A stretch of 64,000 bases of DNA from NCBI RefSeq assembly GCF_000092045.1, contig NC_007761.1, positions 561,001 to 625,000 on the forward strand. The letters run 5' to 3'. The DNA is from Rhizobium etli CFN 42 (lineage in GTDB: Bacteria > Pseudomonadota > Alphaproteobacteria > Rhizobiales > Rhizobiaceae). Made by a program: the position numbers and the translations under genes. The notes beneath the pieces are model-generated. The model saw nothing but the letters and a program-made list of their open reading frames with translations, ran no database searches and was not told where the DNA came from. The first letter of the stretch is position 1. Each line of letters opens with the position of its first letter. Below, piece by piece: positions 1 through 64,000 of the stretch.

Positions 1-1
1 C

Positions 2-190
2 GAGGATGCGGGGGAGGGCGAGGCCTTTCACCTCGCGCCGTCGCTGCGTTATGCCCATTCGGAACCCTATGTCAGGATGCTGCTTGCCCGTCACGGCTTC
101 GAAATCCTCGAGATCGTCAAGAAAGTCATTCGCAAAGATGGCGGCAAACCGGTTGCCGGCATTCTATTCCTTACGCGCAAGCCGGCTTGA
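2..190 (+). CDS. C-terminal end of a class I SAM-dependent methyltransferase (partial)
   Basis: An open frame enters from the left edge and ends at TGA 188-190, giving the last 62 residues of a protein. The tail contains SLRYAHSEPYVRMLLARHGF and ends GILFLTRKPA, which resembles the end of rhizobial TPR-containing predicted methyltransferases, whose final strands carry this HSEPYVR segment. The catalytic part is outside the window, so the substrate cannot be stated. The family call is by resemblance only. No hairpin is obvious directly after the stop. Confidence 0.55.
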   Translation, partial: EDAGEGEAFHLAPSLRYAHSEPYVRMLLARHGFEILEIVKKVIRKDGGKPVAGILFLTRKPA

Positions 191-398
191 GCGAATGTTT
201 CTTGCGATTTTTAAATAGGACAGCATTACTTACCTATTTCGCTTGATCGGCACCCGGAAAGCTTGATATTGCAGGGATATCCGAGAGAGTGGGGCGATAA
301 GACGCCGGGCGCTCCGGCTCATTTCACATTCAAAAATCCACCGCGTCCGGATGTCTCCGGACGTGCTCGCGAACACGTCTGCAATGGAGACTGGCGAC

Positions 399-1034
399 AT
401 GACACAGCTCATCAATGCCCTTGGCGTCTGGAATACGAGCGCGACGCGTCACTCTCCCATCGAAGACGTGCAGGGCATATTTTCCGGCAGTCTCGTCGCA
501 GCACTCGGCCTTTACGTGCTTGCCAGCGCCGGCCTTCTCACCGGCAGCACGGCCGGCGTCGCCTTCCTTCTGCATTACGCTTTCGACGTCAATTTCGGCT
601 TTGCCTTCTTCCTGCTCAACCTGCCGTTCTTCTATCTCTCGTGGAAGCGTCTCGGCATGGCCTTCACCATGAAGACCTTCATCGCCATCGGCCTGACCTC
701 GGTGATGTCAGATCTGCAGTCGCGTCTCTTTTCCATTTCGAGCATCCATCCCGCCTGGGCGGCCCTTCTCGGCGGCCTGCTGCTCGGCTTCGGCGCGCTG
801 GCCCTCTATCGCCATCGCGCCAGCCTCGGCGGCGTCGGCATTCTCGGCGTCTACCTGCAGGAGCGTTTCGGCATCCGCGCCGGCCTCGTCCAGCTCGCCA
901 TCGACATGTGCGTGCTGGCCGCCGCCTTTTTCGTCACCACGCCGCCCGTCGTCTTCTATTCGGTCCTCGGCGCCATCGTCCTCAACCTCTTTGTCGCCAT
1001 CAACCACCGCGCCGACCGCTACATCGCCCTCTGA
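399..1034 (+). CDS. YitT family inner-membrane protein (first paralogue)
   Basis: This 211-residue, very hydrophobic protein has about five to six membrane segments and belongs to the YitT/DUF161 family of unknown transport function. I prefer the ATG at 399 because GGAG lies 9 bases upstream and the N-terminus then lines up with the second copy at 2786 (ATRHSPIEDVQGI versus ADRHSLFDDAQGI). Upstream ATGs at 351 and 384 are in frame but lack a ribosome site. Conserved blocks shared with the paralogue include GLLTGSTAGVAFLLHY, RHRASLGGVGIL and INHRADRYIAL at the C-terminus. Biochemical function is not known. Confidence 0.85.
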   Translation: MTQLINALGVWNTSATRHSPIEDVQGIFSGSLVAALGLYVLASAGLLTGSTAGVAFLLHYAFDVNFGFAFFLLNLPFFYLSWKRLGMAFTMKTFIAIGLTSVMSDLQSRLFSISSIHPAWAALLGGLLLGFGALALYRHRASLGGVGILGVYLQERFGIRAGLVQLAIDMCVLAAAFFVTTPPVVFYSVLGAIVLNLFVAINHRADRYIAL

Positions 1035-1132
1035 CATTACAAATCCGTAACCCATTCTGAACAAAACGTAACTTGCCTGTGACCGGTCCCGGCGCGACAT
1101 TTCTACCCGCGCCGGATTTGATGAGGTGAGTT

Positions 1133-1300
1133 ATGTCAGATTTGGAAAAACTTGTGAGACGCCGCATGCAGGAAGAATACGCCAAGGGCGCTTCCGCAGA
1201 GGAAATTACGAAAGTCGTCCGCGATCTGCTCAACAGCATCGACCTCTCAGGCGATGGGTCTGACGCCGTTGCCGCACGGGCCACGACTGGTCGCGAGTAA
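1133..1300 (+). CDS. Small hypothetical protein, 55 residues
   Basis: A short frame begins at ATG 1133 directly after a strong GAGGTGAG ribosome site (1123-1130) and ends at TAA 1300. It is immediately followed by a 12-bp stem-loop. The product starts MSDLEKLVRRRMQEEYAKGA and is charged and probably helical, with no Cys, no signal peptide and no membrane segment. The ribosome site, the hairpin after the stop and the codon use support a real gene. I do not recognise the family and assign no function. Confidence 0.6.
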   Translation: MSDLEKLVRRRMQEEYAKGASAEEITKVVRDLLNSIDLSGDGSDAVAARATTGRE

Positions 1301-1308
1301 CGGATAAA

Positions 1309-1336
1309 CAACCGACCCGAGATTTCGGGTCGGTTG
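1309..1336 (+). terminator. Strong 12-bp stem-loop after the small ORF
   Basis: A perfect inverted repeat (1309-1320 with 1325-1336, loop GATT) lies 8 bases after the stop of the small gene. No T-run follows, so it may act as a 3' end-stabilising hairpin or a Rho-assisted terminator rather than a classic intrinsic one. Confidence 0.55.
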
Positions 1337-1452
1337 CTGGGATGCCATCATAAGGGCGCCCGTAGGCAGATGATTGAGTTGAGAAGCCCACGTAAGAATC
1401 GCAGCCGCGCCCCGATTCCTCGCTGTTCTTGCTCCAGAAATCACCCCACACT

Positions 1453-1537
1453 CCGTCATCCTCGGACTTGACCCGAGGATCCACGCCGCCCCACCAGCGG
1501 GGCCATGGATCCCAGGCTCAAGGCCTGGGATGACGGA
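1453..1537. repeat. Palindromic intergenic repeat of alphaproteobacterial type
   Basis: The 335-base gap between the hairpin and the ahpD-like gene holds no convincing gene. It contains this compound palindrome. The outer arms are CCGTCATCC at 1453 and GGATGACGG at 1529-1537. Inside are two hairpins: ATCCTCGG/CCGAGGAT at 1458-1480 and ATCCCAGGC/GCCTGGGAT at 1509-1531. Sequences of the type GTCATCCTCGG-CTTGACCCGAGGATCC are common between genes in Rhizobiales. It lies between convergent genes and may terminate both. Confidence 0.65.
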
Positions 1538-1671
1538 AATTGGGGGCTGTTTTGCGAAACTCGCCGTCGATGCAGCGAATGAGACGTTGCACTTCCTGGT
1601 TCAAGGCGGTGCTGTGTGGCCCCCACGTTTGCCCGGGTTGAGGTATCGGTCTCAACCCCGTGGTACTGGCC

Positions 1672-2133
1672 TCAAGCCGCCTTTGTCACCACATCGATCG
1701 GATGCTGCGAGCGGAAGCCGACCGCCAGCCGGTTCCAGATATTGATCGCACCGATCGCAACGGTGATCTTCGTCATTTCCTCCTCGGAGAAATGCGCCTT
1801 CAGCGTCTCGTAGTCGGCATCCGGGGCGCCCGTCTTGGCGATGTTGGTGACGGCGTCGACCCAGCCGAGCAGGGCGCGTTCGCGGGCATCATAGACCGGC
1901 GATTCCCGCCAGACGCACATCAGGTTGATCCATTGTTCGCCAAGGCCGTCGTGGCGGGCCTCCTTCACATGCATGTCGACGCAATAAGCGCAGCCGTTGA
2001 TCTGCGAGGCGCGCAGTTTGATCAGGTGGATGAAGCGGCGTTCCAGGCCGGAGGTCTGGACATATTGTTCTAGTGCGGCGACGGCCTTGTAGGCATCGGG
2101 GGCGGCTTTAGCGAAGTTGAAACGCGGTTGCAT
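1672..2133 (-). CDS. Carboxymuconolactone decarboxylase/AhpD-like alkylhydroperoxidase
   Basis: The 153-residue protein carries the AhpD-type redox motif C48-A-Y-C51-x3-H55 (NGCAYCVDMH), the resolving/peroxidatic Cys pair with proton-relay His of the alkylhydroperoxidase core. Such proteins reduce organic peroxides using a thiol partner. The ATG at 2133 is chosen because AGGAG lies just upstream; a longer frame to 2196 would overlap the upstream regulator. The gene follows the Rrf2 regulator by 20 bases on the same strand, so the two form an operon and the regulator probably controls it. A different CMD-family activity cannot be excluded. Confidence 0.85.
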   Translation of the reverse strand: MQPRFNFAKAAPDAYKAVAALEQYVQTSGLERRFIHLIKLRASQINGCAYCVDMHVKEARHDGLGEQWINLMCVWRESPVYDARERALLGWVDAVTNIAKTGAPDADYETLKAHFSEEEMTKITVAIGAINIWNRLAVGFRSQHPIDVVTKAA

Positions 2134-2153
2134 GTCTTTCTCCTTGTTGTGGC

Positions 2154-2654
2154 TCAGCGAGCCGTTTTGCGTTCGTGGATTTCGAGGAAGGCGCATCCTC
2201 GGGCTGCGATCGATCCGTCGTCGAGGGCATTCAATTCGATGCCGAGATCGGCAATGCTGGTCTTGGCGAGTTCGGCCCGGTAGACCCGTTCGGCCCGCAG
2301 CATCGCCGCGCTGATATTGCAGGGCTTGGCGAAGAAGCGATCGGAGACCGGGTTCGGCCCGCGCTGGCGGATTTCGGCGCAGCGGAAAGCCGGTGCCGGC
2401 CCCTCGACGGCGAGCAGGATGTCGAGCAGCGAAATCTCTTCCGCCGCCTTCGCCAGCTTATATCCGCCCCGCGGGCCCGGCACGGTATCGAGGATGCCGG
2501 CGCCCGACAGCGCCTGCAGATGTTTCAACAGATAGCTCGTCGACACGCCGTGGAACTCTGCCAGGGCCGCGGCCGAGAGCACGCCGCCTTCGGAGAGGCC
2601 GGAAAGCATTGCAACGCTATGAATGGCCTGCTCGACGCCGTCGCTCATCTTCAT
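2154..2654 (-). CDS. Rrf2 family transcriptional regulator
   Basis: A 166-residue winged-helix regulator. The N-terminal half has the Rrf2 arrangement, with the recognition-helix region STSYLLKHLQALSGAGIL followed by the wing VPGPRGGYKLAK, then EISLLDILLAVEGP. Cysteines are at 92, 112 and 154, not in the closely spaced triad of IscR/NsrR, so an iron-sulfur cluster is not certain and thiol-based peroxide sensing is possible. AAGGAG stands before the ATG at 2654. A palindrome just upstream (2674-2690) is a likely autoregulatory site. The ahpD-like gene follows in the same operon. Confidence 0.85.
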   Translation of the reverse strand: MKMSDGVEQAIHSVAMLSGLSEGGVLSAAALAEFHGVSTSYLLKHLQALSGAGILDTVPGPRGGYKLAKAAEEISLLDILLAVEGPAPAFRCAEIRQRGPNPVSDRFFAKPCNISAAMLRAERVYRAELAKTSIADLGIELNALDDGSIAARGCAFLEIHERKTAR

Positions 2655-2673
2655 CGAGGCGATCTCCTTATCG

Positions 2674-2690
2674 TGGATAAAATATATCCA
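2674..2690. promoter_or_regulatory. Candidate Rrf2 operator
   Basis: TGGATA-N5-TATCCA is a perfect 6-5-6 palindrome 20 bases upstream of the Rrf2 start and 96 bases before the divergent YitT gene. Its AT-rich centre could also hold a -10 element. Position and symmetry suggest autoregulation; binding is inferred. Confidence 0.5.
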
Positions 2691-2785
2691 TGATTATGCC
2701 AGCTGTCAACTGTTGTCCTCACTGCTTGTCGCTTGCCTTTATTGTGACGGCGGATAGAACCGGAAAAAACCGACAGGGGAACATC

Positions 2786-3418
2786 ATGGCATCCAACGTC
2801 TTTACAGGCCTTCTGAACTCCAGCGCCGACCGCCACTCGCTGTTCGACGACGCCCAGGGCATCGTCGCCGGCAGCATGCTTGCCGTGCTCGGCGTCTCGC
2901 TGCTCTCCGGCGCCGGACTGCTTGCCGGCGGCACCGCCGGTCTCGCCTTCCTTGCCCATTACGCGACCGGCTTCAGCTTCGGCCTCTGCTTCTTTGCCGT
3001 GAACCTGCCCTTCTATTATCTCGCCTTCCGCCGCATGGGGCCCGCCTTCACCATCAAGACCTTCGCCGCCATCGCGCTGACCTCAGTTCTGTCGGAATTC
3101 GTGCCCGGCTTCATCGGTATTGGGCAGGTCGATCCTATTGCCGGCGCGCTCTTCGGCGGCCTTGTCATCGGCGCCGGCGTGCTGGCGCTCTTCCGCCACC
3201 GCGCCAGCCTCGGCGGCATCGGCATCCTCGCACTCTATATCCAGGATCGTCTTGGCTGGCGCGCCGGCCTCGTCCAGCTCGGCTTCGACTGTCTCATCCT
3301 GGCGCTCTCCTTCCTGGTCGCCAGCCCCGCGATCATCGCCTGCTCGGTGCTCGGCGCCATCGTGTTCAACCTCACGCTCGCCATCAATCATCGCAAGGAC
3401 CGCTATATCGCCGTGTAA
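2786..3418 (+). CDS. YitT family inner-membrane protein (second paralogue)
   Basis: A 210-residue paralogue of the protein at 399-1034, with the same layout: a short hydrophilic N-terminus, about six membrane segments, RHRASLGGIGIL in the centre, and INHRKDRYIAV at the end. The start at 2786 has an AGGGGA ribosome site 5-6 bases upstream; an earlier in-frame ATG at 2690 lies inside the regulator's promoter region and is rejected. It is divergent from rrf2-ahpD. Transported substrate is unknown. Confidence 0.85.
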   Translation: MASNVFTGLLNSSADRHSLFDDAQGIVAGSMLAVLGVSLLSGAGLLAGGTAGLAFLAHYATGFSFGLCFFAVNLPFYYLAFRRMGPAFTIKTFAAIALTSVLSEFVPGFIGIGQVDPIAGALFGGLVIGAGVLALFRHRASLGGIGILALYIQDRLGWRAGLVQLGFDCLILALSFLVASPAIIACSVLGAIVFNLTLAINHRKDRYIAV

Positions 3419-3466
3419 GCGGCCGGCCGCTCTTCTTTTTCCCTGAATTTTCACTACCTTCAGGGC

Positions 3467-5977
3467 GTGGACCAGATCGACTCCGAAGCCAGCACCCTGC
3501 TGCCTGCCGCCTTTACCCGCTGGTTTGCGGAAAAGGGCTGGCGCCCGCGCGCCCATCAGCTGGAACTGCTTGCCCGCGCCGAGAGTGGCGAAAGCACGCT
3601 GCTGATTGCGCCGACCGGCGCCGGCAAGACGCTTGCCGGTTTTCTGCCGTCGCTGACCGATCTCACCCGCCGCGGCAGAATCCCGCCCGGTTCCGCCTTC
3701 ACCGGCATTCACACGCTCTATGTCTCGCCGTTGAAGGCGCTGGCGATCGATATCGAGCGTAACCTGATGAAGCCTGTTGTGGAGATGGGCCTGCCGGTCA
3801 CCGTCGAAAACCGCACCGGCGATACGCCGAACGCCAAACGCCAGCGCCAAAAACTCAATCCGCCGGATATTCTACTGACGACGCCCGAGCAGGTCGCCCT
3901 GCTTCTCGCCAACCGCGAGGCCGAGCGTTTCTTCAAGGATCTGAAATATGTCGTGCTCGACGAGCTGCATTCGCTCGTTACCTCCAAGCGCGGCCATATG
4001 CTGTCGCTCGGCCTTGCCCGCTTGCGCCGCGTTGCCCCAAACCTCAAGACCATCGGCCTGTCGGCGACGGTCGCCGAGCCGATGGATCTGCAGAGATGGC
4101 TGGTCCCCCAGCAGGAGGGCAGGGAGCATCACGCCGGCCTCGTCGTCGTCGAAGGCGGCGCCAAACCTGACATTTCGATACTGTCGACCGAAGAGCGCAT
4201 TCCCTGGGCCGGCCATTCCGCCAAATATGCCATTCCCGACGTCTACAAACAGCTGCTCGACCACCAGACGACGCTGCTCTTCGTCAATACCCGCAGCCAG
4301 GCCGAAATGCTGTTCCAGGAGCTCTGGACGATCAATGACGACAATCTGCCGATTGCCCTCCACCACGGCTCGCTCGATGTCGCCCAGCGCCGCAAGGTCG
4401 AGGCGGCGATGGCCGAAAACAGGCTGCGTGCCGTCGTCGCCACCTCGACGCTCGATCTCGGCATCGACTGGGGCGATGTCGATCTGGTCATCCATGTCGG
4501 GGCGCCGAAGGGCGCATCCCGTCTTGCTCAGCGCATCGGCCGCGCCAATCACCGAATGGACGAGCCGTCGAAGGCGATCCTCGTGCCGGCCAACCGCTTC
4601 GAGGTGATGGAGTGCCAGGCAGCGCTCGACGCCAATTATATCGGCGCACAGGACACGCCGCCCGTCGGCCGCGGCGCGCTCGACGTGCTCGCCCAGCACG
4701 TGCTCGGCATGGCCTGCGCCGAACCCTTCGACATGCTGGAACTCTATGACGAAGTCACCAGTGCCTCACCTTATGCCGATCTCAGCTGGGAGACTTTCGA
4801 GCGCGTCGTCGATTTCGTCGCGACCGGCGGTTATGCGCTCAGGACCTACGAACGTTACGCCCGCATCCGCAAGACCAAGGAAGGCCGCTGGCGCGTCTCC
4901 AATCCTGCTGTCGCCCAGCAATATCGCCTCAACCTCGGCACCATCGTCGAAAGCCCGATGCTGAACATCCGCATGGTCAAGCGCGGCGAGGGCGGCCGGA
5001 TTGGCCGCGGCGGCGCGACGCTGGGTAAGGTCGAGGAATATTTCCTCGAGCAATTGTCGCCAGGCGACACCTTCATCTTCTCCGGCAAGGTGCTGCGTTT
5101 CGAGGGCATCCGCGAAAACGAATGCCTGGCGTCGCAGGCCTTTTCGCTCGATCCGAAGATCCCCGCCTATAATGGCGGCAAGTTTCCGCTGTCGACCTAT
5201 CTCGCCGAGCAGGTGCGGGCGATGATCGCCGATCCCGACCGCTGGCGCCATTTGCCGGATCAGGTGCGCGACTGGCTGTCGCTGCAGACGGACAAGTCGA
5301 TGCTGCCGAAGCGTGACGAGTTCCTGATCGAAACCTTCCCGCGCGGCAGCCGCTTCTATATGGTCGCCTATCCCTTCGAGGGCCGTCTCGCCCATCAGAC
5401 GCTCGGCATGCTGCTCACCCGCCGGCTGGACCGGGCGGGCGCCAAGCCGCTCGGCTTCGTCGCCACCGATTACTCTCTCGCCATCTGGGGGCTGGAAGAT
5501 ATGGGCCTAATGATCGGCAACGGCCGGCTCAGCCTTTCCGACCTGTTCGACGCGGACATGCTGGGCGACGATCTCGAAGCCTGGCTCAACGAATCCTTCC
5601 TGCTGAAGCGCACCTTCCGCAATTGCGCCGTGATTGCAGGCTTGATCGAGCGCCGCCATCCCGGCAAGGAAAAGAGCGGCCGTCAGATCACCGTCTCCGC
5701 CGATCTGATCTATGACGTGCTCCGCAGCCATGAGCCGGATCACATCCTCTTGCAGGCGACGCGGCAGGATGCGGCGACCGGACTTTTGGATATAAGCCGA
5801 CTTGGCGATATGCTGATGCGAATCAGGGGCCACATCACCCATCGCCCGCTCGATCATATTTCCCCGCTCGCCGTGCCGGTGATGCTGGAGATCGGACGGG
5901 AGGCGGTGCCCGGCGAGGCCCACGATGCGCTATTGGCCGAGGCGGCGGACGATCTGATCGCCGAAGCTCTGGCATAA
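3467..5977 (+). CDS. Ligase-associated DEXH-box DNA helicase (Lhr-like)
   Basis: An 836-residue superfamily 2 helicase. Walker A is APTGAGKT (K54), the Walker B/DEXH box is DELH at 165-168, motif III is SAT at 199-201 and motif VI is QRIGRANHR at 355-363. The long C-terminal region matches Lhr-type helicases that in proteobacteria are encoded beside the PdeM nuclease and, often, an ATP-dependent DNA ligase. The start is GTG at 3467 with only a weak CAGGG upstream; no better start precedes the helicase core. It overlaps pdeM by one base (TAATG), so translation is coupled. No ligase gene is in the window. Confidence 0.92.
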   Translation: MDQIDSEASTLLPAAFTRWFAEKGWRPRAHQLELLARAESGESTLLIAPTGAGKTLAGFLPSLTDLTRRGRIPPGSAFTGIHTLYVSPLKALAIDIERNLMKPVVEMGLPVTVENRTGDTPNAKRQRQKLNPPDILLTTPEQVALLLANREAERFFKDLKYVVLDELHSLVTSKRGHMLSLGLARLRRVAPNLKTIGLSATVAEPMDLQRWLVPQQEGREHHAGLVVVEGGAKPDISILSTEERIPWAGHSAKYAIPDVYKQLLDHQTTLLFVNTRSQAEMLFQELWTINDDNLPIALHHGSLDVAQRRKVEAAMAENRLRAVVATSTLDLGIDWGDVDLVIHVGAPKGASRLAQRIGRANHRMDEPSKAILVPANRFEVMECQAALDANYIGAQDTPPVGRGALDVLAQHVLGMACAEPFDMLELYDEVTSASPYADLSWETFERVVDFVATGGYALRTYERYARIRKTKEGRWRVSNPAVAQQYRLNLGTIVESPMLNIRMVKRGEGGRIGRGGATLGKVEEYFLEQLSPGDTFIFSGKVLRFEGIRENECLASQAFSLDPKIPAYNGGKFPLSTYLAEQVRAMIADPDRWRHLPDQVRDWLSLQTDKSMLPKRDEFLIETFPRGSRFYMVAYPFEGRLAHQTLGMLLTRRLDRAGAKPLGFVATDYSLAIWGLEDMGLMIGNGRLSLSDLFDADMLGDDLEAWLNESFLLKRTFRNCAVIAGLIERRHPGKEKSGRQITVSADLIYDVLRSHEPDHILLQATRQDAATGLLDISRLGDMLMRIRGHITHRPLDHISPLAVPVMLEIGREAVPGEAHDALLAEAADDLIAEALA

Positions 5978-6726
5978 TGACTGGGAAAAACACGACTTTG
6001 ATGAACCGCCTGGCGCTGGCGCGCGACATTTCCGGACTGGCCGCGATACCGGCCATCGAGACATCGGTGAACGGTATTGCCGCCGTCTGCGATCCGCTCG
6101 GCGCCCTCTATCTGCCGGATGCCGGCCTGCTCGTCGTCTCCGACCTGCATCTGGAAAAGGGCGCGGCCTTCGCCCGCCGCGGCATGATGCTGCCGCCCTA
6201 TGATACGCTGGCGACCTTGACCGTGCTGGCCGCCGTCATCTCGCGCTATGATCCGAAGCTCGTCGTCTCGCTCGGCGACAATTTCCACGATCGCATCGGC
6301 TCCGCGCATCTGCCGGAAAACTTTCGCGCGCTGATCGTCGCCATGGCGCGCGGCCGCGAATGGATCTGGGTCAACGGCAATCACGACCCCGACGGCGTCG
6401 TCGATCTGCCCGGCGCTTGCACCGACGAGATGCATTATGCCGGCCTGACCTTCCGCCACGAGCCGAAAAACGGGCTGCAGAGCGGCGAAATCGCCGGCCA
6501 CCTGCACCCGTCGGCGACCGTGCGCCGGCGCGAGAGATCGATCCGCCGCCCTTGTTTCGCCACCGACGGCGCCCGCCTCATCATGCCGGCCTTCGGGGTG
6601 ATGAGCGGCGGTCTCGACCTCGGCCATCGGGCGATGAAGGGCCTGTTCGACACCTCGTCGCTGGTGGCGCATCTGCTGGGGCGCGATCGGATCTATTCGG
6701 TCAGGTACGGGAATTTGCGGGGGTAG
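5977..6726 (+). CDS. pdeM: Ligase-associated DNA damage response endonuclease PdeM
   Basis: A 249-residue calcineurin-like metallophosphoesterase with all metal-binding blocks: D56-L-H58, G-D101-N-F-H-D, G-N135-H136-D, H161 and G-H175-L-H177. It is the usual partner of the Lhr-like helicase in a DNA-repair gene pair. The ATG at 5977 overlaps the helicase stop; an alternative in-frame ATG at 6001 would remove eight residues. DNA nuclease activity is known for the family, while the substrate here is inferred. Confidence 0.9.
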   Translation: MTGKNTTLMNRLALARDISGLAAIPAIETSVNGIAAVCDPLGALYLPDAGLLVVSDLHLEKGAAFARRGMMLPPYDTLATLTVLAAVISRYDPKLVVSLGDNFHDRIGSAHLPENFRALIVAMARGREWIWVNGNHDPDGVVDLPGACTDEMHYAGLTFRHEPKNGLQSGEIAGHLHPSATVRRRERSIRRPCFATDGARLIMPAFGVMSGGLDLGHRAMKGLFDTSSLVAHLLGRDRIYSVRYGNLRG

Positions 6727-6761
6727 GGTCTGTTATCCCTGATGGGGTATGCCGTGTGAGA

Positions 6762-6936
6762 CCCCCCTCTGCCCTGCCGGGCATCTCCCCCACAAGGAGG
6801 GAGATCGGCAAAAGGTTGGCTCGCCAGTCCCTCTCTAACGTCGTGCGGAACACCAGTTCGTCATTGTTTGGGGGAGCTATCGCGCCCAGCCGATCTCCCC
6901 ACCCGTGGGGGAGATGCCCGGCAGGGCAGAGGGGGG
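6762..6936. repeat. Long inverted-repeat intergenic element
   Basis: Two near-perfect 48-base arms (6762-6809 and 6889-6936) face each other across about 79 bases between two convergent genes. The outer arm CCCCCTCTGCCCTGCCGGGC recurs as a compact palindrome at 21163-21194. It carries no ORF and is best read as a rhizobial intergenic palindrome that can also end transcription from both sides. Confidence 0.75.
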
Positions 6937-6962
6937 CTGGCGCGGCACGCCCTTAATTATTA

Positions 6963-7544
6963 TCAATCACACCCCTGCAACTGCTGCTGATAGGTCCCAG
7001 CCATCCGCGCGAACTTCTGCGCGGTCTGCTGCAATTGCCCGTTCGAGCGCCAGTCGCCGCGCTTATATCCCGTCGGCCCGGAATAATAAGCGAGATAAAG
7101 GTTATAGGCATCATTCAGCGGAATGCCGGTGTCCACGCTGTTCTGGTAATGATACCAGCCGATGAAATCGATCGCGTCGCTGAAATTCGTCCGCCGCGCA
7201 GCCCAGTTCCCCGTCTGCGACTGATAGTGATCCCATGTCCCGTCAAGTGCCTGCGAATAGCCATAGGCGGTCGATGGCCGGGTCCAGGGAATGAAGCCGA
7301 ACAGCTTGGTGCGCGGCGGCCGCGCATAAGGCTGGAAACCCGATTCGGTGTACATCGTCGCCATCAGGATCGGCACGGGCACGCCGTATTTCTTCTCCGT
7401 CCGCTCGGCTGCCCTCTGCCAGCTGGAAAAAAGCCCTTCGCGCTGATCGAAGACGGCACAGATGTTCCTCGTCTGCTTCGGCGCCGTCGCGCAGCCGGCA
7501 AGCAACGCGAGACCCACGGCGGTCAGAACGATACGAGTACGCAT
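6963..7544 (-). CDS. Transglycosylase SLT-domain lipoprotein
   Basis: A 193-residue exported protein. The first 18 residues are a lipoprotein signal with lipobox LAGC (Cys18). The mature part carries a lysozyme-like SLT fold: the candidate catalytic Glu is E67 in YTESGF, followed by STAYGYSQAL and a late YLAYYSGPTGY segment typical of lytic transglycosylases. It would cut or bind peptidoglycan at the cell envelope. GAGAGG stands 7 bases before the ATG at 7544. A 14-bp palindrome (AAAAACCGGTTTTT, 7589-7602) lies upstream. The exact subfamily is not assigned. Confidence 0.85.
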   Translation of the reverse strand: MRTRIVLTAVGLALLAGCATAPKQTRNICAVFDQREGLFSSWQRAAERTEKKYGVPVPILMATMYTESGFQPYARPPRTKLFGFIPWTRPSTAYGYSQALDGTWDHYQSQTGNWAARRTNFSDAIDFIGWYHYQNSVDTGIPLNDAYNLYLAYYSGPTGYKRGDWRSNGQLQQTAQKFARMAGTYQQQLQGCD

Positions 7545-7643
7545 AACAGAACCTCTCGTTTCCGAGAGATTACTAACTCGTAAATGTTAAAAACCGGTTT
7601 TTAGTCGAATAGGAACTTTCTGAAGGGGCCACGGGTGAGCCCG

Positions 7644-8201
7644 CTACGCCTTGACCGGCTCATAGCGCAGAATCACTGCGCCACTTTGCGTGGTCGAGGA
7701 TTCAATGAGCTTCAACAGCACCTGGGCCTCGTTCGCTTTGAAGAGCGGATTGCCGCCGCCGAGAATGACCGGCACCACGCAGACCCTGATCTCATCGATG
7801 AGACCGGCTTTCAGCAGGCTGTCGGCAAGTGCGGCGCTGCCGAAGATGAAAATCGTCTTGCCGTCTTCCTGCTTCAGCCTCGTTAATTCGGGGATCGGAT
7901 CGCTGACGATACGCGCATTGTTCCAGCCGGGCTCGGTCATCGTTCGAGAGACGGCGATCTTGGCAATGCCGTTCATATAGGACTTGATCTTGTCTTCGTC
8001 CTCGGCGGTCGGCCAGTAGGCGGCCATGCCCTCATAGGTCTTGCGGCCGAAGACCAGGAGATCGCCTTCTTCGCCGAACTGCTCGGCATAGCGCTTGAGT
8101 TCCGGTCCCCAGGCGAGATTGTGGAAGTCGATATCCCATGGCTTCGTGCCTTCGAAATAGCCATCGAGCGTCATCAGGTTCCAGACGATAAGCTTTCTCA
8201 T
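7644..8201 (-). CDS. Dihydrofolate reductase/RibD C-terminal family protein
   Basis: A 185-residue single-domain protein of the RibD-C/DHFR-like family: N-terminal MRKLIVWNLMTLDGYFEG, then LLVFGRKTYEGMAAYWP and FIFGSAALADSLL, which form the NADPH-binding region. Members reduce varied substrates and most are uncharacterised; this is unlikely to be the housekeeping folate enzyme. The ATG at 8201 has AAGGAG 6 bases upstream, preferred over an in-frame ATG at 8240. It stands alone, 99 bases ahead of the SLT lipoprotein gene. Confidence 0.82.
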   Translation of the reverse strand: MRKLIVWNLMTLDGYFEGTKPWDIDFHNLAWGPELKRYAEQFGEEGDLLVFGRKTYEGMAAYWPTAEDEDKIKSYMNGIAKIAVSRTMTEPGWNNARIVSDPIPELTRLKQEDGKTIFIFGSAALADSLLKAGLIDEIRVCVVPVILGGGNPLFKANEAQVLLKLIESSTTQSGAVILRYEPVKA

Positions 8202-8393
8202 GACATTCTCCTTCCCGATTTTTAAACCGGTTGCGTACAAGAACTCGTCTGAAGCTTAGATAACTGATAGCAAAACGCAAGCGGTTTTTACGAGGAGGCG
8301 CGGATGAAGTGCGTCGGGGCACGTGCGGTCACGCCGGCTCGACCGGTGACCGCTGTAACAGATATTCGCGGGAGTACGGTGCCTTGCGGCGGC

Positions 8394-9194
8394 TCAGTCC
8401 CTGCGGAAGATCAGACTGGCGCCCCAGCCGGTGACGACGGCGAGCGCCACGGCCGCGCAGCCGTAGAGGATCGGCTGATCATGGGCTGCATCGGTAATCG
8501 TCTGTTCGATGCCGGTTTTGATGACGCGCAGCGGCAGAGATTTATCGGTGATGAGATTGCCGCTCTTGAAGAGATAGGCGCGCACCGTGTGCACGCCGTT
8601 CGGAATATTTGCCGGCAGGCGCAGGCTCGCCTTGAAAAGGTTCGATGAAACGAACCGCACGCCGCTCGGGTTGCGGTCGTAAAGCGCGCCGCCCTGCTGC
8701 AGCCGCAGGAAAGCTTGACGGAACTCGCCGAGATTGCTGCCGTCGCCGACGAAGCCCACCGGCGTTAGCGGAATGTGGTCGATGCCGATCCCCTGATCGG
8801 TCAGTTCGAGCGGCGTCGTCAGGTCGTCGATCATGCGCGAGCTCGACATCGAATAGGAATGCGGCACCGCTTCGAAGGTCATCGAGCGCCTGTTGACCCA
8901 GATGCCGAAGACACGCTCCTTCTTGCGCACCGTCGCATCCTCGCGCGGGCCTTCCAGGACCACGACCACGTCATACTGACCGATGGCGAGCAGCAGCTGG
9001 TCGGTGTTCGAGAGCGCGCCGAAGATCGTCAGATCCGCGCCGTGGAAATCCGAAGTGATGGCGATTTCGCTGGTCGAGGTGCCGATCTCCAGTCCCTCGC
9101 GCACCGCTTCCGTTGCCTGCCCCGGCAGCCACTGCGCCCCGGCAACCGCCGGCAGCAGACACAGGAACAGGAGGATCGAGGCAAGCAGGCGCAT
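8394..9194 (-). CDS. TIGR02186 family membrane-anchored exported protein
   Basis: A 266-residue protein with an N-terminal signal sequence (MRLLASILLFLCLLPAVAGA), an extracytoplasmic beta-rich body, and a C-terminal membrane anchor near residues 240-262 followed by FRRD. It matches the TIGR02186 family of unknown biochemical role, usually encoded next to TauE/SafE-type exporters. Its ATG overlaps the exporter's stop (TGATG), so the two are translationally coupled and probably work together. A longer open frame running back to 10163 is a shadow of the exporter gene. Confidence 0.85.
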   Translation of the reverse strand: MRLLASILLFLCLLPAVAGAQWLPGQATEAVREGLEIGTSTSEIAITSDFHGADLTIFGALSNTDQLLLAIGQYDVVVVLEGPREDATVRKKERVFGIWVNRRSMTFEAVPHSYSMSSSRMIDDLTTPLELTDQGIGIDHIPLTPVGFVGDGSNLGEFRQAFLRLQQGGALYDRNPSGVRFVSSNLFKASLRLPANIPNGVHTVRAYLFKSGNLITDKSLPLRVIKTGIEQTITDAAHDQPILYGCAAVALAVVTGWGASLIFRRD

Positions 9195-10117
9195 CAGTTG
9201 CCGGTCCCCATCACCACCGAATAGACGTCCGCCGGGGTGACCACCAGTGCGATCGCCAGACGCAGGCCGACAGCCAGCACCAGCAGGCCGAGCAGGGCGC
9301 GCAGCTGTTCGCCGCGCAGCTTCTGGCCGACGCGCACGCCGTATTGCGCCCCGACGACACCCGCCACCATCAGGATGAAGGCAAGCACGATGTCGACGGA
9401 GAAGTTCGTCGCCGCCTGCACGATCGTCGTATAGGCAGTCACGAAGATGATCTGATAGAGTGAGGTGCCGACCACGACATTGGTCGGGATGCGCAACAGG
9501 TAGATCATCGCCGGCACCATGATGAAGCCGCCGCCGACACCCATGATCGAGGTCAGGATACCGATCGCGAAACCGAGTGCGACGATCGGGATGACGCTGA
9601 GGAAAATCTTCGATTTCTTGAAGCGCACCTTGAGCGGCAGCTTGTGCACCCAGTGCTGGTGGCCCGGCTTGCGCGGTACGGGCGGCTCGTTGCGTGCGGC
9701 CCGCCGCATGGCTTTGATGCTTTCGAGCAGCATCAACCCGCCGACCGTGCCGAGGAAGATGACATACATCAGCGAGATGATCAGATCGAGCTGGCCGATG
9801 GCGCGCAGCAGCGAGAAGATCCAGATGCCGACGGTCGCCCCTGAAAGACCGCCGACCAGAAGCACCGTGCCGAGCTTGATGTCGAGCGTGCCGCGCCGGA
9901 AATGGGTGATCGCACCCGAGATCGACGACGCCACGACCTGGTTGGCGCCGGTGGCGACGGCGACGACAGGCGGGATATTGTAGAAAATCAACAGCGGGGT
10001 GATGAGAAAACCGCCGCCGACGCCGAACATTCCGGACAGGAATCCGACGGCCGCCCCCATGCCGAGAATGATGAAGATGTTCACCGACAATTCTGCGATG
10101 GGCAGATAGATTGTCAC
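9194..10117 (-). CDS. TauE/SafE (TSUP) family sulfite/anion exporter
   Basis: A 307-residue polytopic membrane protein with the internal duplication typical of TSUP permeases: the motif GVGGGF occurs in both halves (SGMFGVGGGFLITPLL near residue 30 and SIMGVGGGFIMVPAM near 190). A hydrophilic loop with basic residues (about 140-170) separates the halves. TSUP proteins export sulfite, sulfoacetate or related organosulfur anions; the substrate here is not fixed by sequence. It is the first gene of a two-gene operon with the TIGR02186 protein. Confidence 0.88.
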   Translation of the reverse strand: MTIYLPIAELSVNIFIILGMGAAVGFLSGMFGVGGGFLITPLLIFYNIPPVVAVATGANQVVASSISGAITHFRRGTLDIKLGTVLLVGGLSGATVGIWIFSLLRAIGQLDLIISLMYVIFLGTVGGLMLLESIKAMRRAARNEPPVPRKPGHQHWVHKLPLKVRFKKSKIFLSVIPIVALGFAIGILTSIMGVGGGFIMVPAMIYLLRIPTNVVVGTSLYQIIFVTAYTTIVQAATNFSVDIVLAFILMVAGVVGAQYGVRVGQKLRGEQLRALLGLLVLAVGLRLAIALVVTPADVYSVVMGTGN

Positions 10118-10361
10118 AACCGACCCCGAATGATGACCGCGCCTGCCGGGCGGTTTCTGTCACGTCCCCGTTCGAATGCGCACCATACTGTGAAATCGTT
10201 GCCAGAGGCTTTCGATCGGCCCCGATTGATGGAGATCGATGGCAGGAGATTCGGCGATGCGCGGACCGATATGTCCGGCATAATCGGGCTTTTTTCAGGT
10301 TTTGTGACGAGGGCCGGAAAAATTCGGGGTGCTTCGGGCTTCGTGCCGCGAAGCCGGAACC

Positions 10362-10508
10362 AAGACCCTTCCCCCCAAAGGGGAGGGGCTAGCGTGTTGC
10401 GCCACTGCAGCAGACATCAGCCTCTCTGCGGATGAGACGGTGAAATAGAAACAGTGGGCGCGGCATCCAGGCGCCTCCCCCTTGTGGGCCCTTGTGGGGA
10501 GGGGTCTT
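10362..10508. repeat. Intergenic inverted-repeat element
   Basis: The 465-base gap between podJ's 3' end and the exporter's start has no convincing gene. It contains an element bounded by inverted arms (10362-10374 AAGACCCTTCCCC; 10496-10508, 12 of 13 bases pair), with inner GC-rich hairpins CCCC-AAA-GGGG near 10371-10387 and CTCCCCC/GGGGAG. It may serve as the podJ terminator. Confidence 0.5.
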
Positions 10509-10582
10509 CATTCGACCCCTAGCGGTGGCGGCAGCCCGGTGAGAGCAGCTTTCGTCAATCTTCCGGGTTGAAACCACGCGCC

Positions 10583-13500
10583 TCAGATTGCCTTGGCGAC
10601 CTGCTTGTTCCGTTCGAGCAGCGCCTTCACGGTCGCGTCCGTCACCTTGCCGTCCGGCGCCTGGCCAATCGATTTCTGGAAGCTTTTGATCGCGGCGACG
10701 GTTTTTGCACCCATTTCGCCATCCGGCACGCCGGCGTCGAAACCGTTATTGTTGAGGATCGCCTGGATGTTGCGGATCGCCTTCTTCATGTCGACGGTTG
10801 CCGTCTTCATGCCCGTGCCCGCCCATTCGTCGGGAATGTCGATGCCGTTGGCGCGATGGTCGAGTGGTTCCGGCTTCCAGAGGTCGGCCTTGGCGCGCGC
10901 CCGTTCGAGCTGGTCGGGCTTCATGGCATTGGCCACTTCGTCGCGTTTCTGCGCTGCATCCTTGTCGCCGGCCTTGGCGGCGATTGCAAACCACTTGTAG
11001 GATTCTTCGAGATCCGCCGAAACGCCGTTGCCCCTCGCGCAGAGAATCGCCAGGTTGAACTGGCTGTCCGTGATGCCGAGATTGGCGGCCTTGGTGAACC
11101 AGGAGGCCGCCGTCGCATAATCCTGCTGGCCGAGTGCGCCGGAGGCGTAGAGGACGGCGAGATTGTGCATGGCGCTGGCATTGCCCTGGTTGGCCGCCTG
11201 CTCGTAGAAACCCTTCGCCTTGGCGATGTCGCGTTCGACGCCGTTGCCCTTCTCATACATGCTGCCGAGCCGGTATTGCGCCGGCGCAAAACCCTTGTCG
11301 GCCGAGAGCTGGTACCAGTTCGCCGCCTGTTTCTGGTCGACGCTCATGCCGTTGCGGCCGTCCGAATAGCGCGCACCAATCTCGAACAGCGCCAGGGCGT
11401 CGCCGCCCTGTGCCGCATCGGCAAGCGATTTCGGCTGCACGGTGTCGGGAATGGTAATCGCCGCATGCGGCCCGGGCGCCGCTGCGGTCGGGCTGTTCGC
11501 AGTGAAGCTCGATGTTTCCTGCGTTGCGGCAGACGAACCGGCGGGGGCAAAGGTTGCAGCCCCTTCGCTGTCGAGCGGCGTCGCATCGGTCAGATGATCG
11601 CCCGCGGCAGGCAGGGCTGTTTCCGGCTGCGCCTGATCGGCGGCCGGCGCGCTCGCCGTTGCAGGGGCGTTTATATCGGCGGCGCCGGTATCCGGCTGGG
11701 CGGGTGATGCCTCAGGCGGAATCGGCTTCGGGTTTTCCGTCGCCCCCGTCAGCGCCGAGACCTCCGCCGGCGGCTGCGGTGCCGGCTCGCCGCTCATCAG
11801 CGTCCGGGCCAGCGGAAAGGCCATGATCGCGAGCAGCACGGCGCCGACGGCGAGAAGGATCGGCCGGCGGTAGCGCGAAAAGGCGCTGGTTTTGCCCGAC
11901 TTATCGGTCTTGTCGGCATTCGCGGCCTTCTTCTCGGCCTTGACTGCCGCCTGCTTCGGATTGGCGTCCACTTCCATTGCGGCTGCCTGAGCCGCCCGGC
12001 GCGCAGCGGCGATGTAATCGGCGCGATCGGTCCCGACGGCAGGTTTGCCGCGCTGAGCACTCTGGCTGGCGCGCACCCGCTCGAGAATCTTCTTGACGTC
12101 GGGCGCGCCGGAACCCGGCTCGAGCAGTTCGTTCGCGGCATCCGTCGGTACCACGTCGGCGGGGTCGATCGACGGCGCCGGGTCGATCACCGGCCGTTCA
12201 TTCGCCTGCGCCTCGACTTTCTTGCCGGGTCGCAGCCGCTTGCCCAGGCTGGCGAGCAGGCTGGTTTTTGCCGGTGCCGGCGTCGGGGTCTCCTGCGGCC
12301 GCGTTGCGGCGTCGATGGCGATTGCGCTCGTTGCGCTCATGGCCGCGGCAGGCGCCGGGGCGGCGGGTTCCGCTGTGATCTCTGCCGTGCGGATGACCGG
12401 AGAAGCTTTCGCTGCCGGGGCCGCGTCGCGCGCGGCTTCAGCCACCATCAGCGCGTAGGGGTCGACGTCGAAATCGACGTCGGCCACCGGCATCTGCGCG
12501 ACCGGCCGTCCGCGCTCTTCCATGCCGTCGAGCCGGTCGGCGATATGGACAAGCGTCTCGTGCAGCGCCTTGAAGGTCTTGTGGGTGCGCTCCTCGCTGT
12601 CGCGGCTGATATCCTCGAGATGGCGCAGATCCTCGGCCAGCGCCGTCAGCGCCGACATATCGGCGGCGGGCATGCCGCCCTGCAGGCCGCCATTGCGCGA
12701 ATAGGCTTCGACGACGGCTTCCGCCGCTTGGCGCGCCGCCTCGATGATATATTCGTCGCTTGTCGCCATATAGTCTTCGATCGCGCCCATGCGGCGGTCG
12801 AGGTCGGCAGGGATCGCGGCGCTTTCGCGCGGCTCGCTCATCAGCGCCGAAAGGTTGGCGATCTGGTCTTCGAGGCTCTTCAGCGCCCGCGGATCGGTCG
12901 GCGGCGCCGCTGTCGTTTCTTCGAGCCGGGCGGCGATGTCGCTCAGCCGGCCTTCGAGACGCTGGAAGGCTCCGTCATCGATCGCCGCGGCAGGCGCGGG
13001 CTGCTGATGGCCCATCTCGTCGATGCGCCGGGCGAGATAATCGAGCCGCTGCGCCAGCACGTCGTTGACGGCACCGGTCTCGAGCGCGTCGATCTTGCGG
13101 GAGATGTCGGAAAGCGGTCCGGTGAGGTCGGGTTGCGCAGCCGCCTTCTGGGTGCGCTCCAGCAGGTAAGAAAGATGTTCCAGTCGCTCGTCGAGCCGCG
13201 ACGTCGCTTCCGCCTTGGTCAGCTCCTCGACACGCTCGGTCAGCGCCTCAAGCCGCATCGCCAGCTCGTCGGCCGGCGTCGCCCTGCTGGCCGCATCATG
13301 GCTCATCACGTCGATCTGGTCGGCGAGCGCCGAGAGCCGGCTTTCCAGCCGCTGCATCAGCGACGGATCGTTGCCGGCGGCCGCGCGTCCGCTGGCCGCG
13401 ATCGCCCGGCTGATCTCGTCGAGCCGCGTGTCCATGGCGGCGAACTGCTCGGACATGACCCGGTCATGCGGCTGGATCATGTTGCCGAATTGCTCCATCG

Positions 13501-14332
13501 CCGTGGCGATGGCGATCAGCTTGTCTTCCAGTGCCCGCACCGCTGGGCTTTCGCCCATGCCGCCGATATGGCGCTTGATGTCGTCGAGCCGGTAGGCGAG
13601 CGAAACGAGCTCTTCCTGCAACCCCTCGGTATCGAGTGCGGCAAGCCGGCTCTCGACGCCGTCCCAGCGGTTTTCCATATGGCGCAGCGATTCCTCGCGC
13701 GCCAGCCCGTCCATCAGCGATCGCAGCTCCTCGAAATCCTCGCGCAGGCCGGCGGCCTCCGGGCCGCTCGAGCGGCCGGCCAACTGGCTGATGCTCTGGG
13801 CAAGACGGCCCATGTCGGCGCGGATGTCGTCGGCGAATCGGCTGTCTCCGGCAGTAGCCTTGATCTCGCGCAGTTCGGCGCGCAGCGCGCTCATCTCGCG
13901 CGTCACGCCCTCGGAAATGTCGCGCTTCAAGTCCTGGCGCAGGTTGACGAGCGCCTGGGCGATCTCGGTCATCGTGTCATCGCCGGGGCGCAAGGCAGGG
14001 GCGGCGAGTGGTGCGGCGGCGCGCGGTACAGGGTCGCGCAGCTGAGCGGCCTGCTCGCGCCCATAGGAGCGTTCGCGGCCTGCTTCCAGTGCCTGCTGGC
14101 GCTGGCGAATTTCCGCCAGCGGATCCGGCCGCGGCTCGATCGGTGCTCGGGTGGGGCGGGGCGCGTTGGAGGCCGCATAAGGATCGCGCTCGGCCGTGGT
14201 GCGCGGCCGCGGATCGCGTCCGCTGCCCATCAGCCCCTCGATGCGCGCCTCCAGCCCTTCGATCGTGCGATTCAGCGCATCGAGCGAGGTCCTGTCGGAC
14301 TGTCGGGAAGGATTTGATCGCGATCCGTTCAT
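10583..14332 (-). CDS. podJ: PodJ-like polar localisation protein (coiled coil, TM, Sel1, PG-binding)
   Basis: A roughly 1249-residue protein with the PodJ architecture. A long cytoplasmic coiled-coil region fills about residues 10-610; an acidic/Pro-Ala linker follows; a single membrane span (RRPILLAVGAVLLAIMAFPL) comes near residue 830; then a Pro/Ala-rich periplasmic linker, four Sel1-type repeats (for example ALFEIGARYSDGRNG, AQYRLGSMYEKGNGV, AMHNLAVLYASGALG), and a C-terminal peptidoglycan-binding domain with YG-like repeats. PodJ organises the new or old pole and surface structures in alphaproteobacteria. I prefer the start MNGSRSN at 14332; an in-frame ATG at 14431 exists and neither has a strong ribosome site. 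It is transcribed alone. Confidence 0.85.
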   Translation of the reverse strand: MNGSRSNPSRQSDRTSLDALNRTIEGLEARIEGLMGSGRDPRPRTTAERDPYAASNAPRPTRAPIEPRPDPLAEIRQRQQALEAGRERSYGREQAAQLRDPVPRAAAPLAAPALRPGDDTMTEIAQALVNLRQDLKRDISEGVTREMSALRAELREIKATAGDSRFADDIRADMGRLAQSISQLAGRSSGPEAAGLREDFEELRSLMDGLAREESLRHMENRWDGVESRLAALDTEGLQEELVSLAYRLDDIKRHIGGMGESPAVRALEDKLIAIATAMEQFGNMIQPHDRVMSEQFAAMDTRLDEISRAIAASGRAAAGNDPSLMQRLESRLSALADQIDVMSHDAASRATPADELAMRLEALTERVEELTKAEATSRLDERLEHLSYLLERTQKAAAQPDLTGPLSDISRKIDALETGAVNDVLAQRLDYLARRIDEMGHQQPAPAAAIDDGAFQRLEGRLSDIAARLEETTAAPPTDPRALKSLEDQIANLSALMSEPRESAAIPADLDRRMGAIEDYMATSDEYIIEAARQAAEAVVEAYSRNGGLQGGMPAADMSALTALAEDLRHLEDISRDSEERTHKTFKALHETLVHIADRLDGMEERGRPVAQMPVADVDFDVDPYALMVAEAARDAAPAAKASPVIRTAEITAEPAAPAPAAAMSATSAIAIDAATRPQETPTPAPAKTSLLASLGKRLRPGKKVEAQANERPVIDPAPSIDPADVVPTDAANELLEPGSGAPDVKKILERVRASQSAQRGKPAVGTDRADYIAAARRAAQAAAMEVDANPKQAAVKAEKKAANADKTDKSGKTSAFSRYRRPILLAVGAVLLAIMAFPLARTLMSGEPAPQPPAEVSALTGATENPKPIPPEASPAQPDTGAADINAPATASAPAADQAQPETALPAAGDHLTDATPLDSEGAATFAPAGSSAATQETSSFTANSPTAAAPGPHAAITIPDTVQPKSLADAAQGGDALALFEIGARYSDGRNGMSVDQKQAANWYQLSADKGFAPAQYRLGSMYEKGNGVERDIAKAKGFYEQAANQGNASAMHNLAVLYASGALGQQDYATAASWFTKAANLGITDSQFNLAILCARGNGVSADLEESYKWFAIAAKAGDKDAAQKRDEVANAMKPDQLERARAKADLWKPEPLDHRANGIDIPDEWAGTGMKTATVDMKKAIRNIQAILNNNGFDAGVPDGEMGAKTVAAIKSFQKSIGQAPDGKVTDATVKALLERNKQVAKAI

Positions 14333-14672
14333 CTTATTGCTCGCTTCGACTGCTCGACCTCTCGTCAGAGCTCGATCCGTGGCTTTTCCGTCTGTGGCCC
14401 GCGCCTGTCGTGCAGACCAGAGCGCCCTCATCCAATGAGAGGATAGTCAATTAGACTTTCCTCACGCTGAACGATGTAGCGGCATCCTTGGGAAACGCGA
14501 GACGGGGAAAAGAATGCGGATCACTACGGCTCAATCCGCACCTTTCACGAAACGTGGTAAACAAGCCGTTAAGATCGATGAGAATTTTTTAACGTTTGCG
14601 TTCGAAAGGCTGTTTTAGGCGGCAATTGCCGTGAAATTCGCCGCATCGGATAGCCATCGTCCGGCTGGAATT

Positions 14673-15356
14673 TCAGTGCGCCGCATCGATTGAATAGGCG
14701 CTGATGCGCGACAGATGAATGAAGGAAAGACCGGTCTCCCCGGCCCATTCATTGAAGGTCTGTTGGATCAGCTGCTGATCCTTCTTCGTCGTGCCGGACG
14801 AGGAGAGCGGCACGCCGGCCGATCTCAGGCAGGCGAGCACGTCGAGCGTGGCGACGAAGCTGTCGCGGCCGATGCCGCGGAGGAAATATTGGCCGGTCAT
14901 GCCGCCGAGCCGGCTGCCGCGGTTGCTCAGCAGATCGAGAAGGCCGATCTGGTCCTCCCGCGGCCAGTCGGCGAAGAAGGCGCCGGCGCTGCCATGTTCC
15001 CTCGCCAGCTCTCTGACGAAGGCGGCATTGGCGCGAACCGACATGATCTTCGCGCCGTTGCGGATGATCCGCTCGTCCGATGTCAGCTCATGCCAGTAAT
15101 CGTCGGGCGCGATATTCAGCGCCGCCGGATCGAAGCCGGAAAACGCCGCCTCGAAACCCGGCCACTTCGCATCGATTACCTTCTGGACGAAGCCGCTGTA
15201 GAAGATGCGGCGGGTCATGTCGGCGAGAATACGATCGTCGGACATGGCGCGAAGGCGGTCGTGATCCGGCCGATGCTTTTCCAGCAAGGCCTGCAGCGCG
15301 GCCGCTCCGCCTTTTCGTTCTTCCGCGCGCTGCCTTATCGCCTCGAAACTGATCAT
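14673..15356 (-). CDS. DNA-3-methyladenine glycosylase I-like (HhH) protein
   Basis: A 227-residue helical protein of the Tag/HhH-GPD type: RRIFYSGFVQKVIDAKWPGF near residues 49-68 and RSAGVPLSSSG near 190. It should excise alkylated bases in base-excision repair. It lacks the N-terminal Cys/His zinc-binding segment (RCxW...YHDxEWG) that begins classical Tag proteins, so it is a divergent relative and the substrate is uncertain. The 240-base gap upstream, shared with podJ, has AT-rich stretches but no clear operator. Confidence 0.75.
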   Translation of the reverse strand: MISFEAIRQRAEERKGGAAALQALLEKHRPDHDRLRAMSDDRILADMTRRIFYSGFVQKVIDAKWPGFEAAFSGFDPAALNIAPDDYWHELTSDERIIRNGAKIMSVRANAAFVRELAREHGSAGAFFADWPREDQIGLLDLLSNRGSRLGGMTGQYFLRGIGRDSFVATLDVLACLRSAGVPLSSSGTTKKDQQLIQQTFNEWAGETGLSFIHLSRISAYSIDAAH

Positions 15357-15512
15357 GCCGGCCCACCTGATGCTTAGTCAAAGACGGTTGCGCTTATACG
15401 CCATTCCCCAATGGACAAGGAAGATGAGATGACGTCTCCTGCCTTTGCATCCACGGCTTGCGGGTTCGCGCTCTCGAATTTTTTCGTGAAAAGGCGCTCG
15501 AGAGGCAGAATC

Positions 15513-15532
15513 TGACGTTTACGCAAACGTCA
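15513..15532. promoter_or_regulatory. Palindromic operator upstream of the beta-oxidation operon
   Basis: TGACGTTT-ACGC-AAACGTCA is a perfect 8-4-8 palindrome 65 bases before the acyl-CoA dehydrogenase start. Its pattern resembles ACGT-rich boxes reported for MerR-family LiuR-type regulators of acyl-CoA catabolism; that match is from memory. The cognate regulator is not in this window. Confidence 0.5.
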
Positions 15533-15597
15533 ATATTTTGTAAGACGATGACCGAGGCCGGCGCGATCCGGTTATTTGAATGGGAGGAATTTGAGAG

Positions 15598-17394
15598 ATG
15601 CCAGTCTACAAGGCCCCGGTAAACGATACGCTTTTCGTTCTGAACGACGTGCTGGGCCTCGAACGCTACAATAATCTTCCCGGTTTTGCCGATGCGACGC
15701 CCGATATGATCGAGGCGATCCTCGGCGAGGCGGCCAAGGTGGCCGAAGAAGTTCTTTTTCCGGTCAATTATTCCGGCGACCAGGAAGGCTGCAGACGGCA
15801 GGACGACGCCAGTGTCTCGACGCCGAAGGGCTTCAAGGAAGCCTATAACGCCTATCGCGAAGGCGGCTGGATCGGCCTTGCGGTGCCGGAGGAATTCGGC
15901 GGGCAGGGACTTCCCTATACGCTGCATACCGCCGTCGGCGAATATACCTCCGCCGCCAACATGTCGCTGATGATGTATCCTGGCCTGACGCAGGGCGCGA
16001 TCGCCGCGATCCTCGTCCACGGCACGCAGGAACAGAAGGAAACCTATCTGCCGAAGATGGTGGACGGCTCATGGTCCGGCACCATGAACCTGACCGAGCC
16101 GCATTGCGGCACCGATCTCGGCATGTTGCGCACCCGTGCGGTGCCGCAGGCGGACGGCAGCTATAAAATATCCGGCCAGAAGATCTTCATCTCCGCCGGC
16201 GAACACGACCTAACCGACAATATCGTTCATCTGGTTCTGGCCCGCATCGAAGGCGCGCCCGAGGGCACCAAGGGCATCTCGCTGTTCATCGTCCCGAAAT
16301 TTCTGGTCGGCAAGGATGGCGCGCTTGGCGCCCGCAACGCCGTCACCTGCGGCGCGATCGAGCACAAGATGGGCATTCACGGCAACGCCACCTGCGTCAT
16401 GAATTACGACGAGGCGACGGGTTTCCTGATCGGCGCCGAAAACCGCGGCCTCAATGCCATGTTCGTGATGATGAACGAGGCCCGCCTGATGGTCGGCCTG
16501 CAGGGCATCGCCATTTCCGAAATCGCCTATCAGAATGCCGCCAACTATGCCCGCGACCGCATCCAGGGCCGCTCGCTTTCCGGCGTCAAGGCGCCGGACA
16601 AGAAGGCCGATCCGATCATCGTCCATCCCGATATCCGCCGGTCGCTGATGACCATCCGAGCCTTCAACGAGGCAGGCCGCGCCTTCCTGCTCTGGACGGC
16701 GCTGAAATCGGATATCGCCCACCGCGCCACCGACGAGAAGGAGCGCCAGACGGCCGACGACATTCTCGGCCTCGTCACACCGATCCTCAAGGGCGTGATG
16801 ACCGACCGCGGCTTCGATCACGCGGTCATGGCCCAGCAGGTCTTCGGCGGCCATGGCTATATCGAAGAGCACGGCATGAGCCAGTATGTGCGCGACGCTC
16901 GCATCGCCATGATCTATGAAGGCGCCAACGGCATTCAAGCGCTCGATCTCGTCGGCCGCAAGCTTGCGCTCAACGGCGGCCGCGCCGCCATGGCGCTCTT
17001 CAAGGAGATCGGCGATTTCTGCGAGGAGAACCGCAGCGATGAAAAGCTCTCCTTCTTCACCAGGCATCTGAAGAAAGGCTTGAACGACGTCCAGGGCGCG
17101 ACCATGTGGTTCATGCAGAACGCCATGGCCAAGCCCGACAATGCCGGCGCCGGCTCGACCGACTACATGCACCTCTTCGGCCTCGTTGTTCTCGGTTATA
17201 TGTGGGCGAAGATGGCAAAGGCCGCCGAGGACGGCCTTGCCTCAGGCGATGCGAGCCGCGAGGATTACCTGAAGAACAAGCTGATCACCGCGAAATTCTT
17301 CATGGAGCGGATCATGCCGGAAACTGCCCTTCGCAAGGCCCGCATCGAAGCCGGCGCCGACACGATGATGGCGCTGGCCGCGGAGGCGTTTTGA
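15598..17394 (+). CDS. Acyl-CoA dehydrogenase, long form with C-terminal extension
   Basis: A 598-residue flavoenzyme of the long acyl-CoA dehydrogenase class with a C-terminal extension (similar in layout to DmdC-type enzymes). Visible landmarks: [13 protein letters not shown] in the FAD/substrate region, [21 protein letters not shown], and the catalytic-base segment [10 protein letters not shown] with Glu441. It should introduce the first double bond in acyl-CoA degradation. GGAGGA precedes the ATG at 15598. It leads an operon-like array with the thiolase and hydratase/dehydrogenase, split by a 220-base repeat-containing gap. Chain-length preference cannot be read from sequence. Confidence 0.92.
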
Positions 17395-17399
17395 TGGAG

Positions 17400-17572
17400 T
17401 TCCCCTTCTCCCCTGGGGGAGAAGGTGGCCCGAAGGGCCGGATGAGGGGGCCGCGGGCACGGCCTTCTTCTGGCTCCGGCTTTGCCGGAGACCCCTCATC
17501 GCCTCGCTTTGCCCAGGGTCGAGCCACAGGTCTCGACCCGTCCTTCGGACCCCCGCTGGGGAGAAGGGAAAA
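17400..17572. repeat. RIME-like mosaic intergenic element, copy 1
   Basis: GC-rich palindromic DNA between the dehydrogenase and thiolase genes. Outer inverted arms are TTCCCCTTCTCCCC (17400) and GGGGAGAAGGGAA (17558-17570). The segment 17518-17550 reappears, in opposite orientation and nearly identical (about 33 of 36 bases), at 40542-40577. This is the kind of mosaic repeat described as RIME in Rhizobium. It sits inside a presumed operon and might reduce read-through. Confidence 0.65.
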
Positions 17573-17616
17573 CACGAAATTCACCGGCGCCGCCGCGCCG
17601 CCAGGGAGATGAGACT

Positions 17617-18825
17617 ATGACCGAGGTTTTCATTTACGACCACGTCCGCACGCCGCGCGGCCGCGGCAAGAAGGACGGCGCCCTGCATGAGGTGCCCTCC
17701 GTCCGCCTTGCGGCGAAGACGCTGGAAGCGATCCGCGACCGCAACGGGCTCGACACGACAACCGTCGACGACATCATCATGGGCTGCGTCGACCCGGTCA
17801 TGGATGCCGGCGCCGTCATCCCCAAGGCCGCCGCCTTCGAAGCCGGTTATTCCACCAGGGCGCCCGGCATGCAGATTTCCCGCTTCTGCGCCTCCGGCCT
17901 CGACGCCGTCAATTTCGGCGCCGGCAAGATCGCCCAAGGCGCCGACGACATCGTTGTTGCGGGCGGTGTGGAAAGCATGTCGCGCGTCGGTCTCGGCATG
18001 TCGGGCGGCGCCTGGTTCATGGATCCGTCGGTGAATTTCCCCGCCTATTTCATGCCGCAGGGCGTTTCGGCCGATCTCATCGCCACCAAATACGGCTTCA
18101 GCCGGACCGATGTCGACGCTTACGCCGTCGAGAGCCAGAAGCGCGCCGCCCATGCCTGGGAACAAGGCTGGTTCGACAGATCGGTCGTGCCCGTCAAGGA
18201 TCAGAACGGCCTGACGATCCTTGATAAGGACGAGCATATGCGCCCCGGCACCGATATGCAGGCGCTCGCCTCCCTCAACCCGTCCTTCCAGATGCCCGGC
18301 GAGATGGGCGGCTTCGAAGCCGTCGGCATCCAGGCCCACCCGGAAATCGAACGCATCAACTATGTCCACCACGCCGGCAATTCCTCCGGCATCGTCGATG
18401 GCGCCGGCGTCGTCCTGCTCGGCTCCAAAGCCGGCGGTGAAAGCATGGGGCTGAAGCCGCGCGCCCGCATCAAGGCTTTCGCCAATATCGGCTCCGATCC
18501 GGCCCTGATGCTGACCGGGCCCGTGGACGTCACGGAGAAGCTGTTGAAGCGGACCGGCATGAACCTGTCGGACATCGACCTTTTCGAGCTGAACGAGGCC
18601 TTCGCCGCCGTCGTGCTGCGCTACATGCAGGCCTTCGACATCGACCATGACAGGATCAACGTCAATGGCGGCGCCATCGCCATGGGCCATCCGCTCGGCG
18701 CCACCGGCGCCATGATCCTCGGCACTGTGCTCGACGAGCTGGAACGTCGTGACCTCAACACCGCGCTGGTAACGCTCTGCATCGGCGCCGGCATGGGCAC
18801 GGCAACCGTTATCGAACGCGTTTGA
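17617..18825 (+). CDS. Acetyl-CoA C-acyltransferase (thiolase, FadA-type)
   Basis: A 402-residue thiolase. The nucleophile is Cys91 in [12 protein letters not shown], the HPLGATG motif near the C-terminus supplies the catalytic His, and the final [16 protein letters not shown] holds the second active Cys. It cleaves 3-ketoacyl-CoA to acetyl-CoA and a shortened acyl-CoA, completing the cycle with its neighbours. The ATG at 17617 has GGGAG 8 bases upstream; the frame extends further upstream into the repeat but that part is not coding. The hydratase/dehydrogenase gene follows by 67 bases. Confidence 0.93.
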
Positions 18826-18892
18826 TGGGATCGGGCCCCGCCCCGCAGGGGGGCTTCACCACAAGAAAATTCAGGGAGAGGAATTCCCCAAG

Positions 18893-21109
18893 ATGAGCAC
18901 CTACACCAATTTCACGCTCGAAACCGACGCTGATGGCATCGCTCTCGTCACCTGGGACATGCCCGGCAAATCGATGAACGTTTTCACCGCCGAGGTGATG
19001 GAAGAGCTCAATGCGATCATCGACGCCACCACCGCTGACGCCAGCGTCAAGGGTGTCGTCTTCACATCGGGCAAATCCTCCTTCTCCGGCGGCGCCGATC
19101 TTTCGATGATCAAGTCGATGTTCAGCTCCTATCAGGAGGAGAAGGCCAAGAGCCCGGAAAAGGCGGTACAGACGCTCTTTGGTCTGGTTGGCCGAATGAG
19201 CGGCCTGTTCCGCAAGCTCGAAACCTCGGGCAAGCCCTGGGTTTCCGCCATCAATGGCACCTGCATGGGCGGCGCATTCGAACTGTCGCTCGCCTGCCAC
19301 GGCCGCGTCGCCTCCAATGCCAAGAGCGTCAAGATCGCGCTGCCCGAGGTCAAGGTCGGCATCTTCCCCGGCGCCGGCGGCACCCAGCGTGTGCCGCGGC
19401 TGGCGAACGCCCAGGACGCGCTGCAGATGATGACGACGGGTCAGTCGCTGAGCGGCTCGCGCGCCAAGGCGATGAACCTCGTGCATCAGGTGGTCGAGCC
19501 GGATCAGCTGATCCCGGCCGCCAAGCAGATGATCAAGGACGGGCTGAAGCCGGTGGCCCCCTGGGACGAGAAGGGCTTCAAGCTGCCGGGCGGCGGCATC
19601 TGGACGCCGGCCTCGGCCCAACTCTGGCCAGCCGCACCGGCAATCCTGCGCCGCGAAACCTCGGGCAATTATCCGGCCGCGCTCGCCATCCTGAAATGCG
19701 TCTATGAAGGCCTGCAGGTGCCGTTCGACACGGGTCTCAAGATCGAGCAGCGTTATTTCACCGAGGTGCTGCAGACCCGCGAAGCCTTCTCGATGATCCG
19801 TTCGCTGTTCATCTCCATGCAGGAGCTCGGCAAGGGCGCCCGCCGCCCCGCCGGCATTCCGAAGACGGAGCTCAAGCATGTCGGCGTCGTCGGCGCCGGC
19901 TTCATGGGCGCCTCGATCGCCTATGTCACGGCAGCTGCCGGCATTTCGGTGACGTTGATCGACCGTGACATGGAAGCGGCTGCCAAGGGCAAGGCCGTTT
20001 CCGAAGGCCTCGTCAAGGATGCAATCGGTAAGGGACGCCTTACTCAAGATGAGGCGGCAGCCCTTCTCTCCCGCATCACGCCATCGGGCGATTATGCCGA
20101 TCTCGCCAATGTCGGCCTCGTTATCGAGGCCGTGTTCGAGGATCGCGAGGTAAAGAAGGCGGTTATCGACGCTGTTGAAGCGGTGCTGCCGGAAGGCGCG
20201 ATCTTCGCCTCCAACACGTCGACGCTGCCGATCACGGGGCTGGCAAGGAATTCCAAACGCCCGGCCGATTTCATCGGCATCCACTTCTTCTCGCCCGTCG
20301 AAAAGATGATGCTGACCGAGGTCATCCTCGGCACGGAGACCGGCGACAGGGCGTTGGCGGTCGCTCTCGACTATGTCGCGGCGATCAAGAAGACGCCGAT
20401 CGTGGTCAACGACACGCGCGGTTTCTTCGTCAATCGCTGCGTGCTGCGCTACATGTCGGAAAGCTACGACATGCTGATCGAAGGCGTGCCGCCTGCCATG
20501 ATCGAAAATGCTGCCAAGATGGCCGGCATGCCGGTCGGTCCGCTGGCGCTCAACGACGAGGTCGCCATCGACCTCTCGCTTAAGATCCTCAAAGCCGCCG
20601 TCGCCGATCTCGGCGAGAAGGCCATCGACCCCAGGCATATGGAGCTTATCTCCCGCATGGTGGAGAAGGAGGGCCGCTTCGGCCGCAAGAATTCCAAAGG
20701 CTTCTATGACTACCCCCCGAAACCGGCCAAGAAATCCCTCTGGCCCGATCTCAAGAGCTTCTATCCGCAGAAGAAGGCGGAGGAGGTCGACGTTAACGTG
20801 CTGAAGCAGCGTTTCCTCGTCACCATCGCGCTCGAAGCCGCCCGCACCGTGGAAGAAGGCATCGTCACCGATCCGCGCGAAGCCGACGTCGGCTCGATCC
20901 TCGGCTTCGGCTTCGCGCCCTATACCGGGGGTGCGCTGAGCTATATCGATGGCATGGGCGCGAAGGCTTTCGTGGATCTGGCTGAAAGGTTGGCGGAAAC
21001 TTACGGAGATCACTTCAAGCCGACGCCGCTGCTGAGGGATCTGGCTGCCAAGGGCGAGACGTTCTACGGGCGGTTCGATCCCTATGCGGGGACGAAGGCC
21101 GCGGCGTAA
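18893..21109 (+). CDS. Bifunctional enoyl-CoA hydratase/3-hydroxyacyl-CoA dehydrogenase (FadB/FadJ-type)
   Basis: A 738-residue fusion. The N-terminal crotonase domain (residues 1-200) has [19 protein letters not shown] and [20 protein letters not shown], carrying the two glutamates of the hydratase site. The NAD-binding Rossmann motif [15 protein letters not shown] begins near residue 328, and [17 protein letters not shown] with the catalytic His follows. It hydrates enoyl-CoA and oxidises the 3-hydroxyacyl-CoA. AGGGAGAGGA lies before the ATG at 18893. Third gene of the beta-oxidation set; a strong hairpin follows the stop. Confidence 0.93.
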
Positions 21110-21162
21110 GCGCGATCCGCGGCTTGGTTCTAACGGGAGTATCTTTACCGTAGTGCCGCGGC

Positions 21163-21194
21163 CGCCCCCTCTGCCCTGCCGGGCAGAGGGGGCG
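21163..21194. terminator. 14-bp GC-rich stem-loop after the beta-oxidation operon
   Basis: Perfect arms 21163-21176 and 21181-21194 with loop TGCC, 53 bases after the hydratase/dehydrogenase stop. No T-run follows. The arm shares CCCCCTCTGCCCTGCCGGGC with the inverted element at 6762-6936, so it is a compact copy of that repeat. The remaining gap to cspA (about 230 bases) has no gene and probably includes the cspA leader. Confidence 0.55.
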
Positions 21195-21427
21195 CCGCGT
21201 CACCACGGGACCCTTTCGCCCCAAGTGCACGATTTCGACTTTCCCTTGCCGACGCCTTGCCGCGGACACAATTTGCAACTACATCCTCGCACATCGATCT
21301 TGCTAGATGAACTTTGAAACGGCGCTTGCGTCGTTCCTGACGACCTTCCTCCAAAATCGGTTTTCATCGCCGCTTGGGCTTTGCCCGGGCTGCAATCTTC
21401 TATGAGCGATTCGAAAAGGATATCGTC

Positions 21428-21637
21428 ATGAACACAGGTACTGTTAAGTGGTTCAACGCAACCAAGGGCTTCGGCTTCATTCAGCCGGATGACGGCGCCG
21501 CCGACGTTTTCGTCCACATTTCGGCCGTTGAGCGCGCCGGTATGCGTGACCTCAAGGATGGCCAGAAGTTGTCCTACGATCTCGTCCGCGACAACAAGTC
21601 CGGCAAGATGTCGGCAGACCGCCTCCAGGCGGCCTGA
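21428..21637 (+). CDS. cspA: Cold-shock domain protein
   Basis: A 69-residue CspA-family protein: [20 protein letters not shown] with RNP1 (KGFGFIQ) and RNP2 (VFVHIS), a five-strand OB fold that binds single-stranded nucleic acid. The ATG at 21428 is set by family length and an AAAAGGA site upstream; an in-frame ATG at 21374 would add a non-conserved extension. A long untranslated leader, usual for this family, is likely. An intrinsic terminator lies at 21712-21738. Confidence 0.93.
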
Positions 21638-21711
21638 GCCTTCAAAGGCTTGAATATCATCTCCGGATCGTGACCACGGATGTACTGGCACGATTCGTTG
21701 AGACGGCAGGG

Positions 21712-21738
21712 AAGGTCGGGTGAGCCCGGCCTTTTTTT
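21712..21738 (+). terminator. Intrinsic terminator of cspA
   Basis: AAGGTCGGG-TGAG-CCCGGCCTT forms a 9-bp stem with one G-U pair, followed by seven T residues (21732-21738). It lies 75 bases after the cspA stop, at the end of its transcript. Confidence 0.85.
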
Positions 21739-21781
21739 GTTTCGGGTCGACGGCGGGCGCATCATCACGGGGGCGAATTGC

Positions 21782-22225
21782 TCAATTGCCGGGTATCTCG
21801 TCGACCTCCATCACCTCCATCACCCGCGCCATGACAGTCCGCGCCGCATCGAGCTCGGCCGAGGTAAACGCGGCTCCGAGCTTGTTCGCCCATCCCGCCT
21901 GCGCCACCTCGATCACCCCGAGCCGCGCCGCCCCTTCCGCCGTCAACCGCACCAGCTTGGCGCGCTGATGCTGCGGGTTGTCGGCATAGGCAATCAGCCC
22001 CTCATCCGCGAGCACGTCGGCAAGCCGCTGCACGCCCTGACGGGCGAGGCCGAGCGCGCGGGCGATTTGCGCCACCGAGAGGTCGCCGCGCCTTGCCGCG
22101 GCCAGCACCTGCCAGCGCGCGCTGGTTTGTCCTGCAGGCTTCGCCAACCGGTCGCCGGCGGCGGTCAGGTGACCGGCGAGACGCAGAGCTGTGATCGCGA
22201 AAGCGGAAAAGGCATCCCCTTCCAT
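21782..22225 (-). CDS. MarR family transcriptional regulator
   Basis: A 147-residue winged-helix protein: TSARWQVLAAARRGDLSVAQ, recognition region ARALGLARQGVQRLADVL, and the wing ADNPQHQRAKLVRLT match MarR. I prefer the ATG at 22225 (MEGDAFSAF), which leaves both palindromic operators outside the coding region; the longer frame from 22282 would contain one of them and has no ribosome site. It is divergent from the GFA-family gene, which it probably represses together with itself. Confidence 0.82.
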   Translation of the reverse strand: MEGDAFSAFAITALRLAGHLTAAGDRLAKPAGQTSARWQVLAAARRGDLSVAQIARALGLARQGVQRLADVLADEGLIAYADNPQHQRAKLVRLTAEGAARLGVIEVAQAGWANKLGAAFTSAELDAARTVMARVMEVMEVDEIPGN

Positions 22226-22249
22226 CGTTCGCCCAGGCCGATTATGTTT

Positions 22250-22301
22250 GACAACATGTTGTCTATTCGGTATCTCATCCATGATGACAATACATTGTCA
22301 T
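22250..22301. promoter_or_regulatory. Two tandem MarR-type operator palindromes
   Basis: Box 1 is the perfect 14-bp palindrome GACAACATGTTGTC (22250-22263). Box 2 is ATGACAAT-AC-ATTGTCAT (22284-22301). Both share the half-site GACAA/TTGTC and sit 34 bases apart centre to centre, between marR and the GFA gene. Repression of both genes is inferred from layout. Confidence 0.65.
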
Positions 22302-22339
22302 ATAGACAAGCAGAACGCAACGCCGGAGGGGAGATCGCC

Positions 22340-22744
22340 ATGAAGAGGACCTACAAGGGAAGCTGCCATTGCGGCAAAGTGCACTACGAGGTGGATATCG
22401 ATCTCGAAGCCGGCACCGGCCGCTGCAATTGTTCGATCTGTGCCAAGCGGCGTTATTGGGGCGCCAACGTCAAGCCGGAGGATTTCCGGCTGATGTGCGA
22501 CGAGGCTGTCATGGCCGACTACCAGTTCAATACGATGAGCGGCCATCACCGCTTCTGCCGCACCTGCGGGGTGCCGGCATATGGTGACGGTTATGTCGAG
22601 GCGATCGGCGGCGCCTATGTCTCGATCAACATCGCCTGCCTGGATAATATTACGCCCGAGGAACTGGCGGCGCTGCCGGTTCGTTACGCCGATGGCAGGC
22701 ACGATGCCTGGTGGAACGAGCCTGAAGTGACGAGTTATCTCTGA
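22340..22744 (+). CDS. GFA (glutathione-dependent formaldehyde-activating) family protein
   Basis: A 134-residue zinc-binding protein of the Gfa/CENP-V fold. It has the cysteine sets CHCG (near residue 10), CNCSIC (near 33) and CRTCG (near 76). The family name comes from a glutathione S-hydroxymethyl transferase, but most members are uncharacterised. GGAGGGGAG precedes the ATG at 22340. It is divergent from a MarR regulator, with two operator boxes between, which suggests induction by a small ligand, perhaps an aldehyde or electrophile. Confidence 0.85.
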   Translation: MKRTYKGSCHCGKVHYEVDIDLEAGTGRCNCSICAKRRYWGANVKPEDFRLMCDEAVMADYQFNTMSGHHRFCRTCGVPAYGDGYVEAIGGAYVSINIACLDNITPEELAALPVRYADGRHDAWWNEPEVTSYL

Positions 22745-22745
22745 A

Positions 22746-22787
22746 GCAATTCCGGTCGTACGCGCAGCGATCCTGCGTCCGAATTGC
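22746..22787. repeat. Two-stem hairpin repeat (D) after the GFA gene
   Basis: Outer stem GCAATTCCGG/CCGAATTGC (22746-22755 and 22779-22787, one bulged base), inner stem CGCAG/CTGCG (22763-22767 and 22773-22777). It begins one base after the GFA stop. The outer-stem, bulge, inner-stem layout resembles the elements at 36387, 42543 and 46412. It may end GFA transcription. Confidence 0.45.
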
Positions 22788-22863
22788 CGAGACTGAAATG
22801 CATCATTGTCGGATCGTCCTCCTGCCACTCGTCCTCTGTCCATAACGGAAAAGGAGAACGGCC

Positions 22864-23307
22864 GTGAAAGACGAAGCAATTGCCAGGCACGAGGAAGAGG
22901 CGGTCATCGCCATGCTGATGATGCGGGCCAAGGCGCTGGGGGAAAAGAACGCCGAGGAGGCGCTTTCCTACGAGGCCGAAGATTCCGTGGAATTTTCCCT
23001 GGCGCCGCCGCTGGTCATCAACGGCAAGGACAAGGCTGGGTTGCAGGCCTGGTTCGACACCTGGGAAGGTCCGATCGGCGGCGAGGTGCGCGATGCCAAA
23101 CTGACGGTCGGCGAAGGTGTCGCTTTCTGGTGTGGCCTCACGCGGATGACCGGGACGAAGACCGATGGCACCAAGGTCGATCTCTGGTTCCGACAGACGC
23201 TCGGCCTCGTCAAACAGGATGGCCGCTGGCTGGTGACCCATCAGCATGCCTCCGTTCCCTTCGCCATGGATGGCAGCGGCCGCGCGCTGCTCGATCTCCA
23301 GCCGTGA
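22864..23307 (+). CDS. SnoaL/YybH-like NTF2-fold protein
   Basis: A 147-residue protein with the NTF2-like cone fold pattern: an N-terminal helix with AKALGEKNAEEALSYEAED, then strands VEFSLAPPL, and a C-terminal LVKQDGRWLVTHQHASVPF typical of the YybH/SnoaL group. Function is unknown; members act as small-molecule isomerases or stress proteins. The start is GTG at 22864 with AAGGAG 8 bases upstream. It ends 16 bases before the convergent MFS gene. Confidence 0.78.
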   Translation: MKDEAIARHEEEAVIAMLMMRAKALGEKNAEEALSYEAEDSVEFSLAPPLVINGKDKAGLQAWFDTWEGPIGGEVRDAKLTVGEGVAFWCGLTRMTGTKTDGTKVDLWFRQTLGLVKQDGRWLVTHQHASVPFAMDGSGRALLDLQP

Positions 23308-23322
23308 ACACTCGCGCCGGTG

Positions 23323-24525
23323 TCAGGCCGCATTCTCCGCCGCCTTCCCCCGGCCGGCGCGAACAGCCATGATCCCGACGCCCATCAACAACAGGATTGC
23401 CGTCGCATAGATATCCGTCGTCAGCGCATAACCGGCCGATTTCGCCAGGAACCCGGCGAGGATCGCCGGCAGGCTAAAGGCGAGGTAGCTCTGCACGTAG
23501 AAGGCGGCCAGCAGCCCGGCTCGTTCGTCAGCTTTCGCGAGCGGCATGATGGTGCCGATCGAGCCTAGGAAATTGGTGCCGAAGCCGGCGCCGGTAAAGA
23601 CAGTGCCGATGAGCAGCAGCGGAACATTGGCAAGGTGCACGCCGGCAACGACGGTCAGGATGCCGAGCGTCTTCGCCGATACGCCGAAACCGAGATTGGC
23701 CGATGCCGTCTTGCTGCGCCTGATATAGACGGTGATCGCGCCGCTGACCATCAGCGCGGTGACGACAGCCCCGCCGGTCAGCGGCGCCCTGCTGCCGGTC
23801 GTGCTGGCGACCAGCGATGGGACAAGCGAAAGATAGAAACCGGCAAGCGTCCAGTTGGCAATGTTGATCGGCGTCACCAGCGACAGTGGCCGCTTGACCT
23901 GCGGCGGAATGGCGACGCGTGGTATCAGCGAGCCGAGGGCGCCCGGCCGCCTGCCGGCGGTCTCGTGCGTCAGCCATATGCCGCCCGCCTGCAGCGTGAA
24001 CGCAATGAGCAGCAACGCATAGGTGAGGTGCATCGGGGAGGGGCCAAATTGAATCAACGCGCTGGTGCCGACCGCGCCGACCGCCATGCCGCAAAGCGGC
24101 GCGATCGAGTTGACGATCTGCCCCTTTGCCCGGTCGACATCGACGAGCGCGGCTCCGAGCGAGGCGCCGGCGATGCCGGTAGCAATACCCTGGACGATCC
24201 GCGCCGCAATCAGCCAACCCGGTCCGGTAGCGACGACGAACAGCGCCATGGCGATGATTTCGAGCAGCAGGGCGAAAAAGATCACCGGCCTGCGGCCGAG
24301 GTGATCGGAGATAGAGCCGGCCGTCAGCAAGGCCGCCAGCAGCGCAAAGGCGTAGACGGCGAAGACCACGGTAATCAGCACCGGCGAGAGCGCGAAGTTA
24401 TCTTGATAGATCCGGTAGAGTGGGGTCGGCGCGGCGGAAGCACCGAAGAAGGTGGCGAGCGTCAGCGCGTGGAAGCCGATCGAGGGGCGCGGAGCATTCT
24501 CTGTGGATTTGGAGGCAGCGAACAT
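23323..24525 (-). CDS. MFS transporter (drug-efflux-like)
   Basis: A 400-residue major facilitator protein with about twelve membrane segments. Motif A in the loop between helices 2 and 3 reads GSISDHLGRRPVI, and the motif-C-like region GIATGIAGASLGAAL follows helix 4, both usual in multidrug efflux permeases. AAGGGG stands 7 bases before the ATG at 24525. A 7-7-7 palindrome (24541-24561) lies directly upstream and a divergent TetR gene beyond it, so ligand-controlled efflux is likely. Confidence 0.85.
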   Translation of the reverse strand: MFAASKSTENAPRPSIGFHALTLATFFGASAAPTPLYRIYQDNFALSPVLITVVFAVYAFALLAALLTAGSISDHLGRRPVIFFALLLEIIAMALFVVATGPGWLIAARIVQGIATGIAGASLGAALVDVDRAKGQIVNSIAPLCGMAVGAVGTSALIQFGPSPMHLTYALLLIAFTLQAGGIWLTHETAGRRPGALGSLIPRVAIPPQVKRPLSLVTPINIANWTLAGFYLSLVPSLVASTTGSRAPLTGGAVVTALMVSGAITVYIRRSKTASANLGFGVSAKTLGILTVVAGVHLANVPLLLIGTVFTGAGFGTNFLGSIGTIMPLAKADERAGLLAAFYVQSYLAFSLPAILAGFLAKSAGYALTTDIYATAILLLMGVGIMAVRAGRGKAAENAA

Positions 24526-24540
24526 ATATAAGCCCCTTAA

Positions 24541-24561
24541 AGCTAACCTGTTGCGTTAGCT
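24541..24561. promoter_or_regulatory. TetR-type operator between MFS and TetR genes
   Basis: AGCTAAC-N7-GTTAGCT is a perfect palindrome 15 bases upstream of the MFS start and 100 bases before the TetR start. It is placed to overlap the MFS promoter or leader. Binding by the neighbouring TetR protein is inferred. Confidence 0.65.
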
Positions 24562-24661
24562 CCATGTAGGGTGAATAAGGCGCAAAGGCAAATTATTTGC
24601 GTTTATGCTCCTGTCAAAGATTTTGAACCATCGATGTCAGGATGAAGGTCGGGTTACAGGC

Positions 24662-25219
24662 ATGGCAGTGAAAGAGAATCTCCGTCCGGGCGGACGAAGC
24701 GCTCGGGTCCAGGCGTCGGTGCACAAGGCGGCGCGCGATCTGTTGGCCGAGTTCAATCGCACGGAGGTGACGATCCCGCTGATCGCCGCCAGGGCGGGCG
24801 TGACGCCGTCAACCATCTATCGCCGCTGGGGCGACCTGCAGGAGCTTCTCGCCGACGTCGCCGTCGAGCGGCTGCGGCCGGATATGCAGCCGGTCGATGC
24901 CGGCAGCGGCAAGGCCGATCTTCAGGCCTGGGCCGAACAATATGCCGAGGAAATGTCCTCCGGGCCGGGCCGCGAGATGATCCGCGACGTGTTGGCGGCG
25001 CAGGCCGGCGCCAATGCCAGCAAGTGCTGCGAATATACGCGCCAGCAGATCGTCGTCATCGCCGACAGGGCAAAGGCGCGCGGCGAGGCCTTTCCGGATG
25101 TCGACCTCGTCATGGATCAGGTGGTGGCGCCGATCATGTATCGCATCCTGTTCGGCGACGTGCCGGATGCGGCGCGTGTGTGCGATCTCGTTTCGCGCAT
25201 CATGAGCGCGCCTGACTGA
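24662..25219 (+). CDS. TetR family transcriptional regulator
   Basis: A 185-residue regulator with the TetR DNA-binding domain: VTIPLIAARAGVTPSTIYRRWGDLQELL near residues 36-64, including the recognition segment TPSTIYRRW. The C-terminal half is a helical ligand domain with a TetR_C-type pattern (MDQVVAPIMYRILFG). I chose the ATG at 24662 by family length; an in-frame ATG at 24605 lacks a ribosome site. Divergent from the MFS pump it likely controls; convergent with the hybrid kinase gene 7 bases away. Confidence 0.85.
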   Translation: MAVKENLRPGGRSARVQASVHKAARDLLAEFNRTEVTIPLIAARAGVTPSTIYRRWGDLQELLADVAVERLRPDMQPVDAGSGKADLQAWAEQYAEEMSSGPGREMIRDVLAAQAGANASKCCEYTRQQIVVIADRAKARGEAFPDVDLVMDQVVAPIMYRILFGDVPDAARVCDLVSRIMSAPD

Positions 25220-25226
25220 ACTTGCC

Positions 25227-28200
25227 TTACTCGGCGGCGGCGCGCTTGAGGCCCGATATCTGGGTGATATAGGCGCGCAACGCCGCCGGACGCACCGGCT
25301 TGTGTTGAACGGCGATGCCGTAGCGCTCGGCCTCACTGCGCACTTCAGGCGTGCGGTCGGCGGTAACAAGCAAGGCGGGGATGTCGATACCGAACTGCCG
25401 GCGCAGATGCAGGATTGCGGCAAGCCCAGTGCCGTCGTCGAGATGATAATCGGCGATGGCAAGGTCCGGCGGCCCATCGCGGCCGTCCATGGCGATCACC
25501 TCGGCAAGGCAATCCACCGCCGTCACCTCACAGCCCCAGCCGCTGAGCAGCAACCGCATGCCTTCCAGGATCTTCGGCTCGTTGTCGATGCAGAGGATTT
25601 TCAGTCCCTTGAGCGGCTGCCCCGGGCGGTCTGCGGGGGTGACGGCGGCAGCAGCCTCGGCCGGGCGTGAGACGTCGAGCGGCATGGAGATGCGAAATTC
25701 AGTGCCCCTGCCATGCGTCGAGAGCAGCTCGACCGGATGGTTGAGCACGCGGGCGATGCGGTCGACGATCGAAAGGCCGAGCCCGAGGCCGGAAGCAGTC
25801 TTGGCGCCTTCGTCCAGCCGCGCGAATTCCTTGAACACGGTGCGGAATTTCGATGGCGGAATGCCGATGCCGGAATCCATTACCTGGATGATCACCTGGT
25901 TGCCGCGCCGCCGCGCCCCGACCAGCACCTTGCCGGTGATCGTGTATTTTATGGCGTTGGAAACGAGATTCTGCACCAGGCGGCGCAGCAGGTTCGGGTC
26001 TGAGCGGACGCGCAGCGATGTCGGCATGACCACCAGCTTCAGCTGTTTCTCACGGGCGATCGGCGCAAAATCGGTCTCGATCCGCTCCAGCAGGTCGGAA
26101 AGCGCGACCGAGGCAAGCCGCGGCCGCATGGCGCCGGTATCGAGCCTTGAGATATCGAGCACCGCGCCCAGGATGGTTTCGACCGATTCCAGTGCTGAAT
26201 CGATGTTGCGCACGATCGGACTGTTGTCGGATTGCGCCATGCGTTCGACCAGCGCCGAGGAATAGAGCCTGGCGGCGTTGAGCGGCTGCAGGATGTCGTG
26301 GCCGGCGGCGGCGAAGAAGCGCGTCTTGCCAATATTCGCCTCGTCGGCGGCCGCGCGTGCCTCGGCAAGCTCGCGATTGACGCGGGTCAGCTCGGCGGTG
26401 CGTTCGGCGACACGCTGCTCCAGCGTCTCGTTCGCCTGCTTCAGCGCCTGGTCGGCGTTGACGCGCTGGGTGATGTCGGTGAAGGTTGCCACAATGCCCT
26501 TGTCGGGCATGGCGTTGGAGCGCACCTCGATGATCCGCTCGCCGCCGCCGAGCACCAGTGCGAAGGGTTTGTCGAGCGTCAGGAAATGCCGCACTGTCTG
26601 CTGCAGATCGCCGGGCGCGATGTCGCCGCGCTGGCTGAGGATGGTGACGATCTCGGAGAGGGGAAAGCCGACCTGACCGGCATTCTCGGGCAGCTCAAGC
26701 AATTGCCGGAAGCGCCGGTTCCAGATCGTCAGCCGGTTGGAACTGTCGAAGACGGCAATGCCCTGATCCATCTGCGACAGCGCCGTCTGCAGCATGTCCT
26801 GGTTATACTGCAGCGCCTCGCTTGCCTGATCGAGCAGCCAGGCGGTGTCGGACGAGGCATCCTCGATCTTCTGCAGGATCAACGACAACACGAGGCGGGC
26901 AGAGGACGAGCCGATGGCGCTGCCGAGCAGCTGTTCGCTGAAATGGATCAGCGCCATGTCGGCCTGCTGTTCGTCCTCCAGCTTGCGGCCGGAGCTCTGT
27001 TCGTAGGTGGTGAACGAGCGCTGCATGCGCTCTTCGCCGAGATAACGCGAGATCGCCGCCTTGAGATCGCCGACGCTGATGCGGGTCTTCCAGCCGCGCG
27101 TGGCGAACTGCGAGCGCGAATGCCGTTTGACGAAGATGCCGGCCTGGATGCGCTCCAGCGGCCGGGCATTGCGGGTGAGCGAGCCGACGATGAAGAAGGC
27201 GGTGTTGACGAGTAGGCTCATGACGGTCGCATTGACCAGCGGATCCGCCCCGGGCGCGGTAAACAGCGTCGAGCCGGGAAAGATGAAGCCGAGCACGGCG
27301 CTCGCCACATAGGAATAATCAGGCCCGCCGAGCGAGGGCAGGAACAAGAGATAGATCCAGATGACGAAGCCGGAGGTCAGTCCGAGGATGGCGCCGCGCG
27401 CATTCGCCCGCCGCCAGATCAGCCCGCCGAACAGCGCCGGCGCGATCTGCGCGATCGCCGCAAAGGAGAGCAGGCCGATCGAGGCAAGCCCGGCGGTGCT
27501 GTCGGTCGAGCGGTAATAGGCATAGCCGAAGAGCAGCACGGCGAAGATGGCGCTGCGGCGAATGTTGAGCAGCGTCTTGGCGAAATCGTCGCGCTGGCCG
27601 GCACGGCCGGCCAGTTTGCGTCGGAGGAAGATCGGCATGACGATGTCGTTCGACACCATGATCGACAGCGCCACGGAATCGACGATGACCATCGCGGTGG
27701 CGGCAGAGAAGCCGCCGATGAAGATGATCAGCGACACCACCGGCATCTCGCCGGCCAGCGGCAGCGACAGCATGTAGAAATCGGCATTGCCGGCGCCGCC
27801 GAAGGTCAGGAGCCCGCCGATCGCCACCGGCAGCACGAAGAGATTGATTGATATGAGATAAGCGGGAAACAGAAAGCCTGCGAGTTTCAGCTGCTTCGCC
27901 GTCCGGTTTTCGACCACCGTCACATGGAACTGCCGCGGCAGCATGATGATCGCGAAGGCCGACAGAATGATCAGAGTGATCCAGCGGCTGATCGGCGTAT
28001 GATAGCCGAGCGCCGACATCACCAGGTCGTTTTCGACGGTCTTCTGCCAGAGATCGGTGGGGCCATCGAAGAGAAACCAGATGACGCAGATGCCGGCCGT
28101 GAGGAAGGCGACGAGCTTGACCACCGATTCCATCGAGACGGCGAGGATAAGGCCGTCCTGGTGTTCCGTCGCATCCGTATGCCGCGTGCCGAACATGATG

Positions 28201-28730
28201 GCGAAACAGGCGAGCACGAGGGTGGCGACGAGCGGCAGGTCGAGGAAATAGAGATTGCCGCTGCCGATGCCGTAATCGGACGGGTTGACCATGGCGCCGA
28301 CGGTGCTCGAGATCGCCTTCAGCTGCAGCGCGATATAGGGAACGGTGCCGATCAGCGAGATCAGCGCCACGATCGTTGCGACCGTCGGGTTTTTGCCGTA
28401 GCGCGCGGCGACGAAATCAGCGACCGAGGTGAGCTTCTCCGCCTTGGCGAGCTCGATGATGCGGCGAAGCAGCGGCATGCCGAGCGTGAAGACGAGGACG
28501 GGGCCGATATAGATGCCGGCAAATTCCAGGCCGCGTTGGGCGGCAAGCCCGACACTGCCGAAATAGGTCCATGAGGTGCAATAGATCGCAAGGCTCAGCG
28601 CATAGACGACGGGCCACCCGCCTTCAAGCGCCCCCGGGCCGCGGTTCTTGCGGTCGCCGTAGCTTGCCACGGCGAAAAGCAGCAGCAGGTAGCCGAAGGC
28701 AGACGCGAATATGACCCAGCCTGGAAGCAT
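25227..28730 (-). CDS. SSS-fused PAS hybrid sensor histidine kinase/response regulator
   Basis: A 1167-residue multidomain protein. Residues 1-520 form a sodium:solute symporter-like membrane domain with about 12-13 spans. A PAS-like domain (about 640-755; DQGIAVFDSSNRLTIWN) follows, then a coiled coil (760-800), a HisKA domain with phospho-acceptor His811 (AAGHDILQPLNAAR), a HATPase domain (N921 and N925 in NLVSNAIKYT; DSGIGIP near 952; GLGLGLSI near 981), and a C-terminal receiver (about 1044-1160) with Asp1094. The layout is that of CbrA/NahK-type kinases linked to nutrient control. GGAGGG precedes the ATG at 28730. No partner regulator gene is adjacent. Confidence 0.9.
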   Translation of the reverse strand: MLPGWVIFASAFGYLLLLFAVASYGDRKNRGPGALEGGWPVVYALSLAIYCTSWTYFGSVGLAAQRGLEFAGIYIGPVLVFTLGMPLLRRIIELAKAEKLTSVADFVAARYGKNPTVATIVALISLIGTVPYIALQLKAISSTVGAMVNPSDYGIGSGNLYFLDLPLVATLVLACFAIMFGTRHTDATEHQDGLILAVSMESVVKLVAFLTAGICVIWFLFDGPTDLWQKTVENDLVMSALGYHTPISRWITLIILSAFAIIMLPRQFHVTVVENRTAKQLKLAGFLFPAYLISINLFVLPVAIGGLLTFGGAGNADFYMLSLPLAGEMPVVSLIIFIGGFSAATAMVIVDSVALSIMVSNDIVMPIFLRRKLAGRAGQRDDFAKTLLNIRRSAIFAVLLFGYAYYRSTDSTAGLASIGLLSFAAIAQIAPALFGGLIWRRANARGAILGLTSGFVIWIYLLFLPSLGGPDYSYVASAVLGFIFPGSTLFTAPGADPLVNATVMSLLVNTAFFIVGSLTRNARPLERIQAGIFVKRHSRSQFATRGWKTRISVGDLKAAISRYLGEERMQRSFTTYEQSSGRKLEDEQQADMALIHFSEQLLGSAIGSSSARLVLSLILQKIEDASSDTAWLLDQASEALQYNQDMLQTALSQMDQGIAVFDSSNRLTIWNRRFRQLLELPENAGQVGFPLSEIVTILSQRGDIAPGDLQQTVRHFLTLDKPFALVLGGGERIIEVRSNAMPDKGIVATFTDITQRVNADQALKQANETLEQRVAERTAELTRVNRELAEARAAADEANIGKTRFFAAAGHDILQPLNAARLYSSALVERMAQSDNSPIVRNIDSALESVETILGAVLDISRLDTGAMRPRLASVALSDLLERIETDFAPIAREKQLKLVVMPTSLRVRSDPNLLRRLVQNLVSNAIKYTITGKVLVGARRRGNQVIIQVMDSGIGIPPSKFRTVFKEFARLDEGAKTASGLGLGLSIVDRIARVLNHPVELLSTHGRGTEFRISMPLDVSRPAEAAAAVTPADRPGQPLKGLKILCIDNEPKILEGMRLLLSGWGCEVTAVDCLAEVIAMDGRDGPPDLAIADYHLDDGTGLAAILHLRRQFGIDIPALLVTADRTPEVRSEAERYGIAVQHKPVRPAALRAYITQISGLKRAAAE

Positions 28731-28950
28731 TAACCCTCCGCCGGCGAAAAGCCGCCGGCACCTCCCGCAACGAAGTCAGCTTAAGGCATTTCAGCTGCCT
28801 TGAAAATTCCCGTCCATCTACACCTTAAGTCAAAGGCCGGTGGCGACTTCGCCAGATAATTGCGATTGCCGATTGATTAATTGCAACGAAAATGTAGCTA
28901 ATCGAAACAACGGCATATCTCTGAAATGGGATCGAAGGGAGACGGATCCG

Positions 28951-29388
28951 ATGCTCAATGAGTTCAAGGCCTTTATCGCCCGCGGCAATGTCATGGATCT
29001 TGCAGTCGGCGTCATCATCGGCGGTGCCTTCGGTGGCATCGTCAAATCGCTGGTCGACGACCTTATCATGCCGATCGTCGGCGCCATTTTCGGCGGCTTC
29101 GATTTTTCCAATTATTTCCTGCCGCTCTCGTCGGCCGTCAACGCGCCCACACTTGCCGCCGCCCGCGCCCAAGGGGCGGTCTTCGCCTATGGCAGCTTCC
29201 TCACTGTCCTCATCAATTTCTTGATCCTTGCCTGGATTATCTTCCTGATGGTCAAGGCGGTGAACTATCTGCGCCAGCAGGTCGAGCGTCAGGAAAAGCA
29301 GGAGCCGGAACAATTGCCGCCGCCGCCGGCCGACGTCCAGCTGCTGACCGAGATCCGCGATCTGCTGGCCAAACGCCCCGCCGTCTGA
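28951..29388 (+). CDS. mscL: Large-conductance mechanosensitive channel
   Basis: A 145-residue MscL: N-terminal amphipathic [20 protein letters not shown], first pore helix [19 protein letters not shown], a periplasmic loop, a second helix ([19 protein letters not shown]), and a charged C-terminal bundle. It opens under membrane tension to release solutes during hypo-osmotic shock. GGGAGA is upstream of the ATG at 28951. It is divergent from the hybrid kinase; the 220-base gap between them shows no clear operator. Confidence 0.95.
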
Positions 29389-29508
29389 TCGGTCGTCGGC
29401 CCCCTGTCGAGCGGGCCGCCATTCATCACGAAAATCGATCTGCCATCACTTGTTATCATGGGATTTGCCGGCGCAAATCCGCTATGAAGGCGGAAACCGG
29501 AGATATGC

Positions 29509-30675
29509 ATGTCGATCGTGGAAAGCCTCAGCCCGCGCGCCATAGCGGCGCCCGAAAGCGGAATCGTCGAAGTCGTCAATTATGCCCGTGGCCGTGAAGG
29601 CCTGTTGCCGCTCTGGGTCGGTGAAGGCGACCTGCCGACGCCCGACTTCATCAGCAGGGCGGCGATGGAGGCGCTGGCCGCTGGCGAGACCTTCTATACT
29701 TGGCAGCGCGGCATTCCGGAGCTTCGCCGGGCGCTGTCGGACTATTATGTCAGGCATTTTTCCCTGCGCCTTCCGGCCGAGCATTTCTACGTCACCGGCT
29801 CCGGCATGCAGGCGATCCAGATCTGCGTGCAGGCGCTGACCTCGCCTGGCGACGAATTCGTTTACCTCACCCCCGCCTGGCCGAATATTGCCGCAGCCCT
29901 CGAAATAGCAGGTGCGCGCTCTGTCGGCGTCACGCTGCAGTTCGAAGGCGGCAAATGGACGGTCGATCTCGAGCGCGCCGAAGCCGCCATCACATCCAAG
30001 ACCAGAGGCATCTTCATCAACACCCCGTCCAATCCGACGGGGTGGACCGCGACGAAGAAAGATCTCGACGATATCCTGGCCCTTGCCCGCAAACATGATC
30101 TCTGGATCATGGCAGATGAAATCTACGCGCGCTATCACTTCGCCGGCGGCCGCGCGGCCTCGTTCCTCGACGTGATGGAGCCGGACGACAAGATCGTCTT
30201 CGTCAATTCCTTCTCGAAAAACTGGTCGATGACGGGCTGGCGCGTCGGCTGGATCGTGGCACCCCCTGAGATGGGCCAGGTGCTCGAAAACCTGGTTCAG
30301 TATTCGACATCGGGCGTCGCCCAGTTCATGCAGAAGGGCGCCGTCGCAGCCCTTGATCAAGGCGATGATTTCGTCGCCGCCAACATCGCCAGGGCGGCGC
30401 GGTCGCGCGATATCCTATGCGATGCGCTGATTGCCACAAATCGCGTCGAGACGCTTAAGCCGGACGGCGCGATCTATGCGTTCCTGAAGATCGACGGCGT
30501 TGCCGACAGCCGCAGCGCCGCCATCGACATCGTCGACAAGACGGGCGTCGGCCTTGCTCCCGGGGCTGCCTTCGGCGCCGGCGGCGAGCTCTTCCTGCGC
30601 GCCTGTTTCCTGCGCGACCCCGCCCAGGTGGCAATCGCGGCCGAGCGTCTCTGCGACTATATCCTCAAGCGCTGA
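29509..30675 (+). CDS. PLP-dependent aminotransferase, class I/II
   Basis: A 388-residue fold-type I aminotransferase. The Schiff-base lysine is K237 in NSFSKNWSMTGWRVGW; N175 (NTPSNPTGW) and D203 with Y206 (ADEIYARYHF) contact the PLP ring; a C-terminal Arg (LRACF) would bind the substrate carboxylate. Substrate is not clear; related rhizobial enzymes are annotated as aspartate-like transaminases. CCGGAG lies upstream of the ATG at 29509. It appears to be transcribed alone. Confidence 0.9.
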   Translation: MSIVESLSPRAIAAPESGIVEVVNYARGREGLLPLWVGEGDLPTPDFISRAAMEALAAGETFYTWQRGIPELRRALSDYYVRHFSLRLPAEHFYVTGSGMQAIQICVQALTSPGDEFVYLTPAWPNIAAALEIAGARSVGVTLQFEGGKWTVDLERAEAAITSKTRGIFINTPSNPTGWTATKKDLDDILALARKHDLWIMADEIYARYHFAGGRAASFLDVMEPDDKIVFVNSFSKNWSMTGWRVGWIVAPPEMGQVLENLVQYSTSGVAQFMQKGAVAALDQGDDFVAANIARAARSRDILCDALIATNRVETLKPDGAIYAFLKIDGVADSRSAAIDIVDKTGVGLAPGAAFGAGGELFLRACFLRDPAQVAIAAERLCDYILKR

Positions 30676-30878
30676 GAGGGTGCGGGGCACACCGTGCGGG
30701 ACGATTTCGTGCCGAAATCGCCCGATCGATAAAACTGTAGCAAAAAGCGAAATCGGCCTCTAACCACGACTCCAAACATACCCGTTCAAAAGCCTTCCAA
30801 CGGCGCCGTGATAAGAAAATCGGAAAGAAAACCGGCGCCTGATGCCCCTGCTCATAAATTGAAGCGGGGTGTGGGGGC

Positions 30879-31913
30879 ATGGCGGTTTTGGTGACGGGTG
30901 GCGCCGGTTATATCGGCAGTCACATGGTTTGGGCGCTCATCGATGCAGGCGAGGATGTGGTCGTGCTCGACCGTCTCTCCACCGGCTTCCGCTGGGCGGT
31001 GGCGCCGGCGGCGCGTTTTTATCTCGGCGATATCGCCGATCCCGACATACTGAAGAAGATCTTCATCGAAAACGACATCGAGGCGATCATCCATTTCGCC
31101 GGCTCCGCCGTCGTGCCGGTGTCGGTCGCCGATCCGCTCTCCTATTACGACAACAATTCCGGCAAGACCCGTGCGCTTCTTTCCGCCTCGATCAGGGCCG
31201 GCATCCGCAACTTCGTCTTCTCCTCGACGGCCGCCGTTTACGGCCAGCAGCAGACGGACCTGCCGGTGAAGGAGACGGCTCCCCTCAACCCGGAAAATCC
31301 TTACGGTCAATCGAAGCTGATGACCGAGCTGATGCTGCGCGATGCCGCCGCCGCTTATGATTTCAACTATGTCGCGCTTCGCTACTTCAATGTCGCCGGC
31401 GCCGACCCGCACCAGCGCACGGGCCAGTCGACTTCGGGCGCCACGCACCTCGTCAAGGTTGCCTGCGAAGCAGCGCTCGGCAAGCGCGACAGCGTCCATG
31501 TCTATGGCATCGACTATCCCACCCATGACGGCACCGGCGTGCGCGACTACATCCATGTCACCGACCTCGCCGATGCGCATCTGAAAGCGCTGCAGCACCT
31601 GCGCAGGGACAAAGGCCCGCTCGTCGCCAATTGCGGTTACGGCAGCGGCTATTCCGTGCTTGACGTCCTGAACATGGTCACCCGCCTGCACGGGCATTCC
31701 TTCAAGATTCACATGGCGCCACGGCGCGCCGGCGATTCGGCAAGCGTCGTCGCCGACGCTTCGCTCGCCCGGCAGATTCTCGACTGGAAGCCCCGATACG
31801 ATTCGCTTGAGACCATCGTCCAGAGTTCGCTGGATTGGGAACTCTTCCTGTCCAACAGAAACGTCGACGACCTGCACAGCATCCACCGGGCACTTGCCGC
31901 CGCATCCTTCTGA
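30879..31913 (+). CDS. galE: UDP-glucose 4-epimerase (GalE/ExoB)
   Basis: A 344-residue short-chain dehydrogenase-type epimerase. The NAD-binding motif is TGGAGYIGSH (G7, G10, G13), the catalytic residues are Ser114-115/Thr116 and Y141-x3-K145 (PYGQSK), and the C-terminal half is the sugar-binding domain. It interconverts UDP-glucose and UDP-galactose, feeding exopolysaccharide and lipopolysaccharide synthesis; rhizobial orthologues are called exoB. The first ATG at 30879 has GGGG-rich DNA upstream. No exo cluster is adjacent. Confidence 0.92.
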   Translation: MAVLVTGGAGYIGSHMVWALIDAGEDVVVLDRLSTGFRWAVAPAARFYLGDIADPDILKKIFIENDIEAIIHFAGSAVVPVSVADPLSYYDNNSGKTRALLSASIRAGIRNFVFSSTAAVYGQQQTDLPVKETAPLNPENPYGQSKLMTELMLRDAAAAYDFNYVALRYFNVAGADPHQRTGQSTSGATHLVKVACEAALGKRDSVHVYGIDYPTHDGTGVRDYIHVTDLADAHLKALQHLRRDKGPLVANCGYGSGYSVLDVLNMVTRLHGHSFKIHMAPRRAGDSASVVADASLARQILDWKPRYDSLETIVQSSLDWELFLSNRNVDDLHSIHRALAAASF

Positions 31914-32028
31914 GCGGTGTCCGGCGGCGACCGCCGTCTAACTCCGCGCCCGCGGGTTCGAATGACATGACGTGAATAAGGAAACATCAAGCTTTCGCTG
32001 GCTGGCTCTGGCCGACGGATAAGAGAAG

Positions 32029-33990
32029 ATGAAGAACTTTCTGGCCTCATTGCAGCTGCGAAAAGACAATCCGACGCTTCTGATGGCGCAGTTTCGGGCC
32101 CTGTCGTCACAGATTCCCATTCTCTATATCCTGCTGGTCATCAATGCGCTTGCGGTAGCGATCACCCATCTCGAATCCGCGCCCCTATGGCTGTCGCTCT
32201 ATATTCCGGTGGCCTTGAGCGTCGTCTGTGTCTTCCGTCTCTGCTGGTGGGAGATCAGAGGCAAGGAAAACATCACCGCCGAGCGGGCCTATAGACTGAT
32301 GAAGGTGACCATCTCGGGCGCTGGCATCCTGACCGTCGCCTTCGGCGGCTGGTCGATCGCGCTTTACCAATATGGCGACGCTTTGCAGCAGGGCCAGATT
32401 GCCTATTTCCTCGTTGTCACAGGCATTTCCTGCATCTTCTGCCTGATGCATCTGCCGATGGCGGCGGCCATGACTACGGTCATCACCTTCTCGGCCATGA
32501 TCGCGACCTTTATGTTCTCCGGCAACCCGGTTTTCGTCGCCACCGCCGTCAGCGGCCTTTTCCTGATCCTGCCCTTCCTCAGGGTGATCAACAGCTATTT
32601 CCAGAATTTCGTCGGCCTGGTGCAACTGACCGAGGAACTGAAGCAGAAGCAGGAGGAGGCCGAGGAACTGAACCTCGTCAACAGCCGCAACGCGCTGCAG
32701 GACCAGCTGACCGGCCTTGCCAATCGCCGCAGCTTCTTCCTCTCACTGGAAGAACGGCTGCAGAAAAATCCGTCGACGCCGCCCGTCATCGGCATCATCG
32801 ATCTCGACGGCTTCAAGCCGGTCAACGACGTCTTCGGTCATGCCGCCGGCGATCTGGTGCTCAAGGAGACGGCCCGGCGCTTCACGGTGCTGGTCGGCGA
32901 GGCGGGCATCGTCTCGCGTCTCGGCGGCGATGAATTCGGCATCATCTTTCCCTGCTCGATGACGCGCCAGGCGATCGCCGATCTCGGCCAGGCGCTTTGC
33001 GCCACCGTCCGCAACCCTTACGAAATCCCCGACGGCTCGGTCCGCGTTTTCGGCTCCTGTGGCATCGTCTATCCCGAAGCCGGCAGTTACACCGCCGAAG
33101 ATCTTTACGAGAAGGCGGATTTTGCCCTCTATCAGGTCAAGAGCAAGCGCAGCAGCGGCGTCGAATTCTTCTCGGCCGATCATGAGAAGATCCTGACCCA
33201 GCGCCACCTGATCGAACTGGAGCTGCAGGCAAATGACTTCGCCAGCGAAATGAAGCTCGATTATCAGCCGATCGTCGAATTGCAGAGCGGCCGCGTCGTC
33301 GCCTATGAGGCGCTCGCCCGCTGGGACAGCGCCCGCTTCGGCCGCATCAGTCCCTCAGCCTTCATCCCTGCCGCCGACCGCACCGCCGTGATCGGCCGCA
33401 TGACGCGCATTCTCTTTGCCCAGGCGCTCGAAGCGCTGGCGATCATGCCGCGCCATCTGCGGCTGTCCTTCAATCTCTCGGCCCGCGATATCTGCGACCA
33501 CGAGACCTCGATGGCGCTGCTGGCCATGATCACCCGCTCCGGCGTCGATCCCAGGCGCATCGAATTCGAAATCACCGAGACCGCGCTGCTCTCCGATTTC
33601 GACACCGCCGACCGGGTGATCACGATGCTGCGCGCCGCCGGCATCTCGATCGCACTCGACGATTTCGGCACCGGTTTCTCGAGCCTCAGCCACATTCATC
33701 GCCTCGCCTTCGACAAGCTGAAGATCGACAAGGGGTTCGTGATGAATTTCGACCGTGACGCCCGGTGCATGAACATCACCCGTTCGGTCGCCAACCTCTG
33801 CCAGAACCTCGGCATCGCCTCGGTCGCCGAGGGCGTCGAAAGCGAAGCGATCGCCGAGGGGCTGAAGGCGATCGGCGTTCGCCTGGCGCAGGGCTATTAT
33901 TTTTCGCGGCCGCTGCCGCTGGAACTCGCCATCGACTATGCCGCTCGCTGCGAGGCAAAAGCATCCGCCCGGGGTTCGCTGTCGGCCTGA
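32029..33990 (+). CDS. Membrane GGDEF-EAL cyclic-di-GMP protein
   Basis: A 653-residue protein with about five to six N-terminal membrane helices (residues 28-195), a short coiled coil (200-222), a GGDEF domain with intact GGDEF at 299-303, and an EAL domain with E427-A-L, D544-D545-F-G-T-G and K565. Both active sites look complete, so it could make and degrade cyclic-di-GMP. No RxxD inhibitory site is seen just before GGDEF. AAGAGAAG stands before the ATG at 32029. No sensory domain other than the membrane part is visible. Confidence 0.92.
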   Translation: MKNFLASLQLRKDNPTLLMAQFRALSSQIPILYILLVINALAVAITHLESAPLWLSLYIPVALSVVCVFRLCWWEIRGKENITAERAYRLMKVTISGAGILTVAFGGWSIALYQYGDALQQGQIAYFLVVTGISCIFCLMHLPMAAAMTTVITFSAMIATFMFSGNPVFVATAVSGLFLILPFLRVINSYFQNFVGLVQLTEELKQKQEEAEELNLVNSRNALQDQLTGLANRRSFFLSLEERLQKNPSTPPVIGIIDLDGFKPVNDVFGHAAGDLVLKETARRFTVLVGEAGIVSRLGGDEFGIIFPCSMTRQAIADLGQALCATVRNPYEIPDGSVRVFGSCGIVYPEAGSYTAEDLYEKADFALYQVKSKRSSGVEFFSADHEKILTQRHLIELELQANDFASEMKLDYQPIVELQSGRVVAYEALARWDSARFGRISPSAFIPAADRTAVIGRMTRILFAQALEALAIMPRHLRLSFNLSARDICDHETSMALLAMITRSGVDPRRIEFEITETALLSDFDTADRVITMLRAAGISIALDDFGTGFSSLSHIHRLAFDKLKIDKGFVMNFDRDARCMNITRSVANLCQNLGIASVAEGVESEAIAEGLKAIGVRLAQGYYFSRPLPLELAIDYAARCEAKASARGSLSA

Positions 33991-34072
33991 TCGATCAATC
34001 ACGGCTGGCCTGAAATGCTCTGGAGCGATCTTGCATCGTCGTCTATGCATGTTCCAACAGCGGAGGTGAACC

Positions 34073-35125
34073 ATGCAGGACAGCGAAGTCATCATCGAGC
34101 GGCGAGGCACTGCCGGCATCATCCGGCTCAACCGGCCGCGGGCGCTGAACAGCCTGACGCTGGCGATGATCCGGACGATCACCGAGGCGCTGGATGGCTT
34201 TGCCCGCGACGCCGAGGTGGCGACTGTCGTGGCAACAGGGGAGGGCGAACGCGGTTTCTGCGCCGGCGGCGATATCCGCGCCCTGCATGAGAGCGCCCGG
34301 GCCGGCGACGGCCTCGCCGGAACCTTCTGGCGGGAAGAATTCCGTCTCAACCATATGATCGCCGTCTACCCCAAACCCTATGTCGCGCTGATGGACGGCA
34401 TCACCATGGGCGGCGGCGTCGGCCTGTCCTCGCACGGCCGCCACCGCATCGTCACCGAGCGCACCCGGCTGGCGATGCCGGAAACCGGCATCGGCTACGT
34501 CCCGGATGTCGGGGCCACCTGGTTGCTGCCGAAGGCACCCGGGGAGGCCGGAACATGGCTCGGTCTGACCGGGCTCGATATCGCCGCGGCCGACGCGATA
34601 TACGCCCACCTTGCCGATCTTCAGATCGCCTCGTCGCGGCTCGCAGAAGTGATCGAGACATTGTCGGGCCTGCCGCGCGGCAGTTCGTCGGGTGATGTCG
34701 ATGGCGTCCTGCAAGTATACGCAGAGCCTCCGGGCGAGAGCCGACTGCGGCACAACTCGACTATGATCGACCGCGCTTTCCGATTCGACAGCGTCGAGGA
34801 GATTCTGGCGGCGCTCGCCGGGGAGGATGGCGAATTCGCCGCTGAGACGCGCCGCGTGCTGCTGACGCGCTCGCCGACCAGCCTGAAGCTCGCTTTGCAG
34901 CTCCTGAGAGCCGGCCGCCGCAGCGGCTCGCTCGCCGAATGTCTCGGCCGCGAGCTCGGCGCCTGCCTGCAGATGCTGGATAATCCCGATTTCTTCGAAG
35001 GCATCCGCGCCGCCGTCATCGACAAGGACCGCAATCCGAAATGGTCGCCGGCCTCTGTCGAGGCTGTCAAGGCGCAAACGGTCGAGAACTTCCTGAAACC
35101 GGCCGAGCCGCCGCTTTTGCTCTGA
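34073..35125 (+). CDS. Enoyl-CoA hydratase/3-hydroxyisobutyryl-CoA hydrolase family protein
   Basis: A 350-residue crotonase-fold protein, longer than hydratases and matching the 3-hydroxyisobutyryl-CoA hydrolase subgroup. It has RGFCAGGDIRAL (oxyanion hole), DGITMGGGVGLSSHGRHRIV, and MPETGIGYVPDVGATWLL with the Glu-Thr pair. The hydrolase acts in valine breakdown. The hydratase and hydrolase subgroups can be confused, so the substrate is provisional. CGGAGG precedes the ATG at 34073. It is not linked to other valine genes here. Confidence 0.85.
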   Translation: MQDSEVIIERRGTAGIIRLNRPRALNSLTLAMIRTITEALDGFARDAEVATVVATGEGERGFCAGGDIRALHESARAGDGLAGTFWREEFRLNHMIAVYPKPYVALMDGITMGGGVGLSSHGRHRIVTERTRLAMPETGIGYVPDVGATWLLPKAPGEAGTWLGLTGLDIAAADAIYAHLADLQIASSRLAEVIETLSGLPRGSSSGDVDGVLQVYAEPPGESRLRHNSTMIDRAFRFDSVEEILAALAGEDGEFAAETRRVLLTRSPTSLKLALQLLRAGRRSGSLAECLGRELGACLQMLDNPDFFEGIRAAVIDKDRNPKWSPASVEAVKAQTVENFLKPAEPPLLL

Positions 35126-35367
35126 TGCTGTCATCCCCTGAATGCTGAATGCGCGGCATCTGCGGCGGGCGAGAGCCTCTGCGTCCTGATGCCAGCCTCT
35201 GCTACACCAAGTCTTCGGCGTGACGCGCCGAGACCGTAGGCCGGCCTGTGCTAAAGCCTAGCTTTCCCTCTCCTTTGAACTGATCGACCGCCAACCACGC
35301 TTCGGCTTAGGGTCCGCGACGTGACCCTATTCGACATCTCTCGATCACCAACAAACAGGAGCGCATC

Positions 35368-36306
35368 ATGTCGCAGGCAGAAGCAAAACCCCGTACGACT
35401 GGTCAGCAGGAGCCTGGCAGGCCGAAGTCCGAAGAATTGGTTCCGTCGCGCTATGCGGTGCGGATCGGCGAAATTGAAGTGCTGATCATCAGCGATGGCG
35501 TGTTGCCGCTCCCGACGACGATGCTGGGACATAACGCCGACGCGGCTGACCGGGCAGTCTGGCTGGACGATATGTTCCTGCCGCGAGACGCTTTCGACTG
35601 GGCGTTGAACGTGGTCCTCGTGCGCAGCGGCGGGCAGACCATCCTCATCGACGCCGGGCTTGGTCTGGATCCGGACCTGAACTTGCCGCGGGCCGGGCAG
35701 TTGATCAAGCGATTGGAGGGCGCCGGCGTCGATCTGGCATCGGTGACCGACGTGGTGCTCACCCACCTGCACATGGATCACATCGGCGGGCTGCTGGTCG
35801 ATGGCGTGAAGGACCGCTTGCGTGCCGATCTCAGGATCCACGTGGCGGCTGCGGAGACCAAGTTCTGGGAGGCGCCCGATTTCAGCCACGTATCCATGCC
35901 GCCCGGCTTTCCCGATGCACTTCGGGCAACGGCAAAGCGATTCCTCAGCGAGTACGGCAACCATCTCAACCTGTTCGACGAGCGGTCCGAGGTGGCGCCG
36001 GGTGTGGTCGTCCAACGCACCGGCGGCCATACCCCCGGACATAGCGTGGTCCGCCTGGCATCCGGCGGCGACCGTCTGACATTCGCCGGCGATGCCGTGT
36101 TCGCGGTCGGGTTCGAGCACCCCGACTGGTACAATGGTTTCGAACACGATCCCGAGGAGGCCGCTCGCGTTCGCATCGATCTTCTCAAGGAGCTGGCGGC
36201 GAACGGCGAACAACTGGTGGCCACCCACCTGCCGTTCCCGTCAGTGGGCCGGGTGGCGGTCGACGGTGACGTCTTCCGTTGGGTGCCGGTGTTCTGGGAC
36301 TACTGA
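35368..36306 (+). CDS. MBL-fold metallo-hydrolase
   Basis: A 312-residue metallo-beta-lactamase-fold enzyme. The dinuclear metal motif is THLHMDHIGG near residues 131-140; further ligands are the His in GGHTPGHSV and the Asp in FAGDAVF, with a late ATHLPFP. The layout resembles lactonase-like or arylsulfatase-like MBL proteins; the substrate is unknown. AGGAG is upstream of the ATG at 35368. It is convergent with a UvrD-like helicase, with a double-hairpin repeat between. The 242-base gap upstream shows nothing recognisable. Confidence 0.85.
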   Translation: MSQAEAKPRTTGQQEPGRPKSEELVPSRYAVRIGEIEVLIISDGVLPLPTTMLGHNADAADRAVWLDDMFLPRDAFDWALNVVLVRSGGQTILIDAGLGLDPDLNLPRAGQLIKRLEGAGVDLASVTDVVLTHLHMDHIGGLLVDGVKDRLRADLRIHVAAAETKFWEAPDFSHVSMPPGFPDALRATAKRFLSEYGNHLNLFDERSEVAPGVVVQRTGGHTPGHSVVRLASGGDRLTFAGDAVFAVGFEHPDWYNGFEHDPEEAARVRIDLLKELAANGEQLVATHLPFPSVGRVAVDGDVFRWVPVFWDY

Positions 36307-36334
36307 CCGCCCGTCACGTCAGGGCCGAAGCAAG

Positions 36335-36431
36335 GCGCGCCGCACGGATCGGATTCCGTGCGGCGCGCTTTGGTCTTTGGTTTTATGCATGTCGCTGTCC
36401 CGGAACTGCTGCACACTTCCGGGCGACATGC
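36335..36431. repeat. Double-hairpin repeat (A), likely bidirectional terminator
   Basis: First hairpin: a perfect 14-bp stem, 36335-36348 with 36355-36368, then a T-rich run. Second hairpin: outer stem GCATGTCG/CGACATGC (36387-36394, 36424-36431), a 4-base bulge CTGT, inner stem CCCGGAA/TTCCGGG (36399-36405, 36417-36423). It fills the gap between two convergent genes. The same two-hairpin plan occurs at 46355-46457. Confidence 0.75.
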
Positions 36432-36432
36432 A

Positions 36433-38493
36433 TTATCGCCACATGCCGCGCATGCGGGCGCCGACATCGATGCGCACCTGCCGCGCCTGGGCTTGCGCCG
36501 CGGCATCGGATTTCACCTGCGGCCAGCTGCAGGCCTCGAAGAATTGCAGCAGGGTCGCTGGAATGAATCGGCTGCGCGAAGCATAGACATGCCGGTCGCC
36601 CTGCGCATTCTGCCCATAGGTGAAGAAGCGCTGCGGCACGACGAGGTCGAGACCATCGCGGGCGCGTGTCATTGCCACATAGAGCAGCCGGCGTTCTTCC
36701 TCGATTTCGGCGGTGGCGCCGACGGCAAGATCGCTCGGAATGCAGCCGTCGACGACATTCAGCATGAAGACCCTCGTCCACTCCTGGCCCTTGGCCGAAT
36801 GGATGGTCGAGAGGATGAGGTAGTCCTCGTCGAGCAGCGGCACGCCGGCCTGGTCGCTGGTCGCATCCGGCGGATCGAGCGTGAGCTCGGTGAGGAAACG
36901 CTCGCGCGAGGCATAGCCGCCGGCGATCTGCTCGAGCTGCAACAAATCGGCCTGCCGCGTCGCCGCGTCCTCATGCAGCCGTTCCAGATGCGGCGCGTAC
37001 CATTGCCGCGCCAGCTCGATTTCCGCCGGCCAGCCGGCCTTGCCGGATTTCATCTCCTGCAGCATCGAAACGAATGCCGTCCAATCCTCGCCGGAGCGCG
37101 GCGGCGCCGGCATGGCGGCCAGCGCCGATAGCGGGCTCGCGTCCTCGGACATCAGGTCGAGCGCCTTCTGCGCCGTCGACGGCCCGACGCCGGGCAGGAT
37201 CTGCATCAGCCGGAAGCCCGCCACCCGGTCGCGGGGGTTCTGCGCGAAGCGAAGGGCGGCCAGCATGTCCTTCACATGGGCGCTGTCGAGAAATTTCAGT
37301 CCGCCGAACTTGACGAAGGGAATGTTGCGCCGGGTCAGCTCGACCTCCAACGGCCCGCTGTGATGCGAGGCGCGGAACAGCACCGCCTGCTGTTTGAGCT
37401 TGAGGCCTTCCTCGCGATGGTCGAGCACCTTCTCGGCGACGTAACGCGCCTGGTCGGTCTCGTCGCGGACCGTCACTAGGCGCGGCCGCTCGGAGGATTG
37501 CCGCTCGGTCCAGAGATTCTTGGTGAAGCGCTCCGAGGCGAGATCGATGACGGCGTTGGCGGCTGTCAGGATCGGTTGCGTCGAGCGATAGTTGCGGTCG
37601 AGCGTGACGATATCGGCGGGCGGACTGAAGGCCGCGGGAAAATCGAGAATGTTGCGGACTGTCGCTGCACGGAAGGAATAGATCGACTGCGCATCGTCGC
37701 CGACGACCGTCAGCCCCTGGCCTTGCGGCTTCAGTGCCATCAGGATCGAGGCCTGCAGCCGGTTGGTGTCCTGGTATTCGTCGACGAGAACATGGTCGAA
37801 GCGACTGCCGATATCCTCGGCAATCACGCTTTCGCCGACCATCTGCGCCCAGTAGAGCAAGAGGTCGTCGTAATCGAGCACATTCTGGGCCTGCTTCGCC
37901 TCGACGTAGCAGGCGAAAAGCTCACGTAGCTGTTTCTCCCACGCCGCGCACCAGGGAAAGGCGTCGCGCAGCACCTGGTCGAGCGCGGTCTCCGAATTCA
38001 CCGCCCTGCTATAGATGGCAAGGCAGGTGCCCTTGGCCGGAAAGCGGCTTTCCGTCTTCGAGAAGCCGAGATCGTGCCGGATCAGGTTGATCAGGTCGGC
38101 GCTGTCTTCCCGGTCATGGATGGTGAAATCGGCATCGAGGCCGATCTGCTGGGCATATTCGCGTAAGAGCCGCGCGCCGATGCCGTGGAAGGTGCCGGAC
38201 CACGTGAGCGCATCCGCCATGACGCCGGTCTTCGAACCGAGCACGTCGCGGCAGATGCGCTCGACGCGCCGCGCCATTTCCGCGGCGGCCCGGCGTGAAA
38301 AGGTCATCAGCAGGATGCGGCGCGGATCGGCGCCCTTGACGATCAGATGGGCGACCCGATGCGCCAGCGTATTCGTCTTGCCGGAGCCGGCGCCGGCAAT
38401 GACCAGCAGCGGCCCGGCAATATGGCTGCCGTCGGTGAGCGTGCCATGCTCGACGGCCATGCGCTGCTGCGGATTGAGCTTTTCGAGATACAT
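36433..38493 (-). CDS. UvrD/Rep-type ATP-dependent DNA helicase
   Basis: A 686-residue superfamily 1A helicase. Walker A is VIAGAGSGKTN (K39), the Walker B motif is LVDEYQDTN, and the later motifs TLDRNYRSTQPIL and STIHSAKGQEWTRVF are present, followed by RRLLYVAMTRARDGL. It should translocate 3' to 5' and unwind DNA in repair or replication restart. It is a second, shorter UvrD-like protein rather than the nucleotide-excision UvrD itself. The ATG at 38493 has only a distant GGGAG. Confidence 0.9.
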   Translation of the reverse strand: MYLEKLNPQQRMAVEHGTLTDGSHIAGPLLVIAGAGSGKTNTLAHRVAHLIVKGADPRRILLMTFSRRAAAEMARRVERICRDVLGSKTGVMADALTWSGTFHGIGARLLREYAQQIGLDADFTIHDREDSADLINLIRHDLGFSKTESRFPAKGTCLAIYSRAVNSETALDQVLRDAFPWCAAWEKQLRELFACYVEAKQAQNVLDYDDLLLYWAQMVGESVIAEDIGSRFDHVLVDEYQDTNRLQASILMALKPQGQGLTVVGDDAQSIYSFRAATVRNILDFPAAFSPPADIVTLDRNYRSTQPILTAANAVIDLASERFTKNLWTERQSSERPRLVTVRDETDQARYVAEKVLDHREEGLKLKQQAVLFRASHHSGPLEVELTRRNIPFVKFGGLKFLDSAHVKDMLAALRFAQNPRDRVAGFRLMQILPGVGPSTAQKALDLMSEDASPLSALAAMPAPPRSGEDWTAFVSMLQEMKSGKAGWPAEIELARQWYAPHLERLHEDAATRQADLLQLEQIAGGYASRERFLTELTLDPPDATSDQAGVPLLDEDYLILSTIHSAKGQEWTRVFMLNVVDGCIPSDLAVGATAEIEEERRLLYVAMTRARDGLDLVVPQRFFTYGQNAQGDRHVYASRSRFIPATLLQFFEACSWPQVKSDAAAQAQARQVRIDVGARMRGMWR

Positions 38494-38595
38494 CCAGCCG
38501 TCCGGTCGGGCTCCCGCAGAATCACTGCGAGAAGATTAGATGTTCCTTGAATGTTCGCGAATTCGGCCGCTGTCAAGTCTGCGGCGCGGCGATCC

Positions 38596-38862
38596 TCAAT
38601 CGGGGAAGTCCGGTCCCACCTCGCGCCGCACCAGCTTCAGGCTGCGGTCCGGCTGGAGAATATAGGTTTCCTCCACACGCTGGCCCGTCTCATTGTAGAA
38701 CTGGTTGTAGACGGCGCTGCCGACCGGCGATTTGGTGAGCTTGGTGCGCGGTTGGCCGCCATAGGTGATGCTGCCGGGGATGGGTTCGAGCGCCGGGCTG
38801 TCGGCCGAGGAGCAGCCGGCCAGCAGGGCGCCGGCGAAAAGGGCGGGCAGTAGCGCTTTCAT
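38596..38862 (-). CDS. Small hypothetical lipoprotein
   Basis: An 88-residue exported protein with a lipoprotein signal MKALLPALFAGALLAGCSSA (lipobox LAGC). The rest is polar, with ITYGGQPRTKLTKSPVGSAV and a C-terminal basic-acidic tail. The start at 38862 is set by AGGA 9 bases upstream; an ATG at 38871 would abut that site. It lies upstream of the helicase gene on the same strand, about 100 bases away. I do not recognise the family. Confidence 0.7.
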   Translation of the reverse strand: MKALLPALFAGALLAGCSSADSPALEPIPGSITYGGQPRTKLTKSPVGSAVYNQFYNETGQRVEETYILQPDRSLKLVRREVGPDFPD

Positions 38863-39025
38863 AGTCGTCATTCCTCTCAGACTGCAGCCAGATATGGAAC
38901 GGCGGCGCCTTCCGCCAAGGTGCAGCACCGCAGTCCGCGAGGATATCACTGGCACATGGCATGGCAACGGAACCAAACGCCTTCCGAGGGGTTGAAATGC
39001 CGGATCTGAAACGCTGGAGACCCTC

Positions 39026-39283
39026 ATGCAAACGCTTCTTCGCCTCTGGGCGTCCACCCTGATCATCGGCGTCTTTGCTGGCTCGGCCCATGCCTCGCTT
39101 GAGACCGGCACGGATTATTCCGCCTTGCCGAAGGATCAGATCGCCCTAAACGACTATACCGCCACCGTCGCCTGCCAGCCGGTCGAGCCGCATTATCTGC
39201 CGTCCTTCATCCGCGCGGCTGACGGCACGATCATCGGTGTCGGTTATGTCGAGGTGGAGAATGCCGGCGACGTGGGCTGCTGA
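39026..39283 (+). CDS. Small hypothetical secreted protein
   Basis: An 85-residue protein with a signal peptide (TLIIGVFAGSAHA, cleavage near residue 23) and a mature part of about 60 residues containing two Cys (TVACQPVEP and the terminal DVGC), which could pair in the periplasm. CTGGAG precedes the ATG at 39026. It is divergent from the small lipoprotein. Function unknown. Confidence 0.65.
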   Translation: MQTLLRLWASTLIIGVFAGSAHASLETGTDYSALPKDQIALNDYTATVACQPVEPHYLPSFIRAADGTIIGVGYVEVENAGDVGC

Positions 39284-39429
39284 CAAACGGGGTTGTCCGA
39301 ACGAGGCTCGCCGGCTTTTCCGGTGACGAGCCTCTGACCATCATCATGATGGCTACGTGTTTTCTATCGAAACAGCTATCCCGGGCGCAACGCCCTTTAC
39401 GCCAAAACCCGGCACTGCTCGATCCAGGG

Positions 39430-39444
39430 TTAACTGAAAATTAA
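39430..39444. promoter_or_regulatory. CtrA-type box (TTAA-N7-TTAA)
   Basis: TTAA-CTGAAAA-TTAA matches the CtrA consensus spacing exactly. It lies in the gap between two convergent small genes, so it is not upstream of an annotated start. It may be chance, or it may mark an unannotated transcript. Confidence 0.3.
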
Positions 39445-39509
39445 ACAATGTCTCGTTCTGGCACGCTTTGCCGAACAGATCGAAAAACAGCCGGACGTTC
39501 CCTGGCGCG

Positions 39510-39755
39510 TTAATGCAGCAGCTTCAGCTTCGCCTCTTCGGCCGCCGCCAAGAACTCGGCTCTCGCCTCTTCCACGCTCTTGCGCCCGTCGAGTGCTGCC
39601 CGGCAGGTGCTGCGCGCCTTGATATAATGCAGTCCGCGCGCGCTCGGCCAGAGATCCGCCAGACATTTCAGCGCATCGAACGGCCCGTTGACGGTTCTGA
39701 GGTCAGCGCCTTCGAAACCGACCTTGACCGGGTCGTGCCATTTTTCAGTTGCCAT
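39510..39755 (-). CDS. DUF982 family protein
   Basis: An 81-residue protein beginning MATEKWHDPVKVGFEGADLR and containing GPFDALKCLADLWPS and KARSTCRAALDGRKSVEEAR, the pattern of DUF982, a small family largely confined to Rhizobiales. GGAGGAG lies 5 bases upstream of the ATG at 39755. Function is not known; no signal or membrane segment is seen. Confidence 0.85.
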   Translation of the reverse strand: MATEKWHDPVKVGFEGADLRTVNGPFDALKCLADLWPSARGLHYIKARSTCRAALDGRKSVEEARAEFLAAAEEAKLKLLH

Positions 39756-39996
39756 CGATGCTCCTCCAGGGTTTCGACAGAACTACGCTGCAGCGCCCAC
39801 CTATCCTCAAGCGAGACGCCGCCATGATAGCTATTCTAGCGAGATTTTTGCGGTCAACAATGGTGAATCGTTTGTTGCTGGCGAACGGAAATGTCACTTG
39901 GCGACCCCGGGATCGTAGGATTCGAAGGGAGCGACGCCCGTAGGCGAAGGAGAGGCCTTATATAAGCCATATGGTGCAGGCCCGTATCGCTGATCC

Positions 39997-40380
39997 GTGC
40001 TCCGCAAGCTAAGAGCTCAGTATGTGGTTAGCCGAAATCTGATCCAGACTGCTATTTTCTATGGCGCGCTGGCAATGCCGCCTATTGCGCACGCAGACAT
40101 ATCGGCTGAAGAAGCCTTCCTCGTCCATATCTCCATCGAAACGGTCCCGCGAATGCAGCGGGAATATCTGCGGGTCAACCTTCAGCGGCTGGGGAAGACG
40201 GAGACGATAGATATCGCCTCCTATGTGGCATCAGAGAGTGTTGATCGATGGTATGTAGAGGGCATATTTGACGGGGTTAATGGACTGCCCCACGAGCCAA
40301 TTCCAGGTGAAGAAGTTGTGGTAACTGGCGAATTGATCGAACGGTGGCGGTTATCCCCGTTCCCGCCCTATTATCTCTAA
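39997..40380 (+). CDS. Hypothetical exported protein
   Basis: A protein of up to 127 residues with a probable signal sequence (IFYGALAMPPIAHA, cleavage after HA near residue 33) and a soluble domain containing ETVPRMQREYLRVNLQRLG and EEVVVTGELIERW. The start is unclear: GTG 39997 has no ribosome site, while GTG 40024 has AAGAG 8 bases upstream and ATG 40075 would remove most of the signal. Base use is less GC-rich than its neighbours, which may hint at acquisition. Not recognised. Confidence 0.5.
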   Translation: MLRKLRAQYVVSRNLIQTAIFYGALAMPPIAHADISAEEAFLVHISIETVPRMQREYLRVNLQRLGKTETIDIASYVASESVDRWYVEGIFDGVNGLPHEPIPGEEVVVTGELIERWRLSPFPPYYL

Positions 40381-40434
40381 GCGACCGAAATGCCCGATTG
40401 TACTGGCATGCAGTCCGCTTGGTGCGGACGGCTG

Positions 40435-40580
40435 CCCCTCACCCTGACCCTCTCCTCGTCAACGGGCCGAGGGGACGTGCCCCGCGACGGGGTGAGGGGA
40501 ATAGAGAGGTCGCGGATTGTTCCCTTCGCCCCGTTTACGGGAGTCCGAAGGACGGGTCGAGACCCGTGGCTCGATCCCAG
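40435..40580. repeat. RIME-like mosaic intergenic element, copy 2
   Basis: Inverted arms CCCCTCACCC (40435-40444) and GGGTGAGGGG (40490-40499) are followed by a segment at 40542-40577 that is the reverse complement of 17518-17550 with about 33 of 36 bases identical. It fills most of the gap between the hypothetical exported protein and tRNA-Thr. Confidence 0.65.
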
Positions 40581-40641
40581 TCGGTGGCGGCAGCCGGATA
40601 AGGGCCAGCCAAGTGCAAGAAATGATGTCGGATAAGAAAAC

Positions 40642-40716
40642 TGGTGCTGCCGAGTGGGATTGAACCACCGACCTCACCCTTACCAAGGGTGTGCTCTACC
40701 ACTGAGCTACGGCAGC
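40642..40716 (-). tRNA. tRNA-Thr (anticodon GGT)
   Basis: On the minus strand a 75-base cloverleaf is visible: acceptor stem GCTGCCG/CGGCAGC, D arm AGCTCAGTGGTAGAGC, anticodon stem CACCC/GGGTG with loop TTGGTAA (anticodon GGT, reading ACC/ACU), T arm with GGTTCAATCC, discriminator A and an encoded CCA. A T-rich run follows the 3' end. Confidence 0.97.
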
Positions 40717-40872
40717 AGGACCAGATCCGCGTGGAGCCGGGCGGCTCAATTGCGGGAACGGGGCGGCTATTGCCACAGCTTGACGACAAGCGCAAGCCGC
40801 AAAATCCAACTTCGCGTGGATAGAGGTGCAAGGGCCTTTTGGATCGGCGCGAATTCGGCTAATTCTATATGC

Positions 40873-41067
40873 ATGAACGACAAGACCGAAACCGGCCAGA
40901 AGAGCCGTAAAGAGGCAATCGAGGCACAGGCGAAACTGCGCCGCGAACGCGCCGCCGAAAAGCTCAGGGAAAATCTTTCGAGACGCAAACAGCAGGTGCG
41001 CGCCCGCCGTTCCGGCCAGGCCGACGAAACAAACGGGCTGCCCGCCGCAAAAATGGACGAATCGTAA
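40873..41067 (+). CDS. Small charged hypothetical protein
   Basis: A 64-residue, strongly basic, probably all-helical protein (MNDKTETGQKSRKEAIEAQA, then KLRRERAAEKLRENLSRRKQ). It sits 90 bases before murA on the same strand. The ribosome site is weak; the frame is supported by codon use and its position at the head of the conserved block. A coiled or nucleic-acid-binding role is possible but not shown. Confidence 0.55.
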   Translation: MNDKTETGQKSRKEAIEAQAKLRRERAAEKLRENLSRRKQQVRARRSGQADETNGLPAAKMDES

Positions 41068-41157
41068 TGTTCCGTCCCAGACGAATTGAAGCCTCTTCAT
41101 AAATCCCCTAAACACCTCACCTTCTTTCAAGGCAGAACTTTCAGGAAGTAAGCGCAC

Positions 41158-42450
41158 ATGGATCGTATCAGAATTGTCGGCGGTAATGAGCTGAATGGCA
41201 TCATTCCGATTTCCGGCGCCAAGAATGCCGCACTGCCGCTGATGATCGCCTCGCTTCTGACCAGTGACACGCTGACGCTGGAAAACGTGCCGCATCTGGC
41301 CGATGTCGAGCTTCTGATGCGCATCCTCGGCAATCATGGCGTCGATGTCGCCGTCAACGGCCGCCGCGAGCGCCAGGAGGACTCCTACGCCCGCACGATC
41401 CATTTCACCTGCCGCACCATCGTCGATACCACCGCTTCTTATGAACTGGTCTCGAAGATGCGCGCCTCCTTCTGGGTCATCGGGCCACTGCTGGCGCGCG
41501 AAGGCCATTGCCGCGTGTCGCTGCCGGGCGGCTGCGCCATCGGCACGCGCCCCGTCGATCTTTTCATCGAAGGCCTGACGGCGCTCGGCGCGACCATGGA
41601 GATCGATGCCGGTTACATCAACGCCAAGGCTCCGGATGGCGGCCTGATCGGCGCGCGCTACACCTTCCCGAAGGTTTCGGTCGGCGCCACCCATGTGTTG
41701 ATGATGGCGGCAACGCTTGCCCGCGGCACGACGGTTATCGGCAATGCCGCCCGCGAACCCGAAGTCGTCGATCTCGCCAACTGCCTGAACGCCATGGGCG
41801 CCAAGATATCAGGCGCCGGCACCTCGACCATCACCATCGAAGGCGTCACCTCGCTCTCGGGCGCCCGTCATCGCGTCCTGCCGGACCGCATCGAGACCGG
41901 CACCTACGCCATGGCCGTCGCCATGGCCGGCGGTGACGTCGTGCTCGAAAATACCGATGTGGCGCTGCTCGATACCGCGCTGGAAACCCTGCGCCGGGCC
42001 GGCGCCGACATCTCCGCGACCAATAACGGCATGCGCGTCAGGCGCAACGGCGCCGGCATCAAGCCGGTCGATATCGTCACCGATCCCTTCCCGGGTTTCC
42101 CCACCGATCTGCAGGCGCAGTTCATGGCGCTGATGACCCGCTCCTCCGGCATCTCGCATGTCACCGAGACAATCTTCGAAAATCGCTTCATGCACGTGCA
42201 GGAGCTTGCCCGGCTGGGCGCCAGGATTTCGCTCTCCGGCCAGACGGCGAAGATCGAAGGTGTCGAACGCCTGCGCGGCGCGCCTGTGATGGCGACCGAT
42301 CTGCGTGCCTCCGTCTCGCTCGTCATCGCCGGTCTCGCCGCCGAGGGTGAAACTACGGTCTCCCGCGTCTACCACCTCGACCGCGGCTTCGAACGGCTCG
42401 AAGCGAAGCTGACCCGCTGCGGCGCAGTCGTCGAGCGCATCAGCGAGTAA
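41158..42450 (+). CDS. murA: UDP-N-acetylglucosamine 1-carboxyvinyltransferase
   Basis: A 430-residue MurA. The N-terminal [20 protein letters not shown] holds Lys22-Asn23 of the substrate site. The catalytic Cys126 lies in [14 protein letters not shown] (the fosfomycin target), and the body shows the inside-out alpha/beta barrel repeats. It transfers enolpyruvate from PEP to UDP-GlcNAc, the first committed step of peptidoglycan synthesis. AGGAAG precedes the ATG at 41158. First gene of the conserved block. Confidence 0.97.
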
Positions 42451-42542
42451 GAGACACCTTCATTCCAGTTGCTTAATCGGTCGCAGCATCTTATTTCCCT
42501 TGTCTGACGCATCGCCATTCCGGCGATGCCTGTTAAATAGCA

Positions 42543-42592
42543 AGAGCATGATGTCGTCCGAAAACAGCTCGCGCTTTTCGGCATCCTGCTCT
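42543..42592. repeat. Two-stem hairpin repeat (C) ahead of the DUF2948 gene
   Basis: Outer stem AGAGCATGATG/CATCCTGCTCT (42543-42553, 42582-42592; one mismatch), 4-base bulge TCGT, inner stem CCGAAAA/TTTTCGG (42558-42564, 42575-42581), 10-base loop. It ends 15 bases before the ATG of the next gene, and the AGGG directly after the stem (42593-42596) can act as its ribosome site. Confidence 0.7.
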
Positions 42593-42607
42593 AGGGATTG
42601 AGCCTGA

Positions 42608-43039
42608 ATGACCGACCTGAAGCTTGTTGCGCTCGATGACGAAGACCTCGCGATCATTTCTGCGCATATGCAGGATAGCGTCTTCAAGGTCGGCGACATC
42701 GACTGGTCGCCGCGCGGCGCCCAGTTCGCGCTTGCCGCCAATCGCTTCGTCTGGGAGAGTGCCGCGCGCAAGCGCAGAGGTTTCGAGCGCCGCCGCGCCG
42801 CTCTGGTGTTCAAGCGCGTGCTTGCCGTCCGTTCGCTCGGCATCGATCGCGGCAAACGCGATGAGGTTCTGTCGCTGCTGGCGCTCCGTTTCGAGAAAAA
42901 GGGCGATGGGCCGGATGGCACGATCGAGCTGGCGCTGTCGGGCACGGCCTCGATTGCGCTCGACGTCGAATGCATCGAGGTCCAGATGGCCGATATCGGT
43001 GGCGCATGGCAGGCGGCTTCCAAACCCCGCCACCCCTGA
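42608..43039 (+). CDS. DUF2948 family protein
   Basis: A 143-residue protein: MTDLKLVALDDEDLAIISAH, then KVGDIDWSPRGAQFALAANRF, matching DUF2948, a family found in alphaproteobacteria between murA and hisD. No catalytic motif, signal or membrane segment is visible. AGGG about 12 bases upstream lies directly after the hairpin repeat. Co-transcription with hisD is likely (41-base gap). Function unknown. Confidence 0.9.
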   Translation: MTDLKLVALDDEDLAIISAHMQDSVFKVGDIDWSPRGAQFALAANRFVWESAARKRRGFERRRAALVFKRVLAVRSLGIDRGKRDEVLSLLALRFEKKGDGPDGTIELALSGTASIALDVECIEVQMADIGGAWQAASKPRHP

Positions 43040-43080
43040 AGTTTGAACATCGCGGTTCGAGTTGAGAAGGAATATAGCTC

Positions 43081-44376
43081 TTGGCAATCTGGCTGGATCA
43101 GGCATCGGAAGGTTTCGAGCAGCATTTTGCCGCTTTTCTGACGACAAAGCGCGAAGTGTCCGAGGATGTGAACGCCGTCGCCCGCGCTATCATCGATGAT
43201 GTCAGGACGCGCGGCGATGTGGCGCTGGCCGAATATTCGCTGAAGTTCGACGGCATCGATTTCGCCGCCGTGCCGATGCGCGTGACGCCTGAGGAGATCG
43301 ACGCCGCGATCGAGGCGGTGCCTGCCGAAGTGCTGGGGGCGCTGAAGCTTGCGGCATTGCGCATCGAGAGCCATCATCGCCGGCAGCTGCCGAAGGACGA
43401 TATCTACGAGGACGATCTCGGCGTCGGTCTAGGCTCGCGCTGGACGGCGATCGAGGCGGTCGGGCTCTATGTTCCGGGCGGCACCGCGAGCTATCCGAGT
43501 TCGGTGCTGATGAATGCGGTGCCGGCAAAGGTCGCCGGCGTTGAGCGCGTCGTCATCGCCGTTCCTGCCACAGGCGGCGCCGTCAATCCGGCGGTGCTCG
43601 CCGCCGCCAGGCTTGCCGGTGTGAGCGAGATCTACCGCGTCGGCGGCGCCCAGGCGATCGCCGCTCTCGCCTATGGCACCGACACGATCGCCCCGGTCGC
43701 CAAGATCACCGGTCCCGGCAACGCCTATGTCGCCGCCGCCAAGCGCCATGTCTTCGGCACCGTCGGCATCGATATGATCGCCGGCCCCTCCGAGGTGCTG
43801 GTGATTGCCGATAAGGACAACAATCCTGATTGGATCGCCGCCGACCTTTTGGCGCAGGCCGAGCACGATGCCAGCGCCCAGGCGATCCTGATCACCGATA
43901 ATGTCGAATTCGGCAAGGCGGTGGAGCAGGCGGTCGAACGCCAGCTGAAGACGCTGAACCGCGCCGAGACGGCAGCGGCAAGCTGGCGCGATTTCGGCGC
44001 CGTCATCCTCGTTGCCGATCTGAAGCAAGCCATTCCGCTCGCCAACCGCATCGCAGCCGAGCATGTCGAGCTCGCCCTCGCCGATCCCGACCGGCTGCTC
44101 GACGGCATCCGCAATGCCGGCGCGATCTTCATCGGCGCTCATACGCCCGAGGTCATCGGCGATTATGTCGGGGGTTCGAACCATGTGCTGCCGACAGCGC
44201 GTTCGGCGCGCTTCTCCTCCGGTCTTTCGGTGCTCGATTTCGTCAAGCGCACCTCGATCCTGCGCCTGGGGCCGGCTGAGTTGCGCACCCTCGGCCCGGC
44301 GGCGATCGCGCTTGCCGTCTCCGAAGGTCTCGATGCCCATGCGCGGTCGGTCGCGATCCGCCTCAACCTCGATTAG
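43081..44376 (+). CDS. hisD: Histidinol dehydrogenase
   Basis: A 431-residue HisD catalysing the last two oxidations of histidine synthesis. Zinc ligands Q259 and H262 ([10 protein letters not shown]) and the catalytic pair E327-H328 ([11 protein letters not shown]) are present, with [11 protein letters not shown] near 235 and [13 protein letters not shown] near the end. The start is TTG at 43081, supported by AAGGA 9 bases upstream and by the family N-terminus; there is no nearby ATG. It is followed by the UPF0262 gene after 8 bases. Confidence 0.96.
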
Positions 44377-44384
44377 GTGAGGGC

Positions 44385-44858
44385 ATGGCGGCGGGCGATT
44401 TCCGGCTTTGCGACGTCGTCCTGGACGATACGATCGGCCGTTCGACACCCGATGTCGAGCATGAACGCGCCGTCGCCATCTTCGATCTCATCGAGGAGAA
44501 CAGGTTCGAGCCGCTCGGCCATTCCGGCGGTCCTTACCGGCTGAACATCTCGCTGATGGATTCGAAGCTGGTGTTCGCCATCAAGACGGAAGAAGGCGGC
44601 GATGTCGCCACCCATATCCTGTCGCTCACCCCGTTCCGGCGGATCGTCAAAGATTACTTCATGATCTGCGAAAGCTATTACGAAGCGATCCGATCGGCCA
44701 CGCCAAGCCGCATCGAGGCGATCGATATGGGCCGGCGCGGCATCCACAATGAAGGCTCGCAGACGCTGAAAGACAGGCTGGCCGGCAAGATCGAGGTAGA
44801 TTTCGACACCGCCCGGCGCCTTTTCACGCTGGTCTGCGTGCTCTACTGGCGCGGATGA
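44385..44858 (+). CDS. UPF0262 family protein
   Basis: A 157-residue protein with [20 protein letters not shown] near the start, [19 protein letters not shown], and [20 protein letters not shown], as in UPF0262, a conserved alphaproteobacterial family in the hisD-infA interval. GGTGAGG overlaps the end of hisD. It overlaps the next gene by four bases (ATGA), so they are translationally coupled. Function unknown. Confidence 0.92.
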
Positions 44859-45340
44859 CGGCGATGGAGCTCGCCGCCGACGTCGGGGACGCAAAAAGGC
44901 CAGGCGCCATCCTCTTCATGTGCGGCCTGAACGCCATCCGCTCGCCGATGGCCGAAGCGATCGCCCGTAGCATTCTGCCTGCCAATACCTATATAAGGTC
45001 CGCCGGCGTTCGCGCCGGCGAGCGCGATCCGTTCGTCGATGTCGTGCTCGACGAAATCGGGCTTTCTCTCGGGCGCCGCCAGCCGCAGACGCTGGAAGAA
45101 CTCGAAGACGATTATTTCGATCTGATCATCACGTTGTCGCCGCAGGCCCATCACGCCGCACTCGAGCTGACGCGGTCGAACGCGATTGACGTCGTCTACT
45201 GGCCGACCATGGATCCGACGGTCGTCAGCGGCACGCGCGAGCAGATACTGGACAGCTATCGCGAGGTTCGCGATCACCTGGCCGTCCTCATCGAGAGCCG
45301 GCTGCTCAAACGAAATGGCATTGCCGCGCAATCGGCATGA
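44855..45340 (+). CDS. Low-molecular-weight protein tyrosine phosphatase/arsenate reductase-like protein
   Basis: A 161-residue protein with the phosphatase P-loop C23-G-L-N-A-I-R29-S (C-x5-R-S) and a late Asp-Pro ([10 protein letters not shown]) that can serve as the general acid. The fold is shared by tyrosine phosphatases and thioredoxin-linked arsenate reductases; sequence alone does not separate them. The ATG at 44855 overlaps UPF0262. Part of the conserved murA-infA block, so a housekeeping role is more likely than arsenic resistance. Confidence 0.85.
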
Positions 45341-45463
45341 AAACAAATAAAGGAAAGCCTGATCAACAAGGTTCACAAACCTGCGTTGATTGTGTAGTTT
45401 CCGCCCAAATTTTAAAGGCGCGCGTTGCGCTGCCTCTGCAACCCACAGGAAGAAAACCACTAT

Positions 45464-45682
45464 ATGCCGAAAGAAGAAGTCCTCGAATTCCCGGGAATCG
45501 TCACCGAACTTCTGCCGAATGCGACGTTTCGCGTGAAGCTTGAAAACGAACACGAGATCATCGCTCATACCGCCGGCCGCATGCGCAAGAACCGCATCCG
45601 CGTTCTCGCGGGCGATAAGGTGCTTGTGGAAATGACGCCCTACGATCTGACCAAGGGCCGCATCACCTATCGTTTCAAGTAA
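45464..45682 (+). CDS. infA: Translation initiation factor IF-1
   Basis: A 72-residue S1-type OB-fold protein: [20 protein letters not shown], then [20 protein letters not shown] and [21 protein letters not shown], the standard IF-1 sequence. It binds the ribosomal A site during initiation. AGGAAG stands 11-12 bases before the ATG at 45464. The 123-base upstream gap is AT-rich and likely holds its own promoter. Confidence 0.98.
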
Positions 45683-45718
45683 GTCTGCTCGCTCCCGTCC
45701 GCCGATGGTCGAGGTTTC

Positions 45719-46339
45719 ATGGCGCTGAAATACAAGCTCATTCTGGCCTCGGGCTCGCCCCGCCGCGTCGACCTGCTCAACCAGGCCGGCATCGAGCCTT
45801 CGCGCCTGATGCCGATGGATATCGACGAAACGCCGAAGAAGTCGGAGCATCCGCGTTCGCTCGCCCGAAGGCTGTCGGCCGAGAAGGCCGAGGCAGCACT
45901 TGCCGCCATCAAGGGCGATATCACCTGGAAGGGGAGCTATATCCTCTCCGCCGATACGGTGGTCGCCGTCGGCCGGCGCATTCTCGGCAAGGCCGAGTTC
46001 GCCGACGAGGCGCTGAGTTCGCTGCATCTCCTGTCGGGACGCAACCATCTCGTCTATACCGGCATCTGCCTGGTGACGCCGGATCGCAAGATTCGCCAGA
46101 AGATCGTCGAGACCAAGGTGCGCTTCAAGCGGCTCTCCGGTTTCGAGATCGAGAACTACCTAGCCTCCGGCCAGTGGCGCGGCAAGGCGGGCGCTTACGG
46201 CATCCAGGGCCTTGCCGGCACTTTCGTGCAGAAGATGGTGGGCTCCTACACCAATGTCGTCGGCCTGCCGCTATATGAAACCATTCTGCTTCTGACCGGC
46301 GAGGGCTTCGATGTGCATAGCCGGTGGCCCGAGGGCTGA
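45719..46339 (+). CDS. maf: Maf family nucleoside triphosphate pyrophosphatase
   Basis: A 206-residue Maf/YhdE-type protein: [19 protein letters not shown] at the N-terminus, [30 protein letters not shown] and [19 protein letters not shown], giving all conserved active-site blocks. Such enzymes hydrolyse non-canonical nucleotides (dTTP/UTP or m7GTP depending on subgroup). GAGG precedes the ATG at 45719. It lies 36 bases after infA, as is usual in this order. Confidence 0.93.
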
Positions 46340-46354
46340 CCCACGGCCAATGCT

Positions 46355-46457
46355 TAAAGCGCGTCACGATCTTTCAGATCTGCGCGTCGCGCTTTAAGGC
46401 TTTGTTTTTATGCATGTCGTTGTCGCAAAAAAGCGCTGACACTGTTGCGCGACATGC
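46355..46457. repeat. Double-hairpin repeat (B) ahead of yacG
   Basis: First hairpin: AAAGCGCG/CGCGCTTT with an inner GATCT/AGATC stem, then TTGTTTTTA. Second hairpin: outer stem GCATGTCG/CGACATGC (46412-46419, 46450-46457), bulge TTGT, inner stem CGCAA/TTGCG (46424-46428, 46445-46449). Same plan as 36335-36431. The AGGACGG just after it is the yacG ribosome site. Confidence 0.75.
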
Positions 46458-46475
46458 TTTAGGACGGAACCGATC

Positions 46476-46688
46476 ATGCTCGAAGACAAGAAAGCCGCCG
46501 CCAAGGTCGAGCCCCTGCGCAAGACGCGCCCTTGCCCGGAATGCGGCAAACCATCGAACCGAGAACATTACCCCTTCTGCTCCAACCGCTGCCGTGAGGT
46601 CGATCTCTCCCGCTGGCTGACCGGCTCCTATGCCATTCCAGTGGCCGACGACGAAACGAAGGCCGATTATCCCGACGAGGAAAACTAG
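46476..46688 (+). CDS. yacG: DNA gyrase inhibitor YacG
   Basis: A 70-residue zinc-binding protein with a four-Cys site (CPECGKP and CSNRCREVDL) followed by LSRWLTGSYAIP and an acidic tail, as in YacG/DUF329. E. coli YacG binds GyrB and inhibits gyrase. AGGACGG lies 9 bases upstream of the ATG at 46476. Last protein of the conserved block. Confidence 0.92.
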   Translation: MLEDKKAAAKVEPLRKTRPCPECGKPSNREHYPFCSNRCREVDLSRWLTGSYAIPVADDETKADYPDEEN

Positions 46689-46769
46689 CAGATTTCCTCC
46701 CCGAAGCTCTTATTTTTCCACATGAATCGGCAAAATCGGCAAGACCGTCAAAAAAGAGTCATTTGACGC

Positions 46770-46797
46770 TTGCCATGGGCGAACAAGATGCTATAAC
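46770..46797 (+). promoter_or_regulatory. Probable promoter of tRNA-Phe
   Basis: TTGCCA (46770-46775) and TATAAC (46792-46797) are spaced by 16 bases, about 72 bases upstream of the mature tRNA 5' end. A TTGACG at 46763 is an alternative -35 but is too far from this -10. Confidence 0.45.
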
Positions 46798-46868
46798 CCC
46801 GCTCGCTTCCGGGGCGAACCAAGGCCCCGCAGTTCTTTTCATCAAGAGCACCGCAGCGAAGCAGGTTG

Positions 46869-46944
46869 GCCCAGGTAGCTCAGTTGGTAGAGCAGCGGAT
46901 TGAAAATCCGCGTGTCGGTGGTTCGATTCCGCCCCTGGGCACCA
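46869..46944 (+). tRNA. tRNA-Phe (anticodon GAA)
   Basis: A 76-base cloverleaf: acceptor GCCCAGG/CCTGGGC, D arm AGCTCAGTTGGTAGAGC, anticodon stem CGGAT/ATCCG with loop TGAAA (anticodon GAA), T arm GGTTCGATTCC, discriminator A and an encoded CCA. It closes the conserved block; accessory genes begin right after it. Confidence 0.98.
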
Positions 46945-47003
46945 CACGGTTCCAAAACAGTCTCATCGGTTCAGCGTTCCTTCGGGAACGCTATCCCAAG
47001 CGT

Positions 47004-47891
47004 CTACTCGATACTCGCCAAAACCTCGGAGATAACCGAGAATTTCGTGGCCTGCCAGCGTCTGTAGTCGAGGACGAATCTCGCGGAAACCCAGCAATCC
47101 CCGCTCATTTGGGTAGCCTCCCATCCCAGCAGTCCCTGATTTTGCGCGGCCGCCAGCAATCTGCTGGCATGACTGCGGGAAATGACATATTCGGCCGCGG
47201 TCAGTCGTGCAGAGACATCGCCCACCCAGGTGCGTTCACCTACGACCGGTGCCAGTGGCACACGCGACATGAGGTCGTGCAATATGTTGCTTCCGGATTC
47301 GGACCTTACGAACAGCGCAACGCTTTCGGGCGGGCTATACCAATCCGGATGGTTAAACAGCCGACGTGCAATACGCGGCTGAGCGCGATACAGAATTGTC
47401 TCATCCGCCTCCGACCACCGACAGCGATCTCCCGCGTCCATGCCGTCCAAGGAACGAAGGTGCCCTTCGAACCATTGCCGGATCAAGGTTTCAGCATAGG
47501 CGCTCGCCTGTAACGGTTTGGCGCGCCGATCCGTCGTCTCCACCGGCTCGAATAATTTGTAATACGCCATCTCCTTCATATGTGCGACGACGGTGTTGTG
47601 GCTCGCGATGTGGTTCTCGACTAGAAACTTTGCAAGGTTGGAAGCGGTCAAAGGGGGGCAGGACGGGTTGAGCTTCCGCTCAAAATGCAGTGCCAACGCC
47701 GCCTGGCTGAGCAGCCACTTCTGCAGATCGGCAACATAACGCACTATTCTCGGCGCTCTGCGATGGATTGCCAGTAGCTCGGAGGCGGATTCACGCAGAG
47801 CTGCGGCAAAAGCGGCGTCCGTCATGAGATCTTCAACACTGTAGCTGCGGCATCTATTCTGCAGTGAGGCTGAACGTAAAGGTATCGACAT
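47004..47891 (-). CDS. Hypothetical protein with two winged-helix-like segments
   Basis: A protein of up to 295 residues, unrecognised. Two regions look like winged helices: TASNLAKFLVENHIASHNTVV near residues 82-102, followed by KEMAYYKLFEPVE, and AEYVISRSHASRLLAAAQNQ near 232-251, followed by GLLGWE. This suggests a DNA-binding regulator with tandem MarR-like folds. Starts at 47891 (ATG) or 47825 (ATG) are possible; neither has a clear ribosome site. Its 3' end is 60 bases from tRNA-Phe. The 226-base gap upstream has only a short GGCCAG/CTGGCC hairpin. Confidence 0.55.
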   Translation of the reverse strand: MSIPLRSASLQNRCRSYSVEDLMTDAAFAAALRESASELLAIHRRAPRIVRYVADLQKWLLSQAALALHFERKLNPSCPPLTASNLAKFLVENHIASHNTVVAHMKEMAYYKLFEPVETTDRRAKPLQASAYAETLIRQWFEGHLRSLDGMDAGDRCRWSEADETILYRAQPRIARRLFNHPDWYSPPESVALFVRSESGSNILHDLMSRVPLAPVVGERTWVGDVSARLTAAEYVISRSHASRLLAAAQNQGLLGWEATQMSGDCWVSARFVLDYRRWQATKFSVISEVLASIE

Positions 47892-48117
47892 TTAAAACCG
47901 AAGTGTAAGCGATGCTGGTTCGGGATAATAAAAATAGCGAATAGACAAATGTCACTGCTAGGCCAGCGACTGGCCGACTTTAGCGAAAATTTGCGTACAA
48001 TTCGAGCAGGCTTTTGTTGCAGATGCTTGCTCCCAAAGCTTTGACTGGAGGTCTCTTTCGGCCGAAACAACGGGCGCTATCGGCCGGGTTCTTCATGGAG
48101 AACTGCAGCCCCGCTTT

Positions 48118-49299
48118 CTAGGATCGGCGATTGAATGTTGCGAGCATCGCCGCGCCGACCAGACCGGACAGCAGAGACCCAAGCAGGATGCCCATCTTCA
48201 CATGGTCCTGGACGTCGGGATCGTTGAATGCAAGCAGCCCGATGAAAAGGCTCATCGTGAAGCCAATGCCGCAGAGGGCGGCCACACCGGTCATCTGCCC
48301 CCAGCTCGCCTTGGCTGGAAGGTCGGCGAGACCGATTTTGACGAGCAGGAAGACCGTGCTGAGAACGCCGACCAGTTTTCCAAGCAAAAGTCCTGCCGCC
48401 ACGCCGAGGGTCAATGGCTCGGTCAGCGTGGCAGCCGAGACGCCAGAGAAGGAGACGCCGGCATTGGCAAAGCCGAAGATCGGAACGACGATGAATGCGA
48501 CGGGCTTCTGTAGGATGTGCTCGAGATGGTGCAACGGCGACTGCTCGTGGCTCGCCTCGCGCGTTCCCGGCGTTGCCTTCAACGGAATCGTCAGTGCGAG
48601 AAGAACGCCGGCCAATGTCGCGTGGATTCCGGATGCGAAGACGAGCACCCAGAGCACGGCGCCGAGCAGCAGATACGGCCATAGCTTCAGAATCCTGGCC
48701 CGGTTCATGCCATAGAGCGCGGCGAGCACCGCCGCAGCCGCTGCGAGCGCCAGCAGGTTGAGATCGCTCGTGTAGAACAGCGCAATGATCACGACGGCCC
48801 CCAGGTCATCGATGATCGCCAGTGCCGCCAGGAAGATCTTCAACGAGGCAGGCACGCGCGGGCCGAACAGGGAGATGACGCCCAGGGCGAATGCGATGTC
48901 CGTCGCCGTCGGGATCGCCCAGCCACGCAGGGCGGCCGGGTTTTCCCGGTTGAACAGGATGTAGAAGAGGGCGGGGAAGAGCATGCCTCCCAGTGCCGCC
49001 GCACCCGGCAGAATGCGGCGACTCCAGCTGGAGAGCTGGCCGTCCAGCATTTCGCGCTTGATCTCGAGCCCGACGAGGAGAAAGAACAGCGCCATCAGCG
49101 CGTCATTGATCCAGTGCAGCAGGCTGAGCGGCCCTAGATAGATATGAAGAGCGTGGAAGTAACCCTCTGCAAGCGGTGAGTTCGCCGTCACGATTGCCGC
49201 CAAGGCGACTGCCATCAGCACCAGACCGCCTGACGCTTCGCTATCGAGGAACTGGCGAAGGGTGGATCGGATGAGACCTGGAGAGATAGGCTGCGACAC
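48118..49299 (-). CDS. nhaA: Na+/H+ antiporter NhaA
   Basis: A 393-residue, 12-span membrane protein of the NhaA type: [13 protein letters not shown] in the loop after helix 2, the [20 protein letters not shown] block with the ion-binding region, and [16 protein letters not shown] carrying the paired Asp residues of the transport site. It exchanges protons for sodium and supports pH and salt tolerance. The start is GTG at 49299, with GGGAG 9 bases upstream. It follows yceI on the same strand by 174 bases. Confidence 0.95.
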
Positions 49300-49473
49300 C
49301 GGTCAGCGCTCCCTGTGCTTTGGAAGGTTGATCTTCAGTCTCCGTCGATTTCGGGAAAGCCCGTGGCGCACGCAGCACACGCCATCCCTGCAAGATAAAG
49401 GGGTCGCATCGCCATTGCCAGCGAAATCGGCAAAGAGGCGCAGGTCCGTTGGACCTGCCGCTCGCTTCGCTTC

Positions 49474-50091
49474 TCACTGGAATGCGTAGTCGGCGGGCAC
49501 CATCTGGGTTTCGATGGCGAAGGTGACCTCATCCCCGAGCTCGGGAATTGCGAAGTCCAGCCCCCATTCGCTCCGCTTGATGCTGCCCCTCGCCGAGAAG
49601 CCGATTTTCGGGACGCCCATCATCGGGTGCTTGGCCATCGAGCCGTTGAAGGTGACATCGAGCGTTGCCGGATGCGTCTCGCCGCGAAAGGTCAGCAAGC
49701 CTTCGACGGTGCCGGTTTTCTCGCCCGTGATCTGGATGGCCCTGGACACGAAGGTGATCGGCTTGGCGGCGAGGAACGTCTTGTCGCCGCCGATCTCGGC
49801 ATCGAAGTCGACCTTGTCAGGCCAGGGGTAGTCGGTCCGGACCGAGAGCGGATCGATCGTGACCGACAGGGCGGAGGTCTCCGGCCGTTCCGGCTTCCAG
49901 TCGAGCCGCGCGTCGACCCTGGTGAAGCGCGCGGTGTAGTGCGACAGGCCGGAGTGGTTGAAGGACCAGTTGAAGCTCGAATGCGAGGGATCGGTCTTGT
50001 AGGCCCCGCCGGGCCCCGGGTCGTCGGCGGCGGCGAAAGCGGTGATCGCGCTCAGGGCGAGAGCGAACAGAAATGCAGGGATGCGCAGCAT
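49474..50091 (-). CDS. YceI family periplasmic protein
   Basis: A 205-residue exported protein: signal peptide (MLRIPAFLFALALSAITAFA, cut near residue 21) then a YceI lipocalin-like barrel: YKTDPSHSSFNWSFNHSGLS, TARFTRVDARLDW, and late DVTFNGSMAKHPMMGVPKIG and RSEWGLDFAIPELGDEV. Family members bind isoprenoids or other amphipathic ligands in the periplasm. AAGGA is 8 bases upstream of the ATG at 50091. It lies 35 bases after nat and may be co-transcribed. Confidence 0.9.
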   Translation of the reverse strand: MLRIPAFLFALALSAITAFAAADDPGPGGAYKTDPSHSSFNWSFNHSGLSHYTARFTRVDARLDWKPERPETSALSVTIDPLSVRTDYPWPDKVDFDAEIGGDKTFLAAKPITFVSRAIQITGEKTGTVEGLLTFRGETHPATLDVTFNGSMAKHPMMGVPKIGFSARGSIKRSEWGLDFAIPELGDEVTFAIETQMVPADYAFQ

Positions 50092-50126
50092 GGATATGTC
50101 CTTGAGTCTGGAATGATGAGGCTGGC

Positions 50127-50973
50127 TCAGGCCGCCTTGTCGCGGGTGAGGGACTGGAGGCGCTTCCAGACTTTTGCCGCCTGGGGAATGTCGAGGTCGA
50201 ACACGGTTTCGAACGTGTCGGCGAGATGATCCGCGCTGGTGATGCGCTGCTCGCTGAGGCTGTTTGCGGTTACGCGGCGCAGGCAGTCGTTCTGCAGCGC
50301 GACATAGCCGTCTGCCGTGTGTCGCAGGACGGCGAGCGCATTGGTGAAGGGGGAGGCGGGATCCTGCATCAGCCAGCCATGGGTTGCGACCATGGCGGCC
50401 TCGTCGCTGTGGTCTGGCTTGAAATCGAAGCTCTTGGCAATGCCATGCATGTGATTGTTGAAACGCAGCCAGCCGCCATCCGCCGGCATGATCGAGAAGT
50501 CGAAGCCGCGCTGGCTGATCGGCCCGACGGCCAGCGGCACCGGCTCGATGATGGCATCCGCCACGCCGACTTCGGCAAGATAGGAACGGTCGAGATCGAC
50601 GCGCAGGGTGAGGTGATTGCCAATGGCGATATCGCCGAGCTTTTCCCGTTGCACGCCGCCGCAAAGGCGGGTCACGCGAAAGCCGAGCGCAGCTAGCGCG
50701 GCGCCGAAGAGGCCGTTCATCTCGTAGCACCAGCCACCGCGCCGTCCCTCGACCATCTTGGCGAAGGCCGCGGCCGGCGTGATCGCGGAGGGCCAACCCA
50801 TGAAGGCATCGAGCGCTTCAAAGGTGAAGGTCATGAGATGGGCGCGGTGCAGCTGCGACAGGGTGTCGATACTGACACGCAGCGGCTGCTCGAGCCCGGA
50901 TCCGGGCCAGATAGGCATCGAGCTGCGTTGTTGTCAGGGTCATTGCGTTTTCGTTCGAAGGCACGTGTGTCAT
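50127..50973 (-). pseudogene. nat: Arylamine N-acetyltransferase with a 5' frameshift
   Basis: The body (from 50918 down) is a clear NAT: QPLRVSIDTLSQLHRAHLMT, the active Cys in RRGGWCYEMNG, and HLTL with the catalytic His. The normal N-terminus lies in another frame. From ATG 50973, with GGAG 8 bases upstream, the sequence reads MTHVPSNENAMTLTTTQLDA then YLARI, and needs a one-base shift within CCCGGATCCGGG (50895-50906) to continue into GLEQPL. Without it the first frame stops soon after. The usual catalytic Asp (DVGFG) is Glu here (EVGVAD). A shortened product from ATG 50918 is possible, but that start has no ribosome site. Sequencing error is the alternative. Confidence 0.7.
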
Positions 50974-51030
50974 CCTTCGGTCTCCTTTCGATGGACCGTT
51001 GTCCGGGTTCCGGTTGTCTGTTTGGGTGGT

Positions 51031-51492
51031 TCAGGCGACCTTGCGGTCGCCCTCGGGCAGGATGGTCAGGCCGAAGCCCCTGGCGACCGAGGCGATCTGC
51101 TCGGGCGTTTCGGGCCTGGAGAGCTCGACGATCGGAAAGAAACTTTCGAACCCGCCCGGTGTGACGACGACCATGAGGCGGCCCTCCACCTTCCCCACAT
51201 TGCGGAAACGGTGTGGCAAACCGCGCGGCAATGCGATGCAGCCGCCTTCCGCAAGTTCGACATAGTCGCCGGCGCACCAGAAGCCGAAGCGGCCGGCAAG
51301 GACGCGGAAGAACTCGTCCTCGCGCTCGTGCACATGCAGAGGCGGACCTTCGCCGGCCGGCACGAAGGCCTCGAACATGCCGAGAGAACCGCCGGTACTG
51401 GCGGCCATCATGCGGATGACATGCCTGCCGAATGCCATTGCCAGCGTCCCACACCCGGACGGCGAGACCGCAGCTTGGGTGAATGTCATCAT
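51031..51492 (-). CDS. Cupin domain protein
   Basis: A 153-residue single-domain cupin. Motif 1 is PPLHVHEREDEFFRVLAGRF (His, His and Glu metal ligands) and motif 2 includes GLPHRFRNVG with the last His. Such proteins are dioxygenases, isomerases or sugar-binding proteins; the substrate is unknown. AAGGAG is upstream of the ATG pair at 51492/51489. First gene of a minus-strand set with nat and yceI, divergent from a LysR regulator that probably controls it. Confidence 0.85.
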   Translation of the reverse strand: MMTFTQAAVSPSGCGTLAMAFGRHVIRMMAASTGGSLGMFEAFVPAGEGPPLHVHEREDEFFRVLAGRFGFWCAGDYVELAEGGCIALPRGLPHRFRNVGKVEGRLMVVVTPGGFESFFPIVELSRPETPEQIASVARGFGLTILPEGDRKVA

Positions 51493-51591
51493 GTCGGGTC
51501 TCCTTTGCTTGAGTACACCCCACCGATTACTTTGCGTCCTCTCCCATGATAAGAGGGATAAACCGACATCATTGTATGGATAATTGCACTC

Positions 51592-52485
51592 ATGAAAACG
51601 CTTGATCCGCTTGACGGGATTGCCGCATTTCTAACGGTTTCCACGCATCTGAGCTTCACGAAGGCGGCCGAGGAACTGAGCATGGCGCGGGCGACGGTCG
51701 GCGCCCAAGTCAGACAACTCGAGGATCGCCTCGGCATCCGCCTCTTTCAAAGATCGACGCGCAAGGTCGCCCTGACGGAGGCCGGGGCCGCTTACAGGCA
51801 GGCGCTTTCGGGAATCCTGCCGCAGATAAGAGAGGCCGAACGGGCCGCAATCTCGTTTCAGAAGGAAGCTGTCGGGCGATTGCGGGTGTCGGCGCCCCCC
51901 GACCTCGGGCACCTCGTGATCGTGCCGGCAGTTTCGGAGTTCCTCAAACTCAACCCGGCTGTGTCAGTCGAACTCGACCTGTCACATCGGCCGGTGAACT
52001 TGGTCGAGGATGGCTTCGACCTTGCAATTCGAGGCCGCCTTGAGGTCGATATCAATCTCATCACCCGACAACTGGCGACATCGTCAATCGTGATTTCCGC
52101 TTCACCGGCCTATATTGCCGAACACGGGGTGCCAATGACGCCGCATGACCTCGTTCACCACGCCTGCCTTCACTTCGCCGAACTAAGATGGGGGCGGATT
52201 TGGCCGTTCAGCAGGGACGGTGAGGAGTTTCGCATTCCCATCGTGCCCCGCCTGGAGCTTAATCATAGTCTTGGTCTTCGCGACGCCGCCGTGCTAGGAC
52301 TCGGCATAGTCCTTCTGCCCGACTTTGTCGTCGGGGAAGACCTCAGGCAGGGCCGGTTGGTCCGTCTTCTCCCCGATTGGGATATCAGCACGATACAGTT
52401 ACAGGCAGTCTATCCGGCCAATCGCCATATCGCGGTAAAGGTCCGACGCTTCGTCTCGTTCCTGGCAGGCAAACTGCGACCATAG
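51592..52485 (+). CDS. LysR family transcriptional regulator
   Basis: A 297-residue LysR protein: N-terminal helix-turn-helix (LSFTKAAEELSMARATVGAQ, then VRQLEDRLGIRLFQRSTR) and a substrate-binding domain with LGLGIVLLPDFVV near residue 235. The subgroup resembles CrgA/DsdC-like LysR proteins with the RPVNLVEDGFDLAIRG segment. Divergent from the cupin-nat-yceI set, 99 bases away, the usual layout for LysR control of a neighbour; the inducer is unknown. The ribosome site is weak. Confidence 0.9.
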   Translation: MKTLDPLDGIAAFLTVSTHLSFTKAAEELSMARATVGAQVRQLEDRLGIRLFQRSTRKVALTEAGAAYRQALSGILPQIREAERAAISFQKEAVGRLRVSAPPDLGHLVIVPAVSEFLKLNPAVSVELDLSHRPVNLVEDGFDLAIRGRLEVDINLITRQLATSSIVISASPAYIAEHGVPMTPHDLVHHACLHFAELRWGRIWPFSRDGEEFRIPIVPRLELNHSLGLRDAAVLGLGIVLLPDFVVGEDLRQGRLVRLLPDWDISTIQLQAVYPANRHIAVKVRRFVSFLAGKLRP

Positions 52486-52768
52486 ACGAAGTCCCAATTC
52501 GGATCGGAAAACGCGGGCGGCGAAGGTTTGATCGGGGCTGCGGCAGCAGGTGGACAGACGATCAAGGTCAGTCATGAGCCTTGTGCGCCGATTGGGCGCT
52601 GGAGGCGGAAGGGCCGCTGGTCCTTGAAGCCGTCGCAGGTGAATACCCATAAGCTGAGTGCGGCGAAATCCTCCAGTGGCGTCTGCGCCAACGAGCACCG
52701 CCACTCTCCTATGAACAAAACCGTATCGTCGTGCGAAGGCCGATCACCAATTCGTGTTCGCCATGCCT

Positions 52769-52794
52769 GTAACAAGCGGCATCGTCGGCTCGAA
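52769..52794 (+). promoter_or_regulatory. ECF sigma-F-type promoter candidate for the bufferin operon
   Basis: GTAACA (52769-52774), a 16-base spacer and CGAA (52791-52794) match the GTAACC-N16-CGAA promoter reported for Caulobacter SigF, which drives bufferin-type operons there (from memory). It lies 56 bases before the precursor start. The rest of the 365-base gap 52486-52850 shows no convincing gene; short antisense frames there have no family resemblance. Confidence 0.55.
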
Positions 52795-52850
52795 AGAGGG
52801 ATTACGCGGCCGATGACCGGTACGCGGATCTTTGCAAGAGGAGACCATCC

Positions 52851-53138
52851 ATGAACCGTTCCACTCTCACCCTCGCCCTCGCAGGCTCGCTCGCCACTGC
52901 GATTTCATCCGCTGCCTTCGCCGCGCCTCTGCCGGCGGAGAAAATGGTGGGCAACGAGAAATGCTATGGCATCGCCCTCAAGGGCCACAATGATTGTGCC
53001 GCCGGTGCCGGCACGACCTGCGCCGGTACATCGACGATGGATTATCAGGGGAACGCCTGGAAGGCCGTCCCCGCTGGCACCTGCACCAGCATGAATGTCA
53101 ACGGGCACATGGGTAAGCTCGAGCCGACCAAAGGCTGA
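52851..53138 (+). CDS. bufA: Bufferin-type RiPP precursor (DUF2282, BufA1-like)
   Basis: A 95-residue DUF2282 protein. Residues 1-25 are a signal peptide ([16 protein letters not shown]). The mature part has four Cys (38, 49, 57, 78) in the family context [21 protein letters not shown] and PAGTCTS, with [13 protein letters not shown] between. Bufferins are exported copper-buffering peptides whose core Cys are oxidised by a DUF692/MNIO enzyme; that role is from the family and not shown here. AGGAG precedes the ATG at 52851. First gene of a four-gene operon, followed by an attenuator-like hairpin. Confidence 0.88.
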
Positions 53139-53147
53139 CAACGAAAG

Positions 53148-53179
53148 CGGAGGTCCGATGCCCGGGCCTCCGTGCTTTT
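53148..53179 (+). terminator. Intra-operon attenuator between bufA and bufB
   Basis: CGGAGGTCC (53148-53156) pairs with GGGCCTCCG (53164-53172), 9 bp with one G-U, loop 7 bases, then TTTT at 53176-53179. It lies 9 bases after the precursor stop. Partial termination here would give more precursor than enzyme mRNA. Confidence 0.7.
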
Positions 53180-53201
53180 CTGCTAAACCTGGAGAACCGC
53201 G

Positions 53202-54089
53202 ATGACCGCTTCAGCAACCCGACCCGTCCCCCTGCCTGCGCGGGCCGGCCTCGGCCTTAAAGCCGAGCACTACCAGACTATTCTGGCCGATCTGCCGGAT
53301 GTCGGCTTCTTTGAGATCCATGCCGAGAACTACATGGGCGCAGGTGGGCCGCCGCATCGCTATCTCCAAGCCATCACGGAGCACTATCCGCTTTCGCTGC
53401 ACGGCGTCGGTCTATCGATCGGCGCGGCGCGCGGGCTCGACAAGGCGCATCTGACGCGGCTTCGCAGCTTGCTCGACCGCTATCGGCCGCAGAGTTTTTC
53501 CGAACATCTGGCCTGGTCGACCCATGACACGGGATTTCTCAACGATTTGTTGCCGCTACCCTACACGGAAGAAACGCTGGCGCGCGTCGTCGACCATGTC
53601 GATGAAACGCAACAGGCGCTCGGGCGGCAACTGCTGCTGGAAAACCCTTCCACCTATATGCTGTTCGCCGAGAGTACGATCGATGAAGTGGATTTTCTGG
53701 CGACGATCGCGCAGCGGACGGGCTGTGGCCTTCTGCTCGACGTCAACAATGTGATGGTCTCGGCGGTAAACCACCGGCTCGATGCCGCCACCTATATAGA
53801 TCGTTTTCCGGTCGAGTTCGTCGGCGAGATTCACCTTGCGGGTTACGACGAAACCGTCGACCCCGCCGGCGATCGGCTGCTGATTGACGCGCACGCGACG
53901 GCGGTGAAGAGCGACGTATTGGCGCTCTACAAACATACCCTGGCGCGCACCGGCTCACTTCCGACGCTGATTGAATGGGACAATAATGTTCCGGATTTCG
54001 CCACATTGTATTCAGAGGCCAAACGCGTGGATGCAATGCTCGCCGCCGAAACCTTTCGCCGCGGCGGGCGCCGGATCCGGGCGGCGTGA
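53202..54089 (+). CDS. bufB: MNIO enzyme (DUF692), bufferin-modifying BufB
   Basis: A 295-residue DUF692 TIM-barrel protein of the multinuclear non-heme iron oxidase class. Likely metal ligands are conserved: H40 and E42 ([10 protein letters not shown]), H67 ([10 protein letters not shown]), E101-H102 (EHLAW), E147 (LLLENPSTY), D180 and N183 (LLLDVNNV), H211 (GEIHLAG), D229 and H231 (IDAHAT), E258 (LIEWDNN). In described systems it converts precursor Cys to thiooxazole-type rings. TGGAG precedes the ATG at 53202. It overlaps the next gene by four bases. Confidence 0.92.
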
Positions 54090-54868
54090 CGATGGATTTC
54101 GCAGCCCGCCAAGCCGCCTTCGCCGATGCCTTGCTGCATCCCGACCGGCCGGTTCCGGACGGCGTCATCAACGCACGCGGCGAGCCCGACGCGGCACGGT
54201 TTGCCGTATACCGCAACAATGTGTTCGTCGGGCTGACAAAGGCGCTGGCGCAACGCTTTCCGGTGACTGAGAGGCTCGTCGGCTCGGAGTTCTTTGCAGC
54301 CATGGCGCGGGCCTACGTCCAGGATCACAAGCCGGCCTCGCCGCTGATCATGGAATATGGCGACGATTTCCCCGACTTCGTCGCAGCTTTTGAGCCTGCA
54401 GGCACGCTTGTCTATCTGCCCGATGTCGCCCGGCTCGAGGCCGCCTGGACGGAGGCTTACCACGCCGCCGACAGCGCGCCTCTCGATCTTGCGGCATTCG
54501 GAGCCGTGGCGCCCGAGATGCTTTCGGACTTGCGGCTCCTCCCACACCCCTCGGCACGCCTGATCCTGTCGAATTTTCCGGTTGGTTCGATCTGGAGCGC
54601 ACATCAAGAGGCGGTGGTTTCGCCGGTCTCCGACTGGGGTGGGCAAGCGGTGCTGGTCGTGCGACCGGAGATGTCGGTCAATGTTCATGTCCTGCCGCCG
54701 CGGGACGCCGTTTTTGCCGCCGCCTTGTTCAACGCCGCCACTCTCGGCGAGGCGGCAGAGGCGGCATTTGCGGCTGCCCCGGAATTCGATTTCGGAACGG
54801 CGCTGGTCGGCCTTGCCGGTATCGGCGCGTTTAGAGCCTTTCAACAGTATAAAGGAAACTCCACATGA
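54086..54868 (+). CDS. bufC: DUF2063 partner protein (BufC)
   Basis: A 260-residue protein with an N-terminal DUF2063 domain: [15 protein letters not shown], then [20 protein letters not shown] and [20 protein letters not shown]. It is the usual partner of DUF692 enzymes and probably presents the precursor leader. The GTG at 54086 gives a GTGA overlap with bufB; ATG 54092 is an alternative two codons in. It overlaps the DoxX gene by ATGA, so bufB-C-D are translationally coupled. No metal-site motif is seen. Confidence 0.88.
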
Positions 54869-55362
54869 AAACCGAAGTGGCCCCTTCGCACGGCTTTGGC
54901 GCTGCCGCTGCCTCCCTCGTCACTCGCGTTGAAGCGCTGCTCGCCTCCGTTCCCAGGTCGCTGCCGCTGCTGGCACTGCGTTTTGCGCTGGCTATTCCCT
55001 TCTTCAAGTCGGGGCTGACGAAATGGGACGGCTTCCTGACGCTTTCATCGGGCGCAAGATATCTATTCGAGCAGGAGTTCAAGCTTCATATCTTCGGCAG
55101 CGCAGTCGCCTACCCCTTTCCTCTGACGATGGCGACGGCCGCCGGAATCGGAGAACTGGTTCTGCCAATTCTGCTGATCCTCGGCCTGGCCACACGCTTC
55201 GCTGCCCTCGGTCTGCTGCTGATGACGGCGATTATCCAGCTCACCATCCCGGATGGCTGGGCAAATTTTCATTTGCCCTGGGCGGCAATGGCGCTGGCGT
55301 TGGTCGTGTTCGGCGGGGGCAAGATTGCGGTTGATCCGTTTGTCTTGCAGCGCCGTAAATGA
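54865..55362 (+). CDS. bufD: DoxX family membrane protein (BufD)
   Basis: A 165-residue protein with four membrane helices and DoxX landmarks (LALRFALAIPFFKSGLTKWD, then LPILLILGLATRFAALGLLL, ending GGGKIAVDPFVL). DoxX proteins are often the last gene of bufferin operons; their role there is not established and could be quinone-linked redox supply. AAGGAAA is upstream. The 188 bases after the stop hold no gene I can support. Confidence 0.88.
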   Translation: MKTEVAPSHGFGAAAASLVTRVEALLASVPRSLPLLALRFALAIPFFKSGLTKWDGFLTLSSGARYLFEQEFKLHIFGSAVAYPFPLTMATAAGIGELVLPILLILGLATRFAALGLLLMTAIIQLTIPDGWANFHLPWAAMALALVVFGGGKIAVDPFVLQRRK

Positions 55363-55550
55363 CGCGGCGGCCAGACGCCTCATCGCCGCGAGGAGGCGCT
55401 CAGCTGGCATGAGGGCCTGCGCCGGACGAAGGGGCTGGCGTAGAACCGTCCGGCGTCATGGCGTCAGCGGCTGCCGCCGCAATGGGACGGTCATGAGATG
55501 TCTCCTGCACGAAAGTGCCGGCAGCCTAGCGCGCATCACCCGGAAAGGCT

Positions 55551-55868
55551 TTAGCCGGCCTCGTCAAGGGACCTTGCCGCTTCAAGCAGAAGCTGCTTCA
55601 TTTTCTCGCGAACCGTCTGAGCGCTGATCGCGACGTCGGCATATTGCAGATCGCTGAGAATCTTTCTGAAGACGTTCTCATCTCCTGACTCCAGCAACTC
55701 GGCGGAAATGACTTCGTCGAAATAGACGTCGAAGTCGGTTCTTCCGATGAGCTCGGCCGCCCAGCGTGCCAGCAGCCGGTCACGCCTCGCCTTGATATGG
55801 AACGAACGCTCGAGCTTCACGATGTACTCTTTCTCGAGTGCTTCTTCACGCTCGTCGATGATGCCCAT
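55551..55868 (-). CDS. ATPase inhibitor subunit zeta (DUF1476)
   Basis: A 105-residue helical protein: MGIIDEREEALEKEYIVKLE, then KARRDRLLARWAAELIGRTD, EVISAELLESGDENVFRKIL and REKMKQLLLEAARSLDEAG, the pattern of the zeta subunit that inhibits F1-ATPase in Paracoccus and relatives. GGGAGG lies 7 bases before ATG 55868 (4 before ATG 55871, an equal alternative). Alphaproteobacteria usually carry a more canonical copy elsewhere, so this may be a second, divergent form. Confidence 0.85.
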   Translation of the reverse strand: MGIIDEREEALEKEYIVKLERSFHIKARRDRLLARWAAELIGRTDFDVYFDEVISAELLESGDENVFRKILSDLQYADVAISAQTVREKMKQLLLEAARSLDEAG

Positions 55869-56023
55869 CATCGATCCTCCCGCTGAATGGCCGTCAGTTG
55901 TTTGAATGCGTCGCATTCGCTGCGCAAGCAATCATTTGGAAACTGCCTGCACGAAGGCCTCTCGCACCATTTCACCACATAATTGGGTAAATCAAAAAAG
56001 TTAGAGCGGTTCTGCGCTTCCAC

Positions 56024-57280
56024 TCAAAACAAGAGGAGCGACCCCAGAGACAGAATGAGTGCGGGGACCATGACGACGGTTCCGAGTTTTAGAAACGTCC
56101 AGGCGCCGATATGCAGTCCTTCGCGGCGCAGGGCAGACAGCCACAAGATCGTCGCCAGCGACCCCGTCACCGACAGATTGGGTCCGAGATCGACGCCGAT
56201 CAGCACGGCGCCGGCGATCTTGTCGGAGACACCTGCGGCCTGCACCACGCTGCCGGCAAGCAGGCCGGCAGGAAGATTGTTCACGAGGTTGCAGATCACG
56301 CCGACGAGCAGGCCCGCCACGCCGATCGCCTGCGATTGCGAGGCCGAGGCAAGCGCAGCCAGCTGATCGGAGAGAATGTTCGTCAGCCCGGTATGATCGA
56401 GCGATTCGACGATGACGAACAGGCCGGCGACCAGCGGCAGAACGCTCCAGCTGATGCCCTTCATCGTCTCGGCCGGGCTTTGCCGCGTCAGCATCAGAAC
56501 GATCGCGGTGGTGATCGTGCCCGCAACAAAGGTCGGCACGCCGAGGTCGACATGCATGGCCGACGCCGTGATAAGAACGATGGCCGTCAGCAGGATTCCC
56601 CATCCCGCGAGGTGGGCGCTGCGGGAGAGGGGCGGTTGCTGCGTGTCGGCGGCAAGAGTGTCTTCTGCAAGGGCGCGGCGTTGCGTCCAGTAGAGGCAGA
56701 GGAACGTGGCGACGATCGAAATGATCGACGGCAGCATGAATGTCGACAGCCAGCGGGAGAGCGGCGGCATATCACCGCCGGCAAAGATCACGAGATTGGC
56801 CGGGTTGGAAATCGGCAGAACGAAGCTCGCAGCATTGGCGATGAAGGCGCAGATCAGCAGATAAGGCATCGGGTCTTTGACCCGCGCCGTCCGGCAGGCG
56901 GCATAGACGGCCGGCGTCAGCACCACGGCCGTCGCATCGTTGGAAAGAAAGACAGTGACAATCACGCCGACAAGATAGACGAGCACGAAGAGACGCCGGG
57001 GTGATCCTTGGGCGTACGCGATTGCAATGGCGGCGATCCAGTCGAACAGGCCTTCGCGCCGGGCAAGTTCGGAGAGCAGCATCATGCCGATCAGAAAGAG
57101 ATAAACGTCGCCGCCCTTGGCGACGCCCGCCAGGACATCATGGGGTCCGACGAGGCGAAAGGCGAGCAGGAGCAGGGCGCCGAAGACGGCCCAGATCGCT
57201 TCCGGCCACCGAAAGGGACGCACGACGACGCCCATCGCAGTGAGACCGGCGATCCCCCAGGTCATGGCATGTTCAGTCAT
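56024..57280 (-). CDS. ArsB/SLC13-type anion permease
   Basis: A 418-residue polytopic protein of the ArsB/NhaD superfamily: VTVFLSNDATAVVLTPAVYA and LPISNPANLVIFAGG in the first half and ICNLVNNLPAGLLAGS in the second, the repeated motifs of these carriers. Arsenite is the commonest annotation, but no arsR or arsC is beside it, so the substrate is open. I prefer the ATG at 57280 by family length; the frame runs to 57460 without similarity. The ribosome site is weak. The first 232 bases upstream are AT-richer with no clear operator. Confidence 0.82.
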   Translation of the reverse strand: MTEHAMTWGIAGLTAMGVVVRPFRWPEAIWAVFGALLLLAFRLVGPHDVLAGVAKGGDVYLFLIGMMLLSELARREGLFDWIAAIAIAYAQGSPRRLFVLVYLVGVIVTVFLSNDATAVVLTPAVYAACRTARVKDPMPYLLICAFIANAASFVLPISNPANLVIFAGGDMPPLSRWLSTFMLPSIISIVATFLCLYWTQRRALAEDTLAADTQQPPLSRSAHLAGWGILLTAIVLITASAMHVDLGVPTFVAGTITTAIVLMLTRQSPAETMKGISWSVLPLVAGLFVIVESLDHTGLTNILSDQLAALASASQSQAIGVAGLLVGVICNLVNNLPAGLLAGSVVQAAGVSDKIAGAVLIGVDLGPNLSVTGSLATILWLSALRREGLHIGAWTFLKLGTVVMVPALILSLGSLLLF

Positions 57281-57512
57281 TTGCAATCGCGTTCGGTTGG
57301 TGCGCGGCAGAACAGCCGCTTTGGTTGTTGCGAGAGTGTTTTGCCGTTCAAATACATGTTTGCTCAGGCACTGACAAATCCGTTTAGCTTGGAAAACTAA
57401 CAATTGCCGGAAACCAAAGCCCGAAATCAGCCGATCGGCTGCACATCCGTAACGGAACAATCACAGCTGGATCTGGTTTAACTCACACCCGTATCCCCAG
57501 GCGGAGATGACG

Positions 57513-57740
57513 ATGTGGGCAGTTCTGATTGGTGCCGCGCTCATAATCGGCGGCCTTCTTTTTCTCCTTCGGCCGACGCTTCGTCGAAAGCCGAGTGATC
57601 CCCACCTGATGCCGCAGGGCGGCGCCACGCTCGAACCGCGGCGCCAAGGCCTGAGGTTCCTCAGCTTGGCGCGGAACTGGCCGGCGATGGTTGTCATCGC
57701 GGTCGGCGCAATTCTTCTGGTTTTCGGGAGCTATTGGTGA
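57513..57740 (+). CDS. Small two-span membrane protein
   Basis: A 75-residue protein with a first membrane helix (MWAVLIGAALIIGGLLFLL), a basic loop (RPTLRRKPSDPH), and a second helix (AMVVIAVGAILLVFGSYW) at the very end. GGAG lies 6 bases before ATG 57513; an ATG at 57507 would overlap that site. It is convergent with the TetR gene. Not recognised. Confidence 0.6.
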   Translation: MWAVLIGAALIIGGLLFLLRPTLRRKPSDPHLMPQGGATLEPRRQGLRFLSLARNWPAMVVIAVGAILLVFGSYW

Positions 57741-57816
57741 CAGACAACGGTGTGAGCCACTCCGCACCGCTTCCCTTCCAACAAAATTCCCAGTTTGCCG
57801 CCAGTATATCGGAAGC

Positions 57817-58410
57817 TCACGCGGACGTATTGAGAAGGCCGGCAGCCAAGGCGTCGAAGGCCTCGACAGCTCTTGGCAACAGATCCTGCGGCCGGTCAGT
57901 CGCCGCGATCCAGAGGGCGGCATTGAGCGCAGCGCCGTTGAGCAGCCGGGCGGCTGCTTCCGCGTCGACCGGCTTGAGGGCGCCCCGGACGATAAGGCGC
58001 TCGATTGTCTGCCTGGTTGCCTGAAGACAACTGCTCTGGCTCGGCCATTGTGAAGGATCACCCAGCACGGCAGGCCCATCGAGCAGGACGATGCGCTGGA
58101 CCTCCGGATCGAGCGCCATTTCGATATAAGCCGCGCCCTCGGCGAGAAGGCCCTGCCAATCATCACCCGCGCGGGCGCCGATCTCCTTTGCACGCGACGC
58201 CATTTCCGTGTCGATCTGATCGACAACGGCTGCAAGCAGCCCGCGCTTGTCTCCGAAGTTGTGATAGAGCGCTCCCCGCGTCAGGCCGACTTCGGCAGTC
58301 AGTTCGTCCATCGAAGCGGCGGCATATCCTTTCTCGGCAAAGGCCTTTCGGGCGGCCGCGATTAGCTTCACACGATTTTCCTCCATCGTCTCGCTGCGCC
58401 TTCTTACCAT
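57817..58410 (-). CDS. TetR family transcriptional regulator
   Basis: A 197-residue TetR protein. DNA-binding domain: AARKAFAEKGYAAASMDELT, then EVGLTRGALYHNFGDKRGLL with the recognition helix. The C-terminal domain matches the TetR_C_33-type group (LLDGPAVLGDPSQWP). GGAGGTGAG precedes the ATG at 58410. Two palindromes sharing ATACG/CGTAT lie in the divergent region with the RidA-like gene, its probable target. Confidence 0.9.
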   Translation of the reverse strand: MVRRRSETMEENRVKLIAAARKAFAEKGYAAASMDELTAEVGLTRGALYHNFGDKRGLLAAVVDQIDTEMASRAKEIGARAGDDWQGLLAEGAAYIEMALDPEVQRIVLLDGPAVLGDPSQWPSQSSCLQATRQTIERLIVRGALKPVDAEAAARLLNGAALNAALWIAATDRPQDLLPRAVEAFDALAAGLLNTSA

Positions 58411-58427
58411 CTCACCTCCAATTTCGC

Positions 58428-58490
58428 ATACGGGCCGTATATGAGACTTGACATCCGGCCCGTGACGTAGTTCATATACGCGACGTATAT
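58428..58490. promoter_or_regulatory. Two TetR operators overlapping a divergent promoter
   Basis: Box 1 is ATACGG-G-CCGTAT (58428-58440); box 2 is ATATACG-CGA-CGTATAT (58474-58490). TTGACA (58448-58453) and TCATAT (58472-58477), 18 bases apart, form a promoter towards the RidA-like gene. Box 2 covers its -10 and box 1 lies just before its -35. Repression is inferred from this overlap. Confidence 0.65.
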
Positions 58491-58565
58491 CAAACGGCAG
58501 GGTGACCTGTGAAGCCCCTCCATCGCCTGCTGCTCATCTAATCACGATAGGAAGCGAGATCGACA

Positions 58566-58958
58566 ATGACCCGACGCGAAGCAATCTTTCCGGCGAACAG
58601 ACACGCCCTTTACGAGGACCATGGTTATTCGGCCGCCATCCGAACCGGTGATCTTCTGTTCGTCTCCGGCCAGGTCGGCAGCCGTTCCGATGGAACACCT
58701 GAACCGGACTTCCAGCACCAGGTCAGGCTGGCTTTCGAAAACCTCAAGGCGACGCTGGAGGCTGCAGGCTGTACCTTTGACGACATAGTGGATGTGACGA
58801 CATTCCATACCGATCCGGAGAACCAGTTTGAAACGATCATGGCCGTCAAGCAGGAGACTTTCAGCGAGCCGCCCTATCCGAATTGGACCGCGATCGGTGT
58901 GAACTGGCTGGCAGGCTTCGATTTCGAGATCAAGGTCATCGCCCGCATTCCGGCATGA
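58566..58958 (+). CDS. RidA (YjgF/UK114) family protein
   Basis: A 130-residue Rid-family protein: GDLLFVSGQVGSRSDGTPEP, then ENLKATLEAAGCTFDDIVDV and FEIKVIARIPA. True RidA enzymes deaminate reactive enamines using an Arg (R105 in E. coli) in the PxR segment; here that stretch reads PNWTAIGVNW, without the Arg, so the RidA imine deaminase activity is unlikely. AGGAAG lies upstream of the ATG at 58566. Divergent from a TetR regulator. Confidence 0.88.
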   Translation: MTRREAIFPANRHALYEDHGYSAAIRTGDLLFVSGQVGSRSDGTPEPDFQHQVRLAFENLKATLEAAGCTFDDIVDVTTFHTDPENQFETIMAVKQETFSEPPYPNWTAIGVNWLAGFDFEIKVIARIPA

Positions 58959-58994
58959 TGCCGCAGGGCTCCCGTTCGGTCTGCGTCTTGTCAC

Positions 58995-59930
58995 CTACTG
59001 AGCGAAGAGCTCCGGGATGATCACGCGCGCGCGATCGCGCAGACTTGCCGCTTCTTGCTCGTCGATAAAGTGGTAAGGCCATCTCAGCCTTGTGGTGACC
59101 GGGCCCCAGTTGCCGATCGCGGCAAGCAGTTTGTCGAGCGCTGCATTAGAATAGCCGCGGTCACGGCGAAACGGGACGATGTGATCGTCCATGAAGGCGC
59201 AGATGCGGCTTTCGATATCAAGCGCTGCGTCCAGATCCCGATGCATCAGCTCTGTCCAGGCCTGGGCGCCGCGGGGATGAAGACAGGCAACATTCGAAAA
59301 CGCCCCGGCAGCAACGCCCTGCTTTATGCCGGTTGCGAGATGGTGGCCGGGAATGAACAGCGAAAATTCGGAAAGATGCGCTCGTGCCTGCGCATACCAG
59401 GCGTCGTCGCCATCGGCGATCTTCATCCCGACCACTGACGGACAGGGGCCGCAAACCTCACGGAGCTCGGCTGGCGACAGGACACGTTTCGCATGCGGCG
59501 GATTATAAAGGATGAGCGGGGTTCCTTCCGCCGCCTCCGACGCGCGCTTCAGGAAGTCGGTGGCTTCGAGGTTGGTGAGCGGCCACCAGTCGGGGAAGAT
59601 CACCTGGATCGCCAATGGCTTGTGAAAGGTTGCGCGGCGCAGCCGATCGAGCATGATGATCGGATCGGGCTGGCAGGCGCCGATGACGAACGGCATTCTG
59701 GCCGCGCGGCAACGCGACGCCAGCACGTCTTGAATTCGCTCGTACTCCGCTTGCCGCTGATTGTGGAATTCTCCCGCGGTGCCATTCGAATAGATGCCAT
59801 CGACCTTGGCGGCGATCAGAATGTCGATTTCCTCGGCGAGCTTTTCGAAATCGATGCTGTCGTCTTCGGCAATGGGGAGCAGCAGGCTAGCCCAGTTGCC
59901 AGCGATCGGGTGGCGGCGGGTGGTGGTCAT
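58995..59930 (-). CDS. DapA-family aldolase/lyase (first copy)
   Basis: A 311-residue class I aldolase of the dihydrodipicolinate synthase/N-acetylneuraminate lyase family: YSNGTAGEFHNQ for the pyruvate-carboxylate loop, Tyr in LILYNPPHA, and the Schiff-base Lys in VVGMKIADG. It is the last gene of the ABC-transporter operon, 10 bases after the ATP-binding gene, so it is more likely catabolic than the lysine pathway enzyme. The actual 2-keto acid product is unknown. Confidence 0.85.
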   Translation of the reverse strand: MTTTRRHPIAGNWASLLLPIAEDDSIDFEKLAEEIDILIAAKVDGIYSNGTAGEFHNQRQAEYERIQDVLASRCRAARMPFVIGACQPDPIIMLDRLRRATFHKPLAIQVIFPDWWPLTNLEATDFLKRASEAAEGTPLILYNPPHAKRVLSPAELREVCGPCPSVVGMKIADGDDAWYAQARAHLSEFSLFIPGHHLATGIKQGVAAGAFSNVACLHPRGAQAWTELMHRDLDAALDIESRICAFMDDHIVPFRRDRGYSNAALDKLLAAIGNWGPVTTRLRWPYHFIDEQEAASLRDRARVIIPELFAQ

Positions 59931-59940
59931 CGCACGTCCC

Positions 59941-60894
59941 TCAGTTCAGGTCATCTCGGACACAGGCTTTGAAATGCCCGGGCTTCATTTCGCGCAGTTC
60001 CGGCACGGTCTCGCCGCAGGCGGGCAAGGCGTTCGGACAGCGCGTGCGAAAGACGCAGCCGCTCGGGGGATCGGCGGGGCTCGGAATATCGCCCTTGAGG
60101 ATCTGGCGGTGGCGCGGCGAATCGGGATCGGGCGAAGGGATCGCCGAGAGCAGCGCCCGGGTGTAGGGATGCAGGGGTCTGGCATAAAGCGCAGCACTTG
60201 GCGCGATCTCCATGATCCGGCCGAGATAGAGGACGATCACCCGGTCGCAGATATATTCGACCACGGCGAGATCGTGGCTGATGAACAGCATGGTCAGCCC
60301 AAGACCCTGCTGCAGCTCACGCAGAAGATTGATCACCTGCGCCTGGATCGAGACATCGAGCGCGGAGACCGGCTCGTCGGCGACGATGAATTCCGGCGCG
60401 AGCGTCAGCGCCCGGGCGATGCCGATCCGCTGCCGCTGGCCGCCCGAGAACTCGTGGGCATAACGGTTGACGGCGTCCGTGGGAAGATCGACCTGCTCGA
60501 GCGCGGCGCGGGCGCGGTCCAATCGCTCTCTTGCCGTGCCGACGCCCTGAATCTTCAGTCCCTCGGTCAGAATTTCGCCGATTGTCATGCGGGGCGACAG
60601 GCTCGCGAACGGGTCCTGAAAAATATATTGCATCCGGGGCCGCAGGCGACGCATTGCCGATGAGGACAGGCTCGTGAGTTCGGTGCCGTCGAAGCGGACG
60701 CTTCCGGCGGAGGGTTCGACAAGCCGCAGCACTGATCGCCCGATCGTGGTCTTGCCGCTGCCGGATTCGCCGACCAGCCCGACCACCTCGCCCCTGCCGA
60801 CATCGAAGGATATGGCCCGCAGGATGGTCAGCTTGGTTCCGCGGGACGTATAATCTTTCCCAAGGTCGCGGACGGAGAGAAGGGGCTCGCTCAT
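59941..60894 (-). CDS. Oligopeptide/dipeptide ABC transporter ATP-binding protein (OppF-type)
   Basis: A 317-residue ABC ATPase with Walker [10 protein letters not shown], signature [15 protein letters not shown], Walker [13 protein letters not shown], and the C-terminal oligopeptide-transporter Cys-rich tail ([16 protein letters not shown]) characteristic of OppD/OppF. It overlaps the preceding OppD-type gene by four bases (ATGA). It powers uptake through the permeases encoded upstream in the operon. Confidence 0.94.
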
Positions 60895-61919
60895 CGGATC
60901 TCCTGCCAGCGAATGCAGCGGCTCTGGTGGCGCGGATTGACGTCGGCTAGCGGCGGCACAGCCACACGGCAGTCGTCAATTGCGAATTTGCAGCGGGGCT
61001 GGAAAGCGCAACCGGCGGGCATATTCATCAGGCTCGGTACGACGCCTGGAATGGCCGCCAGCCTTTCACCGGCCTGCTTCATCCGGCTTGCATCCCCAAG
61101 TTTGGGCATCGAGGCCAGAAGGCCGATCGTGTAGGGATGCCTTGGATTGCGGAAAACCTCGGCCACTGGCCCGGTCTCGACGATCCGCCCGGCATACATC
61201 ACCGCCACCCGATGCGCGATTTCGGCGACGACGCCGAGATTATGGGTGACGAAGAGCATGGCCATGCCGCGCTCGCGCTGCAGCCTCTGCAGGAGGGCGA
61301 GGATCTGCGCCTGGATAGTGACGTCGAGCGCCGTCGTCGGCTCGTCGGCTATCAGCAGCGTCGGGTCGCAGGCAAGGGCCATGGCAATTGTGGCGCGCTG
61401 GCGCATGCCGCCGGATAATTCGTGCGGATATTGACCGGCACGGCGCCTGGCATCGGGAATGCCCACACTGTCGAGAAGCGCGACGGCCGCATCCATGGCG
61501 GTCTTCCGGTCCGCTCCGCGATGGATGCGGATCGGCTCCGAGATCTGGTCGCCGATCGTATAGACGGGATTGAGGCTCGACATCGGCTCCTGAAAGACCA
61601 TGCCGATATCATTGCCGCGAATGGCGCGCATCTCAGGTTCGGCGATCGAGACAAGGTCGCTGACCGCACCATTCTTGCGCTTCAGGTGGATGCTACCGGC
61701 GGCGATTGCACCGATATTGCGGGTCAGGAGCCGCATGACCGAAAGGCTGGTTACCGATTTGCCCGAACCGGACTCGCCGACGAGCGCAAGCGTCTCGCCG
61801 GCGGCCACGCTCAGATCGATGCCGTTGACCGCCGTCACCTCGCCCGAGCGGATGCGGAAGACGGTCCGCAGCCCCTTGATGTCGAGAATGGTGTCGGCGG
61901 TATGTGGTATGGCATCCAT
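60891..61919 (-). CDS. Oligopeptide/dipeptide ABC transporter ATP-binding protein (OppD-type)
   Basis: A 342-residue ABC ATPase: Walker [10 protein letters not shown], signature [16 protein letters not shown], Walker [13 protein letters not shown], and the C-terminal [15 protein letters not shown] segment of the OppD family. It overlaps the DapA-like gene before it (TGATG) and the OppF-type gene after it, so the genes are translationally coupled. Confidence 0.94.
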
Positions 61920-62836
61920 CAGGCAAGCAGGCCGGTGGCGCGGAGGATTTGGTCGATCCTCGCAGTTTCGGCCTCGTTGAGCGCCGCGCGCGGGCGCGGC
62001 ATCAGCGCCGTATCGATGATGCCGAGGCTCTTCATCGCCGCCTTGAAGGCGCCGATGCCGGCAGCGCCGCCGCTGACGCGGCCCGCCCCGACCCAGACGA
62101 TTTCGAAGAGCCGGCAGAGCCGTTCCTGCTCCTTGCGGGCGGCGACCCAGTCGCCGCGCTGGGCAGCATTCCAGAGCCTGACGTAGCCATGCGGATCGAC
62201 ATTGGCGATGCCGGGCACCACGCCGTGGGCGCCCATCTGCAGCGCCGTGTCGACGACGATCTCTGAGCCGGTCATCAGAAAGACATCCTTGTTGCCGGCG
62301 AGATCGAGCAGCACGTAACGGAAATTGCCGTCGTCGCCGCTCGAATCCTTGATGCCGATGATAGTTCCCTCCTTCGCCAGCGTCACGCTGGTCTGGCGCT
62401 GCAGTTTCACATGCACGCAGACGGGAATGTCATAAGCGATCAGCGGCACGTCGACGGCATCGCGGATATAGCGGAAGTGATCGATGGTCTCGGCCTGGCT
62501 GGTGACCGTGTAGAACGGCGCCGTCACGACAACCGCGTCGGCGCCGGCCGATTTGGCGATCCTGGCATGGTTGATGACCCGGTCGGTGGTGGGGTCGATG
62601 ACCCCGACGATCAGCGGCACCCGGCCGTTGATGACCTTGGCCGAGTGCTCGATGATCTCCTGCCGGGTTTGTTCGTCGTGGAAGATCACCTCGCTGGTCG
62701 AGCCGAGCACGAACAGGCCGTGGCAGCCGGCCTCGATCAGATTTTCCAGCACCCGCGTATAGGACGGGTAATCGACGGTGTAATCCTTGTTCAACGGGGT
62801 TACGACGGGAGGAACGACACCCTTGAATTTGCTCAT
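61919..62836 (-). CDS. DapA-family aldolase/lyase (second copy)
   Basis: A 305-residue class I aldolase: [20 protein letters not shown] start, [13 protein letters not shown] carboxylate loop, Tyr in [13 protein letters not shown], and the Schiff-base Lys in IIGIKDSSG, the canonical family motif. It lies between the permease and ATPase genes of the importer, so its substrate is probably what the importer takes up or a product made from it. It differs clearly from the copy at 58995-59930. Confidence 0.87.
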
Positions 62837-62855
62837 TTTCGCTTTCTTTCGATCG

Positions 62856-63731
62856 TCAGTTTAATTCGGCGCGAGGGTCGAAGGCATCGCGAAGACCATC
62901 GCCAATGAAGTTGATTGCCAGGACGGCAAGCACCAGAAAGCCGCCGGGAAACAGCCACTGCCAGGGGTATTGTTCGAGCACTGCGGTAGAGCGGGCGGCA
63001 TTCAGCATGTTGCCCCAGCTTGCCGCCGGCGGCGCAATGCCGAGCCCGAGGAAGGAAAGTCCGGCCTCGAGCAGGATGGCATTGGCGATCTGCAGCGTCG
63101 CGAAGACAACGAGGATGTCGATCGAATTCGGCAGGCCGTGGCGGAGGAGGAGATGCGGCAGGCCCGCCCCCATGCCTCTTGCCGCCATCACGAAGTCACG
63201 CTCGCGAAGTTCCAGCAGCCGCGCGCGCACCATGCGCGCCAGCAGAGGCCAGGAGAGCAGCGAGATCACGAAGACCGTCGGCCAGATGCCGGTGCCGGCG
63301 ATCGAGGCGAGCACCAGCAGGAAGATGACCGGCGGCAGCGTCATGACAAGATCGACGAAACGCATGGTGACCGCATCCGCCCAGCGGCCGGCAAGCGCCG
63401 AGACGGCGCCGATCAGGAAGCCGATAATGGCGGAAATGACGGTCGAGGTGAGGGCCACCAGCAGCGAGATCCGGCCACCGTCCAGGACGCGGGCGAGGAT
63501 GTCGCGGCCCACTCCATCGGTGCCGAACCAGTGTGTCGGCCCCGGCTGGGCATTCATCGCCAGCAGATCGATGTCGTTGGGCTTGAAGCTCCACCACAAC
63601 GGATAGGAAAGGATCGCGACGATCATCAGCGCAATCATGCAGAGGCCGAGCAAGGCGGTCCGGTTGAGCAGGAATCGATGCAGAGAGCGTACGATCGGGC
63701 CCGGGCTGCGGGCAGGGCTTCGCGCCAGCAT
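62856..63731 (-). CDS. Oligopeptide/dipeptide ABC transporter permease (OppC/DppC-type)
   Basis: A 291-residue permease with an N-terminal membrane span and [17 protein letters not shown], followed by the EAA-type loop [20 protein letters not shown] and the C-terminal [20 protein letters not shown]. This is the OppC/DppC half of the channel. The ATG at 63731 lies 3 bases after the stop of the OppB-type permease. Confidence 0.93.
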
Positions 63732-63734
63732 CGC

Positions 63735-64000
63735 TCAGCCCACCTTGATCCGCGGATCGACCACCGCATAGGCAAGGTCGGTCAGAAGATTGACCACGAC
63801 GACGCAGGCGCCGATCACCAGCGTCGAACCCATGATGACAGGATAGTCGCGGCCCTCCACGGCATCGACCATGAGCAGGCCCATGCCGGGCCAGTTGAAG
63901 ACGCTTTCGATGAAGATCGCCCCGCCGATCGCAAGGCCGATGGTCGAGCCGATCAGCGTAATGACGGGAAGCAGCGCATTGCGCAGGGCGTGCTTGGTGA
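63735..64000 (-). CDS. Oligopeptide/dipeptide ABC transporter permease (OppB/DppB-type), C-terminal part
   Basis: The frame runs off the right edge; only about 88 C-terminal residues are seen. They include [20 protein letters not shown] and end [12 protein letters not shown], the usual end of OppB/DppB permeases. It is the partner channel half of the OppC-type permease and the first member of the operon seen here; the substrate-binding protein, normally next, is outside the window. Confidence 0.88.

Follow-up and report, generated by a model that had tools for sequence, protein, structure and literature searches.

A Buf1 bufferin operon of Rhizobium etli with an ECF16-type promoter and a conserved putative operator

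The window analyzed here is a stretch of 64,000 nucleotides from Rhizobium etli CFN 42 (contig NC_007761.1, positions 561,001 to 625,000), and all coordinates count from its first letter. Four genes lie on its forward strand in the order DUF2282, DUF692, DUF2063, and DoxX, as an earlier note on this DNA had read: bufA (52851..53138, +), for a bufferin precursor of 95 residues; bufB (53202..54089, +), for an MNIO maturase of 295 residues; bufC (54086..54868, +), for a DUF2063 partner protein of 260 residues with a GTG start; and a gene for a DoxX-family protein of 165 residues (54865..55362, +). A gap of 63 bases separates bufA from bufB, and the four-base overlaps described among the last three genes are seen at both the bufB/bufC and the bufC/doxX junctions. 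A ribosome-binding-like AGAGGAG stands before bufA (52837..52843, +) and is invariant in the 15 rows of the clade alignment described below. Pfam detects DUF2282 (PF10048) in BufA at 86.6 bits (cut-off 22.4), MbnB_TglH_ChrH (PF05114) in BufB at 350 bits (cut-off 25), DUF2063 (PF09836) in BufC at 99.1 bits (cut-off 27.2), and DoxX (PF07681) in the last protein at 59.3 bits (cut-off 23.6). Among NCBIfam models, BufB matches NF050167 (MNIO_BufB, "bufferin maturase") at 380.8 bits against a cut-off of 310, and no family was matched by BufA. BufC (51.7 bits, HvfC cut-off 142) and the DoxX protein (50 bits, HvfX cut-off 80) score below the thresholds of these two models.

The cysteines of BufA are residues 38, 49, 57, and 78, and all four columns hold cysteine in 117 of 117 BufA domains in the alignment from our order-wide survey. 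The signal peptide with which the earlier note had paired these cysteines is a by-eye reading: the N-terminal 24 residues, with a basic N-terminus, a hydrophobic core, and AFA-A, look like a putative Sec signal peptide. Across 63 BufB rows, 28 positions with H, D, E, or N are conserved at 97% or more; they include H67, H102, E147, D180, N183, H211, D229, H231, E258, and D260, and several of these are presumably iron ligands. Residues 15-276 of BufB align with the solved MNIO structure 3bww; for BufC, no PDB relative was found by sequence at an E-value of 0.01. The genome has one match each of DUF692, DUF2282, and NrsF, and given the single DUF692 and DUF2282 matches, this is the sole bufferin operon of its kind in the genome. 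Around it lie genes for a LysR-type regulator, a cupin, YceI, an arylamine N-acetyltransferase, the ATPase inhibitor zeta, and an ArsB/CitMHS-like transporter, as well as NhaA, which was recognized by eye only. The earlier view that the surrounding genes are not standard partners holds for the adjacent genes, but an ECF16 sigma factor with NrsF, a frequent partner, is encoded on another contig.

By sequence, the locus is a complete Buf1 bufferin operon, an ordinary one of an already known kind. At that level the bufferin-type reading is supported, as the precursor, its four cysteines, the MNIO enzyme, the DUF2063 protein, and the DoxX protein were all found. In Buf1 bufferins, the two central cysteines are reported to be modified and the outer two disulphide-bonded, with a function in copper handling (PMC12452194, PMC13097082); described members chelate copper and aid growth under copper stress (PMC12452194). 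Modification of BufA and a role in copper are therefore what we infer for the R. etli peptide by analogy with these described bufferins. The Buf1 systems of Caulobacter and Cupriavidus have the same family of four-cysteine precursor, MNIO, DUF2063, and DoxX in the same order (PMC12452194, PMC3511200), and the Caulobacter system and the Rhizobium operon both have an ECF16 promoter (PMC3511200). On the other hand, the Rhizobium locus differs from them in having no sigma/anti-sigma genes and in adding a conserved inverted repeat 5' of the promoter, of which the available parts of PMC12452194 and PMC3511200 make no mention.

Two other peptide systems were considered. HvfABCX (oxazolin/captophorin) systems share the combination of MNIO and DUF2063 and also yield copper-linked 5-thiooxazole peptides (PMC13097082). 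They differ in that the Rhizobium BufA has no EGKCG repeats and that BufB, BufC, and DoxX all fall under the HvfB, HvfC, and HvfX cut-offs; with 242.8 bits to the HvfB model (cut-off 360) and no EGKCG motif in BufA, this type was rejected. The methanobactin type was rejected as well (MbnB, 61.6 bits; cut-off 325).

The earlier note had placed bufferins mainly in Caulobacter and other proteobacteria; they turn out to be common in rhizobia too, with DUF2282 in 105 of 148 genomes of the genus. In wider draws the domain was present in 147 of 297 genomes of the order, 75 of 193 of the class, and 51 of 199 of the phylum. The same four-gene order, which the note had proposed to look for in related rhizobia, occurs in all 21 loci compared (the R. 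etli locus and 20 picked from genomes with DUF2282). The nearest named locus among those fetched is on a contig of Rhizobium esperanzae CNPSo 668 (L131), with identities of 100% for BufA, 99% for BufB, 96% for BufC, and 98% for DoxX.

An exact match to an ECF16-type promoter, TGTAACA-N16-CGAA, lies 56 bases before bufA (52768..52794, +). The bare motif was rejected as proof of a promoter, since it is enriched neither in the window (three matches at up to one mismatch, 1.38 expected, with at least three in 16 of 100 shuffles) nor in the genome (eight matches to TGTAACN{16,17}CGAA versus 20 for the backward control). The promoter call therefore rests on conservation. We aligned the upstream regions of 15 of the 21 loci, leaving out those with BufB less than 60% identical (L081-L084, L086, and L087): in 15 of 15 the GTAAC and CGAA elements are invariant and their spacing is constant, while the spacer drifts. 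Two others of the eight genomic matches sit at the ECF16 sigma gene, one before it and one divergent. Most likely, transcription of bufA is started at this sequence by an ECF16 (SigF/RpoE7-type) sigma factor. The known systems agree with this assignment. In Caulobacter, SigF targets two counterpart operons, where its binding sequence is GTAACC-N16-CGAA (PMC3511200). In S. meliloti 1021, SMb20530-SMb20527 is the same operon and was described in 2018 as the main target of RpoE7, an ECF16 sigma factor, whose overproduction raises the four genes by log fold changes of 6.8, 6.2, 5.1, and 4.7; the SMb20530 promoter was given from mapped transcription starts (PMC6180224). The operon type, the -35 and -10 elements, and their spacing are as in R. 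etli. A counterpoint is that a fusion of this S. meliloti promoter was not raised by H2O2, cadmium, or chromate (PMC6180224).

What differs is the sigma factor. In S. meliloti, rpoE7-ecfR7 is divergent from the operon (PMC6180224), whereas the one ECF16 pair found in R. etli is a distant one, located on another contig: an RpoE7-type sigma was not found in the genome, there are no sigma/NrsF genes at the operon, and the only NrsF match lies with an ECF16 sigma gene on contig C7. A SigF-NrsF pair adjoins the operon in 4 of the 21 loci (L075, L077, L080, and L087). Compared with the 12 nearest sigmas found, buf-linked ones included, S. meliloti RpoE7 shows 59-66% identity, and it is about 35% identical to the sigma type of the R. 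etli genome. The C7 sigma, in turn, is 90.7-97.3% identical to sigmas of the eight nearest other genomes of the genus and about 35-37% identical to the buf-linked sigmas; when a buf-linked sigma was searched against the R. etli genome, the C7 sigma was the best match (37%, 1e-28), followed by one at 2e-9. NrsF is found in 147 of 148 genomes of the genus, 42 of them with no DUF2282 match, and 12 genomes with no sigma pair around the operon (G000, G003, G004, G007, G008, G018, G036, G038, G052, G078, G104, and G107) have exactly one NrsF match each. The C7 NrsF has cysteines at 131 and 181, the same two positions that were studied in Caulobacter NrsF (PMC3511200). With no RpoE7-type pair found in the lineage and the promoter kept, the sole ECF16 candidate is the C7 sigma, and we infer that it may serve the bufA promoter.

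Just upstream of the promoter lies an inverted repeat, TCACCAATTCGTGT (52744..52757, +), a putative operator with two mismatches to the consensus TCACG-N4-CGTGA. Its CAC begins 24 nt upstream of the promoter GTAAC, and a block CAC-N-AAYTYGTG starting 24-25 nt 5' of GTAAC is present in 15 of 15 clade loci. When CACGAATTCGTGTT was searched in the R. etli genome at up to one mismatch, the site upstream of bufA was the single match. A like repeat, TCACGAAAGCGTGT, stands at the same distance of 24 nt from the mapped SMb20530 promoter of S. meliloti (promoter from PMC6180224).

We then surveyed 118 BufA copies in 110 loci of the order that were not chosen by pattern; they were drawn roughly in list order with rows skipped, so that sampling was not random, and genomes were counted regardless of their relatedness. 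TCACG-N4-CGTGA at up to one mismatch occurs within 420 nt upstream of 48 of the 118 copies (46 of the 110 loci, as tandem BufA copies share upstream DNA), 11 times exactly, versus 0-6 of 118 for 12 control repeats, other spacers included, and a mean of 1.25 in block shuffles; the survey is not a fully independent test, because the consensus was settled after part of it had been viewed. Spacers of 2, 3, 5, or 6 nt in place of 4 gave 0-4 of 118. Five of the 48 matches lie more than 300 nt upstream; within 220 nt, the repeat is found at 44 of 110 loci, compared with 2-4 for six controls. An ECF16-like box was found for 35 copies, and the 45 nt preceding it contain the repeat in 23 cases at up to one mismatch and in 27 at up to two, versus 0-1 for ten control repeats at up to one mismatch. 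The distance from repeat centre to GTAAC in these 27 cases is 11-12 nt (13 cases), 18-23 nt (13 cases), or 28 nt (one case). The repeat is by no means universal: at up to one mismatch it is missing from 70 of the 118 copies, it occurs in none of 30 bufA loci of the R. tropici-like group (a CGTA-type ECF16 box is present in 24 of them), and none was seen by eye in the plasmid loci of Shinella, Nitrobacter, and Rhizobium sp. T136. Beyond the order (after removal of upstream regions shorter than 100 nt and of six loci that the order set already contained), the repeat was found in 10 of 43 copies from other alphaproteobacterial orders (controls, 0-3) and in none of seven loci from other classes.

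Repeat and promoter were also combined into a two-part pattern, TCACNAANTNGTG-N{10,15}-GTAAC-N{16,17}-CGAA, which was fixed from the 15 clade loci and L086 and then scanned once over genome contigs, with one genome per species. It hit 89 sites on 88 stretches, in Rhizobium, Neorhizobium, Mesorhizobium, Bradyrhizobium, Ancylobacter, Devosia, and others. BufA lies no more than 420 nt downstream of 80 of the 89 sites, a count in which related genomes are not independent. Among the sites with no BufA, three in Bradyrhizobium stand before what is apparently the same gene; in L108 Pfam identifies it as DUF1223, and by eye the other two look alike. A site in Mesorhizobium metallidurans is followed first by a frame that is DoxX-like by tblastn but has no Pfam match, then by a molybdopterin oxidoreductase gene. 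Another, in an Aestuariivirga MAG, lies downstream of a SigF gene and stands before genes for a CDP-alcohol transferase and a hydrolase. Sites in Bacteroidia, Marinobacter, and Erythrobacter look like chance matches, and the site in Amycolatopsis has just 34 nt of downstream sequence. A description of the operator was not found in the titles and shown abstracts of the literature searched, which is not proof that it is unpublished.

The inverted repeat is probably the site of action of a second DNA-binding factor. No regulator linked to the repeat was recognized among frames of at least 90 residues in 113 loci (17 from the clade, 88 from the pattern scan, and eight from plasmids). The comparison considered groups present in at least four loci, among which the recognized regulators are SigF (16 loci), NrsF (13), LysR (8), and a pair of TetR groups (4 each); many of the remaining groups consist of shadow frames or have no assignment.

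Two smaller features are hairpins. The start of the bufA mRNA may form a 5'-UTR hairpin, CGCGGCCGATGACCGGTACGCG (52805..52826, +), predicted from 21 of 24 UTRs (the other three are identical to included ones over the stretch used): 97.0% of cells are paired, and covariation is weak, with one pair showing two-sided changes (six cells). A terminator-like hairpin with a T-rich tail (53147..53173, +; z = -3.03) lies in the bufA-bufB gap, where it may reduce how much the enzyme genes are transcribed compared with the precursor gene; a like hairpin is present in 12 of 15 clade loci and in 15 of 81 distinct intergenic regions overall, so its distribution is largely confined to the close clade. No Rfam family reached the gathering threshold between positions 50000 and 58000.

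We are confident that the best explanation of the locus is a Buf1 operon started by an ECF16 sigma factor, with a probable second factor at the inverted repeat. BufA would be made with a Sec signal peptide, BufB and BufC would oxidize the central cysteines 49 and 57 to 5-thiooxazoles, and the outer cysteines 38 and 78 would form a disulphide. If the peptide behaves like the described members, it would be exported and bind copper in the periplasm, with DoxX as an accessory membrane protein. The ECF16 sigma would start transcription, and the putative second factor would act at the repeat. A broader proposal, for which we see the case as evenly balanced, is that throughout Hyphomicrobiales a factor new to bufferins binds TCACG-N4-CGTGA by ECF16 promoters and co-controls bufferin operons, along with some genes for DUF1223 proteins, molybdoenzymes, and hydrolases. 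Such promoters would form an AND-gate, with a periplasmic redox signal arriving through the sigma factor and NrsF and another signal, perhaps a metal, as the second input. The Rhizobium lineage studied here would have lost the dedicated RpoE7-type sigma, and a distant ECF16 sigma, present across the genus and encoded on another contig, would have taken over its promoter.

In this bacterium, the main task of the same operon and peptide might instead be to protect against oxidants, sulfur compounds, or metals other than copper. We consider this unlikely, though it is the strongest of the competing explanations: ECF16 sigmas of Caulobacter and Bradyrhizobium are reported to respond to chromate, cadmium, or H2O2, a few other genes with a two-part promoter look redox-related (DUF1223, molybdopterin oxidoreductase), and a DoxX homologue in another system is reported to guard against oxidative or sulfur stress. 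However, copper is what the described bufferins chelate and the stress under which they improve growth, and activity of the S. meliloti promoter fusion did not rise upon exposure to H2O2, cadmium, or chromate (PMC6180224).

It is less probable still that the inverted repeat, in place of serving as an operator, belongs to an extended ECF16 promoter or forms a structural DNA element that RNA polymerase itself recognizes. In 26 of the 27 cases with both box and repeat, the repeat centre does lie at one of the two preferred distances, 11-12 or 18-23 nt, and the failure to recognize a linked regulator in the loci compared points the same way. However, the sigma genes' own promoters carry no repeat in the two species read (R. 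etli and S. meliloti), all 30 R. tropici-like loci lack the repeat while 24 of them have an ECF16 box, and, conversely, exact repeats occur in bufA upstream regions with no detected ECF16 box (L220, L259, and L262). The dependence on a 4-nt spacer likewise speaks against this reading.

That the operon has fallen silent after loss of its cognate sigma is improbable: the missing RpoE7-type sigma would fit, but 11 relatives in which the operon is likewise unlinked keep the box, the repeat, and the coding sequences (BufA 87-100% and BufB 79-99% identical). Control by the adjacent LysR-type gene, which ends 365 bases upstream on the same strand, is the least credible explanation and was rejected, as an orthologous LysR gene adjoins the operon in only 4 of 21 loci, the LysR group reaches only 8 of the 113 loci, and promoter and repeat stay conserved where it is missing, as in L069 and L076, which keep the cupin, N-acetyltransferase, and YceI genes.

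On its own, the operon adds one rhizobium to a known family; the useful part is the promoter result. The conserved putative operator and the missing cognate sigma are worth a second look. A putative operator conserved across many Hyphomicrobiales offers a DNA bait for the missing regulator of bufferin genes, and the two-part promoter also yields a short list of further genes.

The two-part promoter, consisting of an inverted repeat followed by an ECF16 box, is common to the bufferin operons and to a DUF1223 gene of Bradyrhizobium (loci L108, L145, and L162), which lies 29-30 nt downstream of it and whose product is secreted and carries a CxxC motif. DUF1223 was identified by Pfam for L108; the genes at L145 and L162 were judged to be alike by eye. 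The same promoter also precedes a DoxX-like frame and a molybdopterin oxidoreductase gene in Mesorhizobium metallidurans (L113), as well as genes for a CDP-alcohol transferase and a hydrolase, near sigF, in an Aestuariivirga MAG (L110, minus strand, position 950).

In the 30 loci that we call R. tropici-like (L009-L038; the label is a guess), a CGTA-type ECF16 box was found in 24. Many of these loci contain tandem DUF2282 genes, approximately 315 bases apart, and many of the genomes have a linked NrsF gene.

Among 355 plasmid records, enterobacterial plasmids with BufB homologs came from Escherichia (73), Klebsiella (18), and Salmonella (8); the best E. coli match among those listed is 53.1% identical. 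On plasmid pT136c of Rhizobium sp. T136 (L186, 5880-6866), a hypothetical gene separates the DUF692 and DUF2063 genes of a bufferin operon, which is followed by its own sigma factor and DUF1109 genes.

Inspection by eye of bufA upstream regions without a recognized ECF16 box revealed frequent TTGATTTYC-like motifs (L207, L208, L213, L220, L236, L259, L262, L285, and others), with TTGA approximately 11 bp further on and TCAC-N6-GTGA repeats close by. These motifs perhaps represent a second class of promoters.
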